From Geomonas agri (GTDB lineage: Bacteria > Desulfobacterota > Desulfuromonadia > Geobacterales > Geobacteraceae): a DNA stretch of 64,000 bases. The notes under the pieces are model-generated. The model was given only the letters and a program-made list of their open reading frames with translations, made no database searches and had not been told where the DNA came from. Every line of letters begins with the position of its first letter. The stretch's first letter is position 1. A program made the translations under genes and the position numbers. Below are positions 1 through 64,000 of this stretch, in pieces. The stretch lies in NCBI RefSeq assembly GCF_020179605.1, contig NZ_JAINZO010000001.1, forward strand, positions 1,524,799-1,588,798, read 5' to 3'.

Positions 1-39
1 CTCCCGCTCCACAACACGTGCAATGGCCCTACGAATCAT
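1..39 (-). CDS. trpD: Anthranilate phosphoribosyltransferase, 5' end only
   Basis: Only the first 13 codons are in the window, and the gene runs off the left edge. They read MIRRAIARVVERE, the usual N-terminus of Geobacter-type TrpD, which transfers phosphoribose to anthranilate in tryptophan synthesis. A strong ribosome site (AAGGAG) lies 7 bases before the ATG at 39. It follows trpG on the same strand across a 153-base gap that holds a dispersed palindromic repeat. The identification rests on few residues plus the trpG context. Confidence 0.7.
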   Translation of the reverse strand, partial: MIRRAIARVVERE

Positions 40-89
40 AGCAGCTCCTTCCAAACAGAATTCAAAGACACAATAGGCCAGAAGCCAAC

Positions 90-181
90 CACAGAGGACT
101 CAAGGGAGCACAGAGGAACACAGAGTACAATCACTCTTTTCCTCTGGGAACTCTGCGGACCTTGGTGACCTCTGTGTTCAA
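90..181. repeat. Dispersed imperfect palindromic repeat (ACACAGAGG family), copy 1
   Basis: The left arm carries CACAGAGGACTC and CACAGAGGAACACAGAG; the right arm carries CCTCTGGGAACTCTG and CCTCTGTGTTC, so the element folds back on itself around a TACAATCACTCTTTT loop. A related element lies at 12640-12758. It sits between trpG and trpD and could affect read-through or mRNA stability. This looks like a REP/MITE-type family with no coding capacity. Confidence 0.6.
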
Positions 182-192
182 GCTTTTGGTTG

Positions 193-765
193 TTACTGCC
201 GGGACATCTTCAAGAAGTTACGCAAAAGATCCATGCCCCCCTCGGTAAGGATCGACTCGGGGTGGAACTGCACCCCCCAGATTGGTAGCGTGCGATGGCG
301 CATCCCCATAATCTCTCCCTCTGCGACCCACGCCGTTATCTCCAACTCGGCCGGCAGCGTGTCGCGCTCGACAATCAGGGAGTGGTAACGGGTCGCAGCG
401 AACGGGTTGGGGAGCCCCTCGAAGAGCCCCTTGCCATCGTGCAGGATCGGCGAGGTCTTACCGTGCATCAGCGTGGCACTCTTGACGATGTTGCCGCCAA
501 AAGCATAGCCGATGGACTGGTGCCCCAGGCAGACGCCGAGAATGGGTATCTTGCCGGCGAAGTGGCGCACCACCTCGACCGAGATGCCAGCCTCCTCCGG
601 TGAGCAGGGGCCGGGGGAAATCACGATGCGGTCGGGAGCGAGCGCTTCGATCTCAGCAATCGTGATCTTATCGTTGCGGAATACCTTGACCTCCTCACCT
701 AATTCGCCCAGGTACTGAACGATGTTGTAGGTAAAGGAGTCGTAATTGTCGATCATCAGGAGCAT
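193..765 (-). CDS. trpG: Anthranilate synthase component II (glutamine amidotransferase)
   Basis: This 190-residue class I glutamine amidotransferase supplies ammonia to TrpE for anthranilate synthesis; a dual role as PabA for folate is possible. It shows the oxyanion/nucleophile motif [15 protein letters not shown] with the catalytic Cys, and the His-Glu pair in VQFHPES. The start at 765 ([14 protein letters not shown]) matches the family; the open frame runs further upstream to 981, but that extension is unlike any TrpG and looks like 5' leader. TrpE is not adjacent: it lies 9.2 kb upstream beyond a signalling island, so trpG seems to be transcribed from its own promoter (848-876). trpD follows. 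Confidence 0.93.
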
Positions 766-847
766 AGCTGGGGACCCGCTGGCATCGGGTGGAGGGCCGG
801 AAAAGCGACCGGAACCCCACCCTTTTGCTGTTAATTGGAAAGGGGAA

Positions 848-876
848 AATATATAGGTTTCGCGGCAAAAACTCAA
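848..876 (-). promoter_or_regulatory. Predicted sigma-70 promoter for trpG
   Basis: Read on the minus strand: TTGAGT (876-871), a 17-base spacer, then TATATT (853-848). Transcription would start near 841, about 75 bases before the trpG ATG. It fits trpG being cut off from the trpE promoter by the island. Sequence match only. Confidence 0.45.
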
Positions 877-998
877 GAAAATCCGACAGGAAAAGCAGAA
901 AAAGGGAGGAGATTCGGAGGCCGCTGGCTGTAAAAACGGCATTACCCCAGCTGCAGGGGAGGAAATATTTATCCTCCCCAAAAGAATATTTACCGAGG

Positions 999-1445
999 CT
1001 AGCTCGTCGGGCGCCTGTTCCAGGCGAGCCAGTAGAAGCCGAGGTCGCGCAACAGGTTGCTGAAGGAGTCGAAATCGACCGGCTTGGTGAGGTAGCTGTT
1101 GGCGTAGTGGTTGTACGCCTGGGCGAGGTCCCGCTCCGCGGCGGAGGTGGTCAATATCACGACGGGAATTGACTTCAACTGCTCGGACGCCTTTACCTGC
1201 TTCAGTACCTCGATGCCGTCCACCTTGGGCAGTCGCAGGTCCAGCAGCACCAGGTGGGGGCGCGGGTAGGCGTTTTGGTCGGCATACCGGCCGCGGTTGT
1301 TGAGGTAGTCGAGAGCGGCCTCGCCGTCCTCAACGTGGAACAGGTTGTTGACCAGCCCGGCATCGCTCAGGTTGCGGATCGCCAGTTCGGCATGGTCCGG
1401 ATTGTCCTCAACCAGCAATATGCACAGCGGTTCGCCGTCTACCAT
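999..1445 (-). CDS. Single-domain response regulator, Rcp1-like
   Basis: This 148-residue protein is a stand-alone receiver with no output domain. The acidic pocket is in LLVEDN, the phosphoacceptor is Asp69 in LVLLDLRLP, followed by the Thr of VVILTTS and the Lys of LTKPVD. The HAELAIRNL helix and the long loop before the Asp resemble the Rcp1 family that partners bacteriophytochrome-like kinases. It is the last gene of the minus-strand set hybrid kinase - heme kinase - receiver and lies 98 bases after the heme kinase, its likely partner. It probably acts as a phosphorelay shuttle or through protein contacts. Confidence 0.88.
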
Positions 1446-1543
1446 CTTCGCTCCTTTCAGAAGATCCGAGTATTAAAAACTGCGGTTCAAAGGGATTGTT
1501 AAAAGAACACCTTCAAAGTGTCTTTTATCCCTTTTATCCAAGT

Positions 1544-3415
1544 TCAAGCCGGTTCAGGTGGCCGGGTGCCGAGGGTAAAGCAGAATGTGCTCCCCTGCCC
1601 TGCACCGTCCGACTCGACCCACAGCTTGCCGGCATGGAATTCCACGATGCGCCGCGCCAGGGCAAGGCCGATACCGGTCCCCTCGGAGCGCGCGTCCAAC
1701 TGGTTAAAGAGCCCGAAGATGGTCTCGTGGTACTGGGCGGGAACCCCGATGCCATTGTCACGCACCGTGAAGACGGGCCCTTCGTCACCCTCGCGCACAC
1801 CGATCTCGATGCGGTTTTTTTGCTGGTCGCCCCTGTACTTGACCGCATTCTCCACCAGGTTCTGCAGCACCTCGCCGATGCGGGGCTGATCCCCCCACAC
1901 CTTTGGGAGGCCTGGTTGAAGCGTCACTTCCACCCCGGCCTGCTGTATCGGCCCAGAAAGCTGTGCGAGCACATCTTTCGCAAGCAGGTTCATGTCGATC
2001 AAAGACGGGGCGTTAACGATACGGCCGATGCGTGAGAGCTCCAGCAGGTCGCTCAAAAGGGCCGACATCTTGTCGGCGGCACCCATGATGCGGTGCACGT
2101 CGCCATCCAGGCGCTGCAGGTTGCCCCCTTCGATGTCCTTGAGTACGGCCCCGGCGAAGCCCTTGATAGTAATGAGCGGGCTTTTCAGGTCGTGGGAAAC
2201 CGTATAGGTAAAACGTTCCAGCTCCGCATTTTTAGCCTCCAGCTCGGCTTCGCGCTCCATGCGCTCGCGCACTTCCTTCTCCAGCAGCAGTGTCTGCTCT
2301 CGCAGGCTCTCACTGGCGATTTTCCGGTCGGTGACGTCGCGATTGCTGCCCCGGATGCCATTCTCGGCGCCGCTGGCCGTGTAGACCAGCCGGCAGACGT
2401 GGGCAATCCAGCGGACCTCGCCGTCCTTCCTGATGATGCGGAAATCGATGGGGTGAGGAGTCCCGCAAAAGGAGTCCCGGATGTGCTGTTCGTAACTCGC
2501 TCGGTCATCGGGGTGGACGATCCGGTGCAGCAGTTCGGGATCTGAGTAGAATTCCTCCCGGCTGTAGCCGGAATGCTCCAGGCAGGAGGGGGAAACATAG
2601 CGAAACGAAAGGTCTGCCCCCTGCCAGTACTCCCACCCTTCCGTGTAATCCGCCACGGTCCGGTAGCGCTCCTCGCGTTCCTCGATGATGCGTGCGCTGC
2701 GGCTAAGAACTCGCCCCCCGGCTCCTATGAGCCCAAGGCCCAGGAACCAGGTCAGGCCATAGCTCACCGCCGCCCCGGTCATCACCTCGCCCATCATGGC
2801 CGAGTTCGCCTCCAGCGGCACCGAAGCACTGACCCCTCCCCTGATATCGCCAATGCGGTACCCCTGTGCGGCGTGGCACTTGAGACAGGGGGCCTCGGTG
2901 ACGAAGGGACGCATCAGCCTCATGTACATCCGGCCGTTGATCTCCTGAACCTCGCTCACCTCCTTCACTCCTGTCTCGAACTGGCGCAACGCCTTGGCTT
3001 CCCAGGCGTCGGGCTTGTTTTCGGGCCGGATGGGGTTGAGGCTGGTGATGTGACCGCGCACCAGGTTGTTCTGGCTATCCGCTAACTCGAAGACCTGCCG
3101 GGTCATGTAGGCGGGGTTCACCAGCGTCAACGCTTTGCCCGAGGGGGTGATGACGTCACGCTCCTTGATATGGGCCAGATAGGGGTTGGGTGGGCTGAGG
3201 TCGGAGGCGGGGACGTAAACGCCGCCATGTTTCGTGGCCCAGCGTCGGTACAGGGTGTCTTTTTCGTATGTGGCGCGCGCCTCGGCACGGGCGATGGCGA
3301 TCACCGTGCGCTGCTCGCCGCTGTAAAACCAGTAAAAGGAAAAGGCGATGCCAGCGCTCCAAAACAACATCAGGGCCAGGATGAAGCGACGGATCTTGTT
3401 GACCTGGGTGACCAT
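1544..3415 (-). CDS. Membrane histidine kinase with periplasmic heme-c (Tll0287/DUF3365-like) sensor domain
   Basis: The protein has 623 residues. A membrane anchor (about 10-30) is followed by a periplasmic domain (about 35-205) ending in a c-type heme motif, C177-L-K-C-H181, in a Tll0287/DUF3365-like context (GRMYMRLMRPFV before it, GGVSASVPL after it). A second membrane segment covers about 212-235. The cytoplasmic part has a PAS domain (245-365), a coiled coil, HisKA with His408 in the SHDLKSPL motif, and a HATPase with N box NLVENAVKY and G boxes DNGIGV and GTGIGLALA. This kinase class often works with Rcp1-like receivers, and one lies directly downstream. The heme suggests sensing of redox state, a small gas or electron flow in the periplasm (inference). 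Confidence 0.88.
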   Translation of the reverse strand: MVTQVNKIRRFILALMLFWSAGIAFSFYWFYSGEQRTVIAIARAEARATYEKDTLYRRWATKHGGVYVPASDLSPPNPYLAHIKERDVITPSGKALTLVNPAYMTRQVFELADSQNNLVRGHITSLNPIRPENKPDAWEAKALRQFETGVKEVSEVQEINGRMYMRLMRPFVTEAPCLKCHAAQGYRIGDIRGGVSASVPLEANSAMMGEVMTGAAVSYGLTWFLGLGLIGAGGRVLSRSARIIEEREERYRTVADYTEGWEYWQGADLSFRYVSPSCLEHSGYSREEFYSDPELLHRIVHPDDRASYEQHIRDSFCGTPHPIDFRIIRKDGEVRWIAHVCRLVYTASGAENGIRGSNRDVTDRKIASESLREQTLLLEKEVRERMEREAELEAKNAELERFTYTVSHDLKSPLITIKGFAGAVLKDIEGGNLQRLDGDVHRIMGAADKMSALLSDLLELSRIGRIVNAPSLIDMNLLAKDVLAQLSGPIQQAGVEVTLQPGLPKVWGDQPRIGEVLQNLVENAVKYRGDQQKNRIEIGVREGDEGPVFTVRDNGIGVPAQYHETIFGLFNQLDARSEGTGIGLALARRIVEFHAGKLWVESDGAGQGSTFCFTLGTRPPEPA

Positions 3416-3448
3416 GCGGGGCTTCCTCTTGTCGCTGTCGCCGTCCCG

Positions 3449-5494
3449 TTAAGGCCGGTCCAGCATCTCCCGTACCTTCTTCAGCAGGACCATCGGTTTC
3501 ACCGGCTTCATGACCAGTTCGGCTCCTTCGTCGAGATCGCTCCTGCTGCGGATGATGTCGGCCGTGTAGCCACTGGTGAACAGGATCCTGGCATCAGGCT
3601 GGTATTCCCTGATGGTCTCGGCGGCCTCCTTGCCGTTCATGACGGGCATGATGATGTCCATGAGCACCAGCTTGATAGCGGGATTCTCCTTGAACCTTTG
3701 CACTGCCTCAAGTCCGTTGGCGGCGTGGATGATGTCGTAGCCGTACTGCTTGAGGATGGAGGAAACCAGGTCGAGGACGTGCAGATCGTCCTCGGCCACC
3801 AGGATGGTCTCGTTGCCGCGTACGTCAGGTTCTGCAGTCGCGGTGCTTTTTTCCGGTTCTGCGGCTTTGATGGCGGGAAGGTAGACCCTGAAGGTGGTGC
3901 CGATACCGGGCTCGCTGTAGACATTCACGAACCCCTTGTGCTGGGTGATGATGCCGTACACGATGGCGAGTCCGAGCCCGGTACCCTTGCCCACCACCTT
4001 GGTTGTGAAGAAGGGATCGAAGATCTTCTTGCGGGTGCCCTCGTCCATCCCCTGCCCCGTATCCGAGATGGTAAGCATGGCGTACATGCCGGGGGTACCG
4101 AAGCCGTGGGCGTGGACGAAGGCGGCGTCGATTTCGTGGTGCTCGGTCTCGACGAAGAGCCGCCCTCCCTTGGGCATCGCATCGCGGGCGTTTGCCGCCA
4201 GGTTCATCAGCACCTGCTCAATCTGCCCACTGTCCACCACGGCCCAGAGCCCCCCCTCAGCCAGAGAGGTGGACAGGGTGATGTCCTCGCCGATGATCCG
4301 CTGCAAGAACTTCTCGACCCCTTTCACGATGTCGTTGAGATTGGCGGGGGCTGCCTTCACCTCCCCTTTACGGCTGAAGGCGAGCAGGCTTCGGGTCAGG
4401 TTGGCGGCCCGGTCTGCCGCCGCCGAGATCTGCATGACCTTGTCGCGGGCGGGGTTGTCGGGCGGCAGGTCGAGCTTGAGCAACTCGCAGTACCCGCCGA
4501 TGACGGTGAGAATGTTGTTGAAGTCGTGGGCCACCCCGCCGGCCAGCACCCCCACCGCCTCCAGCTTCTGCGAGTGGCGCAGCTGTTCCTCGAGCTTCAT
4601 CCTCTCGGTGATGTCGAGGGCGATGGCCAAGAGGCGCTGGCAGCCGTCCACGGTGATACGTTGACAGTAGTACTCTCCCTTAAGGGTCCTACCATCCTTG
4701 GCGTGCAGTGTAACCACGGTTCCGGCGACATGCCCCTCCTCCTTGAGCTTGTCGAGTAACGCTTTCCTGTCGGCCGGGTTGATCCAGCCCAGCGACGTCG
4801 ACGCACGCCCGAGCACCTCTTCACGACTGTAGCCTGAGAGTTCCACGAACTTGCGGTTCACGTCGAGGAAAACCCCCTCCTCCATGTCCGTGATCACCAT
4901 GATGAGCGGAGCGCTGTCGAATGCCTTGTGGAACTTCTCTTCGCTCAGACGCAGCGTTTCCTGGGCCAGTTGTCGTTCGGCTATCTCCTTTTTCAAAAGC
5001 TGCGCCTGCTCCAGGAGGGCTTCCTGGGCCAACTGGCGCTCGGCCACCTCGTGCTCGAGGCGGTGACTTTGCAGCTTGAGGGCCTCCTCCGCCCGCTTGT
5101 GCTCCAGGATGTGGTCCCATTCGCGCAACGCGCGCTCGACGATACGCGGCATGGCATCGAAGACCTCCGGCATCTTGACCACGTAGTCAATAGCGCCTGA
5201 CTTCATCACCTCTACCGCCACCTGTTCGCTGCCGTGCGAGGTCATCATCACCACCGGCGCTATGTTCGCGGACTGCGCCACCAGGTCTCCCCCCTTGCCA
5301 TCGGGAAGGAGGTAGTCGGTGAGCACGATGTCGTAATTCTTGCTACGGATGCGGTCCAACGCCTCCTTCACCGTGGCGGCCACGGTCAGCTCGTACTGCC
5401 CGGACAGGTCGCTGAATCCCCGCCGGATCAACTCCGCGTGGGCATCATCGTCCTCAACGACAAGTATCTTCTTTACCGGATAGGCAGTACCCAT
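3449..5494 (-). CDS. Hybrid histidine kinase: receiver-PAS-HisKA-HATPase-receiver
   Basis: This is a soluble 681-residue protein with no membrane segment. Its N-terminal receiver (9-125) has phosphoacceptor Asp60 (LTDYLLPD). A coiled coil with two similar AERQLAQE(A/T)L units follows (150-182), then a PAS domain (185-297), a dimerisation helix with His323 in GGVAHDFNNIL, a HATPase (DTGQGM, GTGLGLAIVYG) and a C-terminal receiver with Asp613 (LVLMDIIMP). Receivers at both ends suggest integration of another kinase's signal. It is first in the minus-strand set and ends 33 bases before the heme-c kinase. Upstream, a 267-base gap separates it from the divergent phnD-like operon. Confidence 0.88.
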   Translation of the reverse strand: MGTAYPVKKILVVEDDDAHAELIRRGFSDLSGQYELTVAATVKEALDRIRSKNYDIVLTDYLLPDGKGGDLVAQSANIAPVVMMTSHGSEQVAVEVMKSGAIDYVVKMPEVFDAMPRIVERALREWDHILEHKRAEEALKLQSHRLEHEVAERQLAQEALLEQAQLLKKEIAERQLAQETLRLSEEKFHKAFDSAPLIMVITDMEEGVFLDVNRKFVELSGYSREEVLGRASTSLGWINPADRKALLDKLKEEGHVAGTVVTLHAKDGRTLKGEYYCQRITVDGCQRLLAIALDITERMKLEEQLRHSQKLEAVGVLAGGVAHDFNNILTVIGGYCELLKLDLPPDNPARDKVMQISAAADRAANLTRSLLAFSRKGEVKAAPANLNDIVKGVEKFLQRIIGEDITLSTSLAEGGLWAVVDSGQIEQVLMNLAANARDAMPKGGRLFVETEHHEIDAAFVHAHGFGTPGMYAMLTISDTGQGMDEGTRKKIFDPFFTTKVVGKGTGLGLAIVYGIITQHKGFVNVYSEPGIGTTFRVYLPAIKAAEPEKSTATAEPDVRGNETILVAEDDLHVLDLVSSILKQYGYDIIHAANGLEAVQRFKENPAIKLVLMDIIMPVMNGKEAAETIREYQPDARILFTSGYTADIIRSRSDLDEGAELVMKPVKPMVLLKKVREMLDRP

Positions 5495-5761
5495 AGGGTC
5501 AACTCCTACATTCCATCGATTGAGGTGATCTTTCTTATGCCACGGGCTAGTTTACTACCAATTTCTGCCTTGTGTGCTTTCAGGAGCACTTTTTTTGATC
5601 TTAGCTCTGTCATAGCTCCAGACTATGCAGAGAACCAGACTAGCACTCACACTCTATGCAAGAGTGTCTCGAGCACTGTGCAACACAAATTATATGAAAT
5701 AACTTAAAGCTTTGCCCGGGTTCTACCGAAACGGGAGAGAGGACGGTCTAAGGGGGGTCTT
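5495..5761. other. Divergent intergenic region between the two signalling operons
   Basis: This AT-richer gap separates the hybrid kinase gene from the plus-strand phnD-like operon and must hold both promoters, though I see no clear -35/-10 pair. It contains a small inverted repeat, ACACTC-TATGCAA-GAGTGT (about 5650-5667), a possible operator. I looked for a c-di-GMP (GEMM) riboswitch and did not find its conserved core. Confidence 0.4.
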
Positions 5762-6589
5762 ATGAGGAAAGCGGTACTTCTGTTGAGTCTATGGGCGACT
5801 ACGCTGCTGTTTAGCGTCCCCCCTTGCTATGCGGCACCCCTATCCATAGGGGTCGCCCCCCACACCAGTGCCCGCATCATCTTGCAGATGTACCAACCGC
5901 TGCGCCAGTACCTCGAAAAAACGTTGGGGCGCGAGGTGGACGTGGTCACCGCACCGGATTTCAACGACTTCGTCCGGCGTGGCCTGACGGGTACCTATGA
6001 CATCGCCATTACGACCTCCCACCAGGCCCGGTTACTGCAGACAGACGCGGGCTATATCCCCTTGCTGACGTACCAGGCTGACTTCCGTTCCGTTGCGCTG
6101 GTGGCCAAATCCGGGCCGACAAAGTCCGCGGGCGACTTGAAGGGGAAAGAGGTGCTGGGGTTGAGCGCCACCTCCCAGGTCACCCTGTGGGGGCAACGCT
6201 GGCTTGACGAAAACGGGATCGACGCCAGGATGAAGTACGTGAGCGCCTCCGACAGCGTGGCCCAACTGGTCGCGGCAGGCGAGGCGGCGGCCGGCTTCAC
6301 CTCGCTCGCCAACTACCAAAAACTTCCCGACCCGCTGCGGGCCCAACTCATGGTGCTGGCCCAAAGCCCGGTGATGCCGGGCAGGGTGTACCTGCTGTCT
6401 CCGCGCCTGGCCGGCCAGCGCAGGCAGATCGAGGCAGCCCTTTGGTCCTTTGCGGCCACTCCGGAGGCCCGTAAATATTTTGATGAGAACAAGTTGCAGG
6501 GGTACCGCAAGCTGAAAGCGAAGGAGCTCGCCTCCATGGACGCTTACGCGGCCGAAGTCAGAAAGGTGATCAAGGGGAAAACGCCGTGA
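5762..6589 (+). CDS. PhnD-like periplasmic substrate-binding protein (orphan, sensor-associated)
   Basis: This 275-residue protein has a signal peptide cleaved near CYA-AP (residue 24) and a type-2 periplasmic binding fold of the phosphate/phosphite/phosphonate (PhnD, Phosphonate-bd) class: IGVAPHTSAR start, PLRQYLEKTLGREV, YDIAITTSHQARLL, LKGKEVLGLS. No ABC permease or ATPase is nearby. Instead its stop overlaps the GTG start of a membrane histidine kinase by 3 bases (GTGA), which implies coupled translation and a sensory role, presenting a ligand to that kinase. PhnD-type domains are known as the sensor part of kinases such as TtrS. The ligand cannot be deduced; phosphonate is not implied. 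Confidence 0.85.
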   Translation: MRKAVLLLSLWATTLLFSVPPCYAAPLSIGVAPHTSARIILQMYQPLRQYLEKTLGREVDVVTAPDFNDFVRRGLTGTYDIAITTSHQARLLQTDAGYIPLLTYQADFRSVALVAKSGPTKSAGDLKGKEVLGLSATSQVTLWGQRWLDENGIDARMKYVSASDSVAQLVAAGEAAAGFTSLANYQKLPDPLRAQLMVLAQSPVMPGRVYLLSPRLAGQRRQIEAALWSFAATPEARKYFDENKLQGYRKLKAKELASMDAYAAEVRKVIKGKTP

Positions 6590-9015
6590 AGAGGATCTCG
6601 CCGCGCCAAAGCGTACGGGGGCGCCTGCTGCTCCTCGCCATCGGCGTGGAACTGGTCATGCTCACCCTTTTGGTGGCCAACAGCCACCGCCTGCTGAACA
6701 ACGCCATGACCGACCAGGCGCGCTGGCAGGTGCAGCAGATGATGCCGGTCCTGAGCGCCGCGCTCAAGGCCCCACTGGCCCAGCGCGACTACGCCACCAT
6801 GCAGGCCATCGTTGACGAAAGCCGTGCCACCGAGGGGATCGACTACGTCGTAGTGGCCGACCGGGAGGGACGAATGGTCGCCCTCAGCGGCTGGAACAGG
6901 GACCAGAAGCTGCCGCAGGAGAGCAAACCGCTCTCACTGGTAAAATTCAGCACCACCGACCGCTACGACGGCGTCATGCCCATCAACCAGAGTGGCCAGC
7001 ACCTGGGCAGCCTGCACATGGGGCTTAACCTCTCCCGGGTGATCTCTGCCCGACACACTCTGCTCACCCAGGGGGTGGTGATAGCGACAGTAGAACTCGT
7101 GCTCTCGTTCGTCATCCTCGCCTTGATCGGACTGTGGCTCACCCGGCATCTGACCGCTCTGGCGACCGCGAGCCTGCAGGTGGCCTCCGGAAACCTCTCT
7201 CCCGCTCCCCTGCACGAAGGGAAGGATGACATGGGGCAACTGGGGGCTGCTTTCAACCTGATGTCGCGGGCCATCTCCGAGCGGGTCAGCGAGTTGACCG
7301 CTGCCAAGGAAGCCGCCGAAGCGAGTGAGCGGGCCAAATCAAAAAGCGAAATGAGGCTGCGCGCCATCACGGATTCGGCCAATGACGCCATCCTGATGAT
7401 GGACGCCGCCGGCGCAGTCAGCTACTGGAATCCCGCCGCTTGTCGTATCTTCGGCTACTGCGATGACGACGTCATGGGCAAAGACTTGCACGAACTGCTC
7501 GCACCGAAACGCTACCATTACGCCTTCCGGTCCAGTTTTGCCAAGTTCAGGGAGAACGGTATGGGAAACGCCATGGGCAGAACCATCGAGGTTTTCGCCA
7601 GGCGCAAGGACGGCCGCGAGATCCCCGTGTCGCTCTCGTTATCCGCTGTGGTGCTGGACCACGAGTGGCACTCGGTCGGGATATTACATGACATTTCCGC
7701 GCAAAAGCAGGCGGAACAGGAACTAAGGGAGGCCAAGGAGAAGGCCGAGGCAAGCGAGCATGAGAAGTCCGAGAGCGAGGAGCGCCTCAAACTGGTCCTG
7801 GACGGCAGCAACGACGGTTTCTGGGACTGGGACGTCCCCAGCGGACGCATCGCCATCAACCGGCGCTGGGCGGAGATACTGGGATACTCACTGGACGACT
7901 TCCCGGACCCAACAGTAAAGGACTGGGAAGACAAGGTGGACCCGGAGCACAAGGAGCACGCCTTCCAGGCAGTAAGCCGGTGCCTCGAAGGCGAGACACC
8001 CAACTTCGAAGTCGAGTACCGGATGCGCACCAAGTCCGGCGGGTTGGTGTGGATCCTGGACCGCGGCAAGGTGGTGGAACGTGGAGCCGACGGCAAACCG
8101 GTGCGCTGCGCCGGGACCCACACCAACATCACCGTCAGAAAGGAAACGGAGGCACTGTTGCACCAAAATGCGCTGAGGCTGGAGCAGGAGGTGGCCGAGC
8201 GTCAACTCACTCAGGAACTGCTGGCCGCGAAACAGGACCAACTGGAGATGCTGAACCTCTCCCTGCGGCAGCGCGTGGACGAAGCGGTGACCGAACTGCG
8301 CCAGAAGGACCAGGTGCTTATCTCGCAAGGCCGTCAGGCCGCGATGGGCGAGATGATCGGCAACATCGCGCACCAGTGGCGCCAACCCCTGAACGCGCTG
8401 GCCATGGTGGTCAGCAACCTGCAGTTCGCCCAGCGCGACGGCACTCTCACCCCCGATTACCTTGATACGGAGGCGGCTACCGCGCAGCGCCTGATACAGA
8501 AAATGTCCACCACCATAAACGATTTCCGCGACTTTTTTAGCCCCGACAAGGAGAAGGTTCCCTTCTCTGCCCTGCAGCAGATCGAGCAGGCGGTGCAACT
8601 CGTGGAAGCTGCGTTCAAGAACAGCAACATCTCCATCATCCTGGACGCAGGCAACGACTGCACCCTCTACGGATTGCCCAACGAATACTCGCAGGTGCTA
8701 TTGAACCTGCTAACCAACGCACGCGAGTCCATAGCCGGCGCCGGGGTAAGGCATGGCGGCATCACCATTAGTATCGAGGAGCAAGGAGGAATGGGGGTGG
8801 TCCGGGTGCGTGACAACGGCAGCGGCATTCCAGCGGAAGTGCAGGACAAGATCTTCGAGCCCTACTTTTCCACCAAGAGCATGGGGACGGGTATTGGCCT
8901 CTATATGTCCAAGATGATCATTGAAAAAAACATGAGCGGATCGCTAACGGCAGGTAATGTCGAGGGCGGCGCCGAGTTTGCCATCAAGACCCCGCTTGCG
9001 GAGAGAAAGCCATGA
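6586..9015 (+). CDS. Membrane PAS histidine kinase coupled to the PhnD-like protein
   Basis: The protein has 809 residues from a GTG start. Membrane segments at about 13-33 and 162-186 enclose a periplasmic sensor of about 125 residues; then come HAMP (187-240), PAS (255-375), a second PAS of the PAS_3 type (400-520), a coiled coil (525-580), a HisKA-like helix with His596 in [14 protein letters not shown], and a HATPase (N box [11 protein letters not shown] boxes DNGSGI and GTGIGLYMS). The HQWRQPL variant is common in sensors with periplasmic partners. Both ends overlap neighbours by 3 bases (GTGA, then ATGA into the receiver-GGDEF gene), so the three proteins look like one pathway: ligand, kinase, c-di-GMP output. 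Confidence 0.9.
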
Positions 9016-9961
9016 ACGACGCGCAGCAGGCCCGACAGTGTCTCAAGAACATAACGGTACTCTATGTCGAGGACGAGGACGAAGCCAGGGAGCAGTTCAC
9101 CCAGTTCCTCAATCGGCTGGTGGGGGTGCTAATCACGGCGAAGGACGGCGCCGAGGGGCTGGCGGCATTCCACGAGCACAAGCCCCAGCTGATCATCACG
9201 GACATCCAGATGCCCAACATGGACGGCATCGCCATGTGCCATGAGATCCGCAAGGTGGACAGCTCCGTACCGATCATCATCCTGACGGCGTTCGAGCAGA
9301 TCGACTACCTGAAGGAGTCCATCAACCTGCACGTGGACCGCTACCTCACCAAGCCGGTAGAGGGGCAGATGCTCTACGATATCCTGCTCGACTGTGCGCG
9401 GCAGTTGGAAGAGGACACCGCGTTACACAACGCCGCCAACAGTGACCCGCTCACCGGCTTGGCCAACAGGCGCGAGCTGATGAATCGATTCGCCGCCGAG
9501 AAGAACAAGGCCGAGCGGCACGGCACCCCGTTGTCGCTGCTGATTGGGGACATCGACCACTTCAAACGGGTGAACGACAATTATGGACACCTGGCGGGTG
9601 ATCAGATCCTGAAAGCGGTGGCGCAAAACTTCAAGGCATGCCTGAGGAGGGAGGATATCTGCGGGCGCTGGGGGGGGAGGAATTCCTGGTCATTCTCCCC
9701 AACACTGAAGCTGAGGCGGCCGTGAGGGTGGCGGAAAAGCTGCGGGAGGCGGTGGCCTCGATGGTGACACCGTGGGAACGGGAACGGCTGACGGTGACCA
9801 TGAGCCTGGGCGCGGCGCCCTTCCGCCCCGGGATGGGGCTCGAAGAGTGCACCCGGCGCGCGGACGAGGCGCTCTACCAGGCCAAGAGCGGAGGGCGTAA
9901 CCAGGTGGTGCTGGCAGGGACGCAGCCCCAGCCAGTTCCCGCTACGCCAGTAGTCTCCTAA
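9012..9961 (+). CDS. Receiver-diguanylate cyclase, frameshifted at the GGEEF active site
   Basis: Frame 1 (9012-9725) encodes a receiver with phosphoacceptor Asp64 ([12 protein letters not shown]) and the first half of a GGDEF domain ([28 protein letters not shown]). At an 8-G run (9670-9677) it reads RWGGRNSW and soon leaves the fold. The rest of the domain, [11 protein letters not shown]...SLGAAPF...[13 protein letters not shown], lies in the -1 frame and ends at 9961. One more G, or a ribosomal -1 slip on G-GGG-GGG, restores RWGGEEFLV and gives a 316-residue protein with an RRED inhibitory I-site five residues before GGEEF. Without it the cyclase is dead, though the receiver survives. The start overlaps the kinase stop (ATGA). 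The stop overlaps the convergent trpE stop. Sequencing error, phase switch, programmed slip and pseudogene are all possible. Confidence 0.85.
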
Positions 9962-11433
9962 TCGATGCCGCGCTCGGCCATTTCGATGGCCTTGACCACG
10001 GCCTTAGCCTTGTTAACAGTCTCCAAATACTCGGAAGCAGGATCTGAGTCGGCCACGATGCCGGCACCGGCCTGCAGATGCACTTTGCCGTCCTTGATCA
10101 CCAGGGTCCTGATGGCGATAGCCATGTCCATGTTGCCGGAGAAGGAGAAGTACCCGACCGCGCCGCCGTAGACCTCGCGCCGCACCCCTTCCAACTCGTC
10201 GATGATCTCCATGGCCCGCACCTTGGGGGCGCCGGACAGCGTACCCGCCGGGAAGGTGGCGCGCACCACGTCGAAGGCGTCGTGACCGGGCGCCAGTTCC
10301 CCCTGCACGTTGGAGACGATGTGCATCACGTGCGAGTAACGCTCGATCACCATGAGCTCAGAAACCTTGACGCTGCCGATCTCGCAGACACGCCCCAGGT
10401 CGTTTCTCCCCAGGTCAACCAGCATGACATGCTCGGCGCGCTCCTTGGGGTCGGCAAGAAGATCCTGCGCCAGCTCCTCGTCGGCGGCCGGGGTGGCGCC
10501 GCGCGGCCGCGTGCCGGCGATAGGCCTGAGTTCCACCTGTTCTCCCTCCTTGCGCACCATGACCTCCGGCGAGGCACCTACCACCATGGTCTCGTCCAGG
10601 CGCAGGAAGAACATGTACGGAGAAGGGTTCAGCGTCCGCAGCACGCGGTAGATGTCGAAGGGATCAACGGTGAGGTCGCCGGAGAAACGCTGGGACAACA
10701 CCACCTGGATGATGTCGCCGCTGCGGACGTACTCCTTGGCGCGGGTCACCCAGGACTCGAACTCCTCGCGCTTCACGTTGGAGGTGAGCTCCACCTTCCC
10801 CTGCGCCGGCTTTTTCTCCGACGTCGGCAGCGGCTTCTTGAGACGCTCGATCAGGTTCTCGATCTTGTTCACCGCCTCGGCGTAGGCGGCCTCGGGAGAC
10901 GCGCTCCCGTCCAGATGCGCGTTGGAGACAACCTTGATCTTCTGGCTCAGGCTGTCGAAGATGACGATGGTATCGGTGATGATGAAGTAGGCGTCGTAAG
11001 TGTTGATCAGGCTCGGGTTCTGGTCCGGCAGGCTTTCGAAATGGCGCACCGCGTCATAGCCCAGGTAGCCGACCGCACCGCCGAAGAACCTCGGGATGCC
11101 GACCACCTCGACCGGTTGGTAGCGCGCCATGTAATCCCTCACGTAGTTCAAGGGATCGGACACCTCCATGCGGCGCACCTCGCCCCCTTCCACGATCTCG
11201 ACCCAATTGTCCTTGCCGCGGATGACCACCGCAGGCGAGGAACCAAGAAAGGTGTAGCGTCCCCATTTCTCGCCACCCTCGATACTCTCCAGCAGGAATC
11301 CGAAGCGGCCGTCGTCGATCTTCTTAAAGGCCCCCACGGGGGTATCCAGGTCAGCCAGGATCTCCCGGTAGACCGGGATCAGGTTGCCTTGTGCGGATAG
11401 AGTCTGGAACGTCGCGAAATCGGGGCAGTACAT
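9958..11433 (-). CDS. trpE: Anthranilate synthase component I
   Basis: This 491-residue protein converts chorismate and ammonia (from TrpG) to anthranilate, the first step of tryptophan synthesis. It keeps the N-terminal feedback element FLLESIEGG...FLGSSP, so tryptophan inhibition is expected, and the chorismate-binding C-terminal half: RPIAGTRPRGATP, GRNDLGRVCEIGSVKV, ERYSHVMHIVSNV, GTLSGAPKVRAMEII. The start at 11433 has GGAGCC about 4 bases upstream. A good sigma-70 promoter lies at 11507-11535. Its stop overlaps the stop of the convergent cyclase gene by two bases with no terminator between, so the neighbouring trpG is 9.2 kb away. Confidence 0.96.
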   Translation of the reverse strand: MYCPDFATFQTLSAQGNLIPVYREILADLDTPVGAFKKIDDGRFGFLLESIEGGEKWGRYTFLGSSPAVVIRGKDNWVEIVEGGEVRRMEVSDPLNYVRDYMARYQPVEVVGIPRFFGGAVGYLGYDAVRHFESLPDQNPSLINTYDAYFIITDTIVIFDSLSQKIKVVSNAHLDGSASPEAAYAEAVNKIENLIERLKKPLPTSEKKPAQGKVELTSNVKREEFESWVTRAKEYVRSGDIIQVVLSQRFSGDLTVDPFDIYRVLRTLNPSPYMFFLRLDETMVVGASPEVMVRKEGEQVELRPIAGTRPRGATPAADEELAQDLLADPKERAEHVMLVDLGRNDLGRVCEIGSVKVSELMVIERYSHVMHIVSNVQGELAPGHDAFDVVRATFPAGTLSGAPKVRAMEIIDELEGVRREVYGGAVGYFSFSGNMDMAIAIRTLVIKDGKVHLQAGAGIVADSDPASEYLETVNKAKAVVKAIEMAERGID

Positions 11434-11506
11434 GAGGCTCCTTTTTTGGCTTACGAGGTGTTAAGTAGGGCTATCCCCTTGCCGGGAAACGAGTTTTGGC
11501 CCGACC

Positions 11507-11535
11507 TTAGTAACATAACGATGAAAAGGTGTCAA
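11507..11535 (-). promoter_or_regulatory. Predicted sigma-70 promoter for trpE
   Basis: Minus strand: perfect TTGACA (11535-11530), 17-base spacer, TACTAA (11512-11507). The transcript would start about 65-70 bases before the trpE ATG. I see no T-box or Trp-rich leader peptide in the short leader. Confidence 0.55.
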
Positions 11536-11560
11536 GAAAGGGGGAGTCTGGTAGAATCAA

Positions 11561-12628
11561 GTGCTAATGAAAACGCCAAAGACACTGATCATATTAAGAG
11601 AGCGCTATTTCGCCTTCGCACTGAAGGTGGTGGACCTCATCGTCCGTTTCAAGCGCACCACCGAGAAGATGTTCCTCTCGTGGGAGAAGTGGGTGAAGCC
11701 GGAGGGCGACATCGCGCTGGAAAAGCTGCTCTCCCGCTTTCCGCGTTACCTCACTCCCCCCTCCGGCAGCGTGCGCTGCGGTCCCGGCTGGTACCCGCTG
11801 GTGTGGGACCTGTGCACCGCCATCGAGGCCATGGAACACCTGGCCATGCCCAGGATCGGGCACTTCAAGGCAGAGGAAAGGCTCGGCGGCCTTTTCGTCA
11901 GGATCGGGTCTCGCTCTGCGATCGTTAAAGAATTGGCCAAGGACATCGAACACAAGGCAACCGCCATCTGCTCCGAGTGTGGCGCGCCGGGGTCGCTGCA
12001 ACTGGGGCACGGCTTCGCCAAGACCCTCTGCCCGGTCCACGCGAAGAAGCGCAAGCCACAGAAGGCAAAACCGGTTCCCATCTCGCCGGAACTGGCTGCG
12101 GGCGAACCGCTGCTGCTGTTCCTCGACACCGAGTTCACGGACTTCGACTATCCGCAACTGATCAGCATCGGGCTGGTTTCCGAGAGCGGCGAGAGTTACT
12201 ACGCCGAACTCGCCAACGGCTGGAGCCCCGAGGGTTGCTCGCCCTTTGTCACAGCAAACGTGGTGCCGCAGCTGACCGGCGGCGATTTCTTCCAGGAGCG
12301 GAGCTACGCCAGGCGCAGGCTTGCCGAGTGGCTTCTCTCCTTCGCGGCCCCGGTACGGGTGGTGTGCGATGCACCGGGTTTCGATTGGGTGCTCATGGTG
12401 GACCTCCTGGGGGACTCCTTCCCCAAGAATCTTTACACCGTCCCGATCCACTACTACAGCGAGAGTTTCCCCGGCCTGTTCGAGCTGTTACAGAAGGCCC
12501 ACGCCGAAGCCTACAACGAATTCCCGCCCCACCATGCCCTGCATGACGCCGAGGCACTGCGCGAGGCATGGGAGGTCATGAAGGAGCACCTGCATCCAGC
12601 TATTTTGAAACAGTACCTGAAGCTGTAA
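11561..12628 (+). CDS. Fusion of a phage/plasmid-type Cys domain with a DEDDh 3'-5' exonuclease domain
   Basis: The protein has 355 residues from GTG 11561, or 353 from ATG 11567; no ribosome site decides. The N-terminal half resembles small proteins of phages and plasmids: RCGPGWYPLVWDLCTAIE, then a Cys pair in CSECGAPGSLQ and CPVHAKK, perhaps a metal knuckle. From about residue 185 comes an RNase-T-like exonuclease of the Rv2179c kind: FLDTEFTDFDYPQLISIGLV (Asp-Glu of ExoI), VVCDAPGFDW (Exo II) and HHALHDAEALREAW (ExoIII His-Asp). The substrate may be RNA or DNA. It is divergent from trpE and upstream of htpG with no operon partner. I know of no described protein with this pairing. Confidence 0.72.
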   Translation: MLMKTPKTLIILRERYFAFALKVVDLIVRFKRTTEKMFLSWEKWVKPEGDIALEKLLSRFPRYLTPPSGSVRCGPGWYPLVWDLCTAIEAMEHLAMPRIGHFKAEERLGGLFVRIGSRSAIVKELAKDIEHKATAICSECGAPGSLQLGHGFAKTLCPVHAKKRKPQKAKPVPISPELAAGEPLLLFLDTEFTDFDYPQLISIGLVSESGESYYAELANGWSPEGCSPFVTANVVPQLTGGDFFQERSYARRRLAEWLLSFAAPVRVVCDAPGFDWVLMVDLLGDSFPKNLYTVPIHYYSESFPGLFELLQKAHAEAYNEFPPHHALHDAEALREAWEVMKEHLHPAILKQYLKL

Positions 12629-12639
12629 GACCGAACCCC

Positions 12640-12758
12640 GGAACACAGAGGACACGGAGGTTAAGCCACGTCGACACAGAGGAAGGATTTTGACTTTAAA
12701 CCCGCTTTAGCGTCTTTCCTCTGTGGTCTCTGTGCTCCTCCGTGTTCCTCTATGGTAA
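12640..12758. repeat. Dispersed imperfect palindromic repeat (ACACAGAGG family), copy 2
   Basis: The left arm holds AACACAGAGGACACGGAGG and GACACAGAGGAAG; the right arm holds CTTTCCTCTGTGG, TCTCTGTGCTCCTCCGTG and TTCCTCTATGG, so the arms pair over about 45 bases around an AT-rich loop. It matches copy 1 at 90-181 in motif and design. It lies between the nuclease fusion gene and htpG. Confidence 0.6.
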
Positions 12759-12794
12759 TGCTTTCCCCGTTTTTACCTTTTTCTTCCCTCCCCC

Positions 12795-12820
12795 CTTGAA
12801 ATATCCCCCGGCCGTTATTA
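12795..12820 (+). promoter_or_regulatory. Possible heat-shock (sigma-32) promoter for htpG
   Basis: CTTGAAA at 12795-12801 matches the RpoH -35 exactly; a weak CC-rich/ATTAT -10 area follows at about 12812-12820, with spacing shorter than usual. The location upstream of an Hsp90 gene supports it. Confidence 0.35.
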
Positions 12821-12865
12821 TGTTCCAGCGGTCATCAATAAAGCCTCAAAGGAGACCACCCAGAC

Positions 12866-14800
12866 ATGGCCAAAACCGTCAAGAAGTTCGAGACCGAGGT
12901 CCAGCAGCTTTTGGACCTGGTGATCCACTCCCTCTACTCCAACAAAGAAATCTTCCTCCGGGAGCTCATCTCCAACGCGTCTGACGCCATTGACAAGATA
13001 AAGTTCGAATCCCACTCCAACATGGAACTGCTGGAAGGGAACGCGGACTGGAAGATCAAGCTGCACGCCGACAAGGAAGCCGGCACCCTCACCATCACTG
13101 ACAACGGTATCGGCATGAGCATGGACGAGGTCGCCGACAACATTGGCACCATCGCCAAGTCCGGCACCAAGAACTTCGTTGCCGCTCTCAAGGAACAGAA
13201 CCTCGCCGATAATCCGGAGCTGATCGGCCAGTTTGGCGTCGGCTTCTACGCCTCCTTCATGGTGGCGGACAAGGTGGTCCTGACCACCCGCCGCGCGGGC
13301 GAGAAGCAGTACGGTTGCCGCTGGGAGTCTACCGGCGACGGCTCCTACTCCATCGAGGAGTGCGAAAAGGAGACCCGCGGCACTGAGATCGTGCTGCACA
13401 TGAAAGACGACATGAAGGAGTTTCTGGACGAGTGGAAGATCCGCTCCATCGTCAAGAAGTACTCCGACTACGTGCAGTACCCGGTAGTGATGGACATCAC
13501 CCGCTCCGAGCCGGTGAAAGACGCCGAGGGCAACGTCATCGAGGGTGGCGGTACCATCGACAAGACCACCGAGGAGACCCTCAACTCGATGAAGGCGATC
13601 TGGACCCGCCCCAAGAGCGAGATCACCGAGGAGGAGTACGAGGAGTTCTACAAGCACATCTCCCACGACTACGACAAACCGCTCTCCACCATCCACTACT
13701 CGGCGGAGGGGGTCAGCGAGTTCAAGGCCATCGTCTACATCCCGTCGCACAAGCCGTTCGACCTGTTCCTGCGCGATCACAAGAAGGGCGTGCACCTCTA
13801 CGTGAAGCGGGTCTACATCACCGACAACTGCGAGGCGCTCTTGCCGGACTACCTGCGGTTCATCAAGGGCGTGGTTGATTCCTCCGACCTGCCGCTCAAT
13901 GTCTCCCGCGAGATCCTGCAGGAGGACGTCCAGATCAAGCGCATCCAGAAGTCGCTGGTGGGCAAGGTCCTCTCCACCCTCGCCGAGATGAAAGAGAAGA
14001 ACCTCGACGACTACCTGAAGTTCTACGGCGAGTTCGGGCCGGTGCTCAAAGAAGGGATCCACTTCGACTACGCCAATAAGGAGAAGCTGCAGGACCTGCT
14101 GCTGTTCGAGAGCTCCAAGACCGAGAAAGGTAAGTTCGTCTCCCTCAAGGAGTACGTCGAGCGCATGCCCGAGGGGCAGAAGGAGATCTACTTCATCACC
14201 GGCATGTCGCGCGACTCGGTCGAGAACTCCCCATACATGGAGGCCTTGCGCAAGAAGGACTACGAGGTCATCTACATGACCGACCCCGTCGACGAGTGGG
14301 TGGTCCAAGCGATCCACGAATACCAGGAGAAGCACCTGAAGGCAATCGACAGGGGCGACCTCGAGCTCGACACCGAGGAGGAAAAGAAGGAGAAGGAGGC
14401 CAAGAAGGAAGAGGCCAAGAAGGAATTCGGCGGCGTCATGGAGTACATCCAGGAGACCCTGAAGGACCGCGTCAAGGAGGTTCGCCTCTCCTCGCGCCTG
14501 ACCGAGAGCGCCTGCTGCCTGGTGGCCGACGAAATGGGGCTCAACGCCAACATGGAGAAGATCCTGAAGGCGATGAACCAGGAGGTCCCCGAAGGAAAGC
14601 GTATCCTCGAGTTGAACCCCGAGCACCAGATCATGCAGGTCATGACCGCCATGTTCGAGAAAGACAAGAACAATCCCAAGCTCGCCGACTACAGCGAGCT
14701 GCTCTTCGACCAGGCTCTCTTGACCGAGGGCTCCCCGATCAAGGACCCGCTGCGCTTCACCAAGCTGGTAAGCGAACTGATGGTGGTCGGCGGCAAATAA
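12866..14800 (+). CDS. htpG: Molecular chaperone HtpG (bacterial Hsp90)
   Basis: This 644-residue cytosolic ATP-dependent chaperone has the full family length. The GHKL ATPase domain (1-230) shows [31 protein letters not shown] and [11 protein letters not shown]. The middle domain has the catalytic-loop Arg region [13 protein letters not shown]. The C-terminal dimerisation domain (from about 520) follows a charged Lys/Glu linker ([19 protein letters not shown]). The ATG at 12866 has AAGGAG upstream. A strong terminator follows at 14820-14855, so it is monocistronic. Confidence 0.98.
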
Positions 14801-14819
14801 CGCCACCTGTTGCACATGA

Positions 14820-14855
14820 AAAAAGCCGGGAGGGTTCGCGACCTCCCGGCTTTTT
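14820..14855 (+). terminator. Rho-independent terminator of htpG (bidirectional)
   Basis: The stem AAAAAGCCGGGAGG pairs perfectly with CCTCCCGGCTTTTT (14 bp) over an 8-base loop and ends in a T run. Its symmetry would also stop transcription from the convergent hybrid kinase gene. Confidence 0.9.
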
Positions 14856-14979
14856 GTGTTTAACGAGGCAACATCAACACGAGTCGGTAGAGGCCAAACT
14901 CTCCAGCACGTTGCCGAACTGCAAAGGCGAGCCCGGTACTCCCATAAGGGTGACTTTGTGGCCTCTCGCAACCTCAACC

Positions 14980-17235
14980 TTAACCAGTATTTTCTCCCAG
15001 TACCTCTGACAGTTTCCTACTCATCTCTGCCACCTTATATGGCTTCTGGATGAACCCTGAGAGCCCCGCACCGGCAAGTTTCAGACTCACCTCCTGTTCA
15101 TTGTAGCCACTGGACATGATCACCTTGACGTCAGGCTTGAGAGCACGCAGAGCCCGGAACGTCTGCTCGCCATCCAAGTTGGGCATGGTCAGGTCGAGCA
15201 GAACGCAGACGATATCGTCCATCCCGGCTGTGAACAACTCCACTGCCTCGCGCCCGTCGCACGCCATCTTGACACTGAAGCCCAGGGCCTGGAGCATGTC
15301 GCTTGCCAATGCCCGGATACTTTCTTCGTCATCGGCCAGCAGCACCGTACCGCTGCCGCGCCAAAAGGACTGTTCGGAGGGAGGCGCAGGCAGGTCAGCT
15401 GCGCCGTCTATGCAGGGAAGCAACAGGCGGAAGCTGCTCCCCTTCCCTTTCTCACTGTAGACCTTGATTGCCCCCTTGTGCGCCCGCACGATGCCGAGCA
15501 CCGCCGCCATACCCAGCCCGCGCCCGGTGAACTTGGTGGTGAAGAAGGGATCGAAGATCTTGGGAATGACCTCGCGGTCGATGCCGCAGCCGGTGTCGGA
15601 GACTTCCAGCACCACGTAGCATCCCTCGGGAAGACGGTCATCGATCCACGACTCGGAGAGGTAAGTGCGATCGCAATACATGCGCCTGGTACTGATGGAA
15701 ATGAGACCGGTCCCCTCTTCCATCGCCTCGGAAGCGTTAATGACCAGGTTGAGGATCACCTGGCGCAATTGCGTGGCGTCGCCGCTGATGGCAGGAATAT
15801 CGGCCTCGAAGTCATAACGAAGCAGCGCCTTCTTGGAGATGGAGACATCGAGCATCGGCCCCATATCCTGTACCACGCGGTTCAGGTCAAGCTTCTCGAT
15901 GATGAAACTCCCCCGGCCGGAGTAGGCCAGCATCTGGCGCGCCAGGTCAGCTGCGCGGCTGGCGGCCTGCTCGATCTGGATCAGGTTCTCGCACGCGGGG
16001 GAATCGGGTGGTACCCGCAACAGCGCGAGGTCCGCGTTGCCAAGCACGACCATGAGGATGTTGTTGAAATCGTGTGCAATGCCGCCTGCCAACACCCCGA
16101 GACTCTCAAGCTTCTGTACGTGGAGCATCTGGGCCTCGATCAGGCGGTTCTCCTGTTCCAGTCGTCTGCGCTCGGTCATATCAACCGCGATAAACATCAG
16201 GTGGTGCTTCCCCTCCACCTCGAAGCGGGAAATGAAGCATTCCGATACCAAGGCGGCTCCGAATGTCGAAGAACCTGAGAACTCCCTGCTGCGGGTCTGA
16301 CCGTCGGCTAGGACCAAATCAGCGAGCTGGCGAACTCCCATTGCCTCCCAGGAAGGGATCTTGCGGAAGTTCTGTGCGAGCATCTGCTCGATACTGGCGC
16401 CTACCATATCCGCGACGGCCTGGTTCGCCTTGACGCAATCGCCGCTCTCGCCGTCGTAGACCAAGATCCCGGTAGGCGACGCGGCCAGCAGCGATTCCAG
16501 CATGGCCAAGGCCCGATCCCGCGCCTCCTCAATGGTTTTTCTCTCGGTTATGTTGTCGTAGACCCCGAGCACACCGATGGCAGCTCCGCTGTCGTCGCGA
16601 AGCGGCACCTTGGTCGTGTCGACCCAGTAACGCTCGCCGTTGGCCTGGAGTTGCTGCTCGATGATGTGGCACTTGGCGGTGTTGCTGTCCATGACGCTGC
16701 GGTCATCAGCACGGTACGCCTCGGTCTCCTCGGCCAGCCAGGGAAGATCGTAGTCGCTCTTGCCGCGTATCAGTTCGGGGCGTTCCAGGCCGGCTCCCCT
16801 GGCGAAGACGATATTGCACCCTTCGTAGATGCTGTTCCTGTTTTTCCAGAAGACGAACTGCGGGATGGTGTCGATGATCTGCGCGAGCATGTTGCGCCCC
16901 TGCCGCAACTCGTCTTCGGCCCGCTCACGTTCTGCCAGTTCCTGCTTCAACTGTTCGTTGGCACGATGAAGGGCCTCGGTTCTCTCGGTAACCCGCTGCT
17001 CGAGCTCTTCCTTGGCGCGCCGCAACTCCTCCTCGACCTGGGCCTGCTTGCGGGTCTTGACCCGGACGATCCAGCCTAGTACCAGCGCTACCAGTGCGAA
17101 CAGGGCTCCGGCTATTGACAGCTGCAGCCAGTCTCCTTGCCAATGGGATCCGCCGGGCACCAATGCGGCAGCGAAGGCAGGCGACGGCCGCCGGCCGGCA
17201 AGGTTTCCGTGGGGGGGTGGTGCGAGGTGTGACAT
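14980..17235 (-). CDS. Membrane hybrid histidine kinase (PAS-PAS-HisKA-HATPase-receiver)
   Basis: The ATG at 17235 gives 751 residues and has AGGAG 7 bases upstream; the open frame runs 19 codons further without a better site. There is one membrane segment (about 37-57, LSIAGALFALVALVLGWIV), a coiled coil, a PAS (FVFWKNRNSIYEG), a second PAS, then the His of GGIAHDFNNILM, a HATPase (DTGCGID, GRGLGMAAVLG) and a C-terminal receiver with Asp in CVLLDLTMPNLDG. The short N-terminus before the only membrane helix has no sensor domain and no clear signal peptide, so the periplasmic sensor may have been lost or may be supplied in trans. It stands alone, convergent with htpG. Confidence 0.87.
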   Translation of the reverse strand: MSHLAPPPHGNLAGRRPSPAFAAALVPGGSHWQGDWLQLSIAGALFALVALVLGWIVRVKTRKQAQVEEELRRAKEELEQRVTERTEALHRANEQLKQELAERERAEDELRQGRNMLAQIIDTIPQFVFWKNRNSIYEGCNIVFARGAGLERPELIRGKSDYDLPWLAEETEAYRADDRSVMDSNTAKCHIIEQQLQANGERYWVDTTKVPLRDDSGAAIGVLGVYDNITERKTIEEARDRALAMLESLLAASPTGILVYDGESGDCVKANQAVADMVGASIEQMLAQNFRKIPSWEAMGVRQLADLVLADGQTRSREFSGSSTFGAALVSECFISRFEVEGKHHLMFIAVDMTERRRLEQENRLIEAQMLHVQKLESLGVLAGGIAHDFNNILMVVLGNADLALLRVPPDSPACENLIQIEQAASRAADLARQMLAYSGRGSFIIEKLDLNRVVQDMGPMLDVSISKKALLRYDFEADIPAISGDATQLRQVILNLVINASEAMEEGTGLISISTRRMYCDRTYLSESWIDDRLPEGCYVVLEVSDTGCGIDREVIPKIFDPFFTTKFTGRGLGMAAVLGIVRAHKGAIKVYSEKGKGSSFRLLLPCIDGAADLPAPPSEQSFWRGSGTVLLADDEESIRALASDMLQALGFSVKMACDGREAVELFTAGMDDIVCVLLDLTMPNLDGEQTFRALRALKPDVKVIMSSGYNEQEVSLKLAGAGLSGFIQKPYKVAEMSRKLSEVLGENTG

Positions 17236-17404
17236 CTGCTCTCCTACTGCCTGCGGGCGGCTGCGCGTGGCAAGCTTCTGCGCGACTGGCACAGCATGAC
17301 GTGAAATAGGGAAAGGAGTTAGATTATTCTCTTATCGGCAGGGAGCGGTTACTTCATGAGAAAAAAGCGGCAAGCATGCACAGGAGGGAAAGGCAGGCCG
17401 GGAA

Positions 17405-17450
17405 GGGCGCTGCGAGGGTAGCAGCGCCCGCCGGCCGTGGTGTGGCCGGC
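17405..17450 (-). terminator. Tandem hairpins after the MshEN-receiver gene
   Basis: Two adjacent stems: GCCGGCC/GGCCGGC (17430-17450) and GGGCGCTGC/GCAGCGCCC (17405-17429). They lie directly after the stop at 17459 on the minus strand; a T run comes only about 50 bases later, so they may terminate or protect the 3' end. Confidence 0.5.
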
Positions 17451-17458
17451 GGAAACGG

Positions 17459-18337
17459 TCAGGCGGTCTTGCCGTACAGGGCCTCTCTGCTGGCAAAAGC
17501 CCGCTTCACCCTGGTGAGGAGGCCAATCTCCTTGACCGGCTTAAGCACGAAATCGAAGAACCCCTTCTCCAGGGCTTCCTTCTCCTCGTCCGGGGTAGCG
17601 GCGGCGGTCATCAGGATCACGGGCATGTAGCGAAACTCAGGTATGTTCTTGATGGCGAACAGGAACTCATAGCCGCCCAACTTGGGCATGACCTTGTCAG
17701 TGATCACCAGCTTGGGCTTCAGCGTAAAGATCTTGCTGAAGGCATCCATACCGTCGATGGCGGTCTCTACGGCATACCCCTGCCGGGTGAGGATCTTGGC
17801 CACCATCTCGCGGGAGAGTTGGTCGTCCTCGACCAGGAGGATAGATTTGCTGGCGGGGCCGGCGATAGTCTGCCCGAGGTAATGGCGCGCTATGGCCCGG
17901 TTGATCTCCAGGCGCGTGGAAACATAGAGCACCAGCTTCAGGTTGTGTTCGGCGGCGATGGAGGCGAAAAGGCTGTCCGTGGTCGGATCGGCCACCGCGA
18001 GGCCGAGGCGGCCGTCGTCGAGCTTCAGCGGGAAGATGCTGTGCTTGACCGCCATCTCGAGCGGAATCAGCTTAAGCACGTTGGGAGAATAGCTGTACTT
18101 GGCGAAGTCGACGATCTTCCGGACCCGGTACTGTATGGCAAGCGCCTCGGCGAGTTCTTCCGGGGTGACCAGGCCGATCACCTCCAGCAGTTCACCCAGA
18201 CGAATGTTCTTGCTCTTGGCGTGGGCGATCAGCCGGTCCACGGAGGCCCGGGTCAACAGCCCCCGCTCGACGAAGATTTCCCCGAGGGGTTTGCGGGTAG
18301 GTTGCGGTGTGGCTATCGGTTTGATATCTGCGGTCAT
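17459..18337 (-). CDS. MshEN (c-di-GMP receptor) domain fused to a response-regulator receiver
   Basis: The protein has 292 residues from ATG 18337, which has AGGAGA 8 bases upstream; the longer frame to 18379 lacks a site. The N-terminal half is a T2SSE_N/MshEN domain as on type II secretion and type IV pilus ATPases. Its second c-di-GMP motif is intact, R46-L-G...G...L...L..Q69 (RLGELLEVIGLVTPEELAEA), and the first is degenerate (PLGEIFVERGLL). No ATPase domain follows; instead there is a receiver (LLVEDDQLSREM, Asp in LVITDKVMPKLGG, Lys in FVLKPVKE). It could combine c-di-GMP binding with phosphorylation, perhaps to steer pili or motility (inference). Gene alone. Confidence 0.82.
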   Translation of the reverse strand: MTADIKPIATPQPTRKPLGEIFVERGLLTRASVDRLIAHAKSKNIRLGELLEVIGLVTPEELAEALAIQYRVRKIVDFAKYSYSPNVLKLIPLEMAVKHSIFPLKLDDGRLGLAVADPTTDSLFASIAAEHNLKLVLYVSTRLEINRAIARHYLGQTIAGPASKSILLVEDDQLSREMVAKILTRQGYAVETAIDGMDAFSKIFTLKPKLVITDKVMPKLGGYEFLFAIKNIPEFRYMPVILMTAAATPDEEKEALEKGFFDFVLKPVKEIGLLTRVKRAFASREALYGKTA

Positions 18338-18529
18338 GCGATCCTTCTCCTGCGGACAGTGCTGCTGGACGGTCCACAATTGCTGCTGCTTCGGTAACGG
18401 AAGCTGTACTGGCGCTGCCGCCTGGGGCCGGAATTGGACCGGTTGGCGAACGGCACGCGATTTTTCAATAATGAAAGCGGAACAGACGGAAAGTCAATGA
18501 CTTTATCGGCAGGAGCGGCCAAAAGATGA

Positions 18530-19177
18530 TCAGGAAATGATGATGTCGTCGGAAAGTTCGTTGCGATCGTCTTCGCGGCGCGGGAAATGGCGCTGCAGTT
18601 CGCTGCCGCAGGCCTCAACCACCTCGCACACCGCCTGTGCGCCGTGCCCGTCACGCAGTCCCTGGGCCAACCTTTCGGCAAGGGTCTTCCAATAGCCCGG
18701 TGGGATCTTCGCATCGATGCCCCGATCGCCAACGATCCAGACCTTGCGCTCCAACAGCGAGATGAAGATCAGCACCCCGGTCTCCATCCGGGTCCGGTAC
18801 AGTCCCTGTTGGTAGAAGGCCACCAGTGCCCGTTCGCTCACCGCCTCGGCCAGCCGCCTGGGACCGACGAAGGAAAGCTTCAGGTGCGGGAAGCGCCGCA
18901 GGAAGAAGAGCACCGGGAAATAGAGCAGAACGACCACGGGGATATAGGTCCAGATGGTAACGTGATGCGAAAGCACGGCGACCACCACGCCTACGAAGCC
19001 GGAAAGAAGCAGTGCTCCCAGCGCTTCTGCCTCGCGGTAGCGATCGCTCTCGGAGACCACCATGGTCGCGATCTCGCCGCTGGAGAGGGACTCCGCACGG
19101 GCCACCGCCTGCCTGATGGCCTCTTTGTCTGCCAGGCTAAAGAAGTCGTGAGCTAATGATTTGTGCGAAAGGTCCAT
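18530..19177 (-). CDS. Small TPM-domain membrane protein
   Basis: The protein has 215 residues with a TPM (TLP18.3/Psb32) domain interrupted by two membrane helices (about 55-95, LGALLLSGFVGVVVAVL and YIPVVVLLYFPVLFFL). After them come AVSERALVAFYQQGL and TGVLIFISLLERKVWIVGDRGI, typical of short cytosol-facing TPM proteins. Its ATG overlaps the stop of the larger TPM gene by one base (TAATG), so they are coupled. The exact biochemical role of such proteins is not settled; with LemA they form an envelope-linked set. Confidence 0.8.
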   Translation of the reverse strand: MDLSHKSLAHDFFSLADKEAIRQAVARAESLSSGEIATMVVSESDRYREAEALGALLLSGFVGVVVAVLSHHVTIWTYIPVVVLLYFPVLFFLRRFPHLKLSFVGPRRLAEAVSERALVAFYQQGLYRTRMETGVLIFISLLERKVWIVGDRGIDAKIPPGYWKTLAERLAQGLRDGHGAQAVCEVVEACGSELQRHFPRREDDRNELSDDIIIS

Positions 19178-20052
19178 TACCAGTCTCCCGAGGCACCGCC
19201 ACCGCCAAAGTCGCCGCCACCGCCAGAGAATCCGCCTCCCCCCCCGCCACCGCCGCCAAAACCGCCAAAGCCGCCCCCTCCGTAGCCTCCGAAGAAGGGT
19301 GGCCCTCCCATGAACCCGCCACGTCCACCAGAGGAAAAGAGAAAGGCGATGAAGAGGCCGGCCAGGAAGCCGACCACCGCAAGCACTCCCAGCAGGAGCA
19401 TTGAGAGCCCGGAGAAGGAGATGAAGGCGGCAATGGGAAGGCCGATGGCGCCAGCGACCCCGCCCAGGAAACGCGAGATGCCCCCCAGGAACACCGATGC
19501 GACCAGGACGAAGAGGAGCAGCGTCAGTATCGGAGGAGCCCCCCGTTTGCCGTGGCGCAGGTCGGTGGACTGGGCCTGGTACTCGCCACGCACCGTCGCC
19601 ATGATGGCGTCAACTCCCCGGGAAATCCCCTGGTCAAAGTCGCCGCGTTTGAAGGCGGGGGTGATCTCGTTGCGGATGATGCGTCCGGACATGAGGTCAG
19701 TCAGCTTTCCTTCCAGGCCCCGCCCCACTTCGATGCGGATCTTGCGGTCGTTTTTGACAACCAGCAGCAATGCACCGTTATCCTTCCCTTTTTGCCCCAA
19801 CTGCCACTTTTCAACCACCTTAATGGAGTACTGCTCCAGCACCTCACCCTCCAGGCTCGGGATGGTGAGGACCACGATTTGGGTAGAATCGCTGCGTTCG
19901 AAGGCGGTAAGTTCCGATTCGAGCTGCTGCGCCATTTGCGGCGACAGCATGGAGGCGTAGTCGTTGACATGGCTGCGCAGCGGCGGAACCTCCGCCGCAG
20001 CGCAGACTTGGATGGTCAGTAAGAATGTCAGGAGCAAAAACAGCTTTTTCAT
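19177..20052 (-). CDS. Secreted/membrane TPM-domain protein with glycine-rich tail (YgcG family)
   Basis: The protein has 291 residues from ATG 20052 (GAGGG upstream; the frame opens 4 codons earlier). The signal peptide is MKKLFLLLTFLLTIQVCAAA, followed by a TPM domain (VNDYASMLSPQMAQQLE...STQIVVLTIPSLEG...NGALLLVVKNDRKIRIEVG), membrane helices (about 185-250) and a Gly-rich C-terminus (GGYGGGGFGGFGGGG...ASGDW). It is the middle gene of lemA - TPM - TPM. Psb32-type TPM domains have been linked to photosystem repair and acid phosphatase activity in plants, but the bacterial role is open. Confidence 0.85.
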   Translation of the reverse strand: MKKLFLLLTFLLTIQVCAAAEVPPLRSHVNDYASMLSPQMAQQLESELTAFERSDSTQIVVLTIPSLEGEVLEQYSIKVVEKWQLGQKGKDNGALLLVVKNDRKIRIEVGRGLEGKLTDLMSGRIIRNEITPAFKRGDFDQGISRGVDAIMATVRGEYQAQSTDLRHGKRGAPPILTLLLFVLVASVFLGGISRFLGGVAGAIGLPIAAFISFSGLSMLLLGVLAVVGFLAGLFIAFLFSSGGRGGFMGGPPFFGGYGGGGFGGFGGGGGGGGGFSGGGGDFGGGGASGDW

Positions 20053-20082
20053 GCACGCCCTCAAAACAGGTTGAGGTTAACG

Positions 20083-20667
20083 TCAGAACTTGATCTTGGG
20101 CGCCACCTTGGCCCCCTCTTCTGCCTTGAACGGTTCCTTGCGCTGCAGGTGCAGCATCATGGAGTTGGTGAGCGAGTTCGGGAACGTCCTTATGGTGGTG
20201 TTGAAATCCTGCACCGCCTGGTTGTAGCGTACACGGGCCACGTTGATGCGGTTCTCGGTTCCCTCAAGCTGGTTCTGCAGGTCCATGAAGTTCTGGTTTG
20301 CTTTCAGGTCCGGGTAGCGCTCGACCACGACCATGAGGCGGGACAGGGCGCCGCTTAACTGGGACTGGGCCTGCTGGAAGTTCTGCATGGTCTTGGAGTC
20401 GTTAATGGCGTCTTTGGAAACCTGCATGGAGCCCACCTTGGCGCGAGCCTCGGTGACAGCTTTCAAGGTATCAGCCTCGTGCTTGGCGTACCCTTTGACA
20501 ACCTCAACCAGGTTGGGCACCAGGTCGGCGCGGCGCTGGTAGGATGCCTCGACGTCGCCCCAGGCAGCGAAGACGGCCTCTTCCTTGGCCTGCATGGTGT
20601 TGTAGCCGCAGCCGGAAAGTGCAGTAAGTGTTAACAACGACAGCAACAGTAACGTCAAGCGTTTCAT
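20083..20667 (-). CDS. LemA family lipoprotein
   Basis: This 194-residue protein has a lipoprotein signal with lipobox LSGC (Cys20), then the LemA helical domain (AWGDVEASYQRRADLVPNLVEVVKGYAKHE, VVERYPDLKANQNFMDLQNQLEGTENRI, YNQAVQDFNTTIRTFPN). It heads the operon with the two TPM genes 31 bases downstream. LemA-TPM pairing is common in bacteria; function is unproven, probably envelope-associated. Confidence 0.92.
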   Translation of the reverse strand: MKRLTLLLLSLLTLTALSGCGYNTMQAKEEAVFAAWGDVEASYQRRADLVPNLVEVVKGYAKHEADTLKAVTEARAKVGSMQVSKDAINDSKTMQNFQQAQSQLSGALSRLMVVVERYPDLKANQNFMDLQNQLEGTENRINVARVRYNQAVQDFNTTIRTFPNSLTNSMMLHLQRKEPFKAEEGAKVAPKIKF

Positions 20668-20896
20668 GATCTAATCCTCCTTGAATGGCATGAGCTCAAT
20701 AATAATCATCGAAGAGGCAAATGTCATCCTTGAAAGGTTAAAAATCAATAAAAACCAAAAACGGTTTCGCAAAGGACACAAAGAATCCGCAATGTGCACG
20801 ACATTTGACACAGAACGAAAGCCACGCCTTTCTTTGAAACCCAGGCGGATATTTCACGTGATTTGAGCAACTGCTTCGGGGTGTCTGTCGTTGCCT

Positions 20897-22117
20897 TTAT
20901 GGGAAGATGCGGGCACCGCATAGGACTGTGCGGTAGGCGAGGATATAGAGTGCGGCGTTCCAGGACTGTCGCGGCATGCCCATCGGTTGACCAGTTTGAC
21001 CATGAAACCACTCGTTGAACTCCCAGCAGTTAACCTTGCAGCTAAGAGCGAGTTTCACCAATTCTGCACGGGCCGCACAACGCTCACCGAGCGTCGCCAG
21101 CAGGATGACCCAGAAGCCACCGACAAAGGGCCAGGCGCCGCCGTTATGGTACTGCCAGGGGAGGTTTTGCCGGTGACGCTGCATGTACGGACGCCAGCGC
21201 GGCGACCCGACCTCGATCGGAGTTCCCACAACGCGCACTGGGTGCGGCACGTTGGCATTGAGAGCTGTAACACCCGCCACCATCTTGCCAGCATCGGAAG
21301 GGGCTGCCAACCCAGTAAGGTAGGCAAGGATGTTGCCGAAGATGTCGATCTCCTCTCCACAGAACGAGAAGTTCACGTAGCTCAACAGGAAGGGCTCGGG
21401 GCGGCAGCGGTTACGGATATAGTGGCGCATCAGCCTGACCCGTTTCTGGTCCGGTATCGCGTTGTCGAAGGGGTTGAAGAGAAGTCGGGCAAAGCTTTGG
21501 GTTTCCCGGGCAGTAGGGAGATCATACAACCGCTTGGCCCAGTACCAGAGAGCGTTGCTGTAGAGAACGAAGCCGCTTCTGGGCATTATGTCCGCCCAAT
21601 CGGAACAGTCGTTTTGCTGCAGCAGGTACCACTCCTGGTGTTCCTGGCATTCCAGCCAGTTCAGTGCGCGCACAACGTTGGCGGAAAGCCTTGCCGTCAG
21701 ACCGAGTTGCGGCGCCCTACGGTCGACGAAGTGCACGGCGATCAGCCACCAGATGGTGGCGTCCACGCAGCCGGCATACCAGAAGTCGACCTCGGCCAGC
21801 TCCGGTTTGACGAACTTCGGGATCTGGCCGTTGCGCGCCTGATGCTGCGCCAGGGTAAGCAGCCCTGCCTCGGCCGACTGCAGCAGATTGCCGTCACCTG
21901 AAAGGGCCATGCCGAGAGCACAGATGGCGGCGTCGCGACCGAAGATGGAATCGTAGTTGCGCCCCGACGACTTGGCGTTCCTGGCGGAAGCGAGCACACC
22001 GGCCGGGGACGAGTTTTCGTCCAGCAGGCGCAGGGCCTCACGGTAACATTCGTCAAGCAGGAGGTCTTCGCCGTCCGGTATCGCCGTCACTCCGGTGTTG
22101 CAGCGATGCGAGGTCAC
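20897..22117 (-). CDS. Six-hairpin (alpha/alpha barrel) glycosidase, GH63/GH100-like
   Basis: The protein has 406 residues from a GTG start that overlaps the stop of the metallophosphoesterase gene (GTGA). It has no signal peptide. RNYDSIFGRDAAICALGMA, NGQIPKFV, FWYAGCVDATIWWLIAV, QQNDCSDWADIMPR and YHNGGAWPFVGGFWV are typical of six-hairpin glycosidases around invertase/amylo-alpha-1,6-glucosidase/glucosylglycerate hydrolase-like proteins. The acidic residues in FGRDAA, DCSDWAD and HNGGAWPF are candidates for the active site. The substrate cannot be told from sequence; a compatible-solute or glycogen-related glucoside is plausible. Confidence 0.75.
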   Translation of the reverse strand: MTSHRCNTGVTAIPDGEDLLLDECYREALRLLDENSSPAGVLASARNAKSSGRNYDSIFGRDAAICALGMALSGDGNLLQSAEAGLLTLAQHQARNGQIPKFVKPELAEVDFWYAGCVDATIWWLIAVHFVDRRAPQLGLTARLSANVVRALNWLECQEHQEWYLLQQNDCSDWADIMPRSGFVLYSNALWYWAKRLYDLPTARETQSFARLLFNPFDNAIPDQKRVRLMRHYIRNRCRPEPFLLSYVNFSFCGEEIDIFGNILAYLTGLAAPSDAGKMVAGVTALNANVPHPVRVVGTPIEVGSPRWRPYMQRHRQNLPWQYHNGGAWPFVGGFWVILLATLGERCAARAELVKLALSCKVNCWEFNEWFHGQTGQPMGMPRQSWNAALYILAYRTVLCGARIFP

Positions 22118-22941
22118 TTGAGCTGCACCATCTGGTAGCTCGCCTGCCCCTTCTTTACCCGGACCACGATAATGTGGTTGACCCGCTCGCCGTAACGGCT
22201 CACCCAGACCAACGGCGCGCCTGCACCGCCTGAGATGAAAGCGGGCACGCCGCCGAAGACACTTGCATCGTAGAGATGGGAGTGCGCGAAGAAAAGCCCC
22301 CTGACGGTGGGCGCAGCCGCGACCATGCGCTCCAGTTCAGCAGCCCCCTTGGAGAAAGTATGACCGCGCCAGCGTTTGGTTTCGGGGGGGACGTGCATGG
22401 CCACGAAGGTGGTTCCCGGGGCGGAGACGAGTTCCTTCTTGAGGTAGTCAAGCTCGACAGGGTGGAGTCCGTCCCGGGAGTTGTCCAGGGCGATTACCTT
22501 CAGGCCAAACCGGACGACGGAGACGTCAAAGTGCGGGGGAGCGATCTCTTTGGTGAAGACCTTCGGGTTCTCGTGGTTACCCAGTACCACGAAGACCGGA
22601 ATTCCGGGAACGTTCTTCTCCAACAGGGACAGGAAGTTGGCAGTTTCCTCTTCGCCTCCCTCGGTAGAGTAGTCCCCGCCATGCAGGATGAAGAGTGGCT
22701 TAAAGCCGGCGGCGGTGCGCAGCGCCTTGGTGAAGATGGCGTCGTTGGAGCGGCTGTCCCCCATGACCACGAAACAGTACTCGTCGGCCTGGGCGTGGCG
22801 GGCTCTCTGCTCAAGTTGGGCGGTGGAGCGCTGGAACAGCGTATCGGCGTAGGAAACGGAGGTAAGAAACAGGCAAAGCAGGAACAGGAGACCGGTCAAC
22901 GGCCCCCTGCCAGGGGTGGTGGAGTTAGCTGTTGACGACAT
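22114..22941 (-). CDS. Secreted metallophosphoesterase (calcineurin-like)
   Basis: ATG 22941 gives 275 residues; a start at 22983 is possible, and neither has a good ribosome site. A hydrophobic signal (LTGLLFLLCLFLTSVSYA) precedes a complete metallophosphoesterase core: VVMGDSRSND (D-x-R variant of D-x-H), HGGDYST (G-D), LGNHEN (GNHE), VAMHVPPE and AHSHLY (GH-x-H-like). The Arg/Ser in place of the first motif's usual His is common in PhoD/PhoA-like subgroups. It overlaps the downstream glycosidase, but one appears exported and the other cytosolic, so a direct pathway is not obvious. Confidence 0.82.
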   Translation of the reverse strand: MSSTANSTTPGRGPLTGLLFLLCLFLTSVSYADTLFQRSTAQLEQRARHAQADEYCFVVMGDSRSNDAIFTKALRTAAGFKPLFILHGGDYSTEGGEEETANFLSLLEKNVPGIPVFVVLGNHENPKVFTKEIAPPHFDVSVVRFGLKVIALDNSRDGLHPVELDYLKKELVSAPGTTFVAMHVPPETKRWRGHTFSKGAAELERMVAAAPTVRGLFFAHSHLYDASVFGGVPAFISGGAGAPLVWVSRYGERVNHIIVVRVKKGQASYQMVQLK

Positions 22942-23217
22942 ACTGCTTGTTGCTCTAAATGCAGAGCTTGCACAATTTCTCAATGCTGGCTACCTGACTG
23001 TCAGTGAGTCCGGTTGTATCCGGCAGACGAAAAGTACGGCAATCACAGCAATAGCAGAGAATACCAAGGTCAAGTCCGAGTTCCTCATCAAGCATCACTG
23101 TGCCCCCAACAAAGATTTGCAAGAGCTAATGTTTCAGGCATCCTATCACAGACACTGGAAGCAAGCAACACCATTAAACGTGGTCACGAAGAGTCTGATA
23201 GTGATTCAAATTCTGGA

Positions 23218-24609
23218 TCAGCTTCTGGCCAGCGACCGATGTTTCTTCGAGGCGGAACGGACCTTTCCTGCGTCGTTCCTGGCGACCTTGGTTACCTTGC
23301 CGCCACGGTGCCCAGCGCGGGCCTGCAAGGTGCGGCGACCGGGCTTGACGGAGCACTTGGCGGCGTGACGGTCATGATGAAGCTTCAGGGACGCAAACCG
23401 TCGAACGACGGGCTCGCTAACGGCAACGGCGGTAACGACCTGTGCCTTAGTCTTCTGCTCCTCGGCTACCGGGGCCAACTCGTCGGCGATCCCCTTGAGG
23501 TCGGCTGCGGCGTAGGTAGACATGTTCCTGCGCAGTTGGTTGAAGTTGTGTACGTTACGGTAGTCGAGCCGCCTGGTCAGCATGATAACGAACATGTCCT
23601 GCTGGGGATCGATCCAGATCGAGGAACCGCTGTAGCCGGTATGGCCGAAGGAAGCTTCAGAGAAGTAGCTCCCCTTGGGTGCGGAGAATGGGGAGGCCAC
23701 GTCCCAGCCCAGGGCCCGCTTGATCTTGCCGTTGTTACAGGCGTAGGGGGTGGTCATCTGGCTCACCGCCTGTTCGGAAAGGATGCGGGTCCCGTCCAGG
23801 GTGCCGCGTCCGAGGATGAGCCGGGCATAGCGCGCCAGGTCATACGCGGAGCTGAAGAGCCCCGCATGGCCTGCGACGCCTCCCAACCGACGGGCGTTCT
23901 CATCCTGCACCACGCCTCCCTGGGTGCCGGAGGTCGGAGCGATGTCGTTGCCGTCCCGGGACGGGAGGAAGGAGGTATCGCGAGTGCCCAAGGGCTCGTA
24001 GATCTGCTCGCGGCAGAACTTGTCCAGCCTCTCGCCAGTGACTCGATGCACCAGTTCGCCGAGCAGGATGAAGTTGATATCGGCGTACTCGAAGCCGGTG
24101 CCGGCACCGCGGAAGCGTTCCGCCGCGACTTTGCGTACCAGCCCCTCCACCGAGCCACCCTGCCCCACCATGACGTCGGAGAGGCCCGAGGTATGGGTCA
24201 TCAGGTGCAGGATGGTGATGTTCCCCTTGTCGGTGCCCGCAAACTCCGGGTACCACTTCGAGAGCGGGTCGGTCAGGGAGATGCGCCCTTCGTCGAGGAG
24301 CTTGATCACCGCCGGTGTGGTGGCGATGACCTTGGTAAGCGAGGCGACATCGAAGAGGGTCCGGGCGGTGATGGCCGGGGCACCCGCTGCGGCGCTGAGC
24401 TGGCCGCGGGCGGCGGTAGCGATGATCCCCTCGTGATTGCCGACCACGACAACGCCGCCGGCGATGAGATTTTCGGACATGGCCCGCTCCAGCAGCAGGT
24501 CGAGGTTGGCTGTAGAGATGCCACCCGTGGTGCCGGGATCGACCAAGGCTTGGGCTTTGATTGGGGATACAAGCGATAACAGCAGGAGTATCAGGAGAAT
24601 AACGCGCAC
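23218..24609 (-). CDS. Secreted serine hydrolase of the beta-lactamase/penicillin-binding (class C) family with basic C-terminal tail
   Basis: This 463-residue protein has a signal peptide (MRVILLILLLLSLVSPIKAQA) and a class C-like catalytic domain: DVASLTKVI holds the Ser-x-x-Lys nucleophile, FEYADINFILLGELV gives the Tyr of the Y-x-N position, and FGHTGYSGSSIWIDP gives the KTG-equivalent HTG. About 100 C-terminal residues are extra: Ala/Lys/Arg/His-rich with no fold I recognise (VTKVARNDAG, SASKKHRSLARS). Likely roles are peptidoglycan or D-amino-acid peptide trimming; antibiotic resistance is not implied. It stands alone. Confidence 0.85.
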   Translation of the reverse strand: MRVILLILLLLSLVSPIKAQALVDPGTTGGISTANLDLLLERAMSENLIAGGVVVVGNHEGIIATAARGQLSAAAGAPAITARTLFDVASLTKVIATTPAVIKLLDEGRISLTDPLSKWYPEFAGTDKGNITILHLMTHTSGLSDVMVGQGGSVEGLVRKVAAERFRGAGTGFEYADINFILLGELVHRVTGERLDKFCREQIYEPLGTRDTSFLPSRDGNDIAPTSGTQGGVVQDENARRLGGVAGHAGLFSSAYDLARYARLILGRGTLDGTRILSEQAVSQMTTPYACNNGKIKRALGWDVASPFSAPKGSYFSEASFGHTGYSGSSIWIDPQQDMFVIMLTRRLDYRNVHNFNQLRRNMSTYAAADLKGIADELAPVAEEQKTKAQVVTAVAVSEPVVRRFASLKLHHDRHAAKCSVKPGRRTLQARAGHRGGKVTKVARNDAGKVRSASKKHRSLARS

Positions 24610-25211
24610 GAGCTTCCTTTTAAGATCTGTGCTGCCACAGATTTTCAGTTAGGACTGCGGTTGATGTTCAGGTGGAGCAGCATTGAGTAGAGGGAAGAAA
24701 CGCTGCAATCCGGTAAGCACGACAGGAGCTAGGATACAGGAGAGGCCGGTTAAATTTTGTGACGGAGGTCACCATTTTGCCAGCCAAACCCGCGTTCCAC
24801 CGCAATAAATTTCGCGACGGCCTCAGGCAGTTTACTTTGTCTACGGGATGGGATGCAAGAGATCTTTCAGTGCCCCCCCTCACCCGGTAAAGGATTCCTT
24901 CATCATGCGCCGCCCCTCGTTGACGAACGGACCTACGAAGTGCTGCGCGCCCCCACGCGTCCCCCCCCTTTGCGAAGACTGACAGAGGGGATTTGATTGT
25001 GGTCTGCAAAGGTCAGAGGCTATCCAGCAAAAGATGCTGGGGATCTGGCGCAGCAGCTTGATGTAGACGAATTAGGCATAAGCTAATGGGAGCTAAAGAA
25101 ACAAAAACCTGACGGCAAATCCCCCCGGTCCCCCCTTTGCAAAGTGGGGACCGTGATGGCAGCGCAGCCACTGTCAATCGAACTCAACGCTCTTGCAGGC
25201 CTTACCAAAAC
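24610..25211. other. Long intergenic region with degenerate repeats, no credible gene
   Basis: About 600 bases. A 113-codon minus-strand frame (24668-25009) has no ribosome site or recognisable domain. The region holds C/G-rich repeat pieces (CCCCCCCTCACCC near 24873; CCCCCCCCTTTGCGAAG near 24961; CCCCCCTTTGCAAAGTGGGGA near 25130) and a small hairpin CCAGCA-AAAGA-TGCTGG (25024-25040). It looks like a landing zone for dispersed repeats. Confidence 0.5.
25119..25151. repeat. Dispersed CCCCTTTGCAAAG palindromic repeat
   Basis: TCCCCCCGGTCCCCCCTTTGCAAAGTGGGGACC folds into a C-run/G-run hairpin with TTTGCAAA at the centre. A degenerate partner (CCCCCCCCTTTGCGAAG...GAGGGGA) lies at about 24961-25000. 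It matches a repeat style seen in many proteobacterial genomes (from memory). Confidence 0.45.
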
Positions 25212-25245
25212 AAAAAAAAGGCCCCGGGATTTTTCCCCCGGGGCC
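25212..25245 (-). terminator. Terminator of the dodecaheme cytochrome gene
   Basis: Minus strand: GGCCCCGGGG-GAAAAA-TCCCGGGGCC followed by TTTTTTTTG. It begins about 35 bases after the cytochrome stop. Confidence 0.9.
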
Positions 25246-25279
25246 TCCTGGTGCGGATGGTTTCAGCTGGTGCTACGGC

Positions 25280-26119
25280 TTACTTCATGCTGGGCAGGTC
25301 GTGGACGTCGAGGTGGCAGCCCAGGCAGTTCGGGAAACGGGTCAGGATGGACGCCGGATGCGGAGCCTTGTGGCACTCGGTGCACTGCGGGATGTAGCCG
25401 TGCTTGGACTTGTGGCAGGAAGCACAGGCAACCTTGGAGTGACGCGCCTTGGAGTTGAACAGCTTAGCTGCAACCTTGCTGTGGCAAGAAGCGCAGGTCT
25501 GGTTCCAGTCAGTGCCCTGGTAGGTCACCTGCTTCGGCTTATGCACGGAGTGGCACTTGGCGCAGGCGTCGATCGGCTGATCCTTGTAGTGCGGCTTGTG
25601 GCACATGAAGCAGGACGGCTTGAAACCGTGCGACGTGTGGCAACGGTCGCAGGAGACGTTGGTGTGCTTGCTCGGAAACTTGACCAGTTCGGCCTTCTCC
25701 TGGGCATGGCAGGTGGCGCAGGTGGTGGTAAGCCGCTGGGTCATGGCGACTTTACGCGGAGTGTGCGGATTGTTGTGGCAGCTCGCGCAATCCTTGTTGG
25801 CCGGACCGTGGATGTCGGTGTGGCAGGAAGCGCACTTCGGCATCACTTCGTCGTAGTTGGCCTTCTTCGGGTTGTAGGCGTGGATCACGGTGTGGCAGGC
25901 CTGGCAGTCGAAGCGGTGCTTGCCGCCGGCGGTCTTGAGCCCGTTGAATGCGCCGGTGTGGCACTGGGCACATTGCTGCGGGGTGAGCGCAGCCGGTGCG
26001 GTCGCGTACATCTCGGGCTTTACCGGGATGTCAACGGTCGCAATCTTGGCAGCAAAAGCCGTGGAAGCGACGAGAATCAAGGTCGCAACGATCAGCGACA
26101 GGGTACTCTTTTTCATCAT
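25280..26119 (-). CDS. Periplasmic dodecaheme c-type cytochrome
   Basis: This 279-residue protein has a signal peptide (KKSTLSLIVATLILVASTAFA) and exactly twelve CxxCH motifs: CAQCH, CQACH, CASCH, CASCH, CATCH, CDRCH, CFMCH, CAKCH, CASCH, CASCH, CTECH, CLGCH, about one per 20 residues, with many spare His as second heme ligands. It is expected to carry electrons across the periplasm; length and heme count resemble Geobacter dodecaheme cytochromes such as ExtA, but homology is not established here. Start is 26119 or the next ATG (26116); GGAGGA fits the second better. It has its own promoter and terminator, with no porin or outer-membrane partner adjacent. Confidence 0.93.
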   Translation of the reverse strand: MMKKSTLSLIVATLILVASTAFAAKIATVDIPVKPEMYATAPAALTPQQCAQCHTGAFNGLKTAGGKHRFDCQACHTVIHAYNPKKANYDEVMPKCASCHTDIHGPANKDCASCHNNPHTPRKVAMTQRLTTTCATCHAQEKAELVKFPSKHTNVSCDRCHTSHGFKPSCFMCHKPHYKDQPIDACAKCHSVHKPKQVTYQGTDWNQTCASCHSKVAAKLFNSKARHSKVACASCHKSKHGYIPQCTECHKAPHPASILTRFPNCLGCHLDVHDLPSMK

Positions 26120-26160
26120 TCCTCCCCAAATAACAGTGTATTCACAACAATCGACTGGTC

Positions 26161-26190
26161 TTAATACTACCTAAGGTGACTGTCTGTCAA
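26161..26190 (-). promoter_or_regulatory. Predicted sigma-70 promoter for the cytochrome gene
   Basis: Minus strand: perfect TTGACA (26190-26185), 18-base spacer, TATTAA (26166-26161). The start would fall about 35 bases before the ATG. Confidence 0.6.
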
Positions 26191-26259
26191 GAAAAGATGT
26201 GATTACATCACGGGTGCTTGAAGAGTTGATAGATCGAGAGGAAGGAACAAAGAGACACA

Positions 26260-27159
26260 CTAGAGGCGGATGAGGTCTTCGTGCGGTTCGTCGGAGGGGT
26301 TTATGTGTATCATGACATCCCCCACGTTGCTGAAATGCTCGAAAATGCGCCGTTTCACTTCGGTGGCGATATCGTGGGAACGCTTCACCGTCATCTCCGG
26401 GGGCATCTCGAGCTTCAGGTCCACGATAAGATACTGCCCGGAGTGGCGCGCCCTGATCTCATGCACTTGGTCCACCCCCTCGACGCTCCGGGCAATATGC
26501 GAGATGGCGTCCAGGAGTGACTGTTCGGGCTGGCCGTCCATGAGTTCGTGGGCGGAGGTACGGAAGGTGTGGTAGCCGATATGAAAGATGAAGAACGATG
26601 TGAGACCCGCCGCAATGGGGTCCATGATACCGACGCCGAAGTAGGCGCCCCCGACACCGACCAGGGTGGCCACCGAGGTGATGGCATCTTTCCTGTGGTC
26701 CTTGGCGATGGCGAGCAGTGCAGGGCTCCCCAGGCTCCCTCCGACTTTCATGGAGTAGCGGTAGAGTGCCTCCTTTGCCACGATGGTGCCGGCCGCAGCT
26801 ACAACGGCCACCAGCGCAGGCGTGGCGTAGTGCCCCTCCAGCATCGTGGTGGTGGCACCGTAGAGAATCCAGGCGCCGGTGGCGGCGATGACCAGGGAAA
26901 CGAAGATGGCGGACAGGCTTTCCACCTTGCCGTGCCCATAGGGGTGGTCCGAGTCGTAGGGCTTGCGCCCGACCTTGAGGGCGATCAGGGTCATGCCGAT
27001 GGCGATGAAGTCGCACGCGCTTTCCACGCCGTCGGCAAAGACAGCGTCAGAATGGCCGTAGTGGCCGGCGGCGAGCTTTAACACCATCAATACGGCGTTG
27101 GCCCAAAAGCCGATGCGGATGACGCGGTCGGCCTTGTTGAAGCGATCGCTCCTCAGCAC
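26260..27159 (-). CDS. Cation diffusion facilitator (divalent metal efflux) transporter
   Basis: This 299-residue inner-membrane antiporter has six helices. Metal-site residues are in AVFADGVESACDF (helix 2) and the conserved YDSDHPYGHGKVESL loop. The C-terminal cytoplasmic domain (VEGVDQVHEIRARHSGQYLIVDLKLEM...HDIATEVKRRIFE) is the family's metal-sensing dimer domain. Zn, Fe, Co or Mn are possible. Its start overlaps the 3' end of recJ by 7 bases, so it is probably co-transcribed with recJ. Confidence 0.93.
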   Translation of the reverse strand: MLRSDRFNKADRVIRIGFWANAVLMVLKLAAGHYGHSDAVFADGVESACDFIAIGMTLIALKVGRKPYDSDHPYGHGKVESLSAIFVSLVIAATGAWILYGATTTMLEGHYATPALVAVVAAAGTIVAKEALYRYSMKVGGSLGSPALLAIAKDHRKDAITSVATLVGVGGAYFGVGIMDPIAAGLTSFFIFHIGYHTFRTSAHELMDGQPEQSLLDAISHIARSVEGVDQVHEIRARHSGQYLIVDLKLEMPPEMTVKRSHDIATEVKRRIFEHFSNVGDVMIHINPSDEPHEDLIRL

Positions 27160-28871
27160 GTTCCCTCCGCGCGCAGGTCTTTCACGGTGAGTTGCAGGGA
27201 ACTCCTGCCGTTCCAGACGTTGATCCCCGGAGCGAACAGGACATCGACCCTTCCCTGCGGCACACCCGCCTCGGCAAGCCCGAAGCCAATGGCGTCGAAG
27301 GTCCTCCCCCCCTGCCCTACCTTGAGTTTCAGGTGCCCCCCCTTGAGCACCCGGCTTTCCAGCACCTCGGCCCCCTTAAGCACGAAGAGCGGTTCGGGGT
27401 TGCCCATGCCGAAAGGCTTCATCTGTTCCAGTTGCCGCACCAGGTCCGTGGTGATCTCGCCCGAACCCAGCTCCAGGTCGAAAGCGAGCGTGGGGGTGAG
27501 GGCGTCGGCATCGAGTGACTCCTGGGCCGCTTCATCGAAGCGCAGCGCAAAGCGCTCCAGTTCATCCTGTGCTATGGAGAGGCCGGCGGCGTGGCTGTGC
27601 CCCCCGAAGCGCAGCAGGTGTTCGGCACATTCCCTGATGGCGTCCAGCAGGTGGAAACGGGAGATACTGCGCCCCGAGCCCCTACCGGTCTCCCCGTCGA
27701 AAGCGAACAGGATCACTGGCCGATGGAAGAGTTCCACGATGCGGGAGGCAACGATGCCGATCACGCCGGGATGCCACTGTTCCGAACCGAGCACGATGCT
27801 CTTGCGGCCACTACAGGCCCCCTGCTCCAGCATGGCGCGCGCCTCCTCGAAGGTGGCCCGCTCCAGTGCCTGGCGCTCGGCGTTGGCGTCATCAAGCTCC
27901 CGGGCAATATCCCGTGCCCGCTGGGGATCCCGGCACAGTAGCAGTTCGAGGCCAAGCGCCGCGTCCTCCAACCTCCCCGCCGCATTGATGCGCGGGGCCA
28001 GCCGGTAGCCGACCGCGCCGCAGCCGACCTCCCCCGTTATGCCGGCCACTTCCTTGAGGGCCTCGACACCGACGCGGGTGCCGGCGCAGAGCTGCTTCAG
28101 CCCGTAGGATACCAGCACCCGGTTGATCCCCAGCAAGGGGACCACGTCGGCGATGGTGCCCAGGGCGACCAGGTCCAGGTATTCCTTGAGATCGGGCTCC
28201 TGGCCGGGCTTGAAGTAGCCGTCGGCGCGCAACCGGGCGCGCAACGCGACCACCAGGTGGAAAGCGACGCCGACACCGGCCAGCGATTTGAAGGGGAACG
28301 GGCAGCCGGGCTGCAGCGGGTTGATGATGGTGCAGGCATCGGGCAGTTCTTCGCCCGGGGAGTGGTGATCGGTGACGATGAGGTCAACGCCCGCTTCCCT
28401 GCACAGCAGCGCCTCCTTCACGGCAGTAATGCCGCAGTCGACGGTGACAAGCACGGTGGCGCCGGCACGAGTAGCGGCTGCCACCCCCTGCTCGGAGAGG
28501 CCGTACCCCTCGGTGAGACGTTTGGGAATGTAGTGGCAGCAGTCGAGACCGATCTTCTGGAAGAAGCTGATCAGTACCGCGCAGGAGGTTACGCCGTCCA
28601 CGTCGTAATCACCGTGAACGCAGACCCGCTCCCCGGCCTTCAGCGCGTGCACCAGCCGCTCCACAGCCTTCGGCATGCCGGCCAGAAGCATGGGATCGTG
28701 GAGCCTGGACAGCACCGGGTTTAAGTAGGCGCCGGCCTCGTCGGCAGCGGTGACGCCGCGCTGAACAAGAAGACGCGCCAAAAGCGGAGTGACGCCGGAA
28801 CGGGTGAGACCGGCTACCGCCTGGGCATCTGCCTCCCTCGCCCGCCAGCTTCTGTGTGTTACAGGTTTCAT
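27153..28871 (-). CDS. recJ: Single-stranded-DNA-specific exonuclease RecJ
   Basis: This 572-residue DHH-family 5'-3' exonuclease acts in recombination and repair. It shows GDYDVDGVTSC (motif I), VTVDCGI, VTDHHSPGEELP (DHH), the DHHA1 motif GRGSGRSI...LRFGGHSHAAGLSI, and a C-terminal OB-like part. The start has no close upstream gene; a bidirectional terminator at 28958-28989 separates it from the sec operon. Confidence 0.96.
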   Translation of the reverse strand: MKPVTHRSWRAREADAQAVAGLTRSGVTPLLARLLVQRGVTAADEAGAYLNPVLSRLHDPMLLAGMPKAVERLVHALKAGERVCVHGDYDVDGVTSCAVLISFFQKIGLDCCHYIPKRLTEGYGLSEQGVAAATRAGATVLVTVDCGITAVKEALLCREAGVDLIVTDHHSPGEELPDACTIINPLQPGCPFPFKSLAGVGVAFHLVVALRARLRADGYFKPGQEPDLKEYLDLVALGTIADVVPLLGINRVLVSYGLKQLCAGTRVGVEALKEVAGITGEVGCGAVGYRLAPRINAAGRLEDAALGLELLLCRDPQRARDIARELDDANAERQALERATFEEARAMLEQGACSGRKSIVLGSEQWHPGVIGIVASRIVELFHRPVILFAFDGETGRGSGRSISRFHLLDAIRECAEHLLRFGGHSHAAGLSIAQDELERFALRFDEAAQESLDADALTPTLAFDLELGSGEITTDLVRQLEQMKPFGMGNPEPLFVLKGAEVLESRVLKGGHLKLKVGQGGRTFDAIGFGLAEAGVPQGRVDVLFAPGINVWNGRSSLQLTVKDLRAEGTC

Positions 28872-28957
28872 CCCGCCTCCACATTCGTAATAAAATCAGG
28901 GTGCAATCATAGCATAAGGAGCAGCCACCCGCGAATCTAATGTGCTGCGCGGCTACC

Positions 28958-28989
28958 AAAAAAAAACCCGCCGAGTGGCGGGTTTTTTG
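28958..28989 (-). terminator. Bidirectional terminator ending the spoIID-queA-tgt-sec-TPR run
   Basis: AACCCGCC-GAGT-GGCGGGTT stem with a nine-A run on one side and a six-T run on the other. It lies 17 bases after the stop of the TPR gene on the minus strand. Confidence 0.9.
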
Positions 28990-29005
28990 TCTGTTGCTGG
29001 TGGTG

Positions 29006-29581
29006 TTACTTTTTGAACGAGGTAGGCATCTGGCTCATGCCGGCCAAGTCGTTCTTGATCTGCTGTGCTGTCGGGCTCGTCGAGTCGAACTGCAGGTACT
29101 TGGTCCAGATCTGCTTGGCCTTGTCCGGCTGTTTCAGGTCCTGGAGGTAGACCACGCCGAGGTTGTAGAGACTTTGCAGGTGCTTGGGGTCGATAGACTG
29201 CGCCTTCTCGAAGTTGGCGATCGCCTTGTCGTACCAGCCGATCTTGCGGTACATGATCCCCTGGTCCGTCATCACGTTCAGGTTGTTGGGATCGAGTTCC
29301 AGGGCTTTGCCGTAGGCGTTGACCGCCTTCTGCGCCTGGTCGGTGTCGAAGTAGTCGTTGCCGAGCTGGATCCAGGCCTGCAGGTTCTTAGGATCCTGCG
29401 CCACGATCTTCTCGGCCTCCACGATGCGCCGCTGGTAGTCATTCGGCGAGCCCGCGCCCTGCGGCACGCTCATGGCGACCTGGGGTTCTTTGTTCTGCCC
29501 GGCGATGTTGAAGATCAGGTAACCTCCCAGAAGCCCCACGATCACCGCTACCACGATGGTAAGTACGTTCTCCTTGTTCAC
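29006..29581 (-). CDS. Membrane-anchored TPR protein
   Basis: This 191-residue protein has one N-terminal membrane helix (VLTIVVAVIVGLLGGYLIF, about 6-25) and then three to four TPR repeats (AEKIVAQDPKNLQAWIQLGNDY, AYGKALELDPNNLNVMTDQG, NFEKAQSIDPKHLQSLYNLG, KYLQFDSTSP). The TPR part probably faces the periplasm. It starts 9 bases after secF, so it may assist secretion or envelope assembly (inference). Confidence 0.85.
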   Translation of the reverse strand: MNKENVLTIVVAVIVGLLGGYLIFNIAGQNKEPQVAMSVPQGAGSPNDYQRRIVEAEKIVAQDPKNLQAWIQLGNDYFDTDQAQKAVNAYGKALELDPNNLNVMTDQGIMYRKIGWYDKAIANFEKAQSIDPKHLQSLYNLGVVYLQDLKQPDKAKQIWTKYLQFDSTSPTAQQIKNDLAGMSQMPTSFKK

Positions 29582-29590
29582 AGAGCCTCC

Positions 29591-30499
29591 TTAGACAGCC
29601 TCGGCCTTGGTCTCGACGGCGTGTTTTTCCCACAGCGCCACGATCGGGCTCGCCACGAAGATGGACGAATAGGTGGCGACTACCACGCCCACGACCAGGG
29701 CAAAGGCGAAGTCGTGGATCACCTCGCCGCCGAACAGGAACAGCGAAACGGCGGCAAGGAAGGTGGTCACCGAAGTGATGATGGTACGGGACAGTGTCTC
29801 GTTGATGCTCTTGTTGAAGATGGTGATCATCGGGTCCTTGAGGCTCTTGTGCATGTTCTCGCGGATACGGTCGAAGACGACGACGGTATCGGTGAGCGAG
29901 TAACCGGCGATGGTGAGGACCGCGGTGATGAAGAGGATGTTGACCTCGCGGTGCATCACGTAGAATACGGCGATCATGGCCAGTACGTCATGCATGGTGG
30001 CCACGACCGCGCCCACGCCGAACTTGAAGTCGAAGCGCCAGGCGATGTAGAGGATGATGCCAAGCATGGAGAGCGCCACGGCCACCAGGGTGTCCTGCTT
30101 CAGCTTCTCGCCGATGGAGGGCCCGATTTCGGTGGAGCTTTCCACGGTGAAAGTGTTGCCCGGGATGCCGGCTTTCAGTGCGTCGGCTACTTGGTCGGCT
30201 GACTTACCGGTGGACTTGTGCATCTTTACCAGCACCTGGTTGCCACCGGTGATCTCCTGCAGCTCAACTTCCTTGACGCCGGCTTTCACGAGGGCGTCAC
30301 GGATGGACTGGGTAGTGGCAGCCTGTGCGAACTTGATCTGCATCTCGGTGCCACCGGAGAAGTCGATGCCCATGTTGGCGGTGCCGCGGGCGATGGCGAT
30401 GATGCCGATGAGGCCGATGATGGCCATCAGGCCGGAGGCGAGAAAGGAGAACTTCCTCATCCCGATGAAATCTATATTGGTCTTCTTGAGCAGTTCCAT
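29591..30499 (-). CDS. secF: Protein translocase subunit SecF
   Basis: This 302-residue inner-membrane partner of SecD uses proton-motive force to complete export. It shows the GIDFSGGTEMQIKF motif near the N-terminus, a periplasmic P1 domain and the RND-type helices with AGYSLTDTVVVFDRIREN. It starts 12 bases after secD ends. Confidence 0.97.
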   Translation of the reverse strand: MELLKKTNIDFIGMRKFSFLASGLMAIIGLIGIIAIARGTANMGIDFSGGTEMQIKFAQAATTQSIRDALVKAGVKEVELQEITGGNQVLVKMHKSTGKSADQVADALKAGIPGNTFTVESSTEIGPSIGEKLKQDTLVAVALSMLGIILYIAWRFDFKFGVGAVVATMHDVLAMIAVFYVMHREVNILFITAVLTIAGYSLTDTVVVFDRIRENMHKSLKDPMITIFNKSINETLSRTIITSVTTFLAAVSLFLFGGEVIHDFAFALVVGVVVATYSSIFVASPIVALWEKHAVETKAEAV

Positions 30500-30511
30500 T
30501 GGTCTCCCCCC

Positions 30512-32110
30512 TTAAACGCTGAGTCGCTTCACGTGGACGCGGTCCAGGAAGGCGTCAAAGAGCACCTTGGTGGCAACGAGCGACGTGAACAGGTTGATGA
30601 TGATACCGAGGCTGAGCGAAACAGCGAAGCCTTTGACCGGGCCGGTGCCGAACTGGAACAGCACCGCCGCTGTGATCAGGGCGGTAACGTGCGAGTCCAT
30701 AATGGTAAGGAACGCCTTGTCGTAGCCGGCGTCGAGCGCGGCGTGCGGCGTCTTGCCCAGGCGCAGCTCCTCCCTGATCCTCTCGAAGATGAGGACGTTG
30801 GAGTCGACCGACATACCGACCAGGAGGACGATAGCGGCGATGCCCGGCAGGGTCAGCGTAGCACCCAGCGCGGAGAGAGCGCCCATCAGGAACAGGATGT
30901 TCAGCACCATGCCCAGGTTAGCGACCATGCCGGAGAGTTTGTAGTACATCGCCATGAAGCTGACGACGAGCAGGACGCCGATCAGACCGGCCATGAGCCC
31001 CTTGTGGATGGAGTCGCGACCAAGGGAAGGACCGACGGTGACGTTCTGCAGGATCTTGACCGGAGCAGGCAGCGAACCGGCGCGCAGCACGATGGCGAGG
31101 TCGGCGGCTTCCTTCTCGGTGAAGGAGCCGGAGATCTGGGCGGAGCCGCCCGAGATCCTCTCGCGGATTACCGGAGCGGAGTAGATGTTGCTGTCCAGGA
31201 CGATGGCGAAGCGCTTGCCCACGTTGGCGGCGGTGACCTGGTCGAACAGGCGCGCGCCGGTGGAGTTGAACTCGATGGCAACGTAGGGCTGGTTGTACTG
31301 GGAATCAATCCTGATCTGGGCGTCGGTAAGCAGCTCGCCGGTGATTATGGCCTTTTTCTTCACCACCAGCGGGGTCTCGGAGACGGCGCCGGTCTGGGGA
31401 TCAGTCCTCTTCTCGAAGAGAAGCTCGTCGTCTTCGGGGAGCGAACCGGCGGTCGCGGTGGCCGCGTTGACGGTCTCGTCCACCAGCTTGAACTCGAGGC
31501 GGGCGGTCTTGCCGATCAGCTCGATGGCGCGCTTGGGATCCTTGATGCCCGGGAGCTGAACGACGATGTTGTTCAGGCCTTCACGCTGGATCACCGGCTC
31601 AGAGACGCCGAACTGGTCAATCCTGTTGCGGATGGTCTCCAGGGCCTGCGCCACGGCGCGGTCTTTCCTAACCTGTGCCTCTTTCTCGTTGATGCGCAGC
31701 TGCATGTTGACGAAGCCGCCCTCGTCGAAGACCGGCAGGGCCTCGAGGTCGGGGTACTTCTTCTTGATCAGCGCCTGCACCTTGTCGGCCGAACCGCGAT
31801 CGTACAGGGTGAGCTGCACTTTGTCGCCGCCCAGTCGCCCGATCTTCTTGAAGCGCAGGTTCTGCGCCGTAAGGGAGTCCTCGAGGTCGGTGGCGATCAG
31901 GTCCAGGGACCCTTCCACAGCCTTCTGGGTCTCGACCTCCATGACCAGGTGGGTACCGCCCTGCAGGTCAAGACCCAGGTGGATCTTGTCCTTGGGGAGC
32001 AGGCCGCTCCACCACTTCGGGAGCGTGTCGACCAAGGTCGGCGTCAGGTAGACGCACGAGGCGATGATGAAAATGAGGATAAGAGAAATGCGCCAGGTAT
32101 AACCCTTCAT
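30512..32110 (-). CDS. secD: Protein translocase subunit SecD
   Basis: This 532-residue protein has an N-terminal helix, GLDLQGGTHLVMEVE, the large periplasmic P1 head, then five C-terminal helices with GMSVDSNVLIFERIREEL. It lies between yajC (36 bases upstream) and secF, the standard order yajC-secD-secF. Confidence 0.97.
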   Translation of the reverse strand: MKGYTWRISLILIFIIASCVYLTPTLVDTLPKWWSGLLPKDKIHLGLDLQGGTHLVMEVETQKAVEGSLDLIATDLEDSLTAQNLRFKKIGRLGGDKVQLTLYDRGSADKVQALIKKKYPDLEALPVFDEGGFVNMQLRINEKEAQVRKDRAVAQALETIRNRIDQFGVSEPVIQREGLNNIVVQLPGIKDPKRAIELIGKTARLEFKLVDETVNAATATAGSLPEDDELLFEKRTDPQTGAVSETPLVVKKKAIITGELLTDAQIRIDSQYNQPYVAIEFNSTGARLFDQVTAANVGKRFAIVLDSNIYSAPVIRERISGGSAQISGSFTEKEAADLAIVLRAGSLPAPVKILQNVTVGPSLGRDSIHKGLMAGLIGVLLVVSFMAMYYKLSGMVANLGMVLNILFLMGALSALGATLTLPGIAAIVLLVGMSVDSNVLIFERIREELRLGKTPHAALDAGYDKAFLTIMDSHVTALITAAVLFQFGTGPVKGFAVSLSLGIIINLFTSLVATKVLFDAFLDRVHVKRLSV

Positions 32111-32146
32111 GGGAAAAGCTCCTTTCGGAAAAATTCGATCAATGCA

Positions 32147-32473
32147 CTAGTCCTGCTTAACAGACGCAATGTACCCCTTGTTGATCCTGACGTTGACACC
32201 GGGGGCGATCTCCAGGGTTACCACCTGGTCGTCCAGCGCGGTCACCTTGCCGTGCATGCCGCCGGCGGTGACGACCTGGTCGCCTTTTTTGAGCGCGTCC
32301 AAAAGCGCCCTGTGCTCCTTGGCCTTTTTCTGCTGCGGCCTGATGAGCAGGAAGTAAAAAATGGCAAACATGAACACCAGGGGGATCAATCCCTGGAACT
32401 GTGCCATCATCCCTCCGCCCGCCGGCGCACCGCCCTGCGCGGGAGCAGCCATTGCAAACGCCAAACCTAACAT
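32147..32473 (-). CDS. yajC: Preprotein translocase accessory subunit YajC
   Basis: This 108-residue protein has one membrane helix and the hallmark FAIFYFLLIRPQQKKAKEH, then a small basic domain (GDQVVTAGGMHGKVTALDDQVVTLEIA). It forms part of the SecDF-YajC complex and follows tgt. Confidence 0.96.
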   Translation of the reverse strand: MLGLAFAMAAPAQGGAPAGGGMMAQFQGLIPLVFMFAIFYFLLIRPQQKKAKEHRALLDALKKGDQVVTAGGMHGKVTALDDQVVTLEIAPGVNVRINKGYIASVKQD

Positions 32474-32548
32474 ATAGTTACCTCCTGGGTTGTATTTCCA
32501 TCCCTTATTGACAGTGATAATTTCAGGTAAAGCTTCAAGTCGCGTGCA

Positions 32549-33673
<1,125 letters not shown>

Positions 33674-34699
33674 TTATCCAATAAACATCGCATCGCCGTA
33701 GCTGAAGAACCGGAAGCGCCTTCTTACTGCTTCAGCGTAGGCCTCGGTCATGAACTCTTTACCGGCGAAAGCGCACACTAACATAAATAGTGTCGATTTG
33801 GGGAGATGAAAATTCGTTATCAACGCATCAACCACCCTGAACCGGTATCCCGGCAGGATGAAGATGTCCGCCTCGCGCTCCCCCGCCTCCAATTGGCCGG
33901 AGGCGGCAGCGTGCTCCAGGGCCCGCATCGACGTGGTTCCGAGCGCGACTACCCTCCCCCCGGACGCCTTGGTGCGGCGGATCGCCTCGGCGGTCTCGTG
34001 CGGGATCCGGTACAACTCCCGGTGCATGGTGTGCTGGGACAGGTCCTCGACCCGAACCGGCATGAAGGTCCCCAGACCCACGTGCAGGGTAAGAGGCGCG
34101 ATCTCCACGCCGCGACCCCGGATCTCAGCCAGGATCTCCGGGGTGAAGTGCAGGCCGGCCGTAGGGGCAGCCACGGCCCCCTTCTCCCGCGCGAACACGG
34201 TCTGGTAGCGCTCCAGGTCCTCACCTTCGGGGGCGCGCTTGATATAGGGGGGGAGCGGCATGCTCCCGGCCCCTTCCAGCCAGGCCATGAAGTCGTCGCT
34301 CCCCTCGAAGCAGACTAGCCACTCCCCTTCCTCCCGGGCAGCCACTTTCGCAGTGACCCCGTCGGGAAGGATGATGCGGGTGCCGGCACCGGGGGACTTG
34401 GAGGCCTTGATGAGGCAGCTCCATACCTCGTCCACGCCGGGAACGCGACGCACAAGGAACACCTCGACGGCGCCGCCGCTCTCCTTGTGCCCCCTGAGCC
34501 GGGCCGGAATGACGCGGGTGTCGTTGAGGACCAGGAGGTCGCCGGGGCGGAACTGTCCGGCGATGGCGGCCACGGTGCTCTCCCCGACCGTGCCGGTGGC
34601 ACGCTCGAGTGCCAACAGCCGGGAGGCGTCCCTGCGGCTCGCCGGGTGCTGAGCGATCAGCTCCGGCGGGAGTTCGTAATCGAAATCGGAAAGGCGCAT
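33674..34699 (-). CDS. queA: S-adenosylmethionine:tRNA ribosyltransferase-isomerase
   Basis: This 341-residue enzyme converts preQ1-tRNA to epoxyqueuosine-tRNA using the ribosyl group of SAM. It has the family N-terminus [24 protein letters not shown], then [35 protein letters not shown] and [18 protein letters not shown]. It is followed by tgt and preceded by a SpoIID gene one base upstream. Confidence 0.97.
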
Positions 34700-34700
34700 G

Positions 34701-35810
34701 CTATCGACCGTACCCGCCGGAAAGCTTCACGCCCGGATAATAGTAAGTAAGTATCTCGCGGTAATCGAACCCTTCGTTGGCGCGCCCCTTGGCGCCCCAC
34801 TGGCACAGCCCCACACCGTGACCGGAGCCGGTGCCGCTCACCTGGAGCTCATCGCGCTGGCTGCGCAGTTCGAAGTTGGTGCTCTTCACGACGCCGTAGC
34901 CCAGGGCTTTCCTGAAGGCGACACCAGGGATGACCACGCTCCCCCGGGAGCATTCGGCGACCACGTCCTGCACTCTGCCGCTAGCGTTCCTGCCGCGCAC
35001 CCGCAGGTCCCTGAGACCTGCCACCTGGAACCCGGCTGCCTTCAGCGAGTTCTCGACCTTTTTAAGGGGAAGGTTCAGCTCCCACCGGATCGGATTGGAC
35101 TCGCTGCAGTAACGGCAGGAAACGCCTTGGAGGTAAGGGATCGAGAGCCCCCAAACGTTCCTGGAGTTCTCAGTGTGGCCGGCGCAGTTGGAATGGTAGA
35201 AAGCTTGGATGGTCTTGCCGTTGTAGGTGAGCACCTCTCCGGCAGTCTCGCGCACACCGTAGGCAGCGCGGCTGTCCTCAACGTCCGCCCCCTCGTACAC
35301 CTGGTCCATCACGCTGGACTCGAGCTGGTAACTCTGGCCGCGGCGGGCTTGCATCTGGTACACCGCGTAGGAACGGGCGATGACCGCCTGCGCCTTGATG
35401 GCCTCGATGGGCCAGGCGGAACTGATCTCGCAGTTGATGAGGCCGACCAGGTACTCCTCCAGCGGCAGTTCGTTCACCACCAGCAGGCCCTTGTCGGCCG
35501 GCGACACCTCGATCAGGGCCCGGTACCCCTTGCCGTTCACCGAGATGCGCGAAAACGCAGAGGCGACCAGGCGGTCCACCGGCCTGCCGTTGACACTGAG
35601 GCCGCTCCCCAAGCGCCGTACCTCTAGGGGCATCTCCACCCTGAGCGGTTCGCGGCCGTCGGTAAGAAGCACGCCGTCGCCGTCGATCCTGAGGGTTTCC
35701 GCCCCCTTGAACAGGGCCACCCGCACCATCTCCGGTCGCATCGAGGCGGCACTCCCTCCGGCGGCGAGGCAGATGAGTAATATGATCAACGTCCTGAAGC
35801 AGCTCATCAA
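34701..35810 (-). CDS. SpoIID/LytB domain protein, exported
   Basis: This 369-residue protein has a signal peptide ([21 protein letters not shown]) and a SpoIID domain: [100 protein letters not shown]. In sporulating bacteria SpoIID cleaves peptidoglycan glycan strands lacking stem peptides; non-sporulating Geobacter relatives carry such proteins for wall or septum remodelling (inference). It abuts queA (one base apart) and heads the queA-tgt-yajC-secDF run. Confidence 0.9.
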
Positions 35811-36148
35811 TTCCGTTTACACATGGGTTTAACTGTCCCGTAAAAGCCTTAGATATAAACCATGGAACAGCCCGCAAAGTCAATAATTTTATGGCTCTAA
35901 TCAGAGCGTATTCAGTCTATAGATTGGCAAGCGATTTGCTTTGTTTCTCATTAAGCCTTAGAGTCACGGGGTGATCAGCCAGGGGGACCGGGACAGGGCA
36001 GTGAAGCTAAGGTGTCGACATCAGTAAATTTCGCGGCAACGCAGCGGAGTTGAACCATCCAAATAAGTGTTGCCAGATGTACAAAAACAGGCTATATCGC
36101 TGTAGAACATAGCCATTTAGCGTGATTTGTACCACCGTTCGGAGCTGT
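35811..36148. other. Divergent intergenic region (338 bases) with a possible structured element
   Basis: It lies between the SpoIID gene and the HD-GYP gene and is AT-rich on both flanks. A GC-rich block 35956-36012 is closed by CCTTAG/CTAAGG with a 45-base interior rich in G runs (GGGGGACCGGGACAGGGC). I tested it by eye for the GEMM c-di-GMP riboswitch and it lacks the conserved core. No convincing -10/-35 pair. No gene seen. Confidence 0.35.
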
Positions 36149-38260
36149 ATGCGCTTCTCCCTCAAAACCAAAATCCTCATCCTGGTAACTGCGATCCTGG
36201 TCGTCGTCATCTCCACAGTTGCCTACCATAACTACCGGCAGCAGAAGGAAATGTTGCACGAGATAGCCAACCGCAACACCTCGGTGCTGATCGAGACTAT
36301 CAAGAGTTCCGTCGCCAACGCGATGCTGTCGGGCCGCTCCGACGAGGTCGCCAGCATCTTCGCCAGAATCAAATCCCGGGAGTTCGTTAAGTCCATAAGA
36401 ATCGTTGACGCGGAAGGAAAAATCCTCAACTCCGCCGATCGCAGCGAGATCGGCAGCCGGATCCCGGAACAGGGGCACAGCACGCTCCCTAGCCGCAACT
36501 TCTCCCTGCTCCCCGAAGAGGGAGTTTTCCTTTCCTACGCACGCATCTTCAACGCGCCGCAATGCTATAAGTGTCATCCCGCCAGCAAGGAGACACTTGG
36601 GCTACTCGAGATCAAGCTCTCCCTTGGGTACATGAACAGCTTCATCTACCGCGAGCGCGAGATCGCCATCGTTTCCGCCATCATCCTGGTCCTGCTCACC
36701 GTGATCACCATCTCCACCCTTCTGATCATCTACGTGGAGCGTCCCATCCGCAAGCTGATGCGCTGCATGGAGAAGGTCGAACAAGGTGAGTTCAACCAGG
36801 AAATCAGTCTCACCTCCAGCCTCGAGATGCGCTCATTGGGCAACAGCTTCAACCGCATGGTGGGCACCATCGGCAACTTGATGGAATCAACCGTCAAACA
36901 CGAAAGGGAACTGGCCCGGGCCCAGGAAAAACTGGCGCACCACCGCGAGACCCACCAGATGAACGGCCGCCTTGAGGAACAGATCCGCGAGATCGAGAAC
37001 TTGAACGTGACCTTGGAGGAGCGCATCGAGGAGATCGAGGAGGCGAACTACAAGATCGCCGACCTGGCCGGGGAACTGGAAGACAAGAACACCAACCTGG
37101 AGAAGGCAGTTGCGAAGCTCTCCACCCTGTACCGCCTGGGACTGGCCATCAACTCCACCATCGAGGTGGAGGACCTGTACCGGCTGGTGGTGAAGACCAC
37201 CATGGACACCCTGCAGGCCCAGGTCGGCTACGTGGTGCTCTACGACGCCGAACATGGCGAGTTGCGCATCACCAACCTGGTCGGCTACCGCGACCCGAAC
37301 CCGCAGTACCTGCGCGTCCCCATGAAGCCCTCCAGCGTCTCCAGTTGGGTGATCCAGAACAGCAAGCCGCTTCTTATCACCGACATCGCCCAGACGCCCG
37401 AGTTCGACCGGATCAGCCCCTTGGGTTTCGAGAGAAAGACCCTTATCTGCGCCCCGCTCATGGTCAAGGACGAGATCATCGGCACCCTGACCGTGGTCAA
37501 CAAGCTGAACAACACGGTCTACAACCACGAGGAACTGGAGCTTCTCTCCACCATCGCGGCGCAGGCCTCCATCGCCATCAAGAACGCCATGCTCTACGAC
37601 GAGCAGCAAAAGACCTACCTGAACACCATTCAGGCCCTGGTCTCCGCCATCGAGGCATCCGACAGTTATACCCGTGGCCATTCCGAGCGCGTCACCCGCT
37701 TCTCGCTCGCCCTGGCCAGAAAGCTCGAGCTCCCCGCCAATCGCCTCAAGGTGATCGAGCGCGCCGCCATCCTGCACGACATCGGCAAGATCGGCATCGA
37801 CCTCTCCCTGCTGCACAAGGAGGAAACCCTCACCAAGGACGACGTGGCCGAGTTGCAGCAACACCCCAGCATCGGCATGACGATCCTGGAGCCGATCGAG
37901 TTCCTGCACGACGTGCGGTTGTGCATCGGGCAGCACCACGAACGCTACGACGGCAAGGGGTACCCCAACCGCCTGACCGGCCAGGAGCTCCTGCTCGAGT
38001 CCCGTATTCTTGCCATCGCCGACAGCTTCGATGCCATGACCTCGGACCGCCCCTACCGCAAGGCGCTCAAGCTCGAGGTAGCAATCCAGGAGTTGGCCGA
38101 GAATGCCGGCACCCAGTTCGACCCTGAATTGGTCCCCATCTTCATCAAGCTCCTGAAGACGCCGAACTTCCTGCCCCAGCGCGAGGAATTCCCGGGGCTA
38201 CACGTGGTGCCTCTTGCTGCCAAGGGGGGTAGCAAGTCTCACTCCTGCATTGCCCAGTAA
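36149..38260 (+). CDS. Heme-c sensor HD-GYP phosphodiesterase (periplasmic domain-HAMP-GAF-HD-GYP)
   Basis: ATG 36149 (GGAG upstream) gives 703 residues; the open frame starts 9 codons earlier without a site. Membrane helices at about 8-25 and 178-203 enclose a periplasmic domain with a c-type heme motif, CYKCH, in [12 protein letters not shown]. Then follow HAMP ([19 protein letters not shown]), a long coiled coil (260-340), a GAF domain ([20 protein letters not shown]...), and a complete HD-GYP domain ([50 protein letters not shown]) expected to hydrolyse c-di-GMP to GMP. Periplasmic heme-PAS sensors are established in Geobacter chemoreceptors. It stands alone with a terminator after it. 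Confidence 0.92.
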
Positions 38261-38291
38261 TTCAAATAATGGTATAAGATAAAACTCTGTA

Positions 38292-38325
38292 GCGCGGCCG
38301 GCAGAGCCGGTCCGCGCCATTTTTG
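38292..38325 (+). terminator. Terminator of the HD-GYP gene
   Basis: GCGCGGCCGGC-AGA-GCCGGTCCGCGC stem (one mismatch) followed by CATTTTTG, 32 bases after the stop. Confidence 0.75.
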
Positions 38326-38353
38326 TGCCCCTTTGCGGGCAACAGGAGCCCTT

Positions 38354-39312
<959 letters not shown>

Positions 39313-39316
<4 letters not shown>

Positions 39317-40299
39317 CACCGCTTCTGACCGCAGAAAACCTGGTGAAGCAGTACCCCGTGCGCGGCGGCATGTTCGCCGAGAAGCGCATTCTCACCGCCG
39401 TTGCCGGCATCGACCTCGAGCTCTACCCCGGCGAGACGCTGGGGCTCGCGGGCGAATCGGGTTGCGGCAAATCAACCGTGGCCAGGCTTCTGACCGGCCT
39501 CACACCGCCCACCGCGGGAAGCATCAAGTACCAGGGGCGTGAACTGGCAGGCATGAGCAAGACGGAGCTGGCCCAGTACCGCAAAGAAGTGCAGATGGTG
39601 TTCCAAGACCCGTTCTCGTCGCTGAACCCGCGCATGCGGGTCGCCGAGATCCTGGGGGAGCCACTGGAGATTCACCGCATCGGCGACGCCGCGGGGCGGC
39701 GGGAAAAGGTGGCGGAACTGCTCGGACGGGTGGGACTCTCGCCGGAACACATGATGCGCTTTCCGCACGAGTTCTCCGGCGGCCAGCGCCAGCGCATTGG
39801 TATCGCCCGAGCCCTGGCCGTTTCGCCGCGCCTGATCATAGCTGATGAGCCGGTCTCCGCCTTGGACCTCTCCATCCAGGCGCAGATCATCAACCTACTG
39901 CAGGACGTGAAGAAGGACCTCGGGCTTTCCTTCCTCTTCATCACCCACGACCTCTCGGTGCTGCGGCACCTGAGTGACCGGGTGGCGATCATGTACCTCG
40001 GCCGCATCGTCGAGACCGGCAGCCGCGACCAGGTGCTGAACCGTCCCCTGCACCCGTACACGGAGGCCCTTCTCTCCGCGATACCGAGCATCGACCCCAA
40101 AAAGAGGGCCCGGCACGTGATCGCCAAGGGCGAACTCCCCTCTCCGGTCTCACCCCCCAGCGGCTGCCCCTTCCATCCGCGCTGCCCCTACGCGCAGCCT
40201 GTGTGCAGCGAGAAACGCCCGGAACTGCTGGACAAAGTGTCCGGGCAACGGGCTGCCTGCCACTTCAGTGAGGAAATCTTCCTGAAGGAAGCAAAGTAA
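39313..40299 (+). CDS. Oligopeptide/dipeptide ABC transporter ATPase (OppF/DppF type)
   Basis: This 328-residue partner of the preceding ATPase has Walker [10 protein letters not shown], signature EFSGGQRQRIGIARAL, Walker B IADEPVSALD, switch FITHDLSV and the C-terminal CPFHPRCPYAQPVC cluster. Translation is coupled by ATGA. It is followed 64 bases later by an ArsR-type regulator with its own promoter. Confidence 0.94.
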
Positions 40300-40304
40300 T
40301 TCAG

Positions 40305-40333
40305 TTGACAATCGCAATTGGCATATATAGATT
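40305..40333 (+). promoter_or_regulatory. Predicted sigma-70 promoter for the ArsR-type gene
   Basis: TTGACA (40305-40310), 17-base spacer, TAGATT (40328-40333). The spacer end and -10 (GCATATATAGATTATG) are AT-rich with partial dyad symmetry, so autoregulation is possible. Confidence 0.5.
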
Positions 40334-40362
40334 ATGTTTAGCTCAAACCGGAGGATACCAAG

Positions 40363-40647
40363 TTGGCATTTGACAAGACCAGAGATTACGGAAAAGAAGC
40401 GGAGATGCTGAAGGTGCTCGGGCACCCGATCCGCCTGAAGATAGTGGCAGGGCTGTGCACCCAGGAGTGCAACGTGAAGCACATCTGGGAGTGCCTTGGG
40501 CTCCCCCAGGCGACTGTTTCGCAGCACCTGGCGCTTTTGAAGAACAAGGGGATTATCGAGGGGACCCGCGACGGGGTCGAGGTGCACTACGCTGTGGTGA
40601 GCCCGTTCGTGCGCAGGCTGATTGAGATCCTGAACGCTGACGCGTAA
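40363..40647 (+). CDS. ArsR-family winged-helix regulator
   Basis: The protein has 94 residues from a TTG start with GGAGG 9 bases upstream. The winged helix is clear: LKVLGHPIRLKIVAGL, HIWECLGLPQATVSQHLALLKNKGII (recognition helix), RDGVEVHYAVVSP (wing). Cys residues in CTQECNVKHIWEC could bind a metal(loid) or sense redox state, but they do not match the classic ELCVCDL ArsR site. It probably represses its own or nearby genes (inference). Confidence 0.88.
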   Translation: MAFDKTRDYGKEAEMLKVLGHPIRLKIVAGLCTQECNVKHIWECLGLPQATVSQHLALLKNKGIIEGTRDGVEVHYAVVSPFVRRLIEILNADA

Positions 40648-40691
40648 CTGAAGTAAGGCTGGCTGAAGGACCGCACCCGCCCGGGGCGGTC

Positions 40692-42032
40692 CTAGGTTCC
40701 GCTAACGTCGAGTTCGGCGATCCTTAACGAAGGGGATCCCGCCGAGCCGAAAAAACGCAGGTCGCTACCGACCTGGTCTACCCTTCCAAACACATCCAGT
40801 AGGTTTCCCGCCAGGGCGAGTCCCTTGACCGGGTACCTGACCTCTCCATCTTCCACGTAAAAGCCCGCAGCACCAACTGAGAAGTCTCCGGAGATCGGGT
40901 TTGCGGTGTGCATCCCCATTACCTCCGTTATCAACACCCCTTTACGTACCCCCGCCAGCAACGTCGTGAGCTCGGCACTCCCTGGCTCGATATGGAGGTT
41001 GTGGGCGCCGACCCTGGGCGGGGTCTTGATGCCGCTGCGCACTGCGTTGCCGGTCGAGCGCGCGCCCAGGCGCCTGCCCCAGTAGCTGTCGTAGAGAAAG
41101 CCCTGCAGCACGCCTGACTGCACCAGCAGGGTGTCCTGCTGCGGTACTCCCTCCCCGTCGCAGGGAGCACTCCCCATGCCGCCGGCAAGAAGGCCGTTGT
41201 CGCGCACGGAGACAAGCTCGGAGAAGAGCCGCTCCCCTACCCTGCCGGCCAACAGCGACTTACCCTTGTGCACGTTTTCGGCGAGGAAGGAGCCCGAGAG
41301 CACGTCGAGCAGGTCGGCGGCGACACGGTTATCGAGGACCGCCTGGCAGCGCATGGTGGCAAGGGTGCGCGCGCCCAACAGTCCGGTGGCCTTCCGCCCT
41401 GCGCCGGCCGCCACGGCAGCGAGATCGATCCCGGCGAACGAGGGAGAAAAACTGTAATCCCAGCCGGTCTGGGCATCGCCGTCGGCCTCCGCCACGGCAG
41501 AGACGCTGCAGGAGTTGTAGGTGCCGCTGTAGTAGGCATCGAGCCCCAGGGAATTGCGCACCAGGGAGTGGTAGGTGGATTCGCCATAGCTGCATTTGCG
41601 CACCCGCTTCACCCGGGGATCGACGTCGAGCACCAGGCGCTCCAGTTCCAGGGCGCGGGCGACCTTGAGAGACTCATCGACGGCGGCAAGAGAGGGATCG
41701 AAGAGCCAGGGGGTGTCGGGATAGGATGCGGCGGGTTCGGCAAAGGCGAAATAGTCGTCAGGCGTTTGCACCCGGGCCGCGACCAGCGCCCCCTCCACCA
41801 TCCCTTCCAGGGAGGCGTCGTCAAGGGCGGTCGAATAAGAGAAGCCCATGCCCTGGCCTACCAGGAGGCGCAGGGAGACGCCCAGCGGCTCCGCCACGCG
41901 GAACGCGTCCACCTTGCCCTGCTTCACCTCGATGGCGAGGTCACGCGAGCCGGAAACGGCGATCTCGTAGCCGTCGATCTGCCGCCCCTTGAGCAGCCGC
42001 TCCACCGCATCGGCGTGTCGTGTCAGTTCCAT
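40692..42032 (-). CDS. pmbA: TldE/PmbA family metalloprotease subunit
   Basis: ATG 42032 gives 446 residues; the open frame extends 12 codons upstream without support. It shows the PmbA/TldD N-terminal domain (SRDLAIEVKQGKVDAFRVAEPLGVSLRLLVGQGMGFSYS) and C-terminal DGEGVPQQDTLLVQSGVLQGFLYDSYWGRRLG and NLHIEPGSAEL...GVLITEVMGMHTANPISGDFS. TldE supports the TldD protease, which cleaves unfolded peptides such as microcin or RiPP leaders; a TldD partner is not in the window. Confidence 0.93.
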   Translation of the reverse strand: MELTRHADAVERLLKGRQIDGYEIAVSGSRDLAIEVKQGKVDAFRVAEPLGVSLRLLVGQGMGFSYSTALDDASLEGMVEGALVAARVQTPDDYFAFAEPAASYPDTPWLFDPSLAAVDESLKVARALELERLVLDVDPRVKRVRKCSYGESTYHSLVRNSLGLDAYYSGTYNSCSVSAVAEADGDAQTGWDYSFSPSFAGIDLAAVAAGAGRKATGLLGARTLATMRCQAVLDNRVAADLLDVLSGSFLAENVHKGKSLLAGRVGERLFSELVSVRDNGLLAGGMGSAPCDGEGVPQQDTLLVQSGVLQGFLYDSYWGRRLGARSTGNAVRSGIKTPPRVGAHNLHIEPGSAELTTLLAGVRKGVLITEVMGMHTANPISGDFSVGAAGFYVEDGEVRYPVKGLALAGNLLDVFGRVDQVGSDLRFFGSAGSPSLRIAELDVSGT

Positions 42033-42091
42033 TTTTGGCCTCGGGGGATCTTGGAATGGTCCGATCAACTCTTACCACTACTGCGGACTCT

Positions 42092-42202
42092 CCCTCTCCC
42101 TTTGGGAGAGGGCCGGAGTGAGGGGGTTACAACAGGCGGGGGGCTGGATTTCGGGCGTCGCCCTCACCCGCCCTGCGGGCACCCTCTCCCGAAGGGAGAG
42201 GG
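42092..42202. repeat. Pair of inverted CCCTCTCCC/GTGAGGG palindromes (BIME-like)
   Basis: Unit A1 (42092-42125) reads CCCTCTCCC-TTT-GGGAGAGGG then GTGAGGG; unit A2 (42161-42202) is the same design in the opposite orientation, CCCTCACCCGCC...CCCTCTCCCGAAGGGAGAGGG. They face each other across a 35-base spacer between the acetyltransferase and pmbA genes. A further single unit lies at 50250-50289. Confidence 0.75.
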
Positions 42203-42230
42203 CCGATACCGGTCGCCCAGCCGTTGCCAG

Positions 42231-42680
42231 TTACAGATCAAGAATCATCGCGATCTCGTCGCAATCCGGGAACTTGACGCACTTGATGCAGTCGCCCCAC
42301 ACCTTGTGCGGCAGCTCGGATTTGTCGGCAATCTTGAAGCCGAACTTGGCGAAGAAGTCTGGCTTGTAGGTGAGGCAGAAGAGCTTCTTGAGGCCGAGGC
42401 TGCGCGCCTCCTCGATGCAGGCCCCTACCACAAGACTACCGATGCCGCGCCTGCCGGCGCTCTCGGCGACGGCAACGGAACGGACCTCGGCCAGGTCCTC
42501 CCAAACGATGTGCAGTGCGGAGGTGCCGAGCAACTGGCCGTCCTCCTCGAAAACATAGAAATCGCGCAACGCCTCGTACAGCTCGGAAAGCGAGCGGGAG
42601 AGCATTTCCCCGCGACTCGCGAAGTTGGTCAAAAGTTTCTGAATATCTTTTACGTCACTAATCCTGGCTTTCCTGATCAT
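42231..42680 (-). CDS. argA: GNAT acetyltransferase, ArgA-like N-acetylglutamate synthase (single domain)
   Basis: This 149-residue GNAT fold has the acetyl-CoA loop SVAVAESAGRRGIGSLVV and the NAGS-like end LTYKPDFFAKFGFKIADKSELPHKVWGDCIKCVKFPDCDEIAM. It lacks the amino-acid-kinase domain of classical ArgA and matches the short ArgA-type enzymes that make N-acetylglutamate for arginine synthesis. Its ATG overlaps the recN stop (ATGA). Confidence 0.82.
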   Translation of the reverse strand: MIRKARISDVKDIQKLLTNFASRGEMLSRSLSELYEALRDFYVFEEDGQLLGTSALHIVWEDLAEVRSVAVAESAGRRGIGSLVVGACIEEARSLGLKKLFCLTYKPDFFAKFGFKIADKSELPHKVWGDCIKCVKFPDCDEIAMILDL

Positions 42681-44338
42681 CTCACTGCCTCCTGAATCAA
42701 CTCCCTGGCGTGTTCCAGGGTCTTTTCCGTGACACGCGCTCCGGAAAGCATGCGCGCCACCTCGGCCACCCGCTCCTCCCCTTCCAGGAGTTCCACGCCG
42801 GTGGCGGTGCGCCCGGCGGCGACCTTTTTCTCGACCTTCAAGTGTTGGTCGGCAAAGGCGGCCACTTGGGGCAAGTGGGTTATGGCCAGTACCTGCTGCT
42901 CGCGGGCCACCCGTTTCAGCTTCTCCCCAACCAGCGCGCTGGTCGCCCCCCCGATGCCGGTATCCACCTCGTCGAAGATGAGGGTGGGCACCTCGGAGTC
43001 GGGATGCAGCTGTTTCAGCGCGAGCATGAGCCGGGAAAGCTCACCGCCGGAGGCGATCTTGGCCAGCGGCTTTGGGGGCTCACCGGGGTTCGGGGAGAAC
43101 AGGAACTCGGCGCGCTCGAAGCCATAACTCCTCGCCTCCGCGCTCCTCTCGAAGGAGGTCTCGAAGACGGCGTGCTTCATGGCCAACTCGGCCAACTCGT
43201 GCTCCATCCCCTCCTTGAGCCTTTTGGCGCCGTCCTCACGCGCTTTGCTGAGCTTGGCACCAAGCTTGGCTAATTCCTGCTCTAACCGCGAGATCCGTTG
43301 CTGCAACTCGCTGCGGGTTCCCTCGATGTTGGAGAGAACCGACAGTTCCTGGTCCACCTGGCGCTGGTATTCAAGAATCTCCTCGATGCTGGCGCCGTAC
43401 TTTTTCTTTAGGCGGCCGATGGCGTCCAGCCGGTCCTCGATCTCCTCCAGCCGGGCCGGGTCCGACTCGACACGGGCTGCATAGTCGCGCAGGGTGAGAG
43501 AGGCATCTTCCAACTGGGCGTAGGCCGCCTCCAGCGCTTCCGTGACCGGGACGAGCGCCGGATCGATGCGACCGGCGTCGGCGACCCCGGCGATGATACT
43601 GGAAAGGCTCCCCAGGAGGGTTGCTTCCCCGCCGTAGAGGGCGTCAAAGGCGCCCTGCGAGGCACCCATCAGTTTCTCGGAGTGCGCCAGCCGGACACGT
43701 TCCTCGGCCAGTTCCTCTTCTTCGCCCGGGCTTAGCTTCGTCTCGGCGATCTCGTTACTCTGGAAGGAGAGCAGGTCCAGCCGGCGCGCCGCCTCGCGCT
43801 CCCCCGCCTCGAGCGCCTGCAACTCGTGTTTTGCCGCCTGGTACTCCTCGTAGCGCGCGGCGAAGTCTGCGCGCAGGGAGAGCACCCCGGCGTAGCCGTC
43901 CAACAGGAGCAGGTGCTGCTCAGTCTTCAAGAGACTCTGCGCGTCGTGCTGGCCGTAGATGTTGATCAGGTTGCGGCAGATTTCGGAAAGGAGCGAAGTG
44001 GTGGCGAGCCCGCCGCCGATGAAGACGCGGCTCTTGCCGCCGGGAGCTACCACTCGCCGCACCAGCAGCTCGCCGTCGCACTCGATTCCAGCCTCAGCTA
44101 GCGCCTGTAACAGCGCCTCCCGCCCGGAGAGGTCGAAGAGCGCCTCGACTGAGGCTTCCTTGGCGCCGGAGCGGATCAGGTCGGCGCTGCCGCGCCCACC
44201 GAGGATCAGGTTCACCGCGTCGATGATGATGGACTTACCCGCACCGGTCTCGCCGGTGAGGATATTGAGCCCGGGGCTGAACTCAACGTGCAACTTATCG
44301 ATTATGGCGAGGTTGGTTATCTGGAGCTCTCTGAGCAC
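42677..44338 (-). CDS. recN: DNA repair protein RecN
   Basis: This 553-residue SMC-like ATPase acts in double-strand-break repair. It shows GETGAGKSIIIDA (Walker A) and LVRRVVAPGGKSRVFIGG near the N-terminus, a central coiled coil (about 155-370), ASGGELSRLMLALK (signature), PTLIFDEVDTGIGG (Walker B) and ITHLPQVAAFADQHL. It follows nadK directly (the nadK stop precedes the recN start by one base), the common nadK-recN pairing. Confidence 0.97.
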   Translation of the reverse strand: MLRELQITNLAIIDKLHVEFSPGLNILTGETGAGKSIIIDAVNLILGGRGSADLIRSGAKEASVEALFDLSGREALLQALAEAGIECDGELLVRRVVAPGGKSRVFIGGGLATTSLLSEICRNLINIYGQHDAQSLLKTEQHLLLLDGYAGVLSLRADFAARYEEYQAAKHELQALEAGEREAARRLDLLSFQSNEIAETKLSPGEEEELAEERVRLAHSEKLMGASQGAFDALYGGEATLLGSLSSIIAGVADAGRIDPALVPVTEALEAAYAQLEDASLTLRDYAARVESDPARLEEIEDRLDAIGRLKKKYGASIEEILEYQRQVDQELSVLSNIEGTRSELQQRISRLEQELAKLGAKLSKAREDGAKRLKEGMEHELAELAMKHAVFETSFERSAEARSYGFERAEFLFSPNPGEPPKPLAKIASGGELSRLMLALKQLHPDSEVPTLIFDEVDTGIGGATSALVGEKLKRVAREQQVLAITHLPQVAAFADQHLKVEKKVAAGRTATGVELLEGEERVAEVARMLSGARVTEKTLEHARELIQEAVR

Positions 44339-45208
44339 TTAACGTTCACCCCATTTAAGCTTGGTGCGGAGCACCTCGAAGTAGTCCTTGCTGCGGGACT
44401 GGATCAGGCGCGTCACGTGGGGGGCTTTCCTGATCTGCACCACGTCGCCGGAGAGGAGCTTCATGCCGACCTGGCCGTCCAGGGTGAGGAAGACGGACTC
44501 GTCCGGGGCGTAGTTCAGCTTGATGGCGATCTGGGCGCCTGCGTCAACCACCAGCGGCCGGTTGGTCAGCGTGTGCGGGCAGATGGGGGTGATCGAGATA
44601 CACTCTAGTTCCGGGTGCAGGATCGGTCCGTTGGCGGAAAGCGAGTAGCCGGTCGAGCCGGTCGGGGTCGATATGATCAGGCCGTCGGCCTTGAAGGTGG
44701 TCAGGTAGCGCCCGGTCACCGACGTTTCCATGTCGATGATCCTGGCCAGGGCCCCCTTGTTGATGACCACGTCGTTGAGCACGCGGTGCAGCTCGACCAT
44801 TTCGCCGGCACGCTCGACGCTCGCCAGGAGCATCATGCGCTCGGTCACCTCGAAGTCGCCGGCCAGGCAGCGTTCCATGGACGGGTAGAGCTCGTCCAGG
44901 GTGATCTCGGTGAGAAAACCGAGGCTCCCCAGGTTGACCGCAAGGATCGGGACGTCGCACTCGCCGATGAGGCGCGCAGCCGCGATCAGCGTACCGTCGC
45001 CGCCAAGCACCACCACGAGGTCGGCGTCGCGGGCAACCTCCGAGCTCTCCGAGCTTTCGGCGAGCGTGGTGCGGCGCAGTCTCCGGGAGAGATGCTCCTC
45101 GACGTGAGCGGTCACCCCGCGGACGGCCAGCCACTCGATCAGCTCTTCGGCAACCCCCAGGCAACGAGGATCGTGCACTTTCGCGAAAATGGCGATTTTT
45201 TTCATCAC
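44339..45208 (-). CDS. nadK: NAD kinase
   Basis: This 289-residue enzyme phosphorylates NAD to NADP. It has the VVVLGGDGTLIAAAR motif, VNLGSLGFLTEI, DVVINKGALARI and DGLIISTPTGSTGYSLSANGP. Two ATGs open the gene (45208 and 45205). It is first of nadK-recN-argA-pmbA on the minus strand. Confidence 0.97.
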   Translation of the reverse strand: MMKKIAIFAKVHDPRCLGVAEELIEWLAVRGVTAHVEEHLSRRLRRTTLAESSESSEVARDADLVVVLGGDGTLIAAARLIGECDVPILAVNLGSLGFLTEITLDELYPSMERCLAGDFEVTERMMLLASVERAGEMVELHRVLNDVVINKGALARIIDMETSVTGRYLTTFKADGLIISTPTGSTGYSLSANGPILHPELECISITPICPHTLTNRPLVVDAGAQIAIKLNYAPDESVFLTLDGQVGMKLLSGDVVQIRKAPHVTRLIQSRSKDYFEVLRTKLKWGER

Positions 45209-45343
45209 GAGCCCTTTACTTGTACTGTAATCTAGGATTTACTAGCACAGTTGGTGTATCATGTCCAACGGAAAACTGGCGCACCCCAAGCAGTCCCGCA
45301 GAGACCTTTCCCACAATAACTACGTGCAGATGCAGGGTGACTC

Positions 45344-47839
45344 ATGACTGAAGAGCAGATAGGCGTGAACGAAGAGCTTGACAAGCAGATGCTCATTATC
45401 AAGTCCTTTCTCGAACACCTCGAATACACATTGGGAAAGGATAAATACTCAGCCACTCCTTATGACCGGTTCAACGCCCTCGCCTATGCTGTGCGCGACT
45501 ACCTCGTTGAGCGCTGGCTCGACACTCAGCAAGCCTACTATAACTCCGACAACAAGAGAGTCTACTACATGTCGATGGAGTTCCTGATGGGAAGGACCCT
45601 TTCCAACAGCCTGATCAACCTGGGGCTTTGGGAGGACTTCAAGGACGCCATCACCTCGCTGGGCAACGACTTCGACCAGATCGTCAACGAGGAGCAGGAC
45701 GCTGGGCTCGGCAACGGCGGCCTGGGGCGACTTGCCGCCTGCTTCCTCGATTCCATGGCCACCATGTCCATCCCGGCCTACGGCTACGGCATCCGCTACG
45801 AGTATGGCATTTTCCGCCAACACATCATCGACGGCGCCCAGGTCGAAATACCGGACAACTGGCTGCGCTACCGCAACCCTTGGGAGCTGGACCGACAGGA
45901 ACACCTGCACACCGTCAAATTCTACGGCCGAGTCATCTCGACATTCGACGCAAACGGTAAGCTGGTGCGCGAATGGGTGGATACCGACGACGTCATGGCC
46001 ATGGCCTACGACACCCCCATTCCCGGCTACCAGACCCAAAGCGTCAACACCTTGAGGCTCTGGAGTGCAAAGTCCAGCCGCGAGTTCGACCTCAAGTTCT
46101 TCAACGAGGGGAACTACATCCGCGCCGTTGAAAAAAAGATGCAGTCGGAGACCATCTCCAAGGTACTCTATCCCGCCGACAACGTGGTGGAGGGGAAGGA
46201 ACTCCGCTTCAAGCAGGAGTACTTCCTCGCCTCGGCCACCGTGCACGACGTCATCTACCGCTTTAAGAAGAAGCACCAGGACATGCGGCTGTTGCCGGAC
46301 AAGGTGGCCATCCAGTTGAACGACACTCACCCTACCCTCGCCATTCCCGAGCTGATGCGCGTGCTCATGGACGTGGAAGGGGTCGACTGGGAAGATGCTT
46401 GGGAGATCACCAAGAGAACCTTCGCCTACACCAATCACACCATCCTCCCCGAGGCGCTTGAGCAATGGCCGGTCTGGTTCTTCGAGCAGATTCTGCCCAG
46501 GCACCTGCAGATCATCTACGAGATCAATGAGCGCTTCCTGAAGGAGATCCGCGAGCGGTACCCCGACGAGCCCGACCGACTCGCCCGCATGTCGATCGTT
46601 GAGGAGCACTGGGAAAGAAAGATCCGCATGGCGCATCTCGCCATCGTAGGGAGCCACTCGGTGAACGGTGTCGCTGCGCTACACACGGAGATCCTCAAGA
46701 ACGAGTTGTTCCACGACTTCTACGAGATGTACCCGGAGCGGTTCAACAACAAGACCAACGGCATCACCCAGAGGCGCTGGCTCAAGATGTCCAACCCGGC
46801 CCTCTCCGGCTTGATCGACGAGTACATTGGCGAAGCCTGGACCACCAATCTGTATGAGCTGGAGAAACTTCGGGCCATCGCGTCCGATCCGGAATTCATC
46901 GGACGCTGGAACCAGGTGAAACGAAGCAACAAAGAAGGACTGTGCCGCTACATCAAGCAGCACAACGACATCGATGTCGATCCCGATTCGCTCTTCGACG
47001 TGCAGGTGAAACGACTGCACGAGTACAAACGCCAGTTATTGAACGTGCTGCACATCATCACGCTCTTCAACCGGATCAAGGACAATCCCGCCGCCGAAGT
47101 GGTGCCGCGCACCTTCATCTTCGCCGGCAAGGCAGCGCCGGCCTACGCGGCCGCCAAACTGATCATCCGGCTCATCAACGCCGTCGCCGCCGTAGTTAAC
47201 CACGACCCGGACGTCGCAGGACGGATCAAAGTGGTCTTTCTGGCCAACTACAGCGTCTCGCTGGCGGAAAAAATCTTCCCCGCCTCTGACCTCTCCGAGC
47301 AGATCTCCACCGCCGGCACCGAAGCTTCCGGCACCGGCAACATGAAGTTCGCCCTGAACGGAGCCCTCACCATCGGCACGCTCGACGGGGCCAACATCGA
47401 GATCATGGAAGAGGTCGGACGCGAAAACATCTTCATCTTCGGCATGACCGCAGCCGAGGTGTCGCAGCTGCGTGCGCGCGGCTACAACCCGCGGGAATAC
47501 TACAACGGCAACCGGGAACTGAAGCAGGTACTGGACATGATCGCCTCCGGCTTCTTCTGTCCCTGGTCTCCCGAACTTTTCACCCCGCTCACTGACTCGC
47601 TCCTTAACCTCGGGGACCACTACATGCTCCTGGCCGACTACGCTTCCTATGTCGCCTGCCAGGAACAGGTCGCCCAGTTGTTCAAGCAGCCCAACGAGTG
47701 GGCGCGGCGCGCGATACTCAACTGCGCCGGTATGGGCAAGTTCTCCAGCGACAGGACCATCGACCAGTACGCCCGCGAAATCTGGGGCATCAAGCCGGTC
47801 GACATCCTCCCGGGGGCCGTGGAATTACAGAGGCATTGA
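45344..47839 (+). CDS. glgP: Glycogen (alpha-glucan) phosphorylase
   Basis: This 831-residue PLP enzyme releases glucose-1-phosphate from glycogen. It shows YYMSMEFLMGRTLSNSLIN, GLGNGGLGRLAACFLDSMAT, NDTHPTLAIPELMRVLMD, YTNHTILPEALE, KRLHEYKRQLLN and the PLP-Lys site EASGTGNMKFALNGA. The whole length is normal. Its stop touches the TTG start of rarA. pfkA lies further downstream, a loose glycolytic grouping. Confidence 0.97.
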   Translation: MTEEQIGVNEELDKQMLIIKSFLEHLEYTLGKDKYSATPYDRFNALAYAVRDYLVERWLDTQQAYYNSDNKRVYYMSMEFLMGRTLSNSLINLGLWEDFKDAITSLGNDFDQIVNEEQDAGLGNGGLGRLAACFLDSMATMSIPAYGYGIRYEYGIFRQHIIDGAQVEIPDNWLRYRNPWELDRQEHLHTVKFYGRVISTFDANGKLVREWVDTDDVMAMAYDTPIPGYQTQSVNTLRLWSAKSSREFDLKFFNEGNYIRAVEKKMQSETISKVLYPADNVVEGKELRFKQEYFLASATVHDVIYRFKKKHQDMRLLPDKVAIQLNDTHPTLAIPELMRVLMDVEGVDWEDAWEITKRTFAYTNHTILPEALEQWPVWFFEQILPRHLQIIYEINERFLKEIRERYPDEPDRLARMSIVEEHWERKIRMAHLAIVGSHSVNGVAALHTEILKNELFHDFYEMYPERFNNKTNGITQRRWLKMSNPALSGLIDEYIGEAWTTNLYELEKLRAIASDPEFIGRWNQVKRSNKEGLCRYIKQHNDIDVDPDSLFDVQVKRLHEYKRQLLNVLHIITLFNRIKDNPAAEVVPRTFIFAGKAAPAYAAAKLIIRLINAVAAVVNHDPDVAGRIKVVFLANYSVSLAEKIFPASDLSEQISTAGTEASGTGNMKFALNGALTIGTLDGANIEIMEEVGRENIFIFGMTAAEVSQLRARGYNPREYYNGNRELKQVLDMIASGFFCPWSPELFTPLTDSLLNLGDHYMLLADYASYVACQEQVAQLFKQPNEWARRAILNCAGMGKFSSDRTIDQYAREIWGIKPVDILPGAVELQRH

Positions 47840-49159
47840 TTGGATCTTTTTAACGGAACTGACGAACGATTCGCGCCGCTTGCCGAACGCATGCGGCCCC
47901 GCACCATCTCCGAATACCTGGGACAGGGCCACCTTCTGGGTGAAGGGAAGCTCCTGAGAAGCCTGATTGAAACTGACCGGGTAACCTCCCTCATCTTCTG
48001 GGGCCCTCCGGGCTCCGGCAAAACCACCTTGGCCCGCATCATCGCGGGCGCCACCAAAAGCCACTTCATCTTCTTCTCGGCCATCATGAGCGGCATCAAG
48101 GAGATCCGCGAGGTGGTCAAGGAGGCCGAGGACATCCTGAAGTTCCAAGGTAAGCGAACCATCCTCTTCGTGGACGAGATCCATCGCTTCAACAAGAGCC
48201 AGCAGGACGCCTTCCTTCCCTACGTCGAGCGCGGCACCTTTACCATGATCGGCGCCACGACGGAGAACCCCTCCTTCGAAGTGATCGCGCCGCTTTTGTC
48301 CCGCTGCAAGGTGCTGGTACTGAACCCGCTTGCCGACGAGGACATCCGGCAGATCCTGGTTAACGCCCTTACCGACCGGGATCGGGGTCTCGGGGAGTTC
48401 GAACTCACCGCCTCCGAGGACGCCCTTTCCTTCATGGCCGAGCAGGCCGGCGGCGACGCGCGCATCGCGCTCAACACACTTGAGACGGCCGCCCGCCTGG
48501 CCCGCGACGGCGAGATCAGCCTCGATATCGCCCGCGAGGCCACCCAGAAGAAACCGCTGCTCTACGACAAAGGGGGCGAGGAGCACTACAACGTCATTTC
48601 CGCCTTCATCAAGTCGATGCGGGGCTCCGATCCTGACGCCGCGCTCTACTGGCTGGCACGCATGATCGAGGCGGGCGAGGACCCGATTTTCATCCTGCGC
48701 CGCATGGTCATCTTCGCCTCCGAGGATGTGGGCAATGCCGACCCGCGCGGGCTGCAGATGGCGGTTTCGGCACTGGAGGCGTTCCGGCTGGTTGGCATGC
48801 CCGAGGGGAGGATCATCCTGGGACAGGCAGTCACCTACCTCGCCACCGCCCCCAAGTCCAACGCGAGCTACATGGGGATCAACCAGGCCTTGGCCGAGGT
48901 GCGTAAATCCGGCGGGCTCCCGGTCCCCATGCAGATCAGGAACGCCCCCACTAAGCTCATGAAGGGACTGGGCTACGGCAAGGGATATCTCTACCCGCAC
49001 GACTACCAGGACGGCGTCGTGGCCCAGAGCTATCTCCCGGACCTGCTATCGGGACGGAGCTTCTACTCGCCCAAGGAGAGCGGCTACGAGAAAAGCATCC
49101 GCGAACGGATGGCCTGGATCAGGGGACAACGGGAAAAGACGAACGATCCCGAGCGGTAA
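47840..49159 (+). CDS. rarA: Replication-associated recombination protein A (MgsA/RarA AAA+ ATPase)
   Basis: The protein has 439 residues from a TTG start immediately after the glgP stop (AGAGG upstream). It has Walker A GPPGSGKTTLAR, Walker B ILFVDEIHRFNKSQQDAFLP, sensor 1 MIGATTENPSFEV, sensor 2 GGDARIALNTLE, and the C-terminal tetramer/MgsA domain (GSDPDAALYWLARMIEAGEDP, DPRGLQMAVSALEAF, YPHDYQDG). It acts at stalled replication forks. Confidence 0.96.
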   Translation: MDLFNGTDERFAPLAERMRPRTISEYLGQGHLLGEGKLLRSLIETDRVTSLIFWGPPGSGKTTLARIIAGATKSHFIFFSAIMSGIKEIREVVKEAEDILKFQGKRTILFVDEIHRFNKSQQDAFLPYVERGTFTMIGATTENPSFEVIAPLLSRCKVLVLNPLADEDIRQILVNALTDRDRGLGEFELTASEDALSFMAEQAGGDARIALNTLETAARLARDGEISLDIAREATQKKPLLYDKGGEEHYNVISAFIKSMRGSDPDAALYWLARMIEAGEDPIFILRRMVIFASEDVGNADPRGLQMAVSALEAFRLVGMPEGRIILGQAVTYLATAPKSNASYMGINQALAEVRKSGGLPVPMQIRNAPTKLMKGLGYGKGYLYPHDYQDGVVAQSYLPDLLSGRSFYSPKESGYEKSIRERMAWIRGQREKTNDPER

Positions 49160-49166
49160 GGCCTTG

Positions 49167-49194
49167 TTGAAAATGCATCACCCCATGATATATT
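49167..49194 (+). promoter_or_regulatory. Predicted sigma-70 promoter for pfkA
   Basis: TTGAAA (49167-49172), 16-base spacer, TATATT (49189-49194), about 65 bases before the pfkA ATG. Confidence 0.5.
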
Positions 49195-49258
49195 CAAGCG
49201 TGCTTCGCCCGGGACGGACGAGGCCCTCGACAATACCAACCTCCAGCGGAGTCAGAGC

Positions 49259-50218
49259 ATGAAGAAGATCGGGATTCTCACCAGCGGCGGAGATTGCTCC
49301 GGCATGAACGCGACGATCAGGAGTGCAACACGCACGGCGCTGGGACACGGGGTGCAGGTGGTCGGCTTCAGAAAGGGATACGCGGGGCTCTTGAAGGGAG
49401 ACCTACTTGAGATGACCACCAGGGAAGTAGCGGGGATCCTGCACCGAGGCGGCACCTTCCTGCAGTCCGCCAGAAGCGAGGAGTTCCGCACCGTGCTTGG
49501 CCGGGAAAAGGCGGTTCGGCACCTGCAGGACCTGGGTGTGGAGGGGCTGGTAGTGATCGGCGGGGACGGCTCGTTGAACGGCGCGCTGGCGCTGCATCGC
49601 ATGGGGGTGCCGGTGATAGGGGTCCCGGCCAGCATCGACAACGACATCGCCTACACCGACATGGCCCTCGGCGTTGATACCGCGCTTAACAACATCATCT
49701 ACGCGGTCGACTGCATTAAGGACACGGCCAGTTCTCACGACCGGGCCTTCGTGATCGAGGTTATGGGGAGAAACTCCGGGTACCTGGCCAGCATGAGCGC
49801 CATCGCGACCGGCGCTGAGTACGCCATCGTTCCCGAGGTGGAGTGCGACATTGCCGACCTGTGCAACCAGCTGAGAAAACGCTACGAGGAAGGGCGCAGT
49901 AACGCCATCATCATCCTGGCCGAAGGGGCTGGGCGTGCCCAGAACATCGCCGATAACATCAAGGATGCCATCGGCTTCGAGACCCGCGTCACCGTGCTGG
50001 GGCACTACCAGCGCGGCGGCGCGCCGTCGGTCTTCGACCGGCTGTTGGGAAGCCGCTTCGGACACGCCGCCGTCGAGCAGTTGCTGGCGGGCGAGAAAGG
50101 TAAAATGGTGGGTCTTTGCTGCGGCGAGATCTGCGCCACGCCCCTGGAGACAGTGGTGGTGAGCGAAAAGATGCAGCAAGACGAACTGCATGACCTGTCC
50201 ATGATCCTGGGGATCTAG
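49259..50218 (+). CDS. pfkA: 6-phosphofructokinase
   Basis: This 319-residue enzyme phosphorylates fructose-6-phosphate. GILTSGGDCSGMNATIRS opens the protein; IGGDGSLNGA carries the Gly that marks ATP use rather than pyrophosphate; PASIDNDIAYTD is the catalytic loop, where the position that is Gly in E. coli PfkA and Lys in PPi enzymes is Ala; EVMGRNSGYLA and GHYQRGGAPSVFDRLLGSRFG follow. An ATP-dependent enzyme is most likely. Confidence 0.94.
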   Translation: MKKIGILTSGGDCSGMNATIRSATRTALGHGVQVVGFRKGYAGLLKGDLLEMTTREVAGILHRGGTFLQSARSEEFRTVLGREKAVRHLQDLGVEGLVVIGGDGSLNGALALHRMGVPVIGVPASIDNDIAYTDMALGVDTALNNIIYAVDCIKDTASSHDRAFVIEVMGRNSGYLASMSAIATGAEYAIVPEVECDIADLCNQLRKRYEEGRSNAIIILAEGAGRAQNIADNIKDAIGFETRVTVLGHYQRGGAPSVFDRLLGSRFGHAAVEQLLAGEKGKMVGLCCGEICATPLETVVVSEKMQQDELHDLSMILGI

Positions 50219-50249
50219 ATCGAGCACGGTATGCCCACATTCATCCCTT

Positions 50250-50289
50250 CCCTCACCCGCCCTTCGGGCACCCTCTCCCGGAGGGAGAG
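50250..50289. repeat. Single CCCTCACCC/CTCTCCC palindromic unit
   Basis: CCCTCACCCGCCC-TTC-GGGCACCCTCTCCC-GGAGGGAGAG; same family and orientation as unit A2 at 42161-42202. It lies just after pfkA. Confidence 0.7.
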
Positions 50290-50311
50290 TGGACTGGGAC
50301 GGCACAAGAAC

Positions 50312-50348
50312 AAAAGGCCGCGCACCGGAACACCGGGCGCGGCCTTTG
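50312..50348. terminator. Bidirectional terminator between pfkA and the VOC gene
   Basis: AAAGGCCGCGC pairs with GCGCGGCCTTT (11 bp) over an imperfect loop; T-rich sequence follows on both strands. It separates two convergent genes. Confidence 0.8.
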
Positions 50349-50365
50349 ACGTTTTTGTTGTCCCT

Positions 50366-50746
50366 TTACGGGCGGCAGTAGGTGATAGCGGTCAGCACGG
50401 CACCCTCAGGGTCCTGGAGCACGCAGAAGCGTCCCACGCGGGGAATGTCGGTCGGCGGAACCACCACTTTCCCACCGAGTTCCTCTGCCTTGGCGGCGGT
50501 CAGGTCCACATCGGTCACGGTCACATACACGCCCCACCCCAAAGGCTTACGGGGACCCGGCCCCGCGGGCGCGATTCCCCCGACTTCCTTGCCAGCGACC
50601 TTGATCAGGGTGTAGTCCCCCTCCCCGTCCCAGCGCTCGGTACTCCAGCCGAACAGCCTGCCGTAGAAGGACTGGGCCGCGGCAACATCAGCCGTGGTCA
50701 GTTCGAACCAGCTGAATGCACCCTGTTCCCTGAATCGATCGGTCAT
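50366..50746 (-). CDS. VOC (glyoxalase/bleomycin-resistance fold) family protein
   Basis: ATG 50746 gives 126 residues with a strong AGGAGGT upstream. It shows the paired beta-alpha-beta-beta-beta units: FSWFELTTADVAAAQSFYGRLFGW...DYTLIKVAGKEVGGI and WGVYVTVTDVDLTAAKAEELGGKVVVPPTDIPRVGRFCVLQDPEGAVLTAI. The catalytic role is unknown; close relatives are predicted lyases or hydroxylase-like enzymes. Confidence 0.85.
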   Translation of the reverse strand: MTDRFREQGAFSWFELTTADVAAAQSFYGRLFGWSTERWDGEGDYTLIKVAGKEVGGIAPAGPGPRKPLGWGVYVTVTDVDLTAAKAEELGGKVVVPPTDIPRVGRFCVLQDPEGAVLTAITYCRP

Positions 50747-50806
50747 CTGGCACCTCCTCGTGCTCTGGATGGGCAAACGAGGAGTAAGTATACTACGGAA
50801 CCGGCC

Positions 50807-51259
50807 TCAACGCAGTCCCATGCGGGAAAGAGCGATGCCCAACCACTTGTTCAGGAAGTGATCCCGGGACAGGAAACTCAACGGCGGCGGCTTCCTGGTG
50901 CCGAGCGTGGCCAGTAGTGCCTTAATTTCATCGCTTGCGCCGACCGACATCCCCTTCCTGAGCACCTCCAGGGCCTTGGGCTTGTCACCGGCCACCTGGT
51001 GTACCCGGGCCAGGTTCAGGTAGTGGGCCGGATTCTCCGGCTCGAGATCGAGGGACGCCTGGCAAAGATCACGCCCCTTCTTGACCTGTCCGCGCTCCTT
51101 GGCGATGCACAGCCCAAGATAGGAATGCAGCAACGGGTTGTCCTGAACCTTCAGCGCCCTCTCGAAATGGGCCAAGGCAGCCTGGTATTCACCAGCAGAA
51201 AAGGCGGTGAGGGCACGGTTAAACAGCTTCTCGGCATCTTCCTGCGGCACAGGCTCCAT
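50807..51259 (-). CDS. TPR repeat protein
   Basis: This soluble 150-residue protein has two to three TPR units: AEKLFNRALTAFSAGEYQAALAHFERALKVQ, GRDLCQASLDLEPENPAHYLNLARVHQVAGDKPKALEVLRKGM. It ends with a conserved-looking basic segment (SRDHFLNKWLGIALSRMGLR). Probably a scaffold; no partner is evident. It follows a HAD gene on the same strand. Confidence 0.8.
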   Translation of the reverse strand: MEPVPQEDAEKLFNRALTAFSAGEYQAALAHFERALKVQDNPLLHSYLGLCIAKERGQVKKGRDLCQASLDLEPENPAHYLNLARVHQVAGDKPKALEVLRKGMSVGASDEIKALLATLGTRKPPPLSFLSRDHFLNKWLGIALSRMGLR

Positions 51260-51278
51260 AGATCCAACCCTCCGGTGG

Positions 51279-51899
51279 CTAAAGCAGTAACAGCAGATCC
51301 TGGTGTCTATCTATTTTCGTAGCGCAGTTCAGTTCACCGCGGTAGGCCACGAAGGGAACCCCTGCACCCTCGGCGGCGCGGAGGTCAACGTCCGAATCTC
51401 CGATGAAAAGGGCCTCTTCCGGCGCCAGGCCGTAGTGCTCCAGAACCTTGAAGAGCGGTTCCGGATGCGGCTTGGGGTTGTTGACTCGGCCGGCGGTCAT
51501 GACACAGCTGAAGTAACCGTCCAGCCCGAAGGACTCGAGCAGGATGTCCATCGAGCTCGCGCGGTTGGTGCAAATCGCCAGTTCCACTTTCCCCTTCAAC
51601 ACGTCCAGGGTCTCACGCAGCCCCTGTTCCATGACCATGAGCGGGAAGAGTTTACGGTAATCGATGCTGGCGGAAAAGGCACGCACCTCGTCCATGCGAT
51701 CGTCGCCGGAGAACAGGTATTCCAGCACGTCCCTGTTGCAGTAGGTGTGCAGGATGCGCATGGTGTCAACGTCCCCGCGGTTGATAGCGGGCTTGCCGAA
51801 GCGGTCCAGGATCAGGTGGTAAAAGGCGTAGTTGGCCTCGAAGGAATCAAATAACACGCCGTCGCAGTCATAGATGACTGCCTTGATCTTTTGGCTCAA
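51279..51899 (-). CDS. HAD-family phosphatase (phosphoglycolate phosphatase-like)
   Basis: This 206-residue protein shows AVIYDCDGVLFDS (nucleophile Asp), ICTNRASSMD (motif II Thr), NPKPHPEPLFKV (motif III Lys) and FIGDSDVDLRAAE (motif IV). The helical cap is type C1. The substrate is unknown; a small sugar phosphate or phosphoglycolate is typical. Confidence 0.88.
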   Translation of the reverse strand: MSQKIKAVIYDCDGVLFDSFEANYAFYHLILDRFGKPAINRGDVDTMRILHTYCNRDVLEYLFSGDDRMDEVRAFSASIDYRKLFPLMVMEQGLRETLDVLKGKVELAICTNRASSMDILLESFGLDGYFSCVMTAGRVNNPKPHPEPLFKVLEHYGLAPEEALFIGDSDVDLRAAEGAGVPFVAYRGELNCATKIDRHQDLLLLL

Positions 51900-51920
51900 A
51901 ACTTTATCTCCACGGCAGCC

Positions 51921-52235
51921 TCACTCCGCACCGGCGCCGCCGTCCCGCCCCATCCCTTCCAGGTATTCCTGCCACTCGATGGGGAGCATGTGCTTTTTCT
52001 TGTTGTTGCATTCCTTGCAGCAGGGGACCACGTTCCCCTTGGCGGACTTGCCGCCCCGGATCACGGGAACGATGTGGTCCATGGAGAGATCGGCCGGGGG
52101 AAACTTCCCCTGGCACCAGTGGCAGACACCTTTGCCCACCCGGTTCTTCCACCACTGGCTGCGCCGCAGTTCGCGCGCCTTTTCACGCTCGCGTTTAACT
52201 TCCTCCTCGGAGACCTCGATGATAAAGTAATCCAC
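51921..52235 (-). CDS. HNH endonuclease-fold protein
   Basis: The protein has 104 residues from a GTG start (52235; GAGGG upstream), after the rnhA stop. A basic helix (EEEVKREREKARELRRSQWWKNR) precedes CHWCQGKF, SMDHIVPVIRGGKSAKGNVVPCCKECNNKKKHMLP, a complete HNH motif with two zinc Cys pairs. The open frame reaches further upstream through rnhA, but that is a shadow. Cellular HNH proteins of this size are widespread; the target is unknown. Confidence 0.82.
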   Translation of the reverse strand: MDYFIIEVSEEEVKREREKARELRRSQWWKNRVGKGVCHWCQGKFPPADLSMDHIVPVIRGGKSAKGNVVPCCKECNNKKKHMLPIEWQEYLEGMGRDGGAGAE

Positions 52236-52264
52236 TACACCCTCGTATCGGGAGCTAAAGCCCC

Positions 52265-52711
52265 TTACCTGCCCGCGCCGGCCCGGTAGCTGTCGATGGC
52301 AGCCCGCGCCAGTTCGTCGCAACGCTCGTTTTCCACGTGGCCGTTGTGGCCGCGCACCCAGACCCAGGTGATCCGGTGGGTCTTAGCAAGAGCCTGCAGC
52401 TTCTCCCAGAGGTCGCGGTTCAACACCGGCTCCTTCTTGGAGTTCACCCATCCCCTTTTCACCCATCCGGGCAGCCACTCAGTCATTCCCTTGGCCAGGT
52501 ACTGCGAGTCGGTGGTAACCACCACCTCGCAGGGGCGAGTAAGCGCTTCCAGAGCCTGGATCGCGGCGCTCATCTCCATCCGGTTATTGGTGGTCTCGCC
52601 CTCGGCGCCGGAGAGTTCCTTCACATTGTCGCCGTAACGCAGAATGCTCCCCCAGCCGCCAACCCCGGGGTTTCCACTGCAGGCGCCATCACAGAAAATC
52701 TCAACCCGCAT
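52265..52711 (-). CDS. rnhA: Ribonuclease HI
   Basis: ATG 52711 gives 148 residues, E. coli-like in length. The catalytic acids lie in [12 protein letters not shown] (Asp), [10 protein letters not shown] (Glu), VVTTDSQYL (Asp) and [11 protein letters not shown] (Asp), with the handle helix [18 protein letters not shown]. It degrades RNA in RNA-DNA hybrids. Its start lies inside the 3' end of plsC. Confidence 0.97.
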
Positions 52712-53351
52712 GTGCCCCTCCCCCCTGCTGCTGCAGCAAGGCAGCGATGGCATCCATCACCCGGTCAACGATCATCTGGTGAGTTTCCTTGCAGTCCTCC
52801 AACTGGTACAGATCGCTGAAGTCGAGCGGCTCTCCGAAAACAACCCCCCCCTGCAACCCAACACCGGGGAACTTCCAGCGGTTGATACCGGTCAGTGCCG
52901 TGGGGATCACGTGCGGCCTGGTGTCGTAGATTATCTTGCCAACGCCGCGGTTACCCTTGCCGAGCACGCCGTCTTTGTGCCTGGTCCCCTCCGGGAAGAG
53001 CATCACCTTCTGGTCGGCCAAAAGCGAGTTGATCTGCTTACCGGCACGCACGTCGCGACCGCGGCGAACCGGGAAGGCGCCCCAGGAGCGGTAGACCAGT
53101 CCCATAAAACCAGAGAAGAGCTCCTCCTTGGCGGGGGCCCACAACATCTGCATGGGGTGGCTGCGAATCACGGCCCAGGGGAGGAAGACGGTATCGTAGG
53201 CGGAGATGTGGTTGGAGGCAATGAGGACGCCCCCTTCGGCGGGGATGTGCTGGGCTCCCTCGACGCGGAACCGGTTCAACAATGAGGCGTAGCTGCCGAT
53301 TACCCAGACCGAAAAAGTAACCCAGAAGCGACGTAGCAGTGAAACCTTCAA
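52701..53351 (-). CDS. plsC: 1-acyl-sn-glycerol-3-phosphate acyltransferase
   Basis: This 216-residue membrane-bound enzyme makes phosphatidic acid. It shows [15 protein letters not shown] (NHxxxxD), [23 protein letters not shown] and the VIPTALTG motif. Its end overlaps rnhA by 11 bases. Upstream, 85 bases separate it from a histidine kinase gene on the same strand. Confidence 0.93.
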
Positions 53352-53436
53352 GAAGAAAACCTCTTCATCACGTGGATTTTATTGAAATAAAGTTGATGTA
53401 TAGCATGAATGGCGCTACCGGGGCAACCGTTTCCAC

Positions 53437-54819
53437 TCACCCTGGCAGCGTGAAGTAGAAGGTTGCCCCTCGGCCCGGCTCCCCTTCCCCCCAGACGCGG
53501 CCGTTGTGGCGGCGCACGATGCGGCGCACGGTGGCGAGCCCCAAACCTGTGCCGGGAAATTCCCGGTAGGTGTGTAGCCGCTTAAAGGGCTGGAACAGCT
53601 GCCCGGCGCGGCTGCTGTCGAAGCCTGCGCCGTTGTCGCGAATGAAAACGGTGGTCTCCCCATGACCCGTGGTCCTCGTACCGAGTTCCACCTCCGGGGC
53701 CTCAACCTTGGTGCTATATTTCCAGGCGTTGGAGAGGAGGTTCTCCAGCACTACGCGCAAGAGCTGGGGGTCACCGTACACCGGGAGTTGATTGGGGGCG
53801 CGGAAAGAAACCGGGCGATCAGGGTAATCCTGGCGCAGTTGGGCCGCTATCTCCTGTACGGCAGGGGCGAGATCGAAAGTAACGCAGGCAAGTTCCACCT
53901 CGGTGACGCGGCAGAGTACCATCAGCGAGTCGAGCAGCGCTTCCATCTGTATGCAGCCATCATGAACCAGATCAACAAAGAAGCGACCGTTGTCATCGAG
54001 TTGTTCACGGTAGCCGCGCAGTTCTTGCGCGGAGCTGTAAACCCGGGTGAGCGGGGCCCGCATGTCGTGGGAAATGGCGTGGCAGAACGCCTCGAGTTCC
54101 TGGTTTGCCTGTTGCAGTTCCGCGGCCTGGTGGGTGAGCGCAGCGTTAAGGGCGGCGGTTTCTTGTTCGGCGAGCTTGCGAGCGGTAATGTCGCGGACAA
54201 TCTCGATGCCATACAGGGGCTTGCCGTCTTTTCCCTTGAGGGATGAGCCGATCAACTCGACGTAGCCCCCCGTCGCCGATGCTTCCGGCCCCAATTCGGC
54301 GCGGTGCACCTTTCCGTCGTCGAAAGAGGCAAGTATGTGACAGCCCGCGCAGGCCTCGCTCTCCTTGCGGTAGGCCTCATAGCAAAGGCGTCCGGCGTTA
54401 TCACCGGTCATGCGCTGATGGGCGGGGTTTTGATAGAGAACCTTGAGGTCGGGGTCCTGGATGGAAACCGCCTCACCGAGGGCCTCGAAGATCCCCTCCA
54501 TTTTGGCCCGCTCCCTTTGCGCCTCATCCAGCGCAGCCTGCAGTGCTTGTTCCAGGACAGCCTCGTTACGGTGGGCGCGACGGCTGTAGAGTAGCAGGCC
54601 GCCAACCAGGAAAAGCACCAGGGCGAAGTCCTCGTGGCTGTCCGAGGCCAGAAGGAAATCCGCCAGGGGTCTACCGCCAAAGAGGAGGTAATCGAGCAGG
54701 CCGTCAATAATCCAGAACACCAGAACGATCAGCGCTCCCAGGAGTATCTGAAAAATAAAAGAGATGAGCCCAGGTTCGGAGAGCTTGGCCCATCGGGCCA
54801 TGCGCCGCATTACGTCCAT
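53437..54819 (-). CDS. Membrane histidine kinase with a Cys-cluster PAS domain
   Basis: The protein has 460 residues with two N-terminal helices (about 18-45 and 66-82) and almost no periplasmic loop domain. A PAS domain (110-220) contains the spaced Cys set CYEAYRKESEACAGC, a pattern typical of PAS domains suggested to bind iron-sulfur or sense redox; CAGCH also looks like a heme motif but lies in a cytoplasmic domain. Then HisKA with SHDMRAPLTRVYS and HATPase (NLLSNAWKYS, DNGAGFD, GTGLGLATV). Its start overlaps the amrS stop by 10 bases, so the two are probably co-transcribed. No response regulator is adjacent. Confidence 0.87.
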   Translation of the reverse strand: MDVMRRMARWAKLSEPGLISFIFQILLGALIVLVFWIIDGLLDYLLFGGRPLADFLLASDSHEDFALVLFLVGGLLLYSRRAHRNEAVLEQALQAALDEAQRERAKMEGIFEALGEAVSIQDPDLKVLYQNPAHQRMTGDNAGRLCYEAYRKESEACAGCHILASFDDGKVHRAELGPEASATGGYVELIGSSLKGKDGKPLYGIEIVRDITARKLAEQETAALNAALTHQAAELQQANQELEAFCHAISHDMRAPLTRVYSSAQELRGYREQLDDNGRFFVDLVHDGCIQMEALLDSLMVLCRVTEVELACVTFDLAPAVQEIAAQLRQDYPDRPVSFRAPNQLPVYGDPQLLRVVLENLLSNAWKYSTKVEAPEVELGTRTTGHGETTVFIRDNGAGFDSSRAGQLFQPFKRLHTYREFPGTGLGLATVRRIVRRHNGRVWGEGEPGRGATFYFTLPG

Positions 54820-55823
54820 ACACCCTCGATGACGGCCCCGCAGCCGGGGCAGGTTCCATTGCTAAGAAGATTCTTTTCCACCAGGTAGCCGAGCCTCTTA
54901 ATTAGCAGGGCGCCACAGAAAGAGCAATAACTGTTTTCGCCCCCCTCGGCTGGCACGTTGCCCTGGTAGACGAAACGCAGCCCCGCTTCCTGCCCGATGC
55001 GTCTTGCTTTCTGCAAAGTTTCCACCGGCGTGCGCGGCTGGTCGGTGAGGCGGTGCGTCGGGTAGAACTGGGTCACGTGCCAAGGTGTCTCCACCCCCAC
55101 CTCGTCGGCGATGAAGCGGGCGAGCTCGCGCAACTCCTCCTCGGAATCGTTGCGGTTGGGGATCACCAGTGTGGTTAGTTCGACCCAGATGCCCTGCCGC
55201 TTGTAGTCACGGATGCAGTCCAGAACCTCCCCGAGCGCGGCACCAACCACCTGGCGATAAAAGCCATCGCTGAACCCCTTGAGGTCGATGTTGGCAGCGT
55301 CGAGATAGGGGGTGACAACGGCCAAGGCCTCACTGGTTATGTAGCCGTTGGTGACGAAGATGTTCTTGAGCCCGGCAGCCTTGGCAAGTTGAGCGGTCTC
55401 TAAGGCGTACTCGAAGAAGATGGTCGGTTCGGTGTAGGTGTACGCGATGGAGCGGCACCCAGTAGCGAGAGCCCGCTCCACCACGGTCTTCGGCTCCACG
55501 AAACTGCCGGAGCGCCCAACGGTATCTTCGTCGGGCTGGGCGATGGTGTAGTTCTGGCAGTGCAGGCACCTGAAATTGCAGCCGACGGTGGCGACGGAGT
55601 AGGAGCGGCTTCCTGGCAGGAGGTGAAAGAGAGGTTTCTTTTCAATGGGATCAACGTGCTCGGCGACCAGGTTGCCGTAGACCATGGTGTACAACACGCC
55701 GTCGCGGTTCTCACGGACCCGGCAACGGCCGCGCTGCCCCACCCCGATCAGGCAGCAGAAACGGCATAGCCCGCAACGTACCCGGTCCCCATCCAGCTTT
55801 TGGTAAAACATGGCCTCTTTCAT
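54810..55823 (-). CDS. amrS: AmmeMemoRadiSam system radical SAM protein
   Basis: ATG 55823 (GGAGG upstream) gives 337 residues. It shows a first Cys cluster CGLCRFCCLIGVGQRGRC, the radical SAM motif CNFRCLHCQN, then TYTEPTIFFEYALE, GFSDGFYRQVVGA, LVIPNRNDS, and a C-terminal zinc-ribbon-like CSFCGALL...CPGCGAV. AmrS proteins usually go with AMMECR1 (AmrA) and Memo (AmrB) proteins, which are absent from this window. The reaction is unknown. Confidence 0.92.
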   Translation of the reverse strand: MKEAMFYQKLDGDRVRCGLCRFCCLIGVGQRGRCRVRENRDGVLYTMVYGNLVAEHVDPIEKKPLFHLLPGSRSYSVATVGCNFRCLHCQNYTIAQPDEDTVGRSGSFVEPKTVVERALATGCRSIAYTYTEPTIFFEYALETAQLAKAAGLKNIFVTNGYITSEALAVVTPYLDAANIDLKGFSDGFYRQVVGAALGEVLDCIRDYKRQGIWVELTTLVIPNRNDSEEELRELARFIADEVGVETPWHVTQFYPTHRLTDQPRTPVETLQKARRIGQEAGLRFVYQGNVPAEGGENSYCSFCGALLIKRLGYLVEKNLLSNGTCPGCGAVIEGVWT

Positions 55824-56273
55824 GTCGCACCTCCGATTCCGGCGGGCAGGCAAATTAGCGAGCGCAAATATATCATTTAAGGAGCAAAAATTCCAGCGGA
55901 AATTTAAGGAGATGCGGGTCACGACACCGATGTCGTATACATTCCACCAAACCAGTGTTCCATGAAAAAGGAAGCAATTTTTTTTTTCGTTACCTAAATC
56001 ATTTTACGCAAAGGTCAAGGTCAGTAGAACAATTACGCATACCCTTGTTTGATAATGAGAAATAGCATGTAAAACCGGCAACTTACTCCGAATAACAGGG
56101 AGGACGTTGACGAAAAAAGCGGAAATGTTTTAAAATGAAGGCTCAGGGAGAGAGGGAGACACAAAAGCTAAACTACTGTTTTAGGTGACTTTTTCGTAAA
56201 AATAGCACTTGACCAACCGGACCCGTTCTATATATTGTCAAAATCAAAATTACCGTTTGGGGAGAAACAAAAC
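55824..56273. other. AT-rich 450-base region upstream of the zinc-ribbon gene
   Basis: Much more AT-rich than its surroundings (ten T in a row at about 55979-55988). It holds two plus-strand promoter candidates: TTGACG-N18-TAAAAT (56107-56136) and TTGACC-N16-TATATT (56209-56236). Between them lies a weak fold CTAAAC-TACT-GTTTTAG followed by GACTTTTT (about 56169-56195). No credible gene; a 17-codon frame at 56135 lacks a ribosome site. Confidence 0.45.
56209..56236 (+). promoter_or_regulatory. Predicted sigma-70 promoter for the zinc-ribbon gene
   Basis: TTGACC (56209-56214), 16-base spacer, TATATT (56231-56236); the start would be about 30 bases before the ATG at 56274. Confidence 0.55.
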
Positions 56274-56426
56274 ATGAAATGCCCGCATTGTGACAACAAA
56301 GTAGGAATCGAGATCGACATGCATTCCGACGGCTACGCCAAAGACCTGCTGGAATGCACCTCCTGCGGTACGGTCTGGCTCGAGAAAGCGTCCCAGATCA
56401 TCACCGTGAGCAAGCAAGCCGCCTAA
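56274..56426 (+). CDS. Small zinc-ribbon protein (50 residues)
   Basis: ATG 56274 has GGGGAG upstream at good spacing; the frame opens 13 codons earlier without a site. The protein has two Cys pairs, CPHC (3-6) and CTSC, 28-30 residues apart, in MKCPHCDNKVGIEIDMHSDG and LLECTSCGTVWLEKASQI, a compact zinc ribbon with no other domain. It has its own promoter and a long AT-rich upstream region, which suggests regulated expression. The role is unknown. Confidence 0.8.
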   Translation: MKCPHCDNKVGIEIDMHSDGYAKDLLECTSCGTVWLEKASQIITVSKQAA

Positions 56427-56477
56427 ACGGGAATGGGGGCGCTACCGGCGCCCCCCCTCCGCCGTCCCACTTCCTCA

Positions 56478-57620
56478 CTAGCCGAGAGCGATCTCCGGCA
56501 CCACTCTCGCTGCACCAGCGACCAGTCCAGAAAAGAACTCATCGTAAACCGAAGCCATGCGTCCCCAGTCGTAACGTGCCACGTGCCCGTCCAGGCCGGC
56601 CCGCCTCTTCGGGACCCCGGTGAGCATGTCCCGCAAACGGTCCACCAGCGACTCGTCATTCCGGTAGAGAACGGCCTCAATGCTGCAATCCGGCACATGC
56701 TCCGGATAGGCCAGCCGGTCCGGCAGCAGCGCCTGGCAGCCGCAGTAGAGCGCCTGCACCACGCTGGCACCGAAGAACTCCTGGCGGGAGGTAACCGGCA
56801 GAATATCTGCACGCCAGAGCCATTGCGCGTACTCCCCAAAACTCTTCTGGTAGCCCCACTCCGCCACGCGCGCGCCGAGCCTCTCCCGCGCCTGCTGGAA
56901 GACCGCCGGCACCCGCCCGAAGGACTCCCCTAAAACCGCCACCCGGAACTCGATCCCCTCTTCGGCCAACTGGTACAGCGCCTCGAAAAAGACCTCCGGT
57001 GCCTTATCGTACTCCCAGCGGTGGTTCCACAGTAACAGCGGCGCCTCCGCCTCGCGCGCTATCTCCGGGCGAAAGGGCTCCAGCTTGCCTAGGTCCAGCC
57101 CCAGGGGGAGTACCCGGCTTTTGGCCGCGATCGCATCGACGCTGGTGAGATCGACGGCATCAGGGAAACGCTTCAGGAAAGCGGGGAGTTCGCCCAGGAA
57201 GGAATTCATGTGGTAGCGGGAGTTGAACAAGACGGCATCGGCTGCCAGGGCGCTCACGTAGTTGATAAAGGCGTAGTGCAGGTCGCGCTGTGAGTCAGGA
57301 TCGGGGTCGCCGGGTGACCAGGGATAGGTGAGCTGGTTTTCGTGGAAGTAGATGGCGCTCGGGCACCCGTCGCTGAGCGGCCGGGTCAGCGCCAGGAAGG
57401 TAGTCAGGTCGAGCATGTCCGTGGCGAGGATGACGTCAGGGCGCGCTCCAGCGGCGAGGAAGCGGCTGGCGAGGGTGACAGCGCCGCCGTGCATGCGCCA
57501 TTTCCAGTTGCGCCCGGCCAGGGTGAACAGTTCGACGGAGTGGCTCGAATGGGCGGCGTACTCGGTGGCCCAGGCGGCATGCGACCCGGTGCAATAGGGC
57601 TCGACGAGGGCGATGTGCAT
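56478..57620 (-). CDS. Bacterial homologue of tRNA-queuosine mannosyltransferase (QTMAN/GTDC1, DUF3524)
   Basis: This 380-residue cytosolic GT-B glycosyltransferase has an N-terminal half that fits the GTDC1 family closely: VEPYCTGSHAAWATEY, FTLAGRNWKWRMHGGA, SAIYFHENQLTYPWSPG and DAVLFNSRYHMNSFLGELP. The donor-binding half follows (LGLDLGKLEPFRP, WNHRWEYDKAPEVFFEAL, PVTSRQEFFGASVVQALYCG). In vertebrates this enzyme mannosylates queuosine in tRNA-Asp. With tgt and queA in the same window, a mannosyl-Q modification is a fair inference, but specificity is not provable from sequence. Single gene. Confidence 0.82.
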   Translation of the reverse strand: MHIALVEPYCTGSHAAWATEYAAHSSHSVELFTLAGRNWKWRMHGGAVTLASRFLAAGARPDVILATDMLDLTTFLALTRPLSDGCPSAIYFHENQLTYPWSPGDPDPDSQRDLHYAFINYVSALAADAVLFNSRYHMNSFLGELPAFLKRFPDAVDLTSVDAIAAKSRVLPLGLDLGKLEPFRPEIAREAEAPLLLWNHRWEYDKAPEVFFEALYQLAEEGIEFRVAVLGESFGRVPAVFQQARERLGARVAEWGYQKSFGEYAQWLWRADILPVTSRQEFFGASVVQALYCGCQALLPDRLAYPEHVPDCSIEAVLYRNDESLVDRLRDMLTGVPKRRAGLDGHVARYDWGRMASVYDEFFSGLVAGAARVVPEIALG

Positions 57621-57660
57621 GGCTGGCGCTCCTATCGGGCCGGGAAAGCCCCGGCGGTAG

Positions 57661-58761
57661 TTAAAACATGAAGCGCCGCATGCTGATGTTGAGCAGGATG
57701 CCGACCCCTACCATCGAGGTAACCATGGAGGTCCCCCCGTAGGAAAAGAAAGGAAGCGGCACTCCGACCACCGGCATCAGGCCGATAACCATCCCCATGT
57801 TGATGGCAATGTGCCAGAAGAGCATGGCGGTAACCCCGACGGCAAGCAGCGAGCCGAAGCGGTCGTTGCATTTCTTGGCGATCCCCAGTCCCCACAGGAT
57901 CAGGAACAGGTAGAGGGCAAGTATGAGCAGGCAGCCAAGAAAGCCCCATTCTTCGGCAAAAACGGAGAAGGCAAAGTCGGTGTGCTGTTCGGGAAGAAAG
58001 CGCAACTGGGACTGGGTCCCCTGCATGAACCCCTTGCCGAAGGTGGCGCCGGAACCGACCGCGATCTTGCTCTGGATGATGTGATAGCCGCTCCCCAGCG
58101 GGTCGAGGTCGGGGTTCAGGAAGTTGTAGATGCGCTTTTTCTGGTAGTCGTGGAGCAGGAACTGCCAGGCGATCACCACGGTGGGGACCGCTGCGGCGAA
58201 GATGGTTCCTAAGGCCGACCAGCGCACCCCGACGAAGAGGAGCATGGTGCCGGCGATGAGGGAAACCAGGATGGCGGTGCCAAGGTCAGGCTGCTTCATG
58301 ATCAGCACGGCGGGTATCCCCAAGAGCAACAGCGGCTGCACTAGTTCCTTGAGGGTAAGCCCCTTGAAGACCGGATAGCGGCTGAAGAAGCGGGCGAAGG
58401 TCATGATGATGACGATCTTCATCGGCTCGGAGGGCTGCATGTTGAAGAACCCCAAGCTGATCCAGCGCGTAGCGCCCATGGTGGTCTTGCCGGCAACCAG
58501 CACCAGTAGGAGCAGCACCAGCACCCCGCCGTAAAGCCAGTAGGCGAAATCCTCTAGCATATGGTAGTCGAGGCTGCAGACCGTGAGGCACAGGCCAAGC
58601 CCCGCCACGATCCAGTAGAGTTGCTTCAGGTAATAGGGCGTGCCGATGTCCCGGTACGAGGACGAGGCGCTGTATATGTTGATGACACCGAAGGCGGTGA
58701 TGAGCAGTACCACCCCTAACAGGGTCCAGTCGAAGTTGGTGAATAGCCGTCTATCGAACAT
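57661..58761 (-). CDS. rodA: Rod-shape SEDS peptidoglycan polymerase RodA
   Basis: ATG 58761 (MFDRRLFTNFDW) gives 366 residues, the normal RodA length; the longer frame is a shadow of mrdA. There are about ten membrane helices, with WISLGFFNMQPSEPMKI, MKQPDLGTAILV, GSGATFGKGFMQGTQSQLRFLPEQHTDFAFSVFAEEWGF and PLPFFSYGGTSMVTSMVGVGIL. It pairs with PBP2 (mrdA), whose 3' end it overlaps by 11 bases. Confidence 0.96.
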   Translation of the reverse strand: MFDRRLFTNFDWTLLGVVLLITAFGVINIYSASSSYRDIGTPYYLKQLYWIVAGLGLCLTVCSLDYHMLEDFAYWLYGGVLVLLLLVLVAGKTTMGATRWISLGFFNMQPSEPMKIVIIMTFARFFSRYPVFKGLTLKELVQPLLLLGIPAVLIMKQPDLGTAILVSLIAGTMLLFVGVRWSALGTIFAAAVPTVVIAWQFLLHDYQKKRIYNFLNPDLDPLGSGYHIIQSKIAVGSGATFGKGFMQGTQSQLRFLPEQHTDFAFSVFAEEWGFLGCLLILALYLFLILWGLGIAKKCNDRFGSLLAVGVTAMLFWHIAINMGMVIGLMPVVGVPLPFFSYGGTSMVTSMVGVGILLNISMRRFMF

Positions 58762-60739
58762 CTCTGCCTCGTTTATCGCTACCCGCGGCGTTGACTGCGG
58801 CCGGGGCGGGTTTGGTCGTTGCCGGGGCGGGTTTCGTCGTTGCCGGCGCGGCGTCATCGGGTTCGGCCACCCCTTCGCCCCCTTCTTCATCCTTGGGTAC
58901 TGCCTTGGGAACGGGCTTCTTGATGACCCCCTTACCCTCGAAGTAAGCGCGCAGGATTTTACCGGCCACCGGTGCCGCTGCCGAACCGCCGTGCTCGCCG
59001 TGTTCGACGATGACGGCCACCGCGATCTCGGGCTTCTCAAAGGGGGCGAAGGAGACAAAGAGCGCGTGATCGCGGAAGCGGTACGGCACCCCCCCTTTGC
59101 TGTCGCGCAGCTTGACCACCTGGGATGAACCGGTTTTGCCAGCCACCTTCACCTCCCACAGCCGCGCACTGCCGCCAGTGCCGTGCGCCTCGTTGACAAC
59201 GGCCAGCAACCCTTCCTTGACGAAGCGATAGGTCGCCGGTTTCAGTCCGGTCTTGCCCAGCACCTGCGGTGCGAAGTCCTGCAGCACCTTGCCGTCGGAG
59301 TCAACCACGCGCTTGACCAGGTGCGGCCGTAAGATGGTACCCTCGTTGGCCACGGTGGCGATCATGGAAGCAAGCTGCACCGGGGTGGTGAGTACGTACC
59401 CCTGACCGATGCCTACGGGGAGGGTCTCGCCGGAATACCACTTCTTGCCGAAGCGCTTGAGCTTCCACTCCTGAGTGGGGATCACCCCCCCCTTCTCGTT
59501 CTCCAGGCCGATGCCCAGTGGTGCTCCCAGCCCGAACAGTTTGGCGTACTTGGCGATCCGGTCCACGCCCAGGCGCTCGGCCAGCTTATAGTAGTAGACG
59601 TCGCACGATTCCCGGAGCGACTTCTTTAGGTTCACTTCGCCGTGCCCCTTGTGGTCCCAGCAGCGGAAGGTGGCGTTACCGAACTTGTAGGAGCCGGTGC
59701 AATGGATGGTAGTGTGCTCGTCAATGAGCCCCTCCTCCAACCCGGCAATGGCGGTGATGATCTTGAAGGTGGAGCCGGGGGGATACATCCCCTTGAGCGC
59801 CTTGTTCTCCAGGGGGTGACGCTCATCCTCCAGATACTTCTTCCAGACATCGGGGGGCATACGACCGGTGAAATGGGCCGGGTCGAAGTCGGGGCTGGAA
59901 ACGAAGGCGAGGATTTCGCCGGTATTAACATCCATGGCCACGGCGGCGCCGGCCTGGTCGCCCAGGGCCTGTTCAGCGGCTTTCTGCATCTCCAGGTCGA
60001 TGGTAAGCATGACCGTGTTGCCGACGGTTGAGCCAGTCTCCGCAACCGTGCGCAGGAAGCGGCCGCGTGCATCCACCTCGATCTGACGGCCACCGTCGGT
60101 GCCATGCAGGAAGGATTCCCAGGACCTCTCGACGCCGCTCTTGCCAATGTAATCGCCGGCGTTGTAGTCGCGGTAGCGCTCCGAGTTCAGTTCGTCCTCG
60201 GACACCTCGCCGAGGTATCCCAAAAGGTGAGAAGCGAGTGTGCCGTTGGTGTAGGCCCGGATCGGCTTCATCTCGATGTTGACCCCGGAAAGGGCGAGCC
60301 GATTTTCCTCGAGAAATTCCATCTGGTCGCGAGTGATGCCGGAGGCGACCACCAGGGGGTAGTACTTGGCCCTCCCCTGCCCCTTGTTCCACTTGGTCTC
60401 GATCTCAGTGCGGTCCAGGTTGAGGTAGTGCGCCAGGTTGTCGATCAGCTGTTCCTTGTTTTTGACGTCCTGCGGGATGACCGCAACCGAGAACGAGGGG
60501 GTGTTGGAAACCAGCACCTTGCCGTTGCGGTCCAGTATGGCTCCGCGCGGGGCAGCCACCGGGACGAAGCGGAGCCGGTTGTTCTCGGACTGGTCGATCA
60601 GGTCCTCGGCGCTGATCACCTGCAGGTACCAAAGTCTGGCCAGCAGCAGAAAAAAGACGGCGCAGGCGCCCAGGGAGAGGCCGATGATGCGGCGGCCGCC
60701 ACCATCGTCGTCGGGAAGGATATTGTTCAGGGGCTTCAT
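58751..60739 (-). CDS. mrdA: Penicillin-binding protein 2
   Basis: This 662-residue transpeptidase acts in cell elongation. It has an N-terminal helix, a PBP dimer domain (GAILDRNGKVLVSNTPSFSVAV), and the transpeptidase motifs YPPGSTFKIITA (Ser-x-x-Lys), RESCDVYYY (Ser-x-Asn position is S-C-D) and VAGKTGSSQ (KTG). The C-terminal tail after about 620 is Pro/Ala/Lys/Thr-rich with a repeated APATTKP unit from a 21-base tandem repeat (about 58796-58849). It overlaps mreD upstream (4 bases) and rodA downstream. Confidence 0.96.
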   Translation of the reverse strand: MKPLNNILPDDDGGGRRIIGLSLGACAVFFLLLARLWYLQVISAEDLIDQSENNRLRFVPVAAPRGAILDRNGKVLVSNTPSFSVAVIPQDVKNKEQLIDNLAHYLNLDRTEIETKWNKGQGRAKYYPLVVASGITRDQMEFLEENRLALSGVNIEMKPIRAYTNGTLASHLLGYLGEVSEDELNSERYRDYNAGDYIGKSGVERSWESFLHGTDGGRQIEVDARGRFLRTVAETGSTVGNTVMLTIDLEMQKAAEQALGDQAGAAVAMDVNTGEILAFVSSPDFDPAHFTGRMPPDVWKKYLEDERHPLENKALKGMYPPGSTFKIITAIAGLEEGLIDEHTTIHCTGSYKFGNATFRCWDHKGHGEVNLKKSLRESCDVYYYKLAERLGVDRIAKYAKLFGLGAPLGIGLENEKGGVIPTQEWKLKRFGKKWYSGETLPVGIGQGYVLTTPVQLASMIATVANEGTILRPHLVKRVVDSDGKVLQDFAPQVLGKTGLKPATYRFVKEGLLAVVNEAHGTGGSARLWEVKVAGKTGSSQVVKLRDSKGGVPYRFRDHALFVSFAPFEKPEIAVAVIVEHGEHGGSAAAPVAGKILRAYFEGKGVIKKPVPKAVPKDEEGGEGVAEPDDAAPATTKPAPATTKPAPAAVNAAGSDKRGRDVR

Positions 60740-61218
60740 CTCGCCTCCTCGACCGGGAGCCTTACCCCGGAAAAAAGGGAGGCGATCAACGCGTTGATCA
60801 GGGCCTGCGGAACGAGCGCAGGCAACAGCGAGGCGTACAGGCCGTTACCGACCGAGAAGACCAGAAGCAGTACAAGGTTCAAGAGGGCACTCATGATAGT
60901 AGCGATAAAGACAACCAACACGAATAAGGCGCGGTTGTCGGTGTAGAGTCGATCGGCAAGCTCAGACAAAAGGGTATAGATGCAGAGATAGGAGAAGGCA
61001 TGCAGGCCAAGGTAGATACCGCTGAAGCTGTCCTGCAACAGCCCCAGGGCGAAGACGGCAACGCCGGCAAAGCGGTGCGGCAGTTTGAGCCCCAGGTACA
61101 CCACCAGGATGATGAGCAGGTTGGGCTGAAAAGGGTCCTGCAGGTACCTGGGGAGCAGCGTCATCTGCAACAGCAGGGCGGCTATGACGATGGCGGCTAT
61201 TTTGAGATAGGCAATCAC
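60736..61218 (-). CDS. mreD: Rod-shape-determining protein MreD
   Basis: This 160-residue protein is very hydrophobic with about five membrane helices (AAIVIAALLLQMTLLPRYL, FQPNLLIILVVYLGLKL, GVAVFALGLLQDSFSG). Its family identity is supported by order between mreC and mrdA; it overlaps mrdA by 4 bases (ATGA). Confidence 0.93.
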   Translation of the reverse strand: MIAYLKIAAIVIAALLLQMTLLPRYLQDPFQPNLLIILVVYLGLKLPHRFAGVAVFALGLLQDSFSGIYLGLHAFSYLCIYTLLSELADRLYTDNRALFVLVVFIATIMSALLNLVLLLVFSVGNGLYASLLPALVPQALINALIASLFSGVRLPVEEAR

Positions 61219-61242
61219 TGGGCTAACCCGTGTTGAAGGAAT

Positions 61243-62067
61243 CTACTCATCGCGCTGCTTGACCAGTACCAGCGCCTCTTCCAGCGTGCCGATGTTGACC
61301 AGCGGGCGCACCTCGATGGTCTGGAACACACCGTACTCACCCTTTTTCACCATGGTGACCTCCCCGATGGGGAGCCCCTTGGGGAAGACGCCGCCGATGC
61401 CGGAGCTGATCACGGTATCGCCGACCTTGACGTCTTCGTCCTTGACGGTGAATTCCAGGGAGCAGCGCCCGCCACCGGCACCGCGGACCACGCCGCGAGC
61501 GCGGGAGCGCTGAACGATTGCGGCGATGGCGCTGGCGTGGTCGGTGAGCAGGAGCACCCGGGACGAGTGCGGCGCCACCTTGACCAGGCGGCCGACTACC
61601 CCGCCGATGGATACCACCGGCATCCCTTCCTGTAGCCCGTCGGCGCTGCCGCGATCGACTACCAGGGTTTTGAACCAGGCCGAGCTGTCCTCGCCGATCA
61701 CCGACACCGCCAGGGACGGCACGGCGATGCTCTCCTTGAGGTCCAGGAGCTGCTTGAGCCGCATGTTGGCAGCAACCGCCTCGTTGTCGGCGATGATGCG
61801 CGCGTTCAGGCGTTTCACGCTCTTTCTGAGTTCGATGTTCTCACGGCGCACATCGATCAGGTCGATGTAGTTGTTCCATATGTCGCTGAAAAAGCCGGTC
61901 GCGCTGGCCGCGGAACCAGCCACCGGAGCGGTAATTCCCATCACGGTGCGTTCGACGGGATTAGCGTGCTCCTTGTTCCTGAGGTTCAGGGCGTAGGTCA
62001 GAAAGGCCGCCAGAAACAGCAGAGCGGTCAACAGGAAACGCCGGTAGCGGATCAGAAGGTTTTTCAT
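61243..62067 (-). CDS. mreC: Rod-shape-determining protein MreC
   Basis: ATG 62067 (GAGG upstream) gives 274 residues. One N-terminal helix is followed by a coiled coil (NYIDLIDVRRENIELRKSVKRL) and the periplasmic MreC beta domain (VVDRGSADGLQEGMPVVSIGGVVGRLVKV, SGIGGVFPKGLPIGEV). It heads mreC-mreD-mrdA-rodA. mreB, which usually precedes mreC, is not here. Confidence 0.94.
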   Translation of the reverse strand: MKNLLIRYRRFLLTALLFLAAFLTYALNLRNKEHANPVERTVMGITAPVAGSAASATGFFSDIWNNYIDLIDVRRENIELRKSVKRLNARIIADNEAVAANMRLKQLLDLKESIAVPSLAVSVIGEDSSAWFKTLVVDRGSADGLQEGMPVVSIGGVVGRLVKVAPHSSRVLLLTDHASAIAAIVQRSRARGVVRGAGGGRCSLEFTVKDEDVKVGDTVISSGIGGVFPKGLPIGEVTMVKKGEYGVFQTIEVRPLVNIGTLEEALVLVKQRDE

Positions 62068-62083
62068 CGGCCTCAAAAAATGG

Positions 62084-62106
62084 TTAGGGGGCACAATGCC
62101 CCCTAA
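62084..62106 (-). terminator. Hairpin between the RmlC-like gene and mreC
   Basis: TTAGGGGGCA-CAA-TGCCCCCTAA, a perfect 10-bp stem; on the minus strand CCATTTTTT follows. It lies about 57 bases after the RmlC-like stop and just before the mreC start. Confidence 0.65.
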
Positions 62107-62162
62107 AGAAAAAATGACGATCCAGAATCACAAAATTTTGTTACGGAGTGCAGCGAACCGTC

Positions 62163-62651
62163 TCAGTCCAACTGGTAAGGCGAATCCACCAGTTCCTCGT
62201 GGCGTATCTCGTCCACCGGCTCGCTCTTGCCCTGCCCAGCGAAGAGGCGGTTAGGCGCGTTGAAGACGATGCCGTTGTCGGTACCGACGTTGCGGTAGGC
62301 ATGCACCACACCTGGGGGCACCACCACCACGGTCGGGGCGTCTACCCCGGCGTACAGCACCTGCTTCACGCCGAAGGTCGGGGACCCGGCCCGGGTGTCC
62401 CAGAGGTAGACCTTGAAATTGGACGGGCCCAGGAAGCAGAAGTAGTCGGTCTGCTCGACATGCTCGTGCGGTCCGCGGGCCACGCCCGGCTGGGTCATAG
62501 AGATGTAGGACATGACCGGCATGATCTCCGGCTCCACTTCGTCAGAACGGAACAGTTCAGAGAGCCATCCCCTCTCGTCCAGGAATTTCTTGAGCGGCCT
62601 GCACGTTACGTCGTGGATGCGCCCCTTGGTGAATTGCTGTACCGCGCTCAT
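62163..62651 (-). CDS. dTDP-4-dehydrorhamnose 3,5-epimerase-related cupin protein (RmlC-like)
   Basis: ATG 62651 gives 162 residues, overlapping the rmlA stop (ATGA). RmlC-like cupin residues are [48 protein letters not shown] and [15 protein letters not shown]. It is shorter and more diverged than standard RmlC, so it may be a 3- or 3,5-epimerase or keto-isomerase for another dTDP-sugar. With rmlA it supplies surface polysaccharide precursors. Confidence 0.82.
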
Positions 62652-63553
62652 TGAACTGTACCTCCGCCGCAAAGTTCCGTCTCGCTGTAAACCCGCTGCA
62701 GATAGTCGCGGTACGACGATTTCGGGGTTTCATCTATGACCTTGGCCATCGCCTTGCAATCGAGATAACCCATGCGCAGGGCGATCTCCTCAAGGCAGGC
62801 GATCTTCAGTCCCTGCCGGGCCTCCAGCGTCCCGATGAAGTGGGAGGCCTCAAGGAGGCTTTGATGCGTACCAGTGTCGAGCCAGGCAATACCGCGCCCG
62901 AGACGCTCGACCATTAGTTCACCGCGGCCCAGGTAGACCTTGTTGACATCAGTAATCTCGAGTTCCCCGCGCGGCGAAGGCTGGAGCGCTCTGGCGATCT
63001 CGACCACGTGCGAATCGTAAAGGTAGAGACCAGGGACGGCATAGTTGGACTTCGGGGCCGTCGGTTTCTCCACGATATCGAGCACCCGGCCATCCTTGTC
63101 GAAATCGACCACGCCGTAGCGCTCCGGGTCCTGCACGTAGTATCCAAAGATCTTGGCGCCGCTCTTGAACTCCGCGACCAACCGGTCCAGTTCCATCTTC
63201 CCGTAGAAGATGTTGTCGCCCAGGATCAGGCAGACAGGGTCCCCGTTGATGAACTTTTCGCCGATAAGAAAGGCCTGCGCGATCCCTTTGGGCTCGGGCT
63301 GCACCGCATAGCTCAGGCGGATGCCCCAGCGCGAACCGTCTCCCAAGAGCGCCTGAAAGCGGGGAGTGTCCTGCGGAGTAGAGATGATCAGTATGTCCGA
63401 GATACCCGCCATCATCAGGGTAGCCAGCGGGTAATAGATCATCGGTTTGTCGTACACCGGCTGCAACTGTTTGCTGGCCACCATGGTCAGCGGGTAGAGC
63501 CTGCTCCCGGCACCGCCGGCCAACAGGATCCCTTTCTTAATTCCTTGCGTCAT
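62648..63553 (-). CDS. rmlA: Glucose-1-phosphate thymidylyltransferase
   Basis: ATG 63553 (AAAGGG upstream) gives 301 residues. It shows [85 protein letters not shown] and [12 protein letters not shown]. It makes dTDP-glucose, the first step towards dTDP-rhamnose and related sugars. Confidence 0.96.
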
Positions 63554-63665
63554 ATCACCCTTTCCACAGCAGAAAATCACAATAACAAAAGGTTTTTACT
63601 ACCACACCGCCGTACCCTGCGTCAAACAGATAATCCCGATATGGCGCCCCCCACTGCCGCGGGAG

Positions 63666-63998
63666 CTACAGCAGGCGGTCCTTTATCGCCTGGTCAATGA
63701 AGCTCTCCTCAATGGCCTCGCGCACCCAGGTTTCCTTGCAACGGGCCAGGACGACGGCCGCACCTTCGGCAATGGCCGGAATCTGGCTCCAGAGCGCGTT
63801 CCTGAGCGAACGCAGCCGTCGGGGATCAGGGTTCTTCACCCCGATCAACTCCCGGCAGGACTGGCACAGCAGCGCAAGGTTCTCCTCGGTCGGCTCCTGG
63901 TCCGGCTGGTACTCCCAAAGCCGCAACTCCTGGTCCCCTTCGCACCATTCGCAGCGAAAGCCCGCTCTCTTGCTGATGGTCTTGCCCAACAGCTGCAC
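63666..63998 (-). CDS. PhnA-like Cys-containing protein, probably cut by the window edge
   Basis: 110 residues are visible; the frame is open to the edge, and the GTG at 63998 need not be the true start. It has a two-Cys-pair knuckle, CEWCEGDQELRLWEYQPDQE...LALLCQSCREL, as in PhnA-type or HNH-like proteins, then a helical part (LRSLRNALWSQIPAIAEGAAVV, FIDQAIKDRLL). Function is unknown. Confidence 0.6.
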   Translation of the reverse strand: MQLLGKTISKRAGFRCEWCEGDQELRLWEYQPDQEPTEENLALLCQSCRELIGVKNPDPRRLRSLRNALWSQIPAIAEGAAVVLARCKETWVREAIEESFIDQAIKDRLL

Positions 63999-64000
63999 AG

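Follow-up and report, generated by a model that had tools for sequence, protein, structure and literature searches.

The window, by which we mean the whole 64,000-nucleotide stretch of DNA that was analysed, holds a tight operon of three overlapping genes. The first encodes a PhnD-type periplasmic binding protein, the second a sensor kinase whose gene start overlaps the stop of the binding-protein gene, and the third and last a receiver-cyclase whose reading frame changes in the middle of its catalytic domain. The features that matter here are the following (positions are those of the window):

5490 to 9957, forward strand: segment of ~4.5 kb, absent between the same neighbours in 8/8 sister genomes opened (alignments).
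5762 to 6589, forward strand: periplasmic binding protein of the PhnD family (phosphonate/oxyanion-type), encoded by the first gene of the operon (Pfam PF12974, E 3.9e-46; relatives).
6586 to 9015, forward strand: sensor histidine kinase with a periplasmic sensor, HAMP, two PAS, HisKA and HATPase domains (Pfam).
9012 to 9725, forward strand: zero-frame open reading frame with the receiver and the N-terminal half of GGDEF, followed by 15 out-of-frame residues and a stop (open reading frame, Pfam).
9645 to 9656, forward strand: RRED inhibitory-site codons AGG AGG GAG GAT (read from the sequence).
9670 to 9677, forward strand: G8 tract across the active-site glycine codons (read from the sequence).
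9677 to 9961, forward strand: C-terminal half of GGDEF in the -1 frame, from GGEEF to the end (open reading frame, Pfam).

Read from the ATG at 9012, the zero frame of the receiver-cyclase gene runs for 237 aa and ends at a TGA at 9723-9725. The tract at 9670-9677 is exactly eight G long, the zero-frame codons across it are CGC TGG GGG GGG AGG AAT, and a G_GGG_GGG heptamer lies at 9671-9677 in the phase of the zero frame. The -1 frame belongs to an open reading frame at 9638-9961, which encodes GGEEFLVIL and then the remainder of the GGDEF domain. Pfam finds a single GGDEF domain divided between the two frames: the zero frame matches profile positions 1-81 (E 4.4e-27) and also contains an intact receiver domain (E 2.4e-26), and the -1 frame matches positions 78-161 (E 1.8e-15). 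The RRED motif at 9645-9656, which we take to be the inhibitory site (I-site), stands five residues ahead of GG, and when both frames are combined all the catalytic and inhibitory-site residues are present (RRED, GGEEF and the C-terminal part). An earlier note on this DNA had described a receiver-GGDEF gene that changes frame in an eight-G run, an intact RRED I-site five residues before the active site, a zero frame reading TGG GGG GGG with a slippery heptamer in phase, and a -1 frame that restores GGEEF; on all four points we arrive at the same description.

No second lesion is seen in the downstream half up to 9958, and pseudogene-type decay beyond the break was not found, this half being open to its end, matched by Pfam and having a GC3 of 0.81 versus 0.86 in the N part. 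The gene thus shows a single lesion without visible decay, so the break is either young or not real; a young null allele is a possible status of the gene. Its response-regulator kin are presumably the PleD/WspR-like diguanylate cyclases, which it resembles by its receiver and GGDEF domains (Pfam), by an RxxD motif five residues before GG[DE]EF and by the presence of the N and D residues presumed to recognise the base. It differs from them by the frame break at the glycine codons: in the assembled sequence, no single reading frame holds a complete GGDEF domain. Across the 29 other GGDEF loci examined in the same genome (L320, L321 and L333 gave no recognisable motif), the cyclase motifs contain at most 6 G in 26 of 26 cases, and no other cyclase active site found in this genome has a G run as long as the G8 tract.

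The whole operon is peculiar to this species so far. Alignments to sister genomes end at about 5480 and restart at about 9960, and about 385-722 bp take the place of the ~4.5 kb; these are the eight loci opened out of 18 other genomes of the genus, with one genome per species. Searches for kinase orthologues gave none, either among 47 other family genomes (threshold 1e-150) or among 394 others from the phylum (1e-120), and for the N part of the cyclase the best among the matches listed in the 18 other genus genomes cover most of it at ~40% identity, with some shorter matches reaching 50%. The binding protein has a wider kinship: relatives 57-67% identical occur in 22 other genomes of the order and one of 33% in one more (141 genomes searched at 1e-30), and a 60% paralogue exists in its own genome. 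At 16 of the 20 binding-protein loci opened (L370-L389, own paralogue included) the sensor part of the kinase is also matched, with longer kinase matches at two of them, L375 and L389. A receiver plus GGDEF match after the kinase was found at none of these 20 loci, and at L387 such a match comes before the binding-protein/kinase pair (N part 35% identical). Thus, the PhnD-type binding protein and the kinase's sensor part recur jointly in the order while kinase and output parts differ. The segment, seen so far in this species alone, couples a sensor module known from the order to a receiver-cyclase. The GC content of the segment (0.608, versus 0.603 in the left flank) equals that of its host. 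Gain of the segment by this species would be a simpler account than its loss in every sister.

Pfam places a gene for a PhnD-class binding protein beside a sensor kinase gene, an arrangement like that of AioX-AioS-AioR, in which an oxyanion-binding protein, a sensor kinase and a response regulator are likewise encoded by three adjacent genes with the same three roles. The AioX-type binding protein is described as related in fold to PhnD in the accessible part of PMC5908839. The difference lies in the output: a cyclase here, a regulator required for the expression of oxidase genes there.

How unusual is a long G tract at a cyclase active site? Two surveys, one of 395 genomes of the phylum (50 places, all classified, 13 of them cyclase-like) and one of 49 genomes of other groups (7 places, 6 cyclases), yielded 19 rows with an active-site tract of at least eight G; 16 are in frame (for one, L199, N follow soon after the motif and the in-frame status refers to the part before it), two are decayed remnants and one, the tract at 9670-9677, is a clean break. 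The rows L395 and L396 are identical in sequence and thus represent one event at most. The remaining places fall in unrelated genes such as DnaK or are non-coding in that frame. The two remnants, L219 and L340, come from two congeneric genomes of the class and represent one shared, decayed PAS/GGDEF remnant joined at a G tract, which is eight G long in one genome and nine G long in the other.

These rows bear on which base was lost. The stretch CGCTGGGGGGGGAGGAATTC could descend from a nine-G R-W-GGEEF or, by loss of a base upstream, from an eight-G R-L-GGEEF; an earlier reading had overlooked that CGCTGGGGGGGGAG is also compatible with such an upstream loss, G8 being the intact length in R-L-GGEEF, which is the less likely origin. 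In that second case the ancestral codons would have been CTG GGG GGG GAG and the lesion would lie just outside the G tract. An in-frame eight-G tract after an L, M or V codon is in fact the usual form elsewhere, with 13 rows (L199, L208, L212, L342, L343, L348, L352, L354, L390, L392, L394, L395 and L396), and L381 also shows one. However, all 13 of these rows read GGD and none reads GGE. The genome's own cyclases speak the same way: an aromatic residue precedes GGEEF in nine sites out of nine, whereas L, M, I or V precedes GGDEF or GGDDF in 13 of 17 (Fisher p 0.0005 for the GGEEF contrast), and all 13 sites with L, M, I or V in front read GGD. This residue pattern favours W over L. A paralogue in the same genome (L331) reads GRWGGEEF with the codons CGC TGG GGA GGG GAG GAA TTC, close to those of the broken cyclase, and the three in-frame nine-G tracts in other genomes (L205, L341 and L393) all read RWGGEEF. 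In a wider set of relatives L-GGEEF does occur, in 4 cases versus 12 of W-GGEEF, and a non-aromatic residue stands before GGEEF in 10 of 12 non-aromatic cases. Slips in a nine-G tract are also far more frequent than the loss of one base outside a repeat. We prefer the nine-G ancestor with W to the eight-G one with L, although it is not proved, and a lesion outside the tract appears very unlikely.

The break could also be absent from the cell. If the isolate in fact carries nine G and an intact cyclase, the eight-G reading would be an assembly or base-calling error, and a clean single-base break at a G homopolymer in an otherwise conserved gene is the classic pattern of such errors. The portion of PMC3711429 consulted indeed expects singleton frameshifts validated by BLASTp to reflect sequencing errors and not indels. 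Moreover, this assembly contains 10-N gaps flanked by poly-C/G blocks of up to 27 G. These blocks look like short-read poly-G artefacts, which would make G tracts near poorly covered places unreliable.

The behaviour of other homopolymers argues in the opposite direction. There is no N in the 64-kb window. We examined 131 distinct G/C runs of at least eight in the same genome (for G, all 69 places with at least nine were covered and G8 runs were sampled) and found 66, other than the cyclase's own and 31 of them at least nine long, in a constant coding frame, that is, in the same coding frame within 60 nt on both sides of the run. The other 65, the cyclase gene's own run included, were excluded because they are non-coding, lie close to a gene edge or change frame; seven of these have same-strand coding in different frames on either side, namely the cyclase's own and six others, which when opened all resemble gene junctions. 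A codon-usage Viterbi scan of 864 kb of the genome (800 kb plus the window) gave a similar picture, with 150 same-strand frame switches, nine of them within 40 nt of a homopolymer of at least seven: the cyclase's own and eight others (four at G/C runs, four at A/T runs) that resemble gene junctions when opened. In total, 17 places other than the cyclase's own (13 G/C, four A/T), those just named included, were opened by hand, and all resemble gene junctions or in-frame runs near the start or end of a gene. Sequencing error had been named beforehand as the simplest alternative. It stays open, but a generally error-prone assembly does not agree with 66 coding runs that keep their frame: the assembly is not generally error-prone at long G/C runs, a single consensus error is possible, and the run statistics leave room for an error rate of a few percent per run. 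On balance we regard an error as a serious contender, if a rather unlikely one; between the two, mutation is somewhat likelier, a judgement based on one assembled sequence of one strain.

As an observation on the assembly itself, the poly-C/poly-G blocks lie at L160:8321-8422, L275:1502-1681 and L166:8454-8513, apparently between genes. Two of them adjoin runs of ten N and one is without N, and they are probably short-read scaffold artefacts.

Could the tract be a switch? Slippage between eight and nine G could reversibly toggle c-di-GMP synthesis while the receiver is retained, and a tract of eight G is long enough to slip, at a site where any change kills catalysis. The decayed remnant, with its differing tract lengths in L219 and L340, shows that the length of such a tract can vary but is no evidence of switching, and it carries other lesions. 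Besides, active-site tracts of at least eight G are rare and otherwise in frame (16 of 19 rows), and long coding G runs are common in this genome without breaks, so that nothing points to a group of switching genes. Nor is the tract retained in related genes, the operon being absent from the sister loci opened and the genome's own 26 motifs stopping at 6 G. The likeness to homopolymer-tract phase variation by slipped-strand mispairing is that of a coding G tract whose length sets the frame; the differences are that the tract lies inside catalytic codons, that no second length variant is known and that there is no conservation. A search of the literature, of partial coverage, found no case of a cyclase switched by a coding tract, and a term search found no literature on Geomonas cyclases; the phase-variable c-di-GMP enzymes named in the text at hand of PMC11868660 are phosphodiesterases under invertible promoters or epigenetic control. 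The earlier note had called the cyclase broken or switched: broken at GGEEF by the G run it is, as assembled, but switching finds no echo in the other eight- and nine-G rows, 16 of 18 of which are in frame. A built-in switch at the G8 tract is thus possible but unsupported, and we consider reversible phase variation improbable. There is a slim chance that the active-site glycine codons double as a contingency tract, in which case a minority of cells would toggle c-di-GMP while the receiver would still take phosphate from the kinase.

The same letters could act on the ribosome instead. With programmed -1 ribosomal frameshifting at G_GGG_GGG, or with transcriptional slippage there, the gene as it stands would yield some full-length cyclase, and the ingredients recall the -1 frameshifting of dnaX and IS elements: an X_XXX_XXX-type heptamer in the right phase (9671-9677), tandem AGG codons before it and an upstream Shine-Dalgarno-like motif, AGGAGGGAGG, which ends 16 nt upstream of the heptamer. 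Unlike in those systems, the heptamer is common in intact genes here, being found in the zero frame in 105 of the 128 in-frame coding G-runs (at least seven G) examined in the genome, where frequent slipping of ribosomes would be costly. No stimulatory RNA structure above shuffles was found downstream: the 77 nt at 9684-9760, modelled without pseudoknots, fold at -28.2 kcal/mol versus a shuffle mean of -29.0 (z 0.25; 114 of 200 shuffles fold as well). Apart from the decayed remnant, the rows and loci inspected include no split-frame homologue, and no homologue with a conserved site was found. Furthermore, according to the section seen of PMC4066793, UUN and AAN codons are on average more prone to shifting in E. 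coli than GGN codons. The proposal that the slippery heptamer serves as a frameshift signal is therefore not borne out, and we hold recoding to be extremely unlikely.

Apart from any role in recoding, the tandem AGG AGG of the RRED I-site creates a strong Shine-Dalgarno-like stretch inside the gene, at 9645-9656.

To explain these observations we propose, at roughly even chances, a sporadic contraction by one base of a nine-G tract encoding RWGGEEF, giving a null cyclase. The ancestral gene would have encoded a normal diguanylate cyclase with a phospho-receiver, serving as output of a binding-protein/sensor-kinase/response-regulator operon that this species probably acquired, as opposed to one repeatedly lost by its sisters. 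Its two glycine codons would both have been GGG and, following TGG, would have formed a tract of nine G. A replication slip of one base would then have left eight G in the sequenced isolate, and we take the change to be present in the isolate's DNA. The product would keep its receiver and end inside the catalytic domain, and should therefore make no c-di-GMP; this loss of synthesis is a prediction from the truncated sequence.

If the break is real, the isolate has a signalling operon whose output enzyme is off, and genes of this kind should be checked before c-di-GMP capacity is inferred from gene counts. If the length of the tract varies within the population, the cyclase would be phase-variable, with the switch lying within its own active-site codons. 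As things stand, the case is an ordinary one.

Elsewhere in the same genome, another GGDEF domain is matched in two pieces, at G000:C1:533236-533742. Here both pieces lie within one open frame of 743 aa, so this domain may hold an in-frame insertion.
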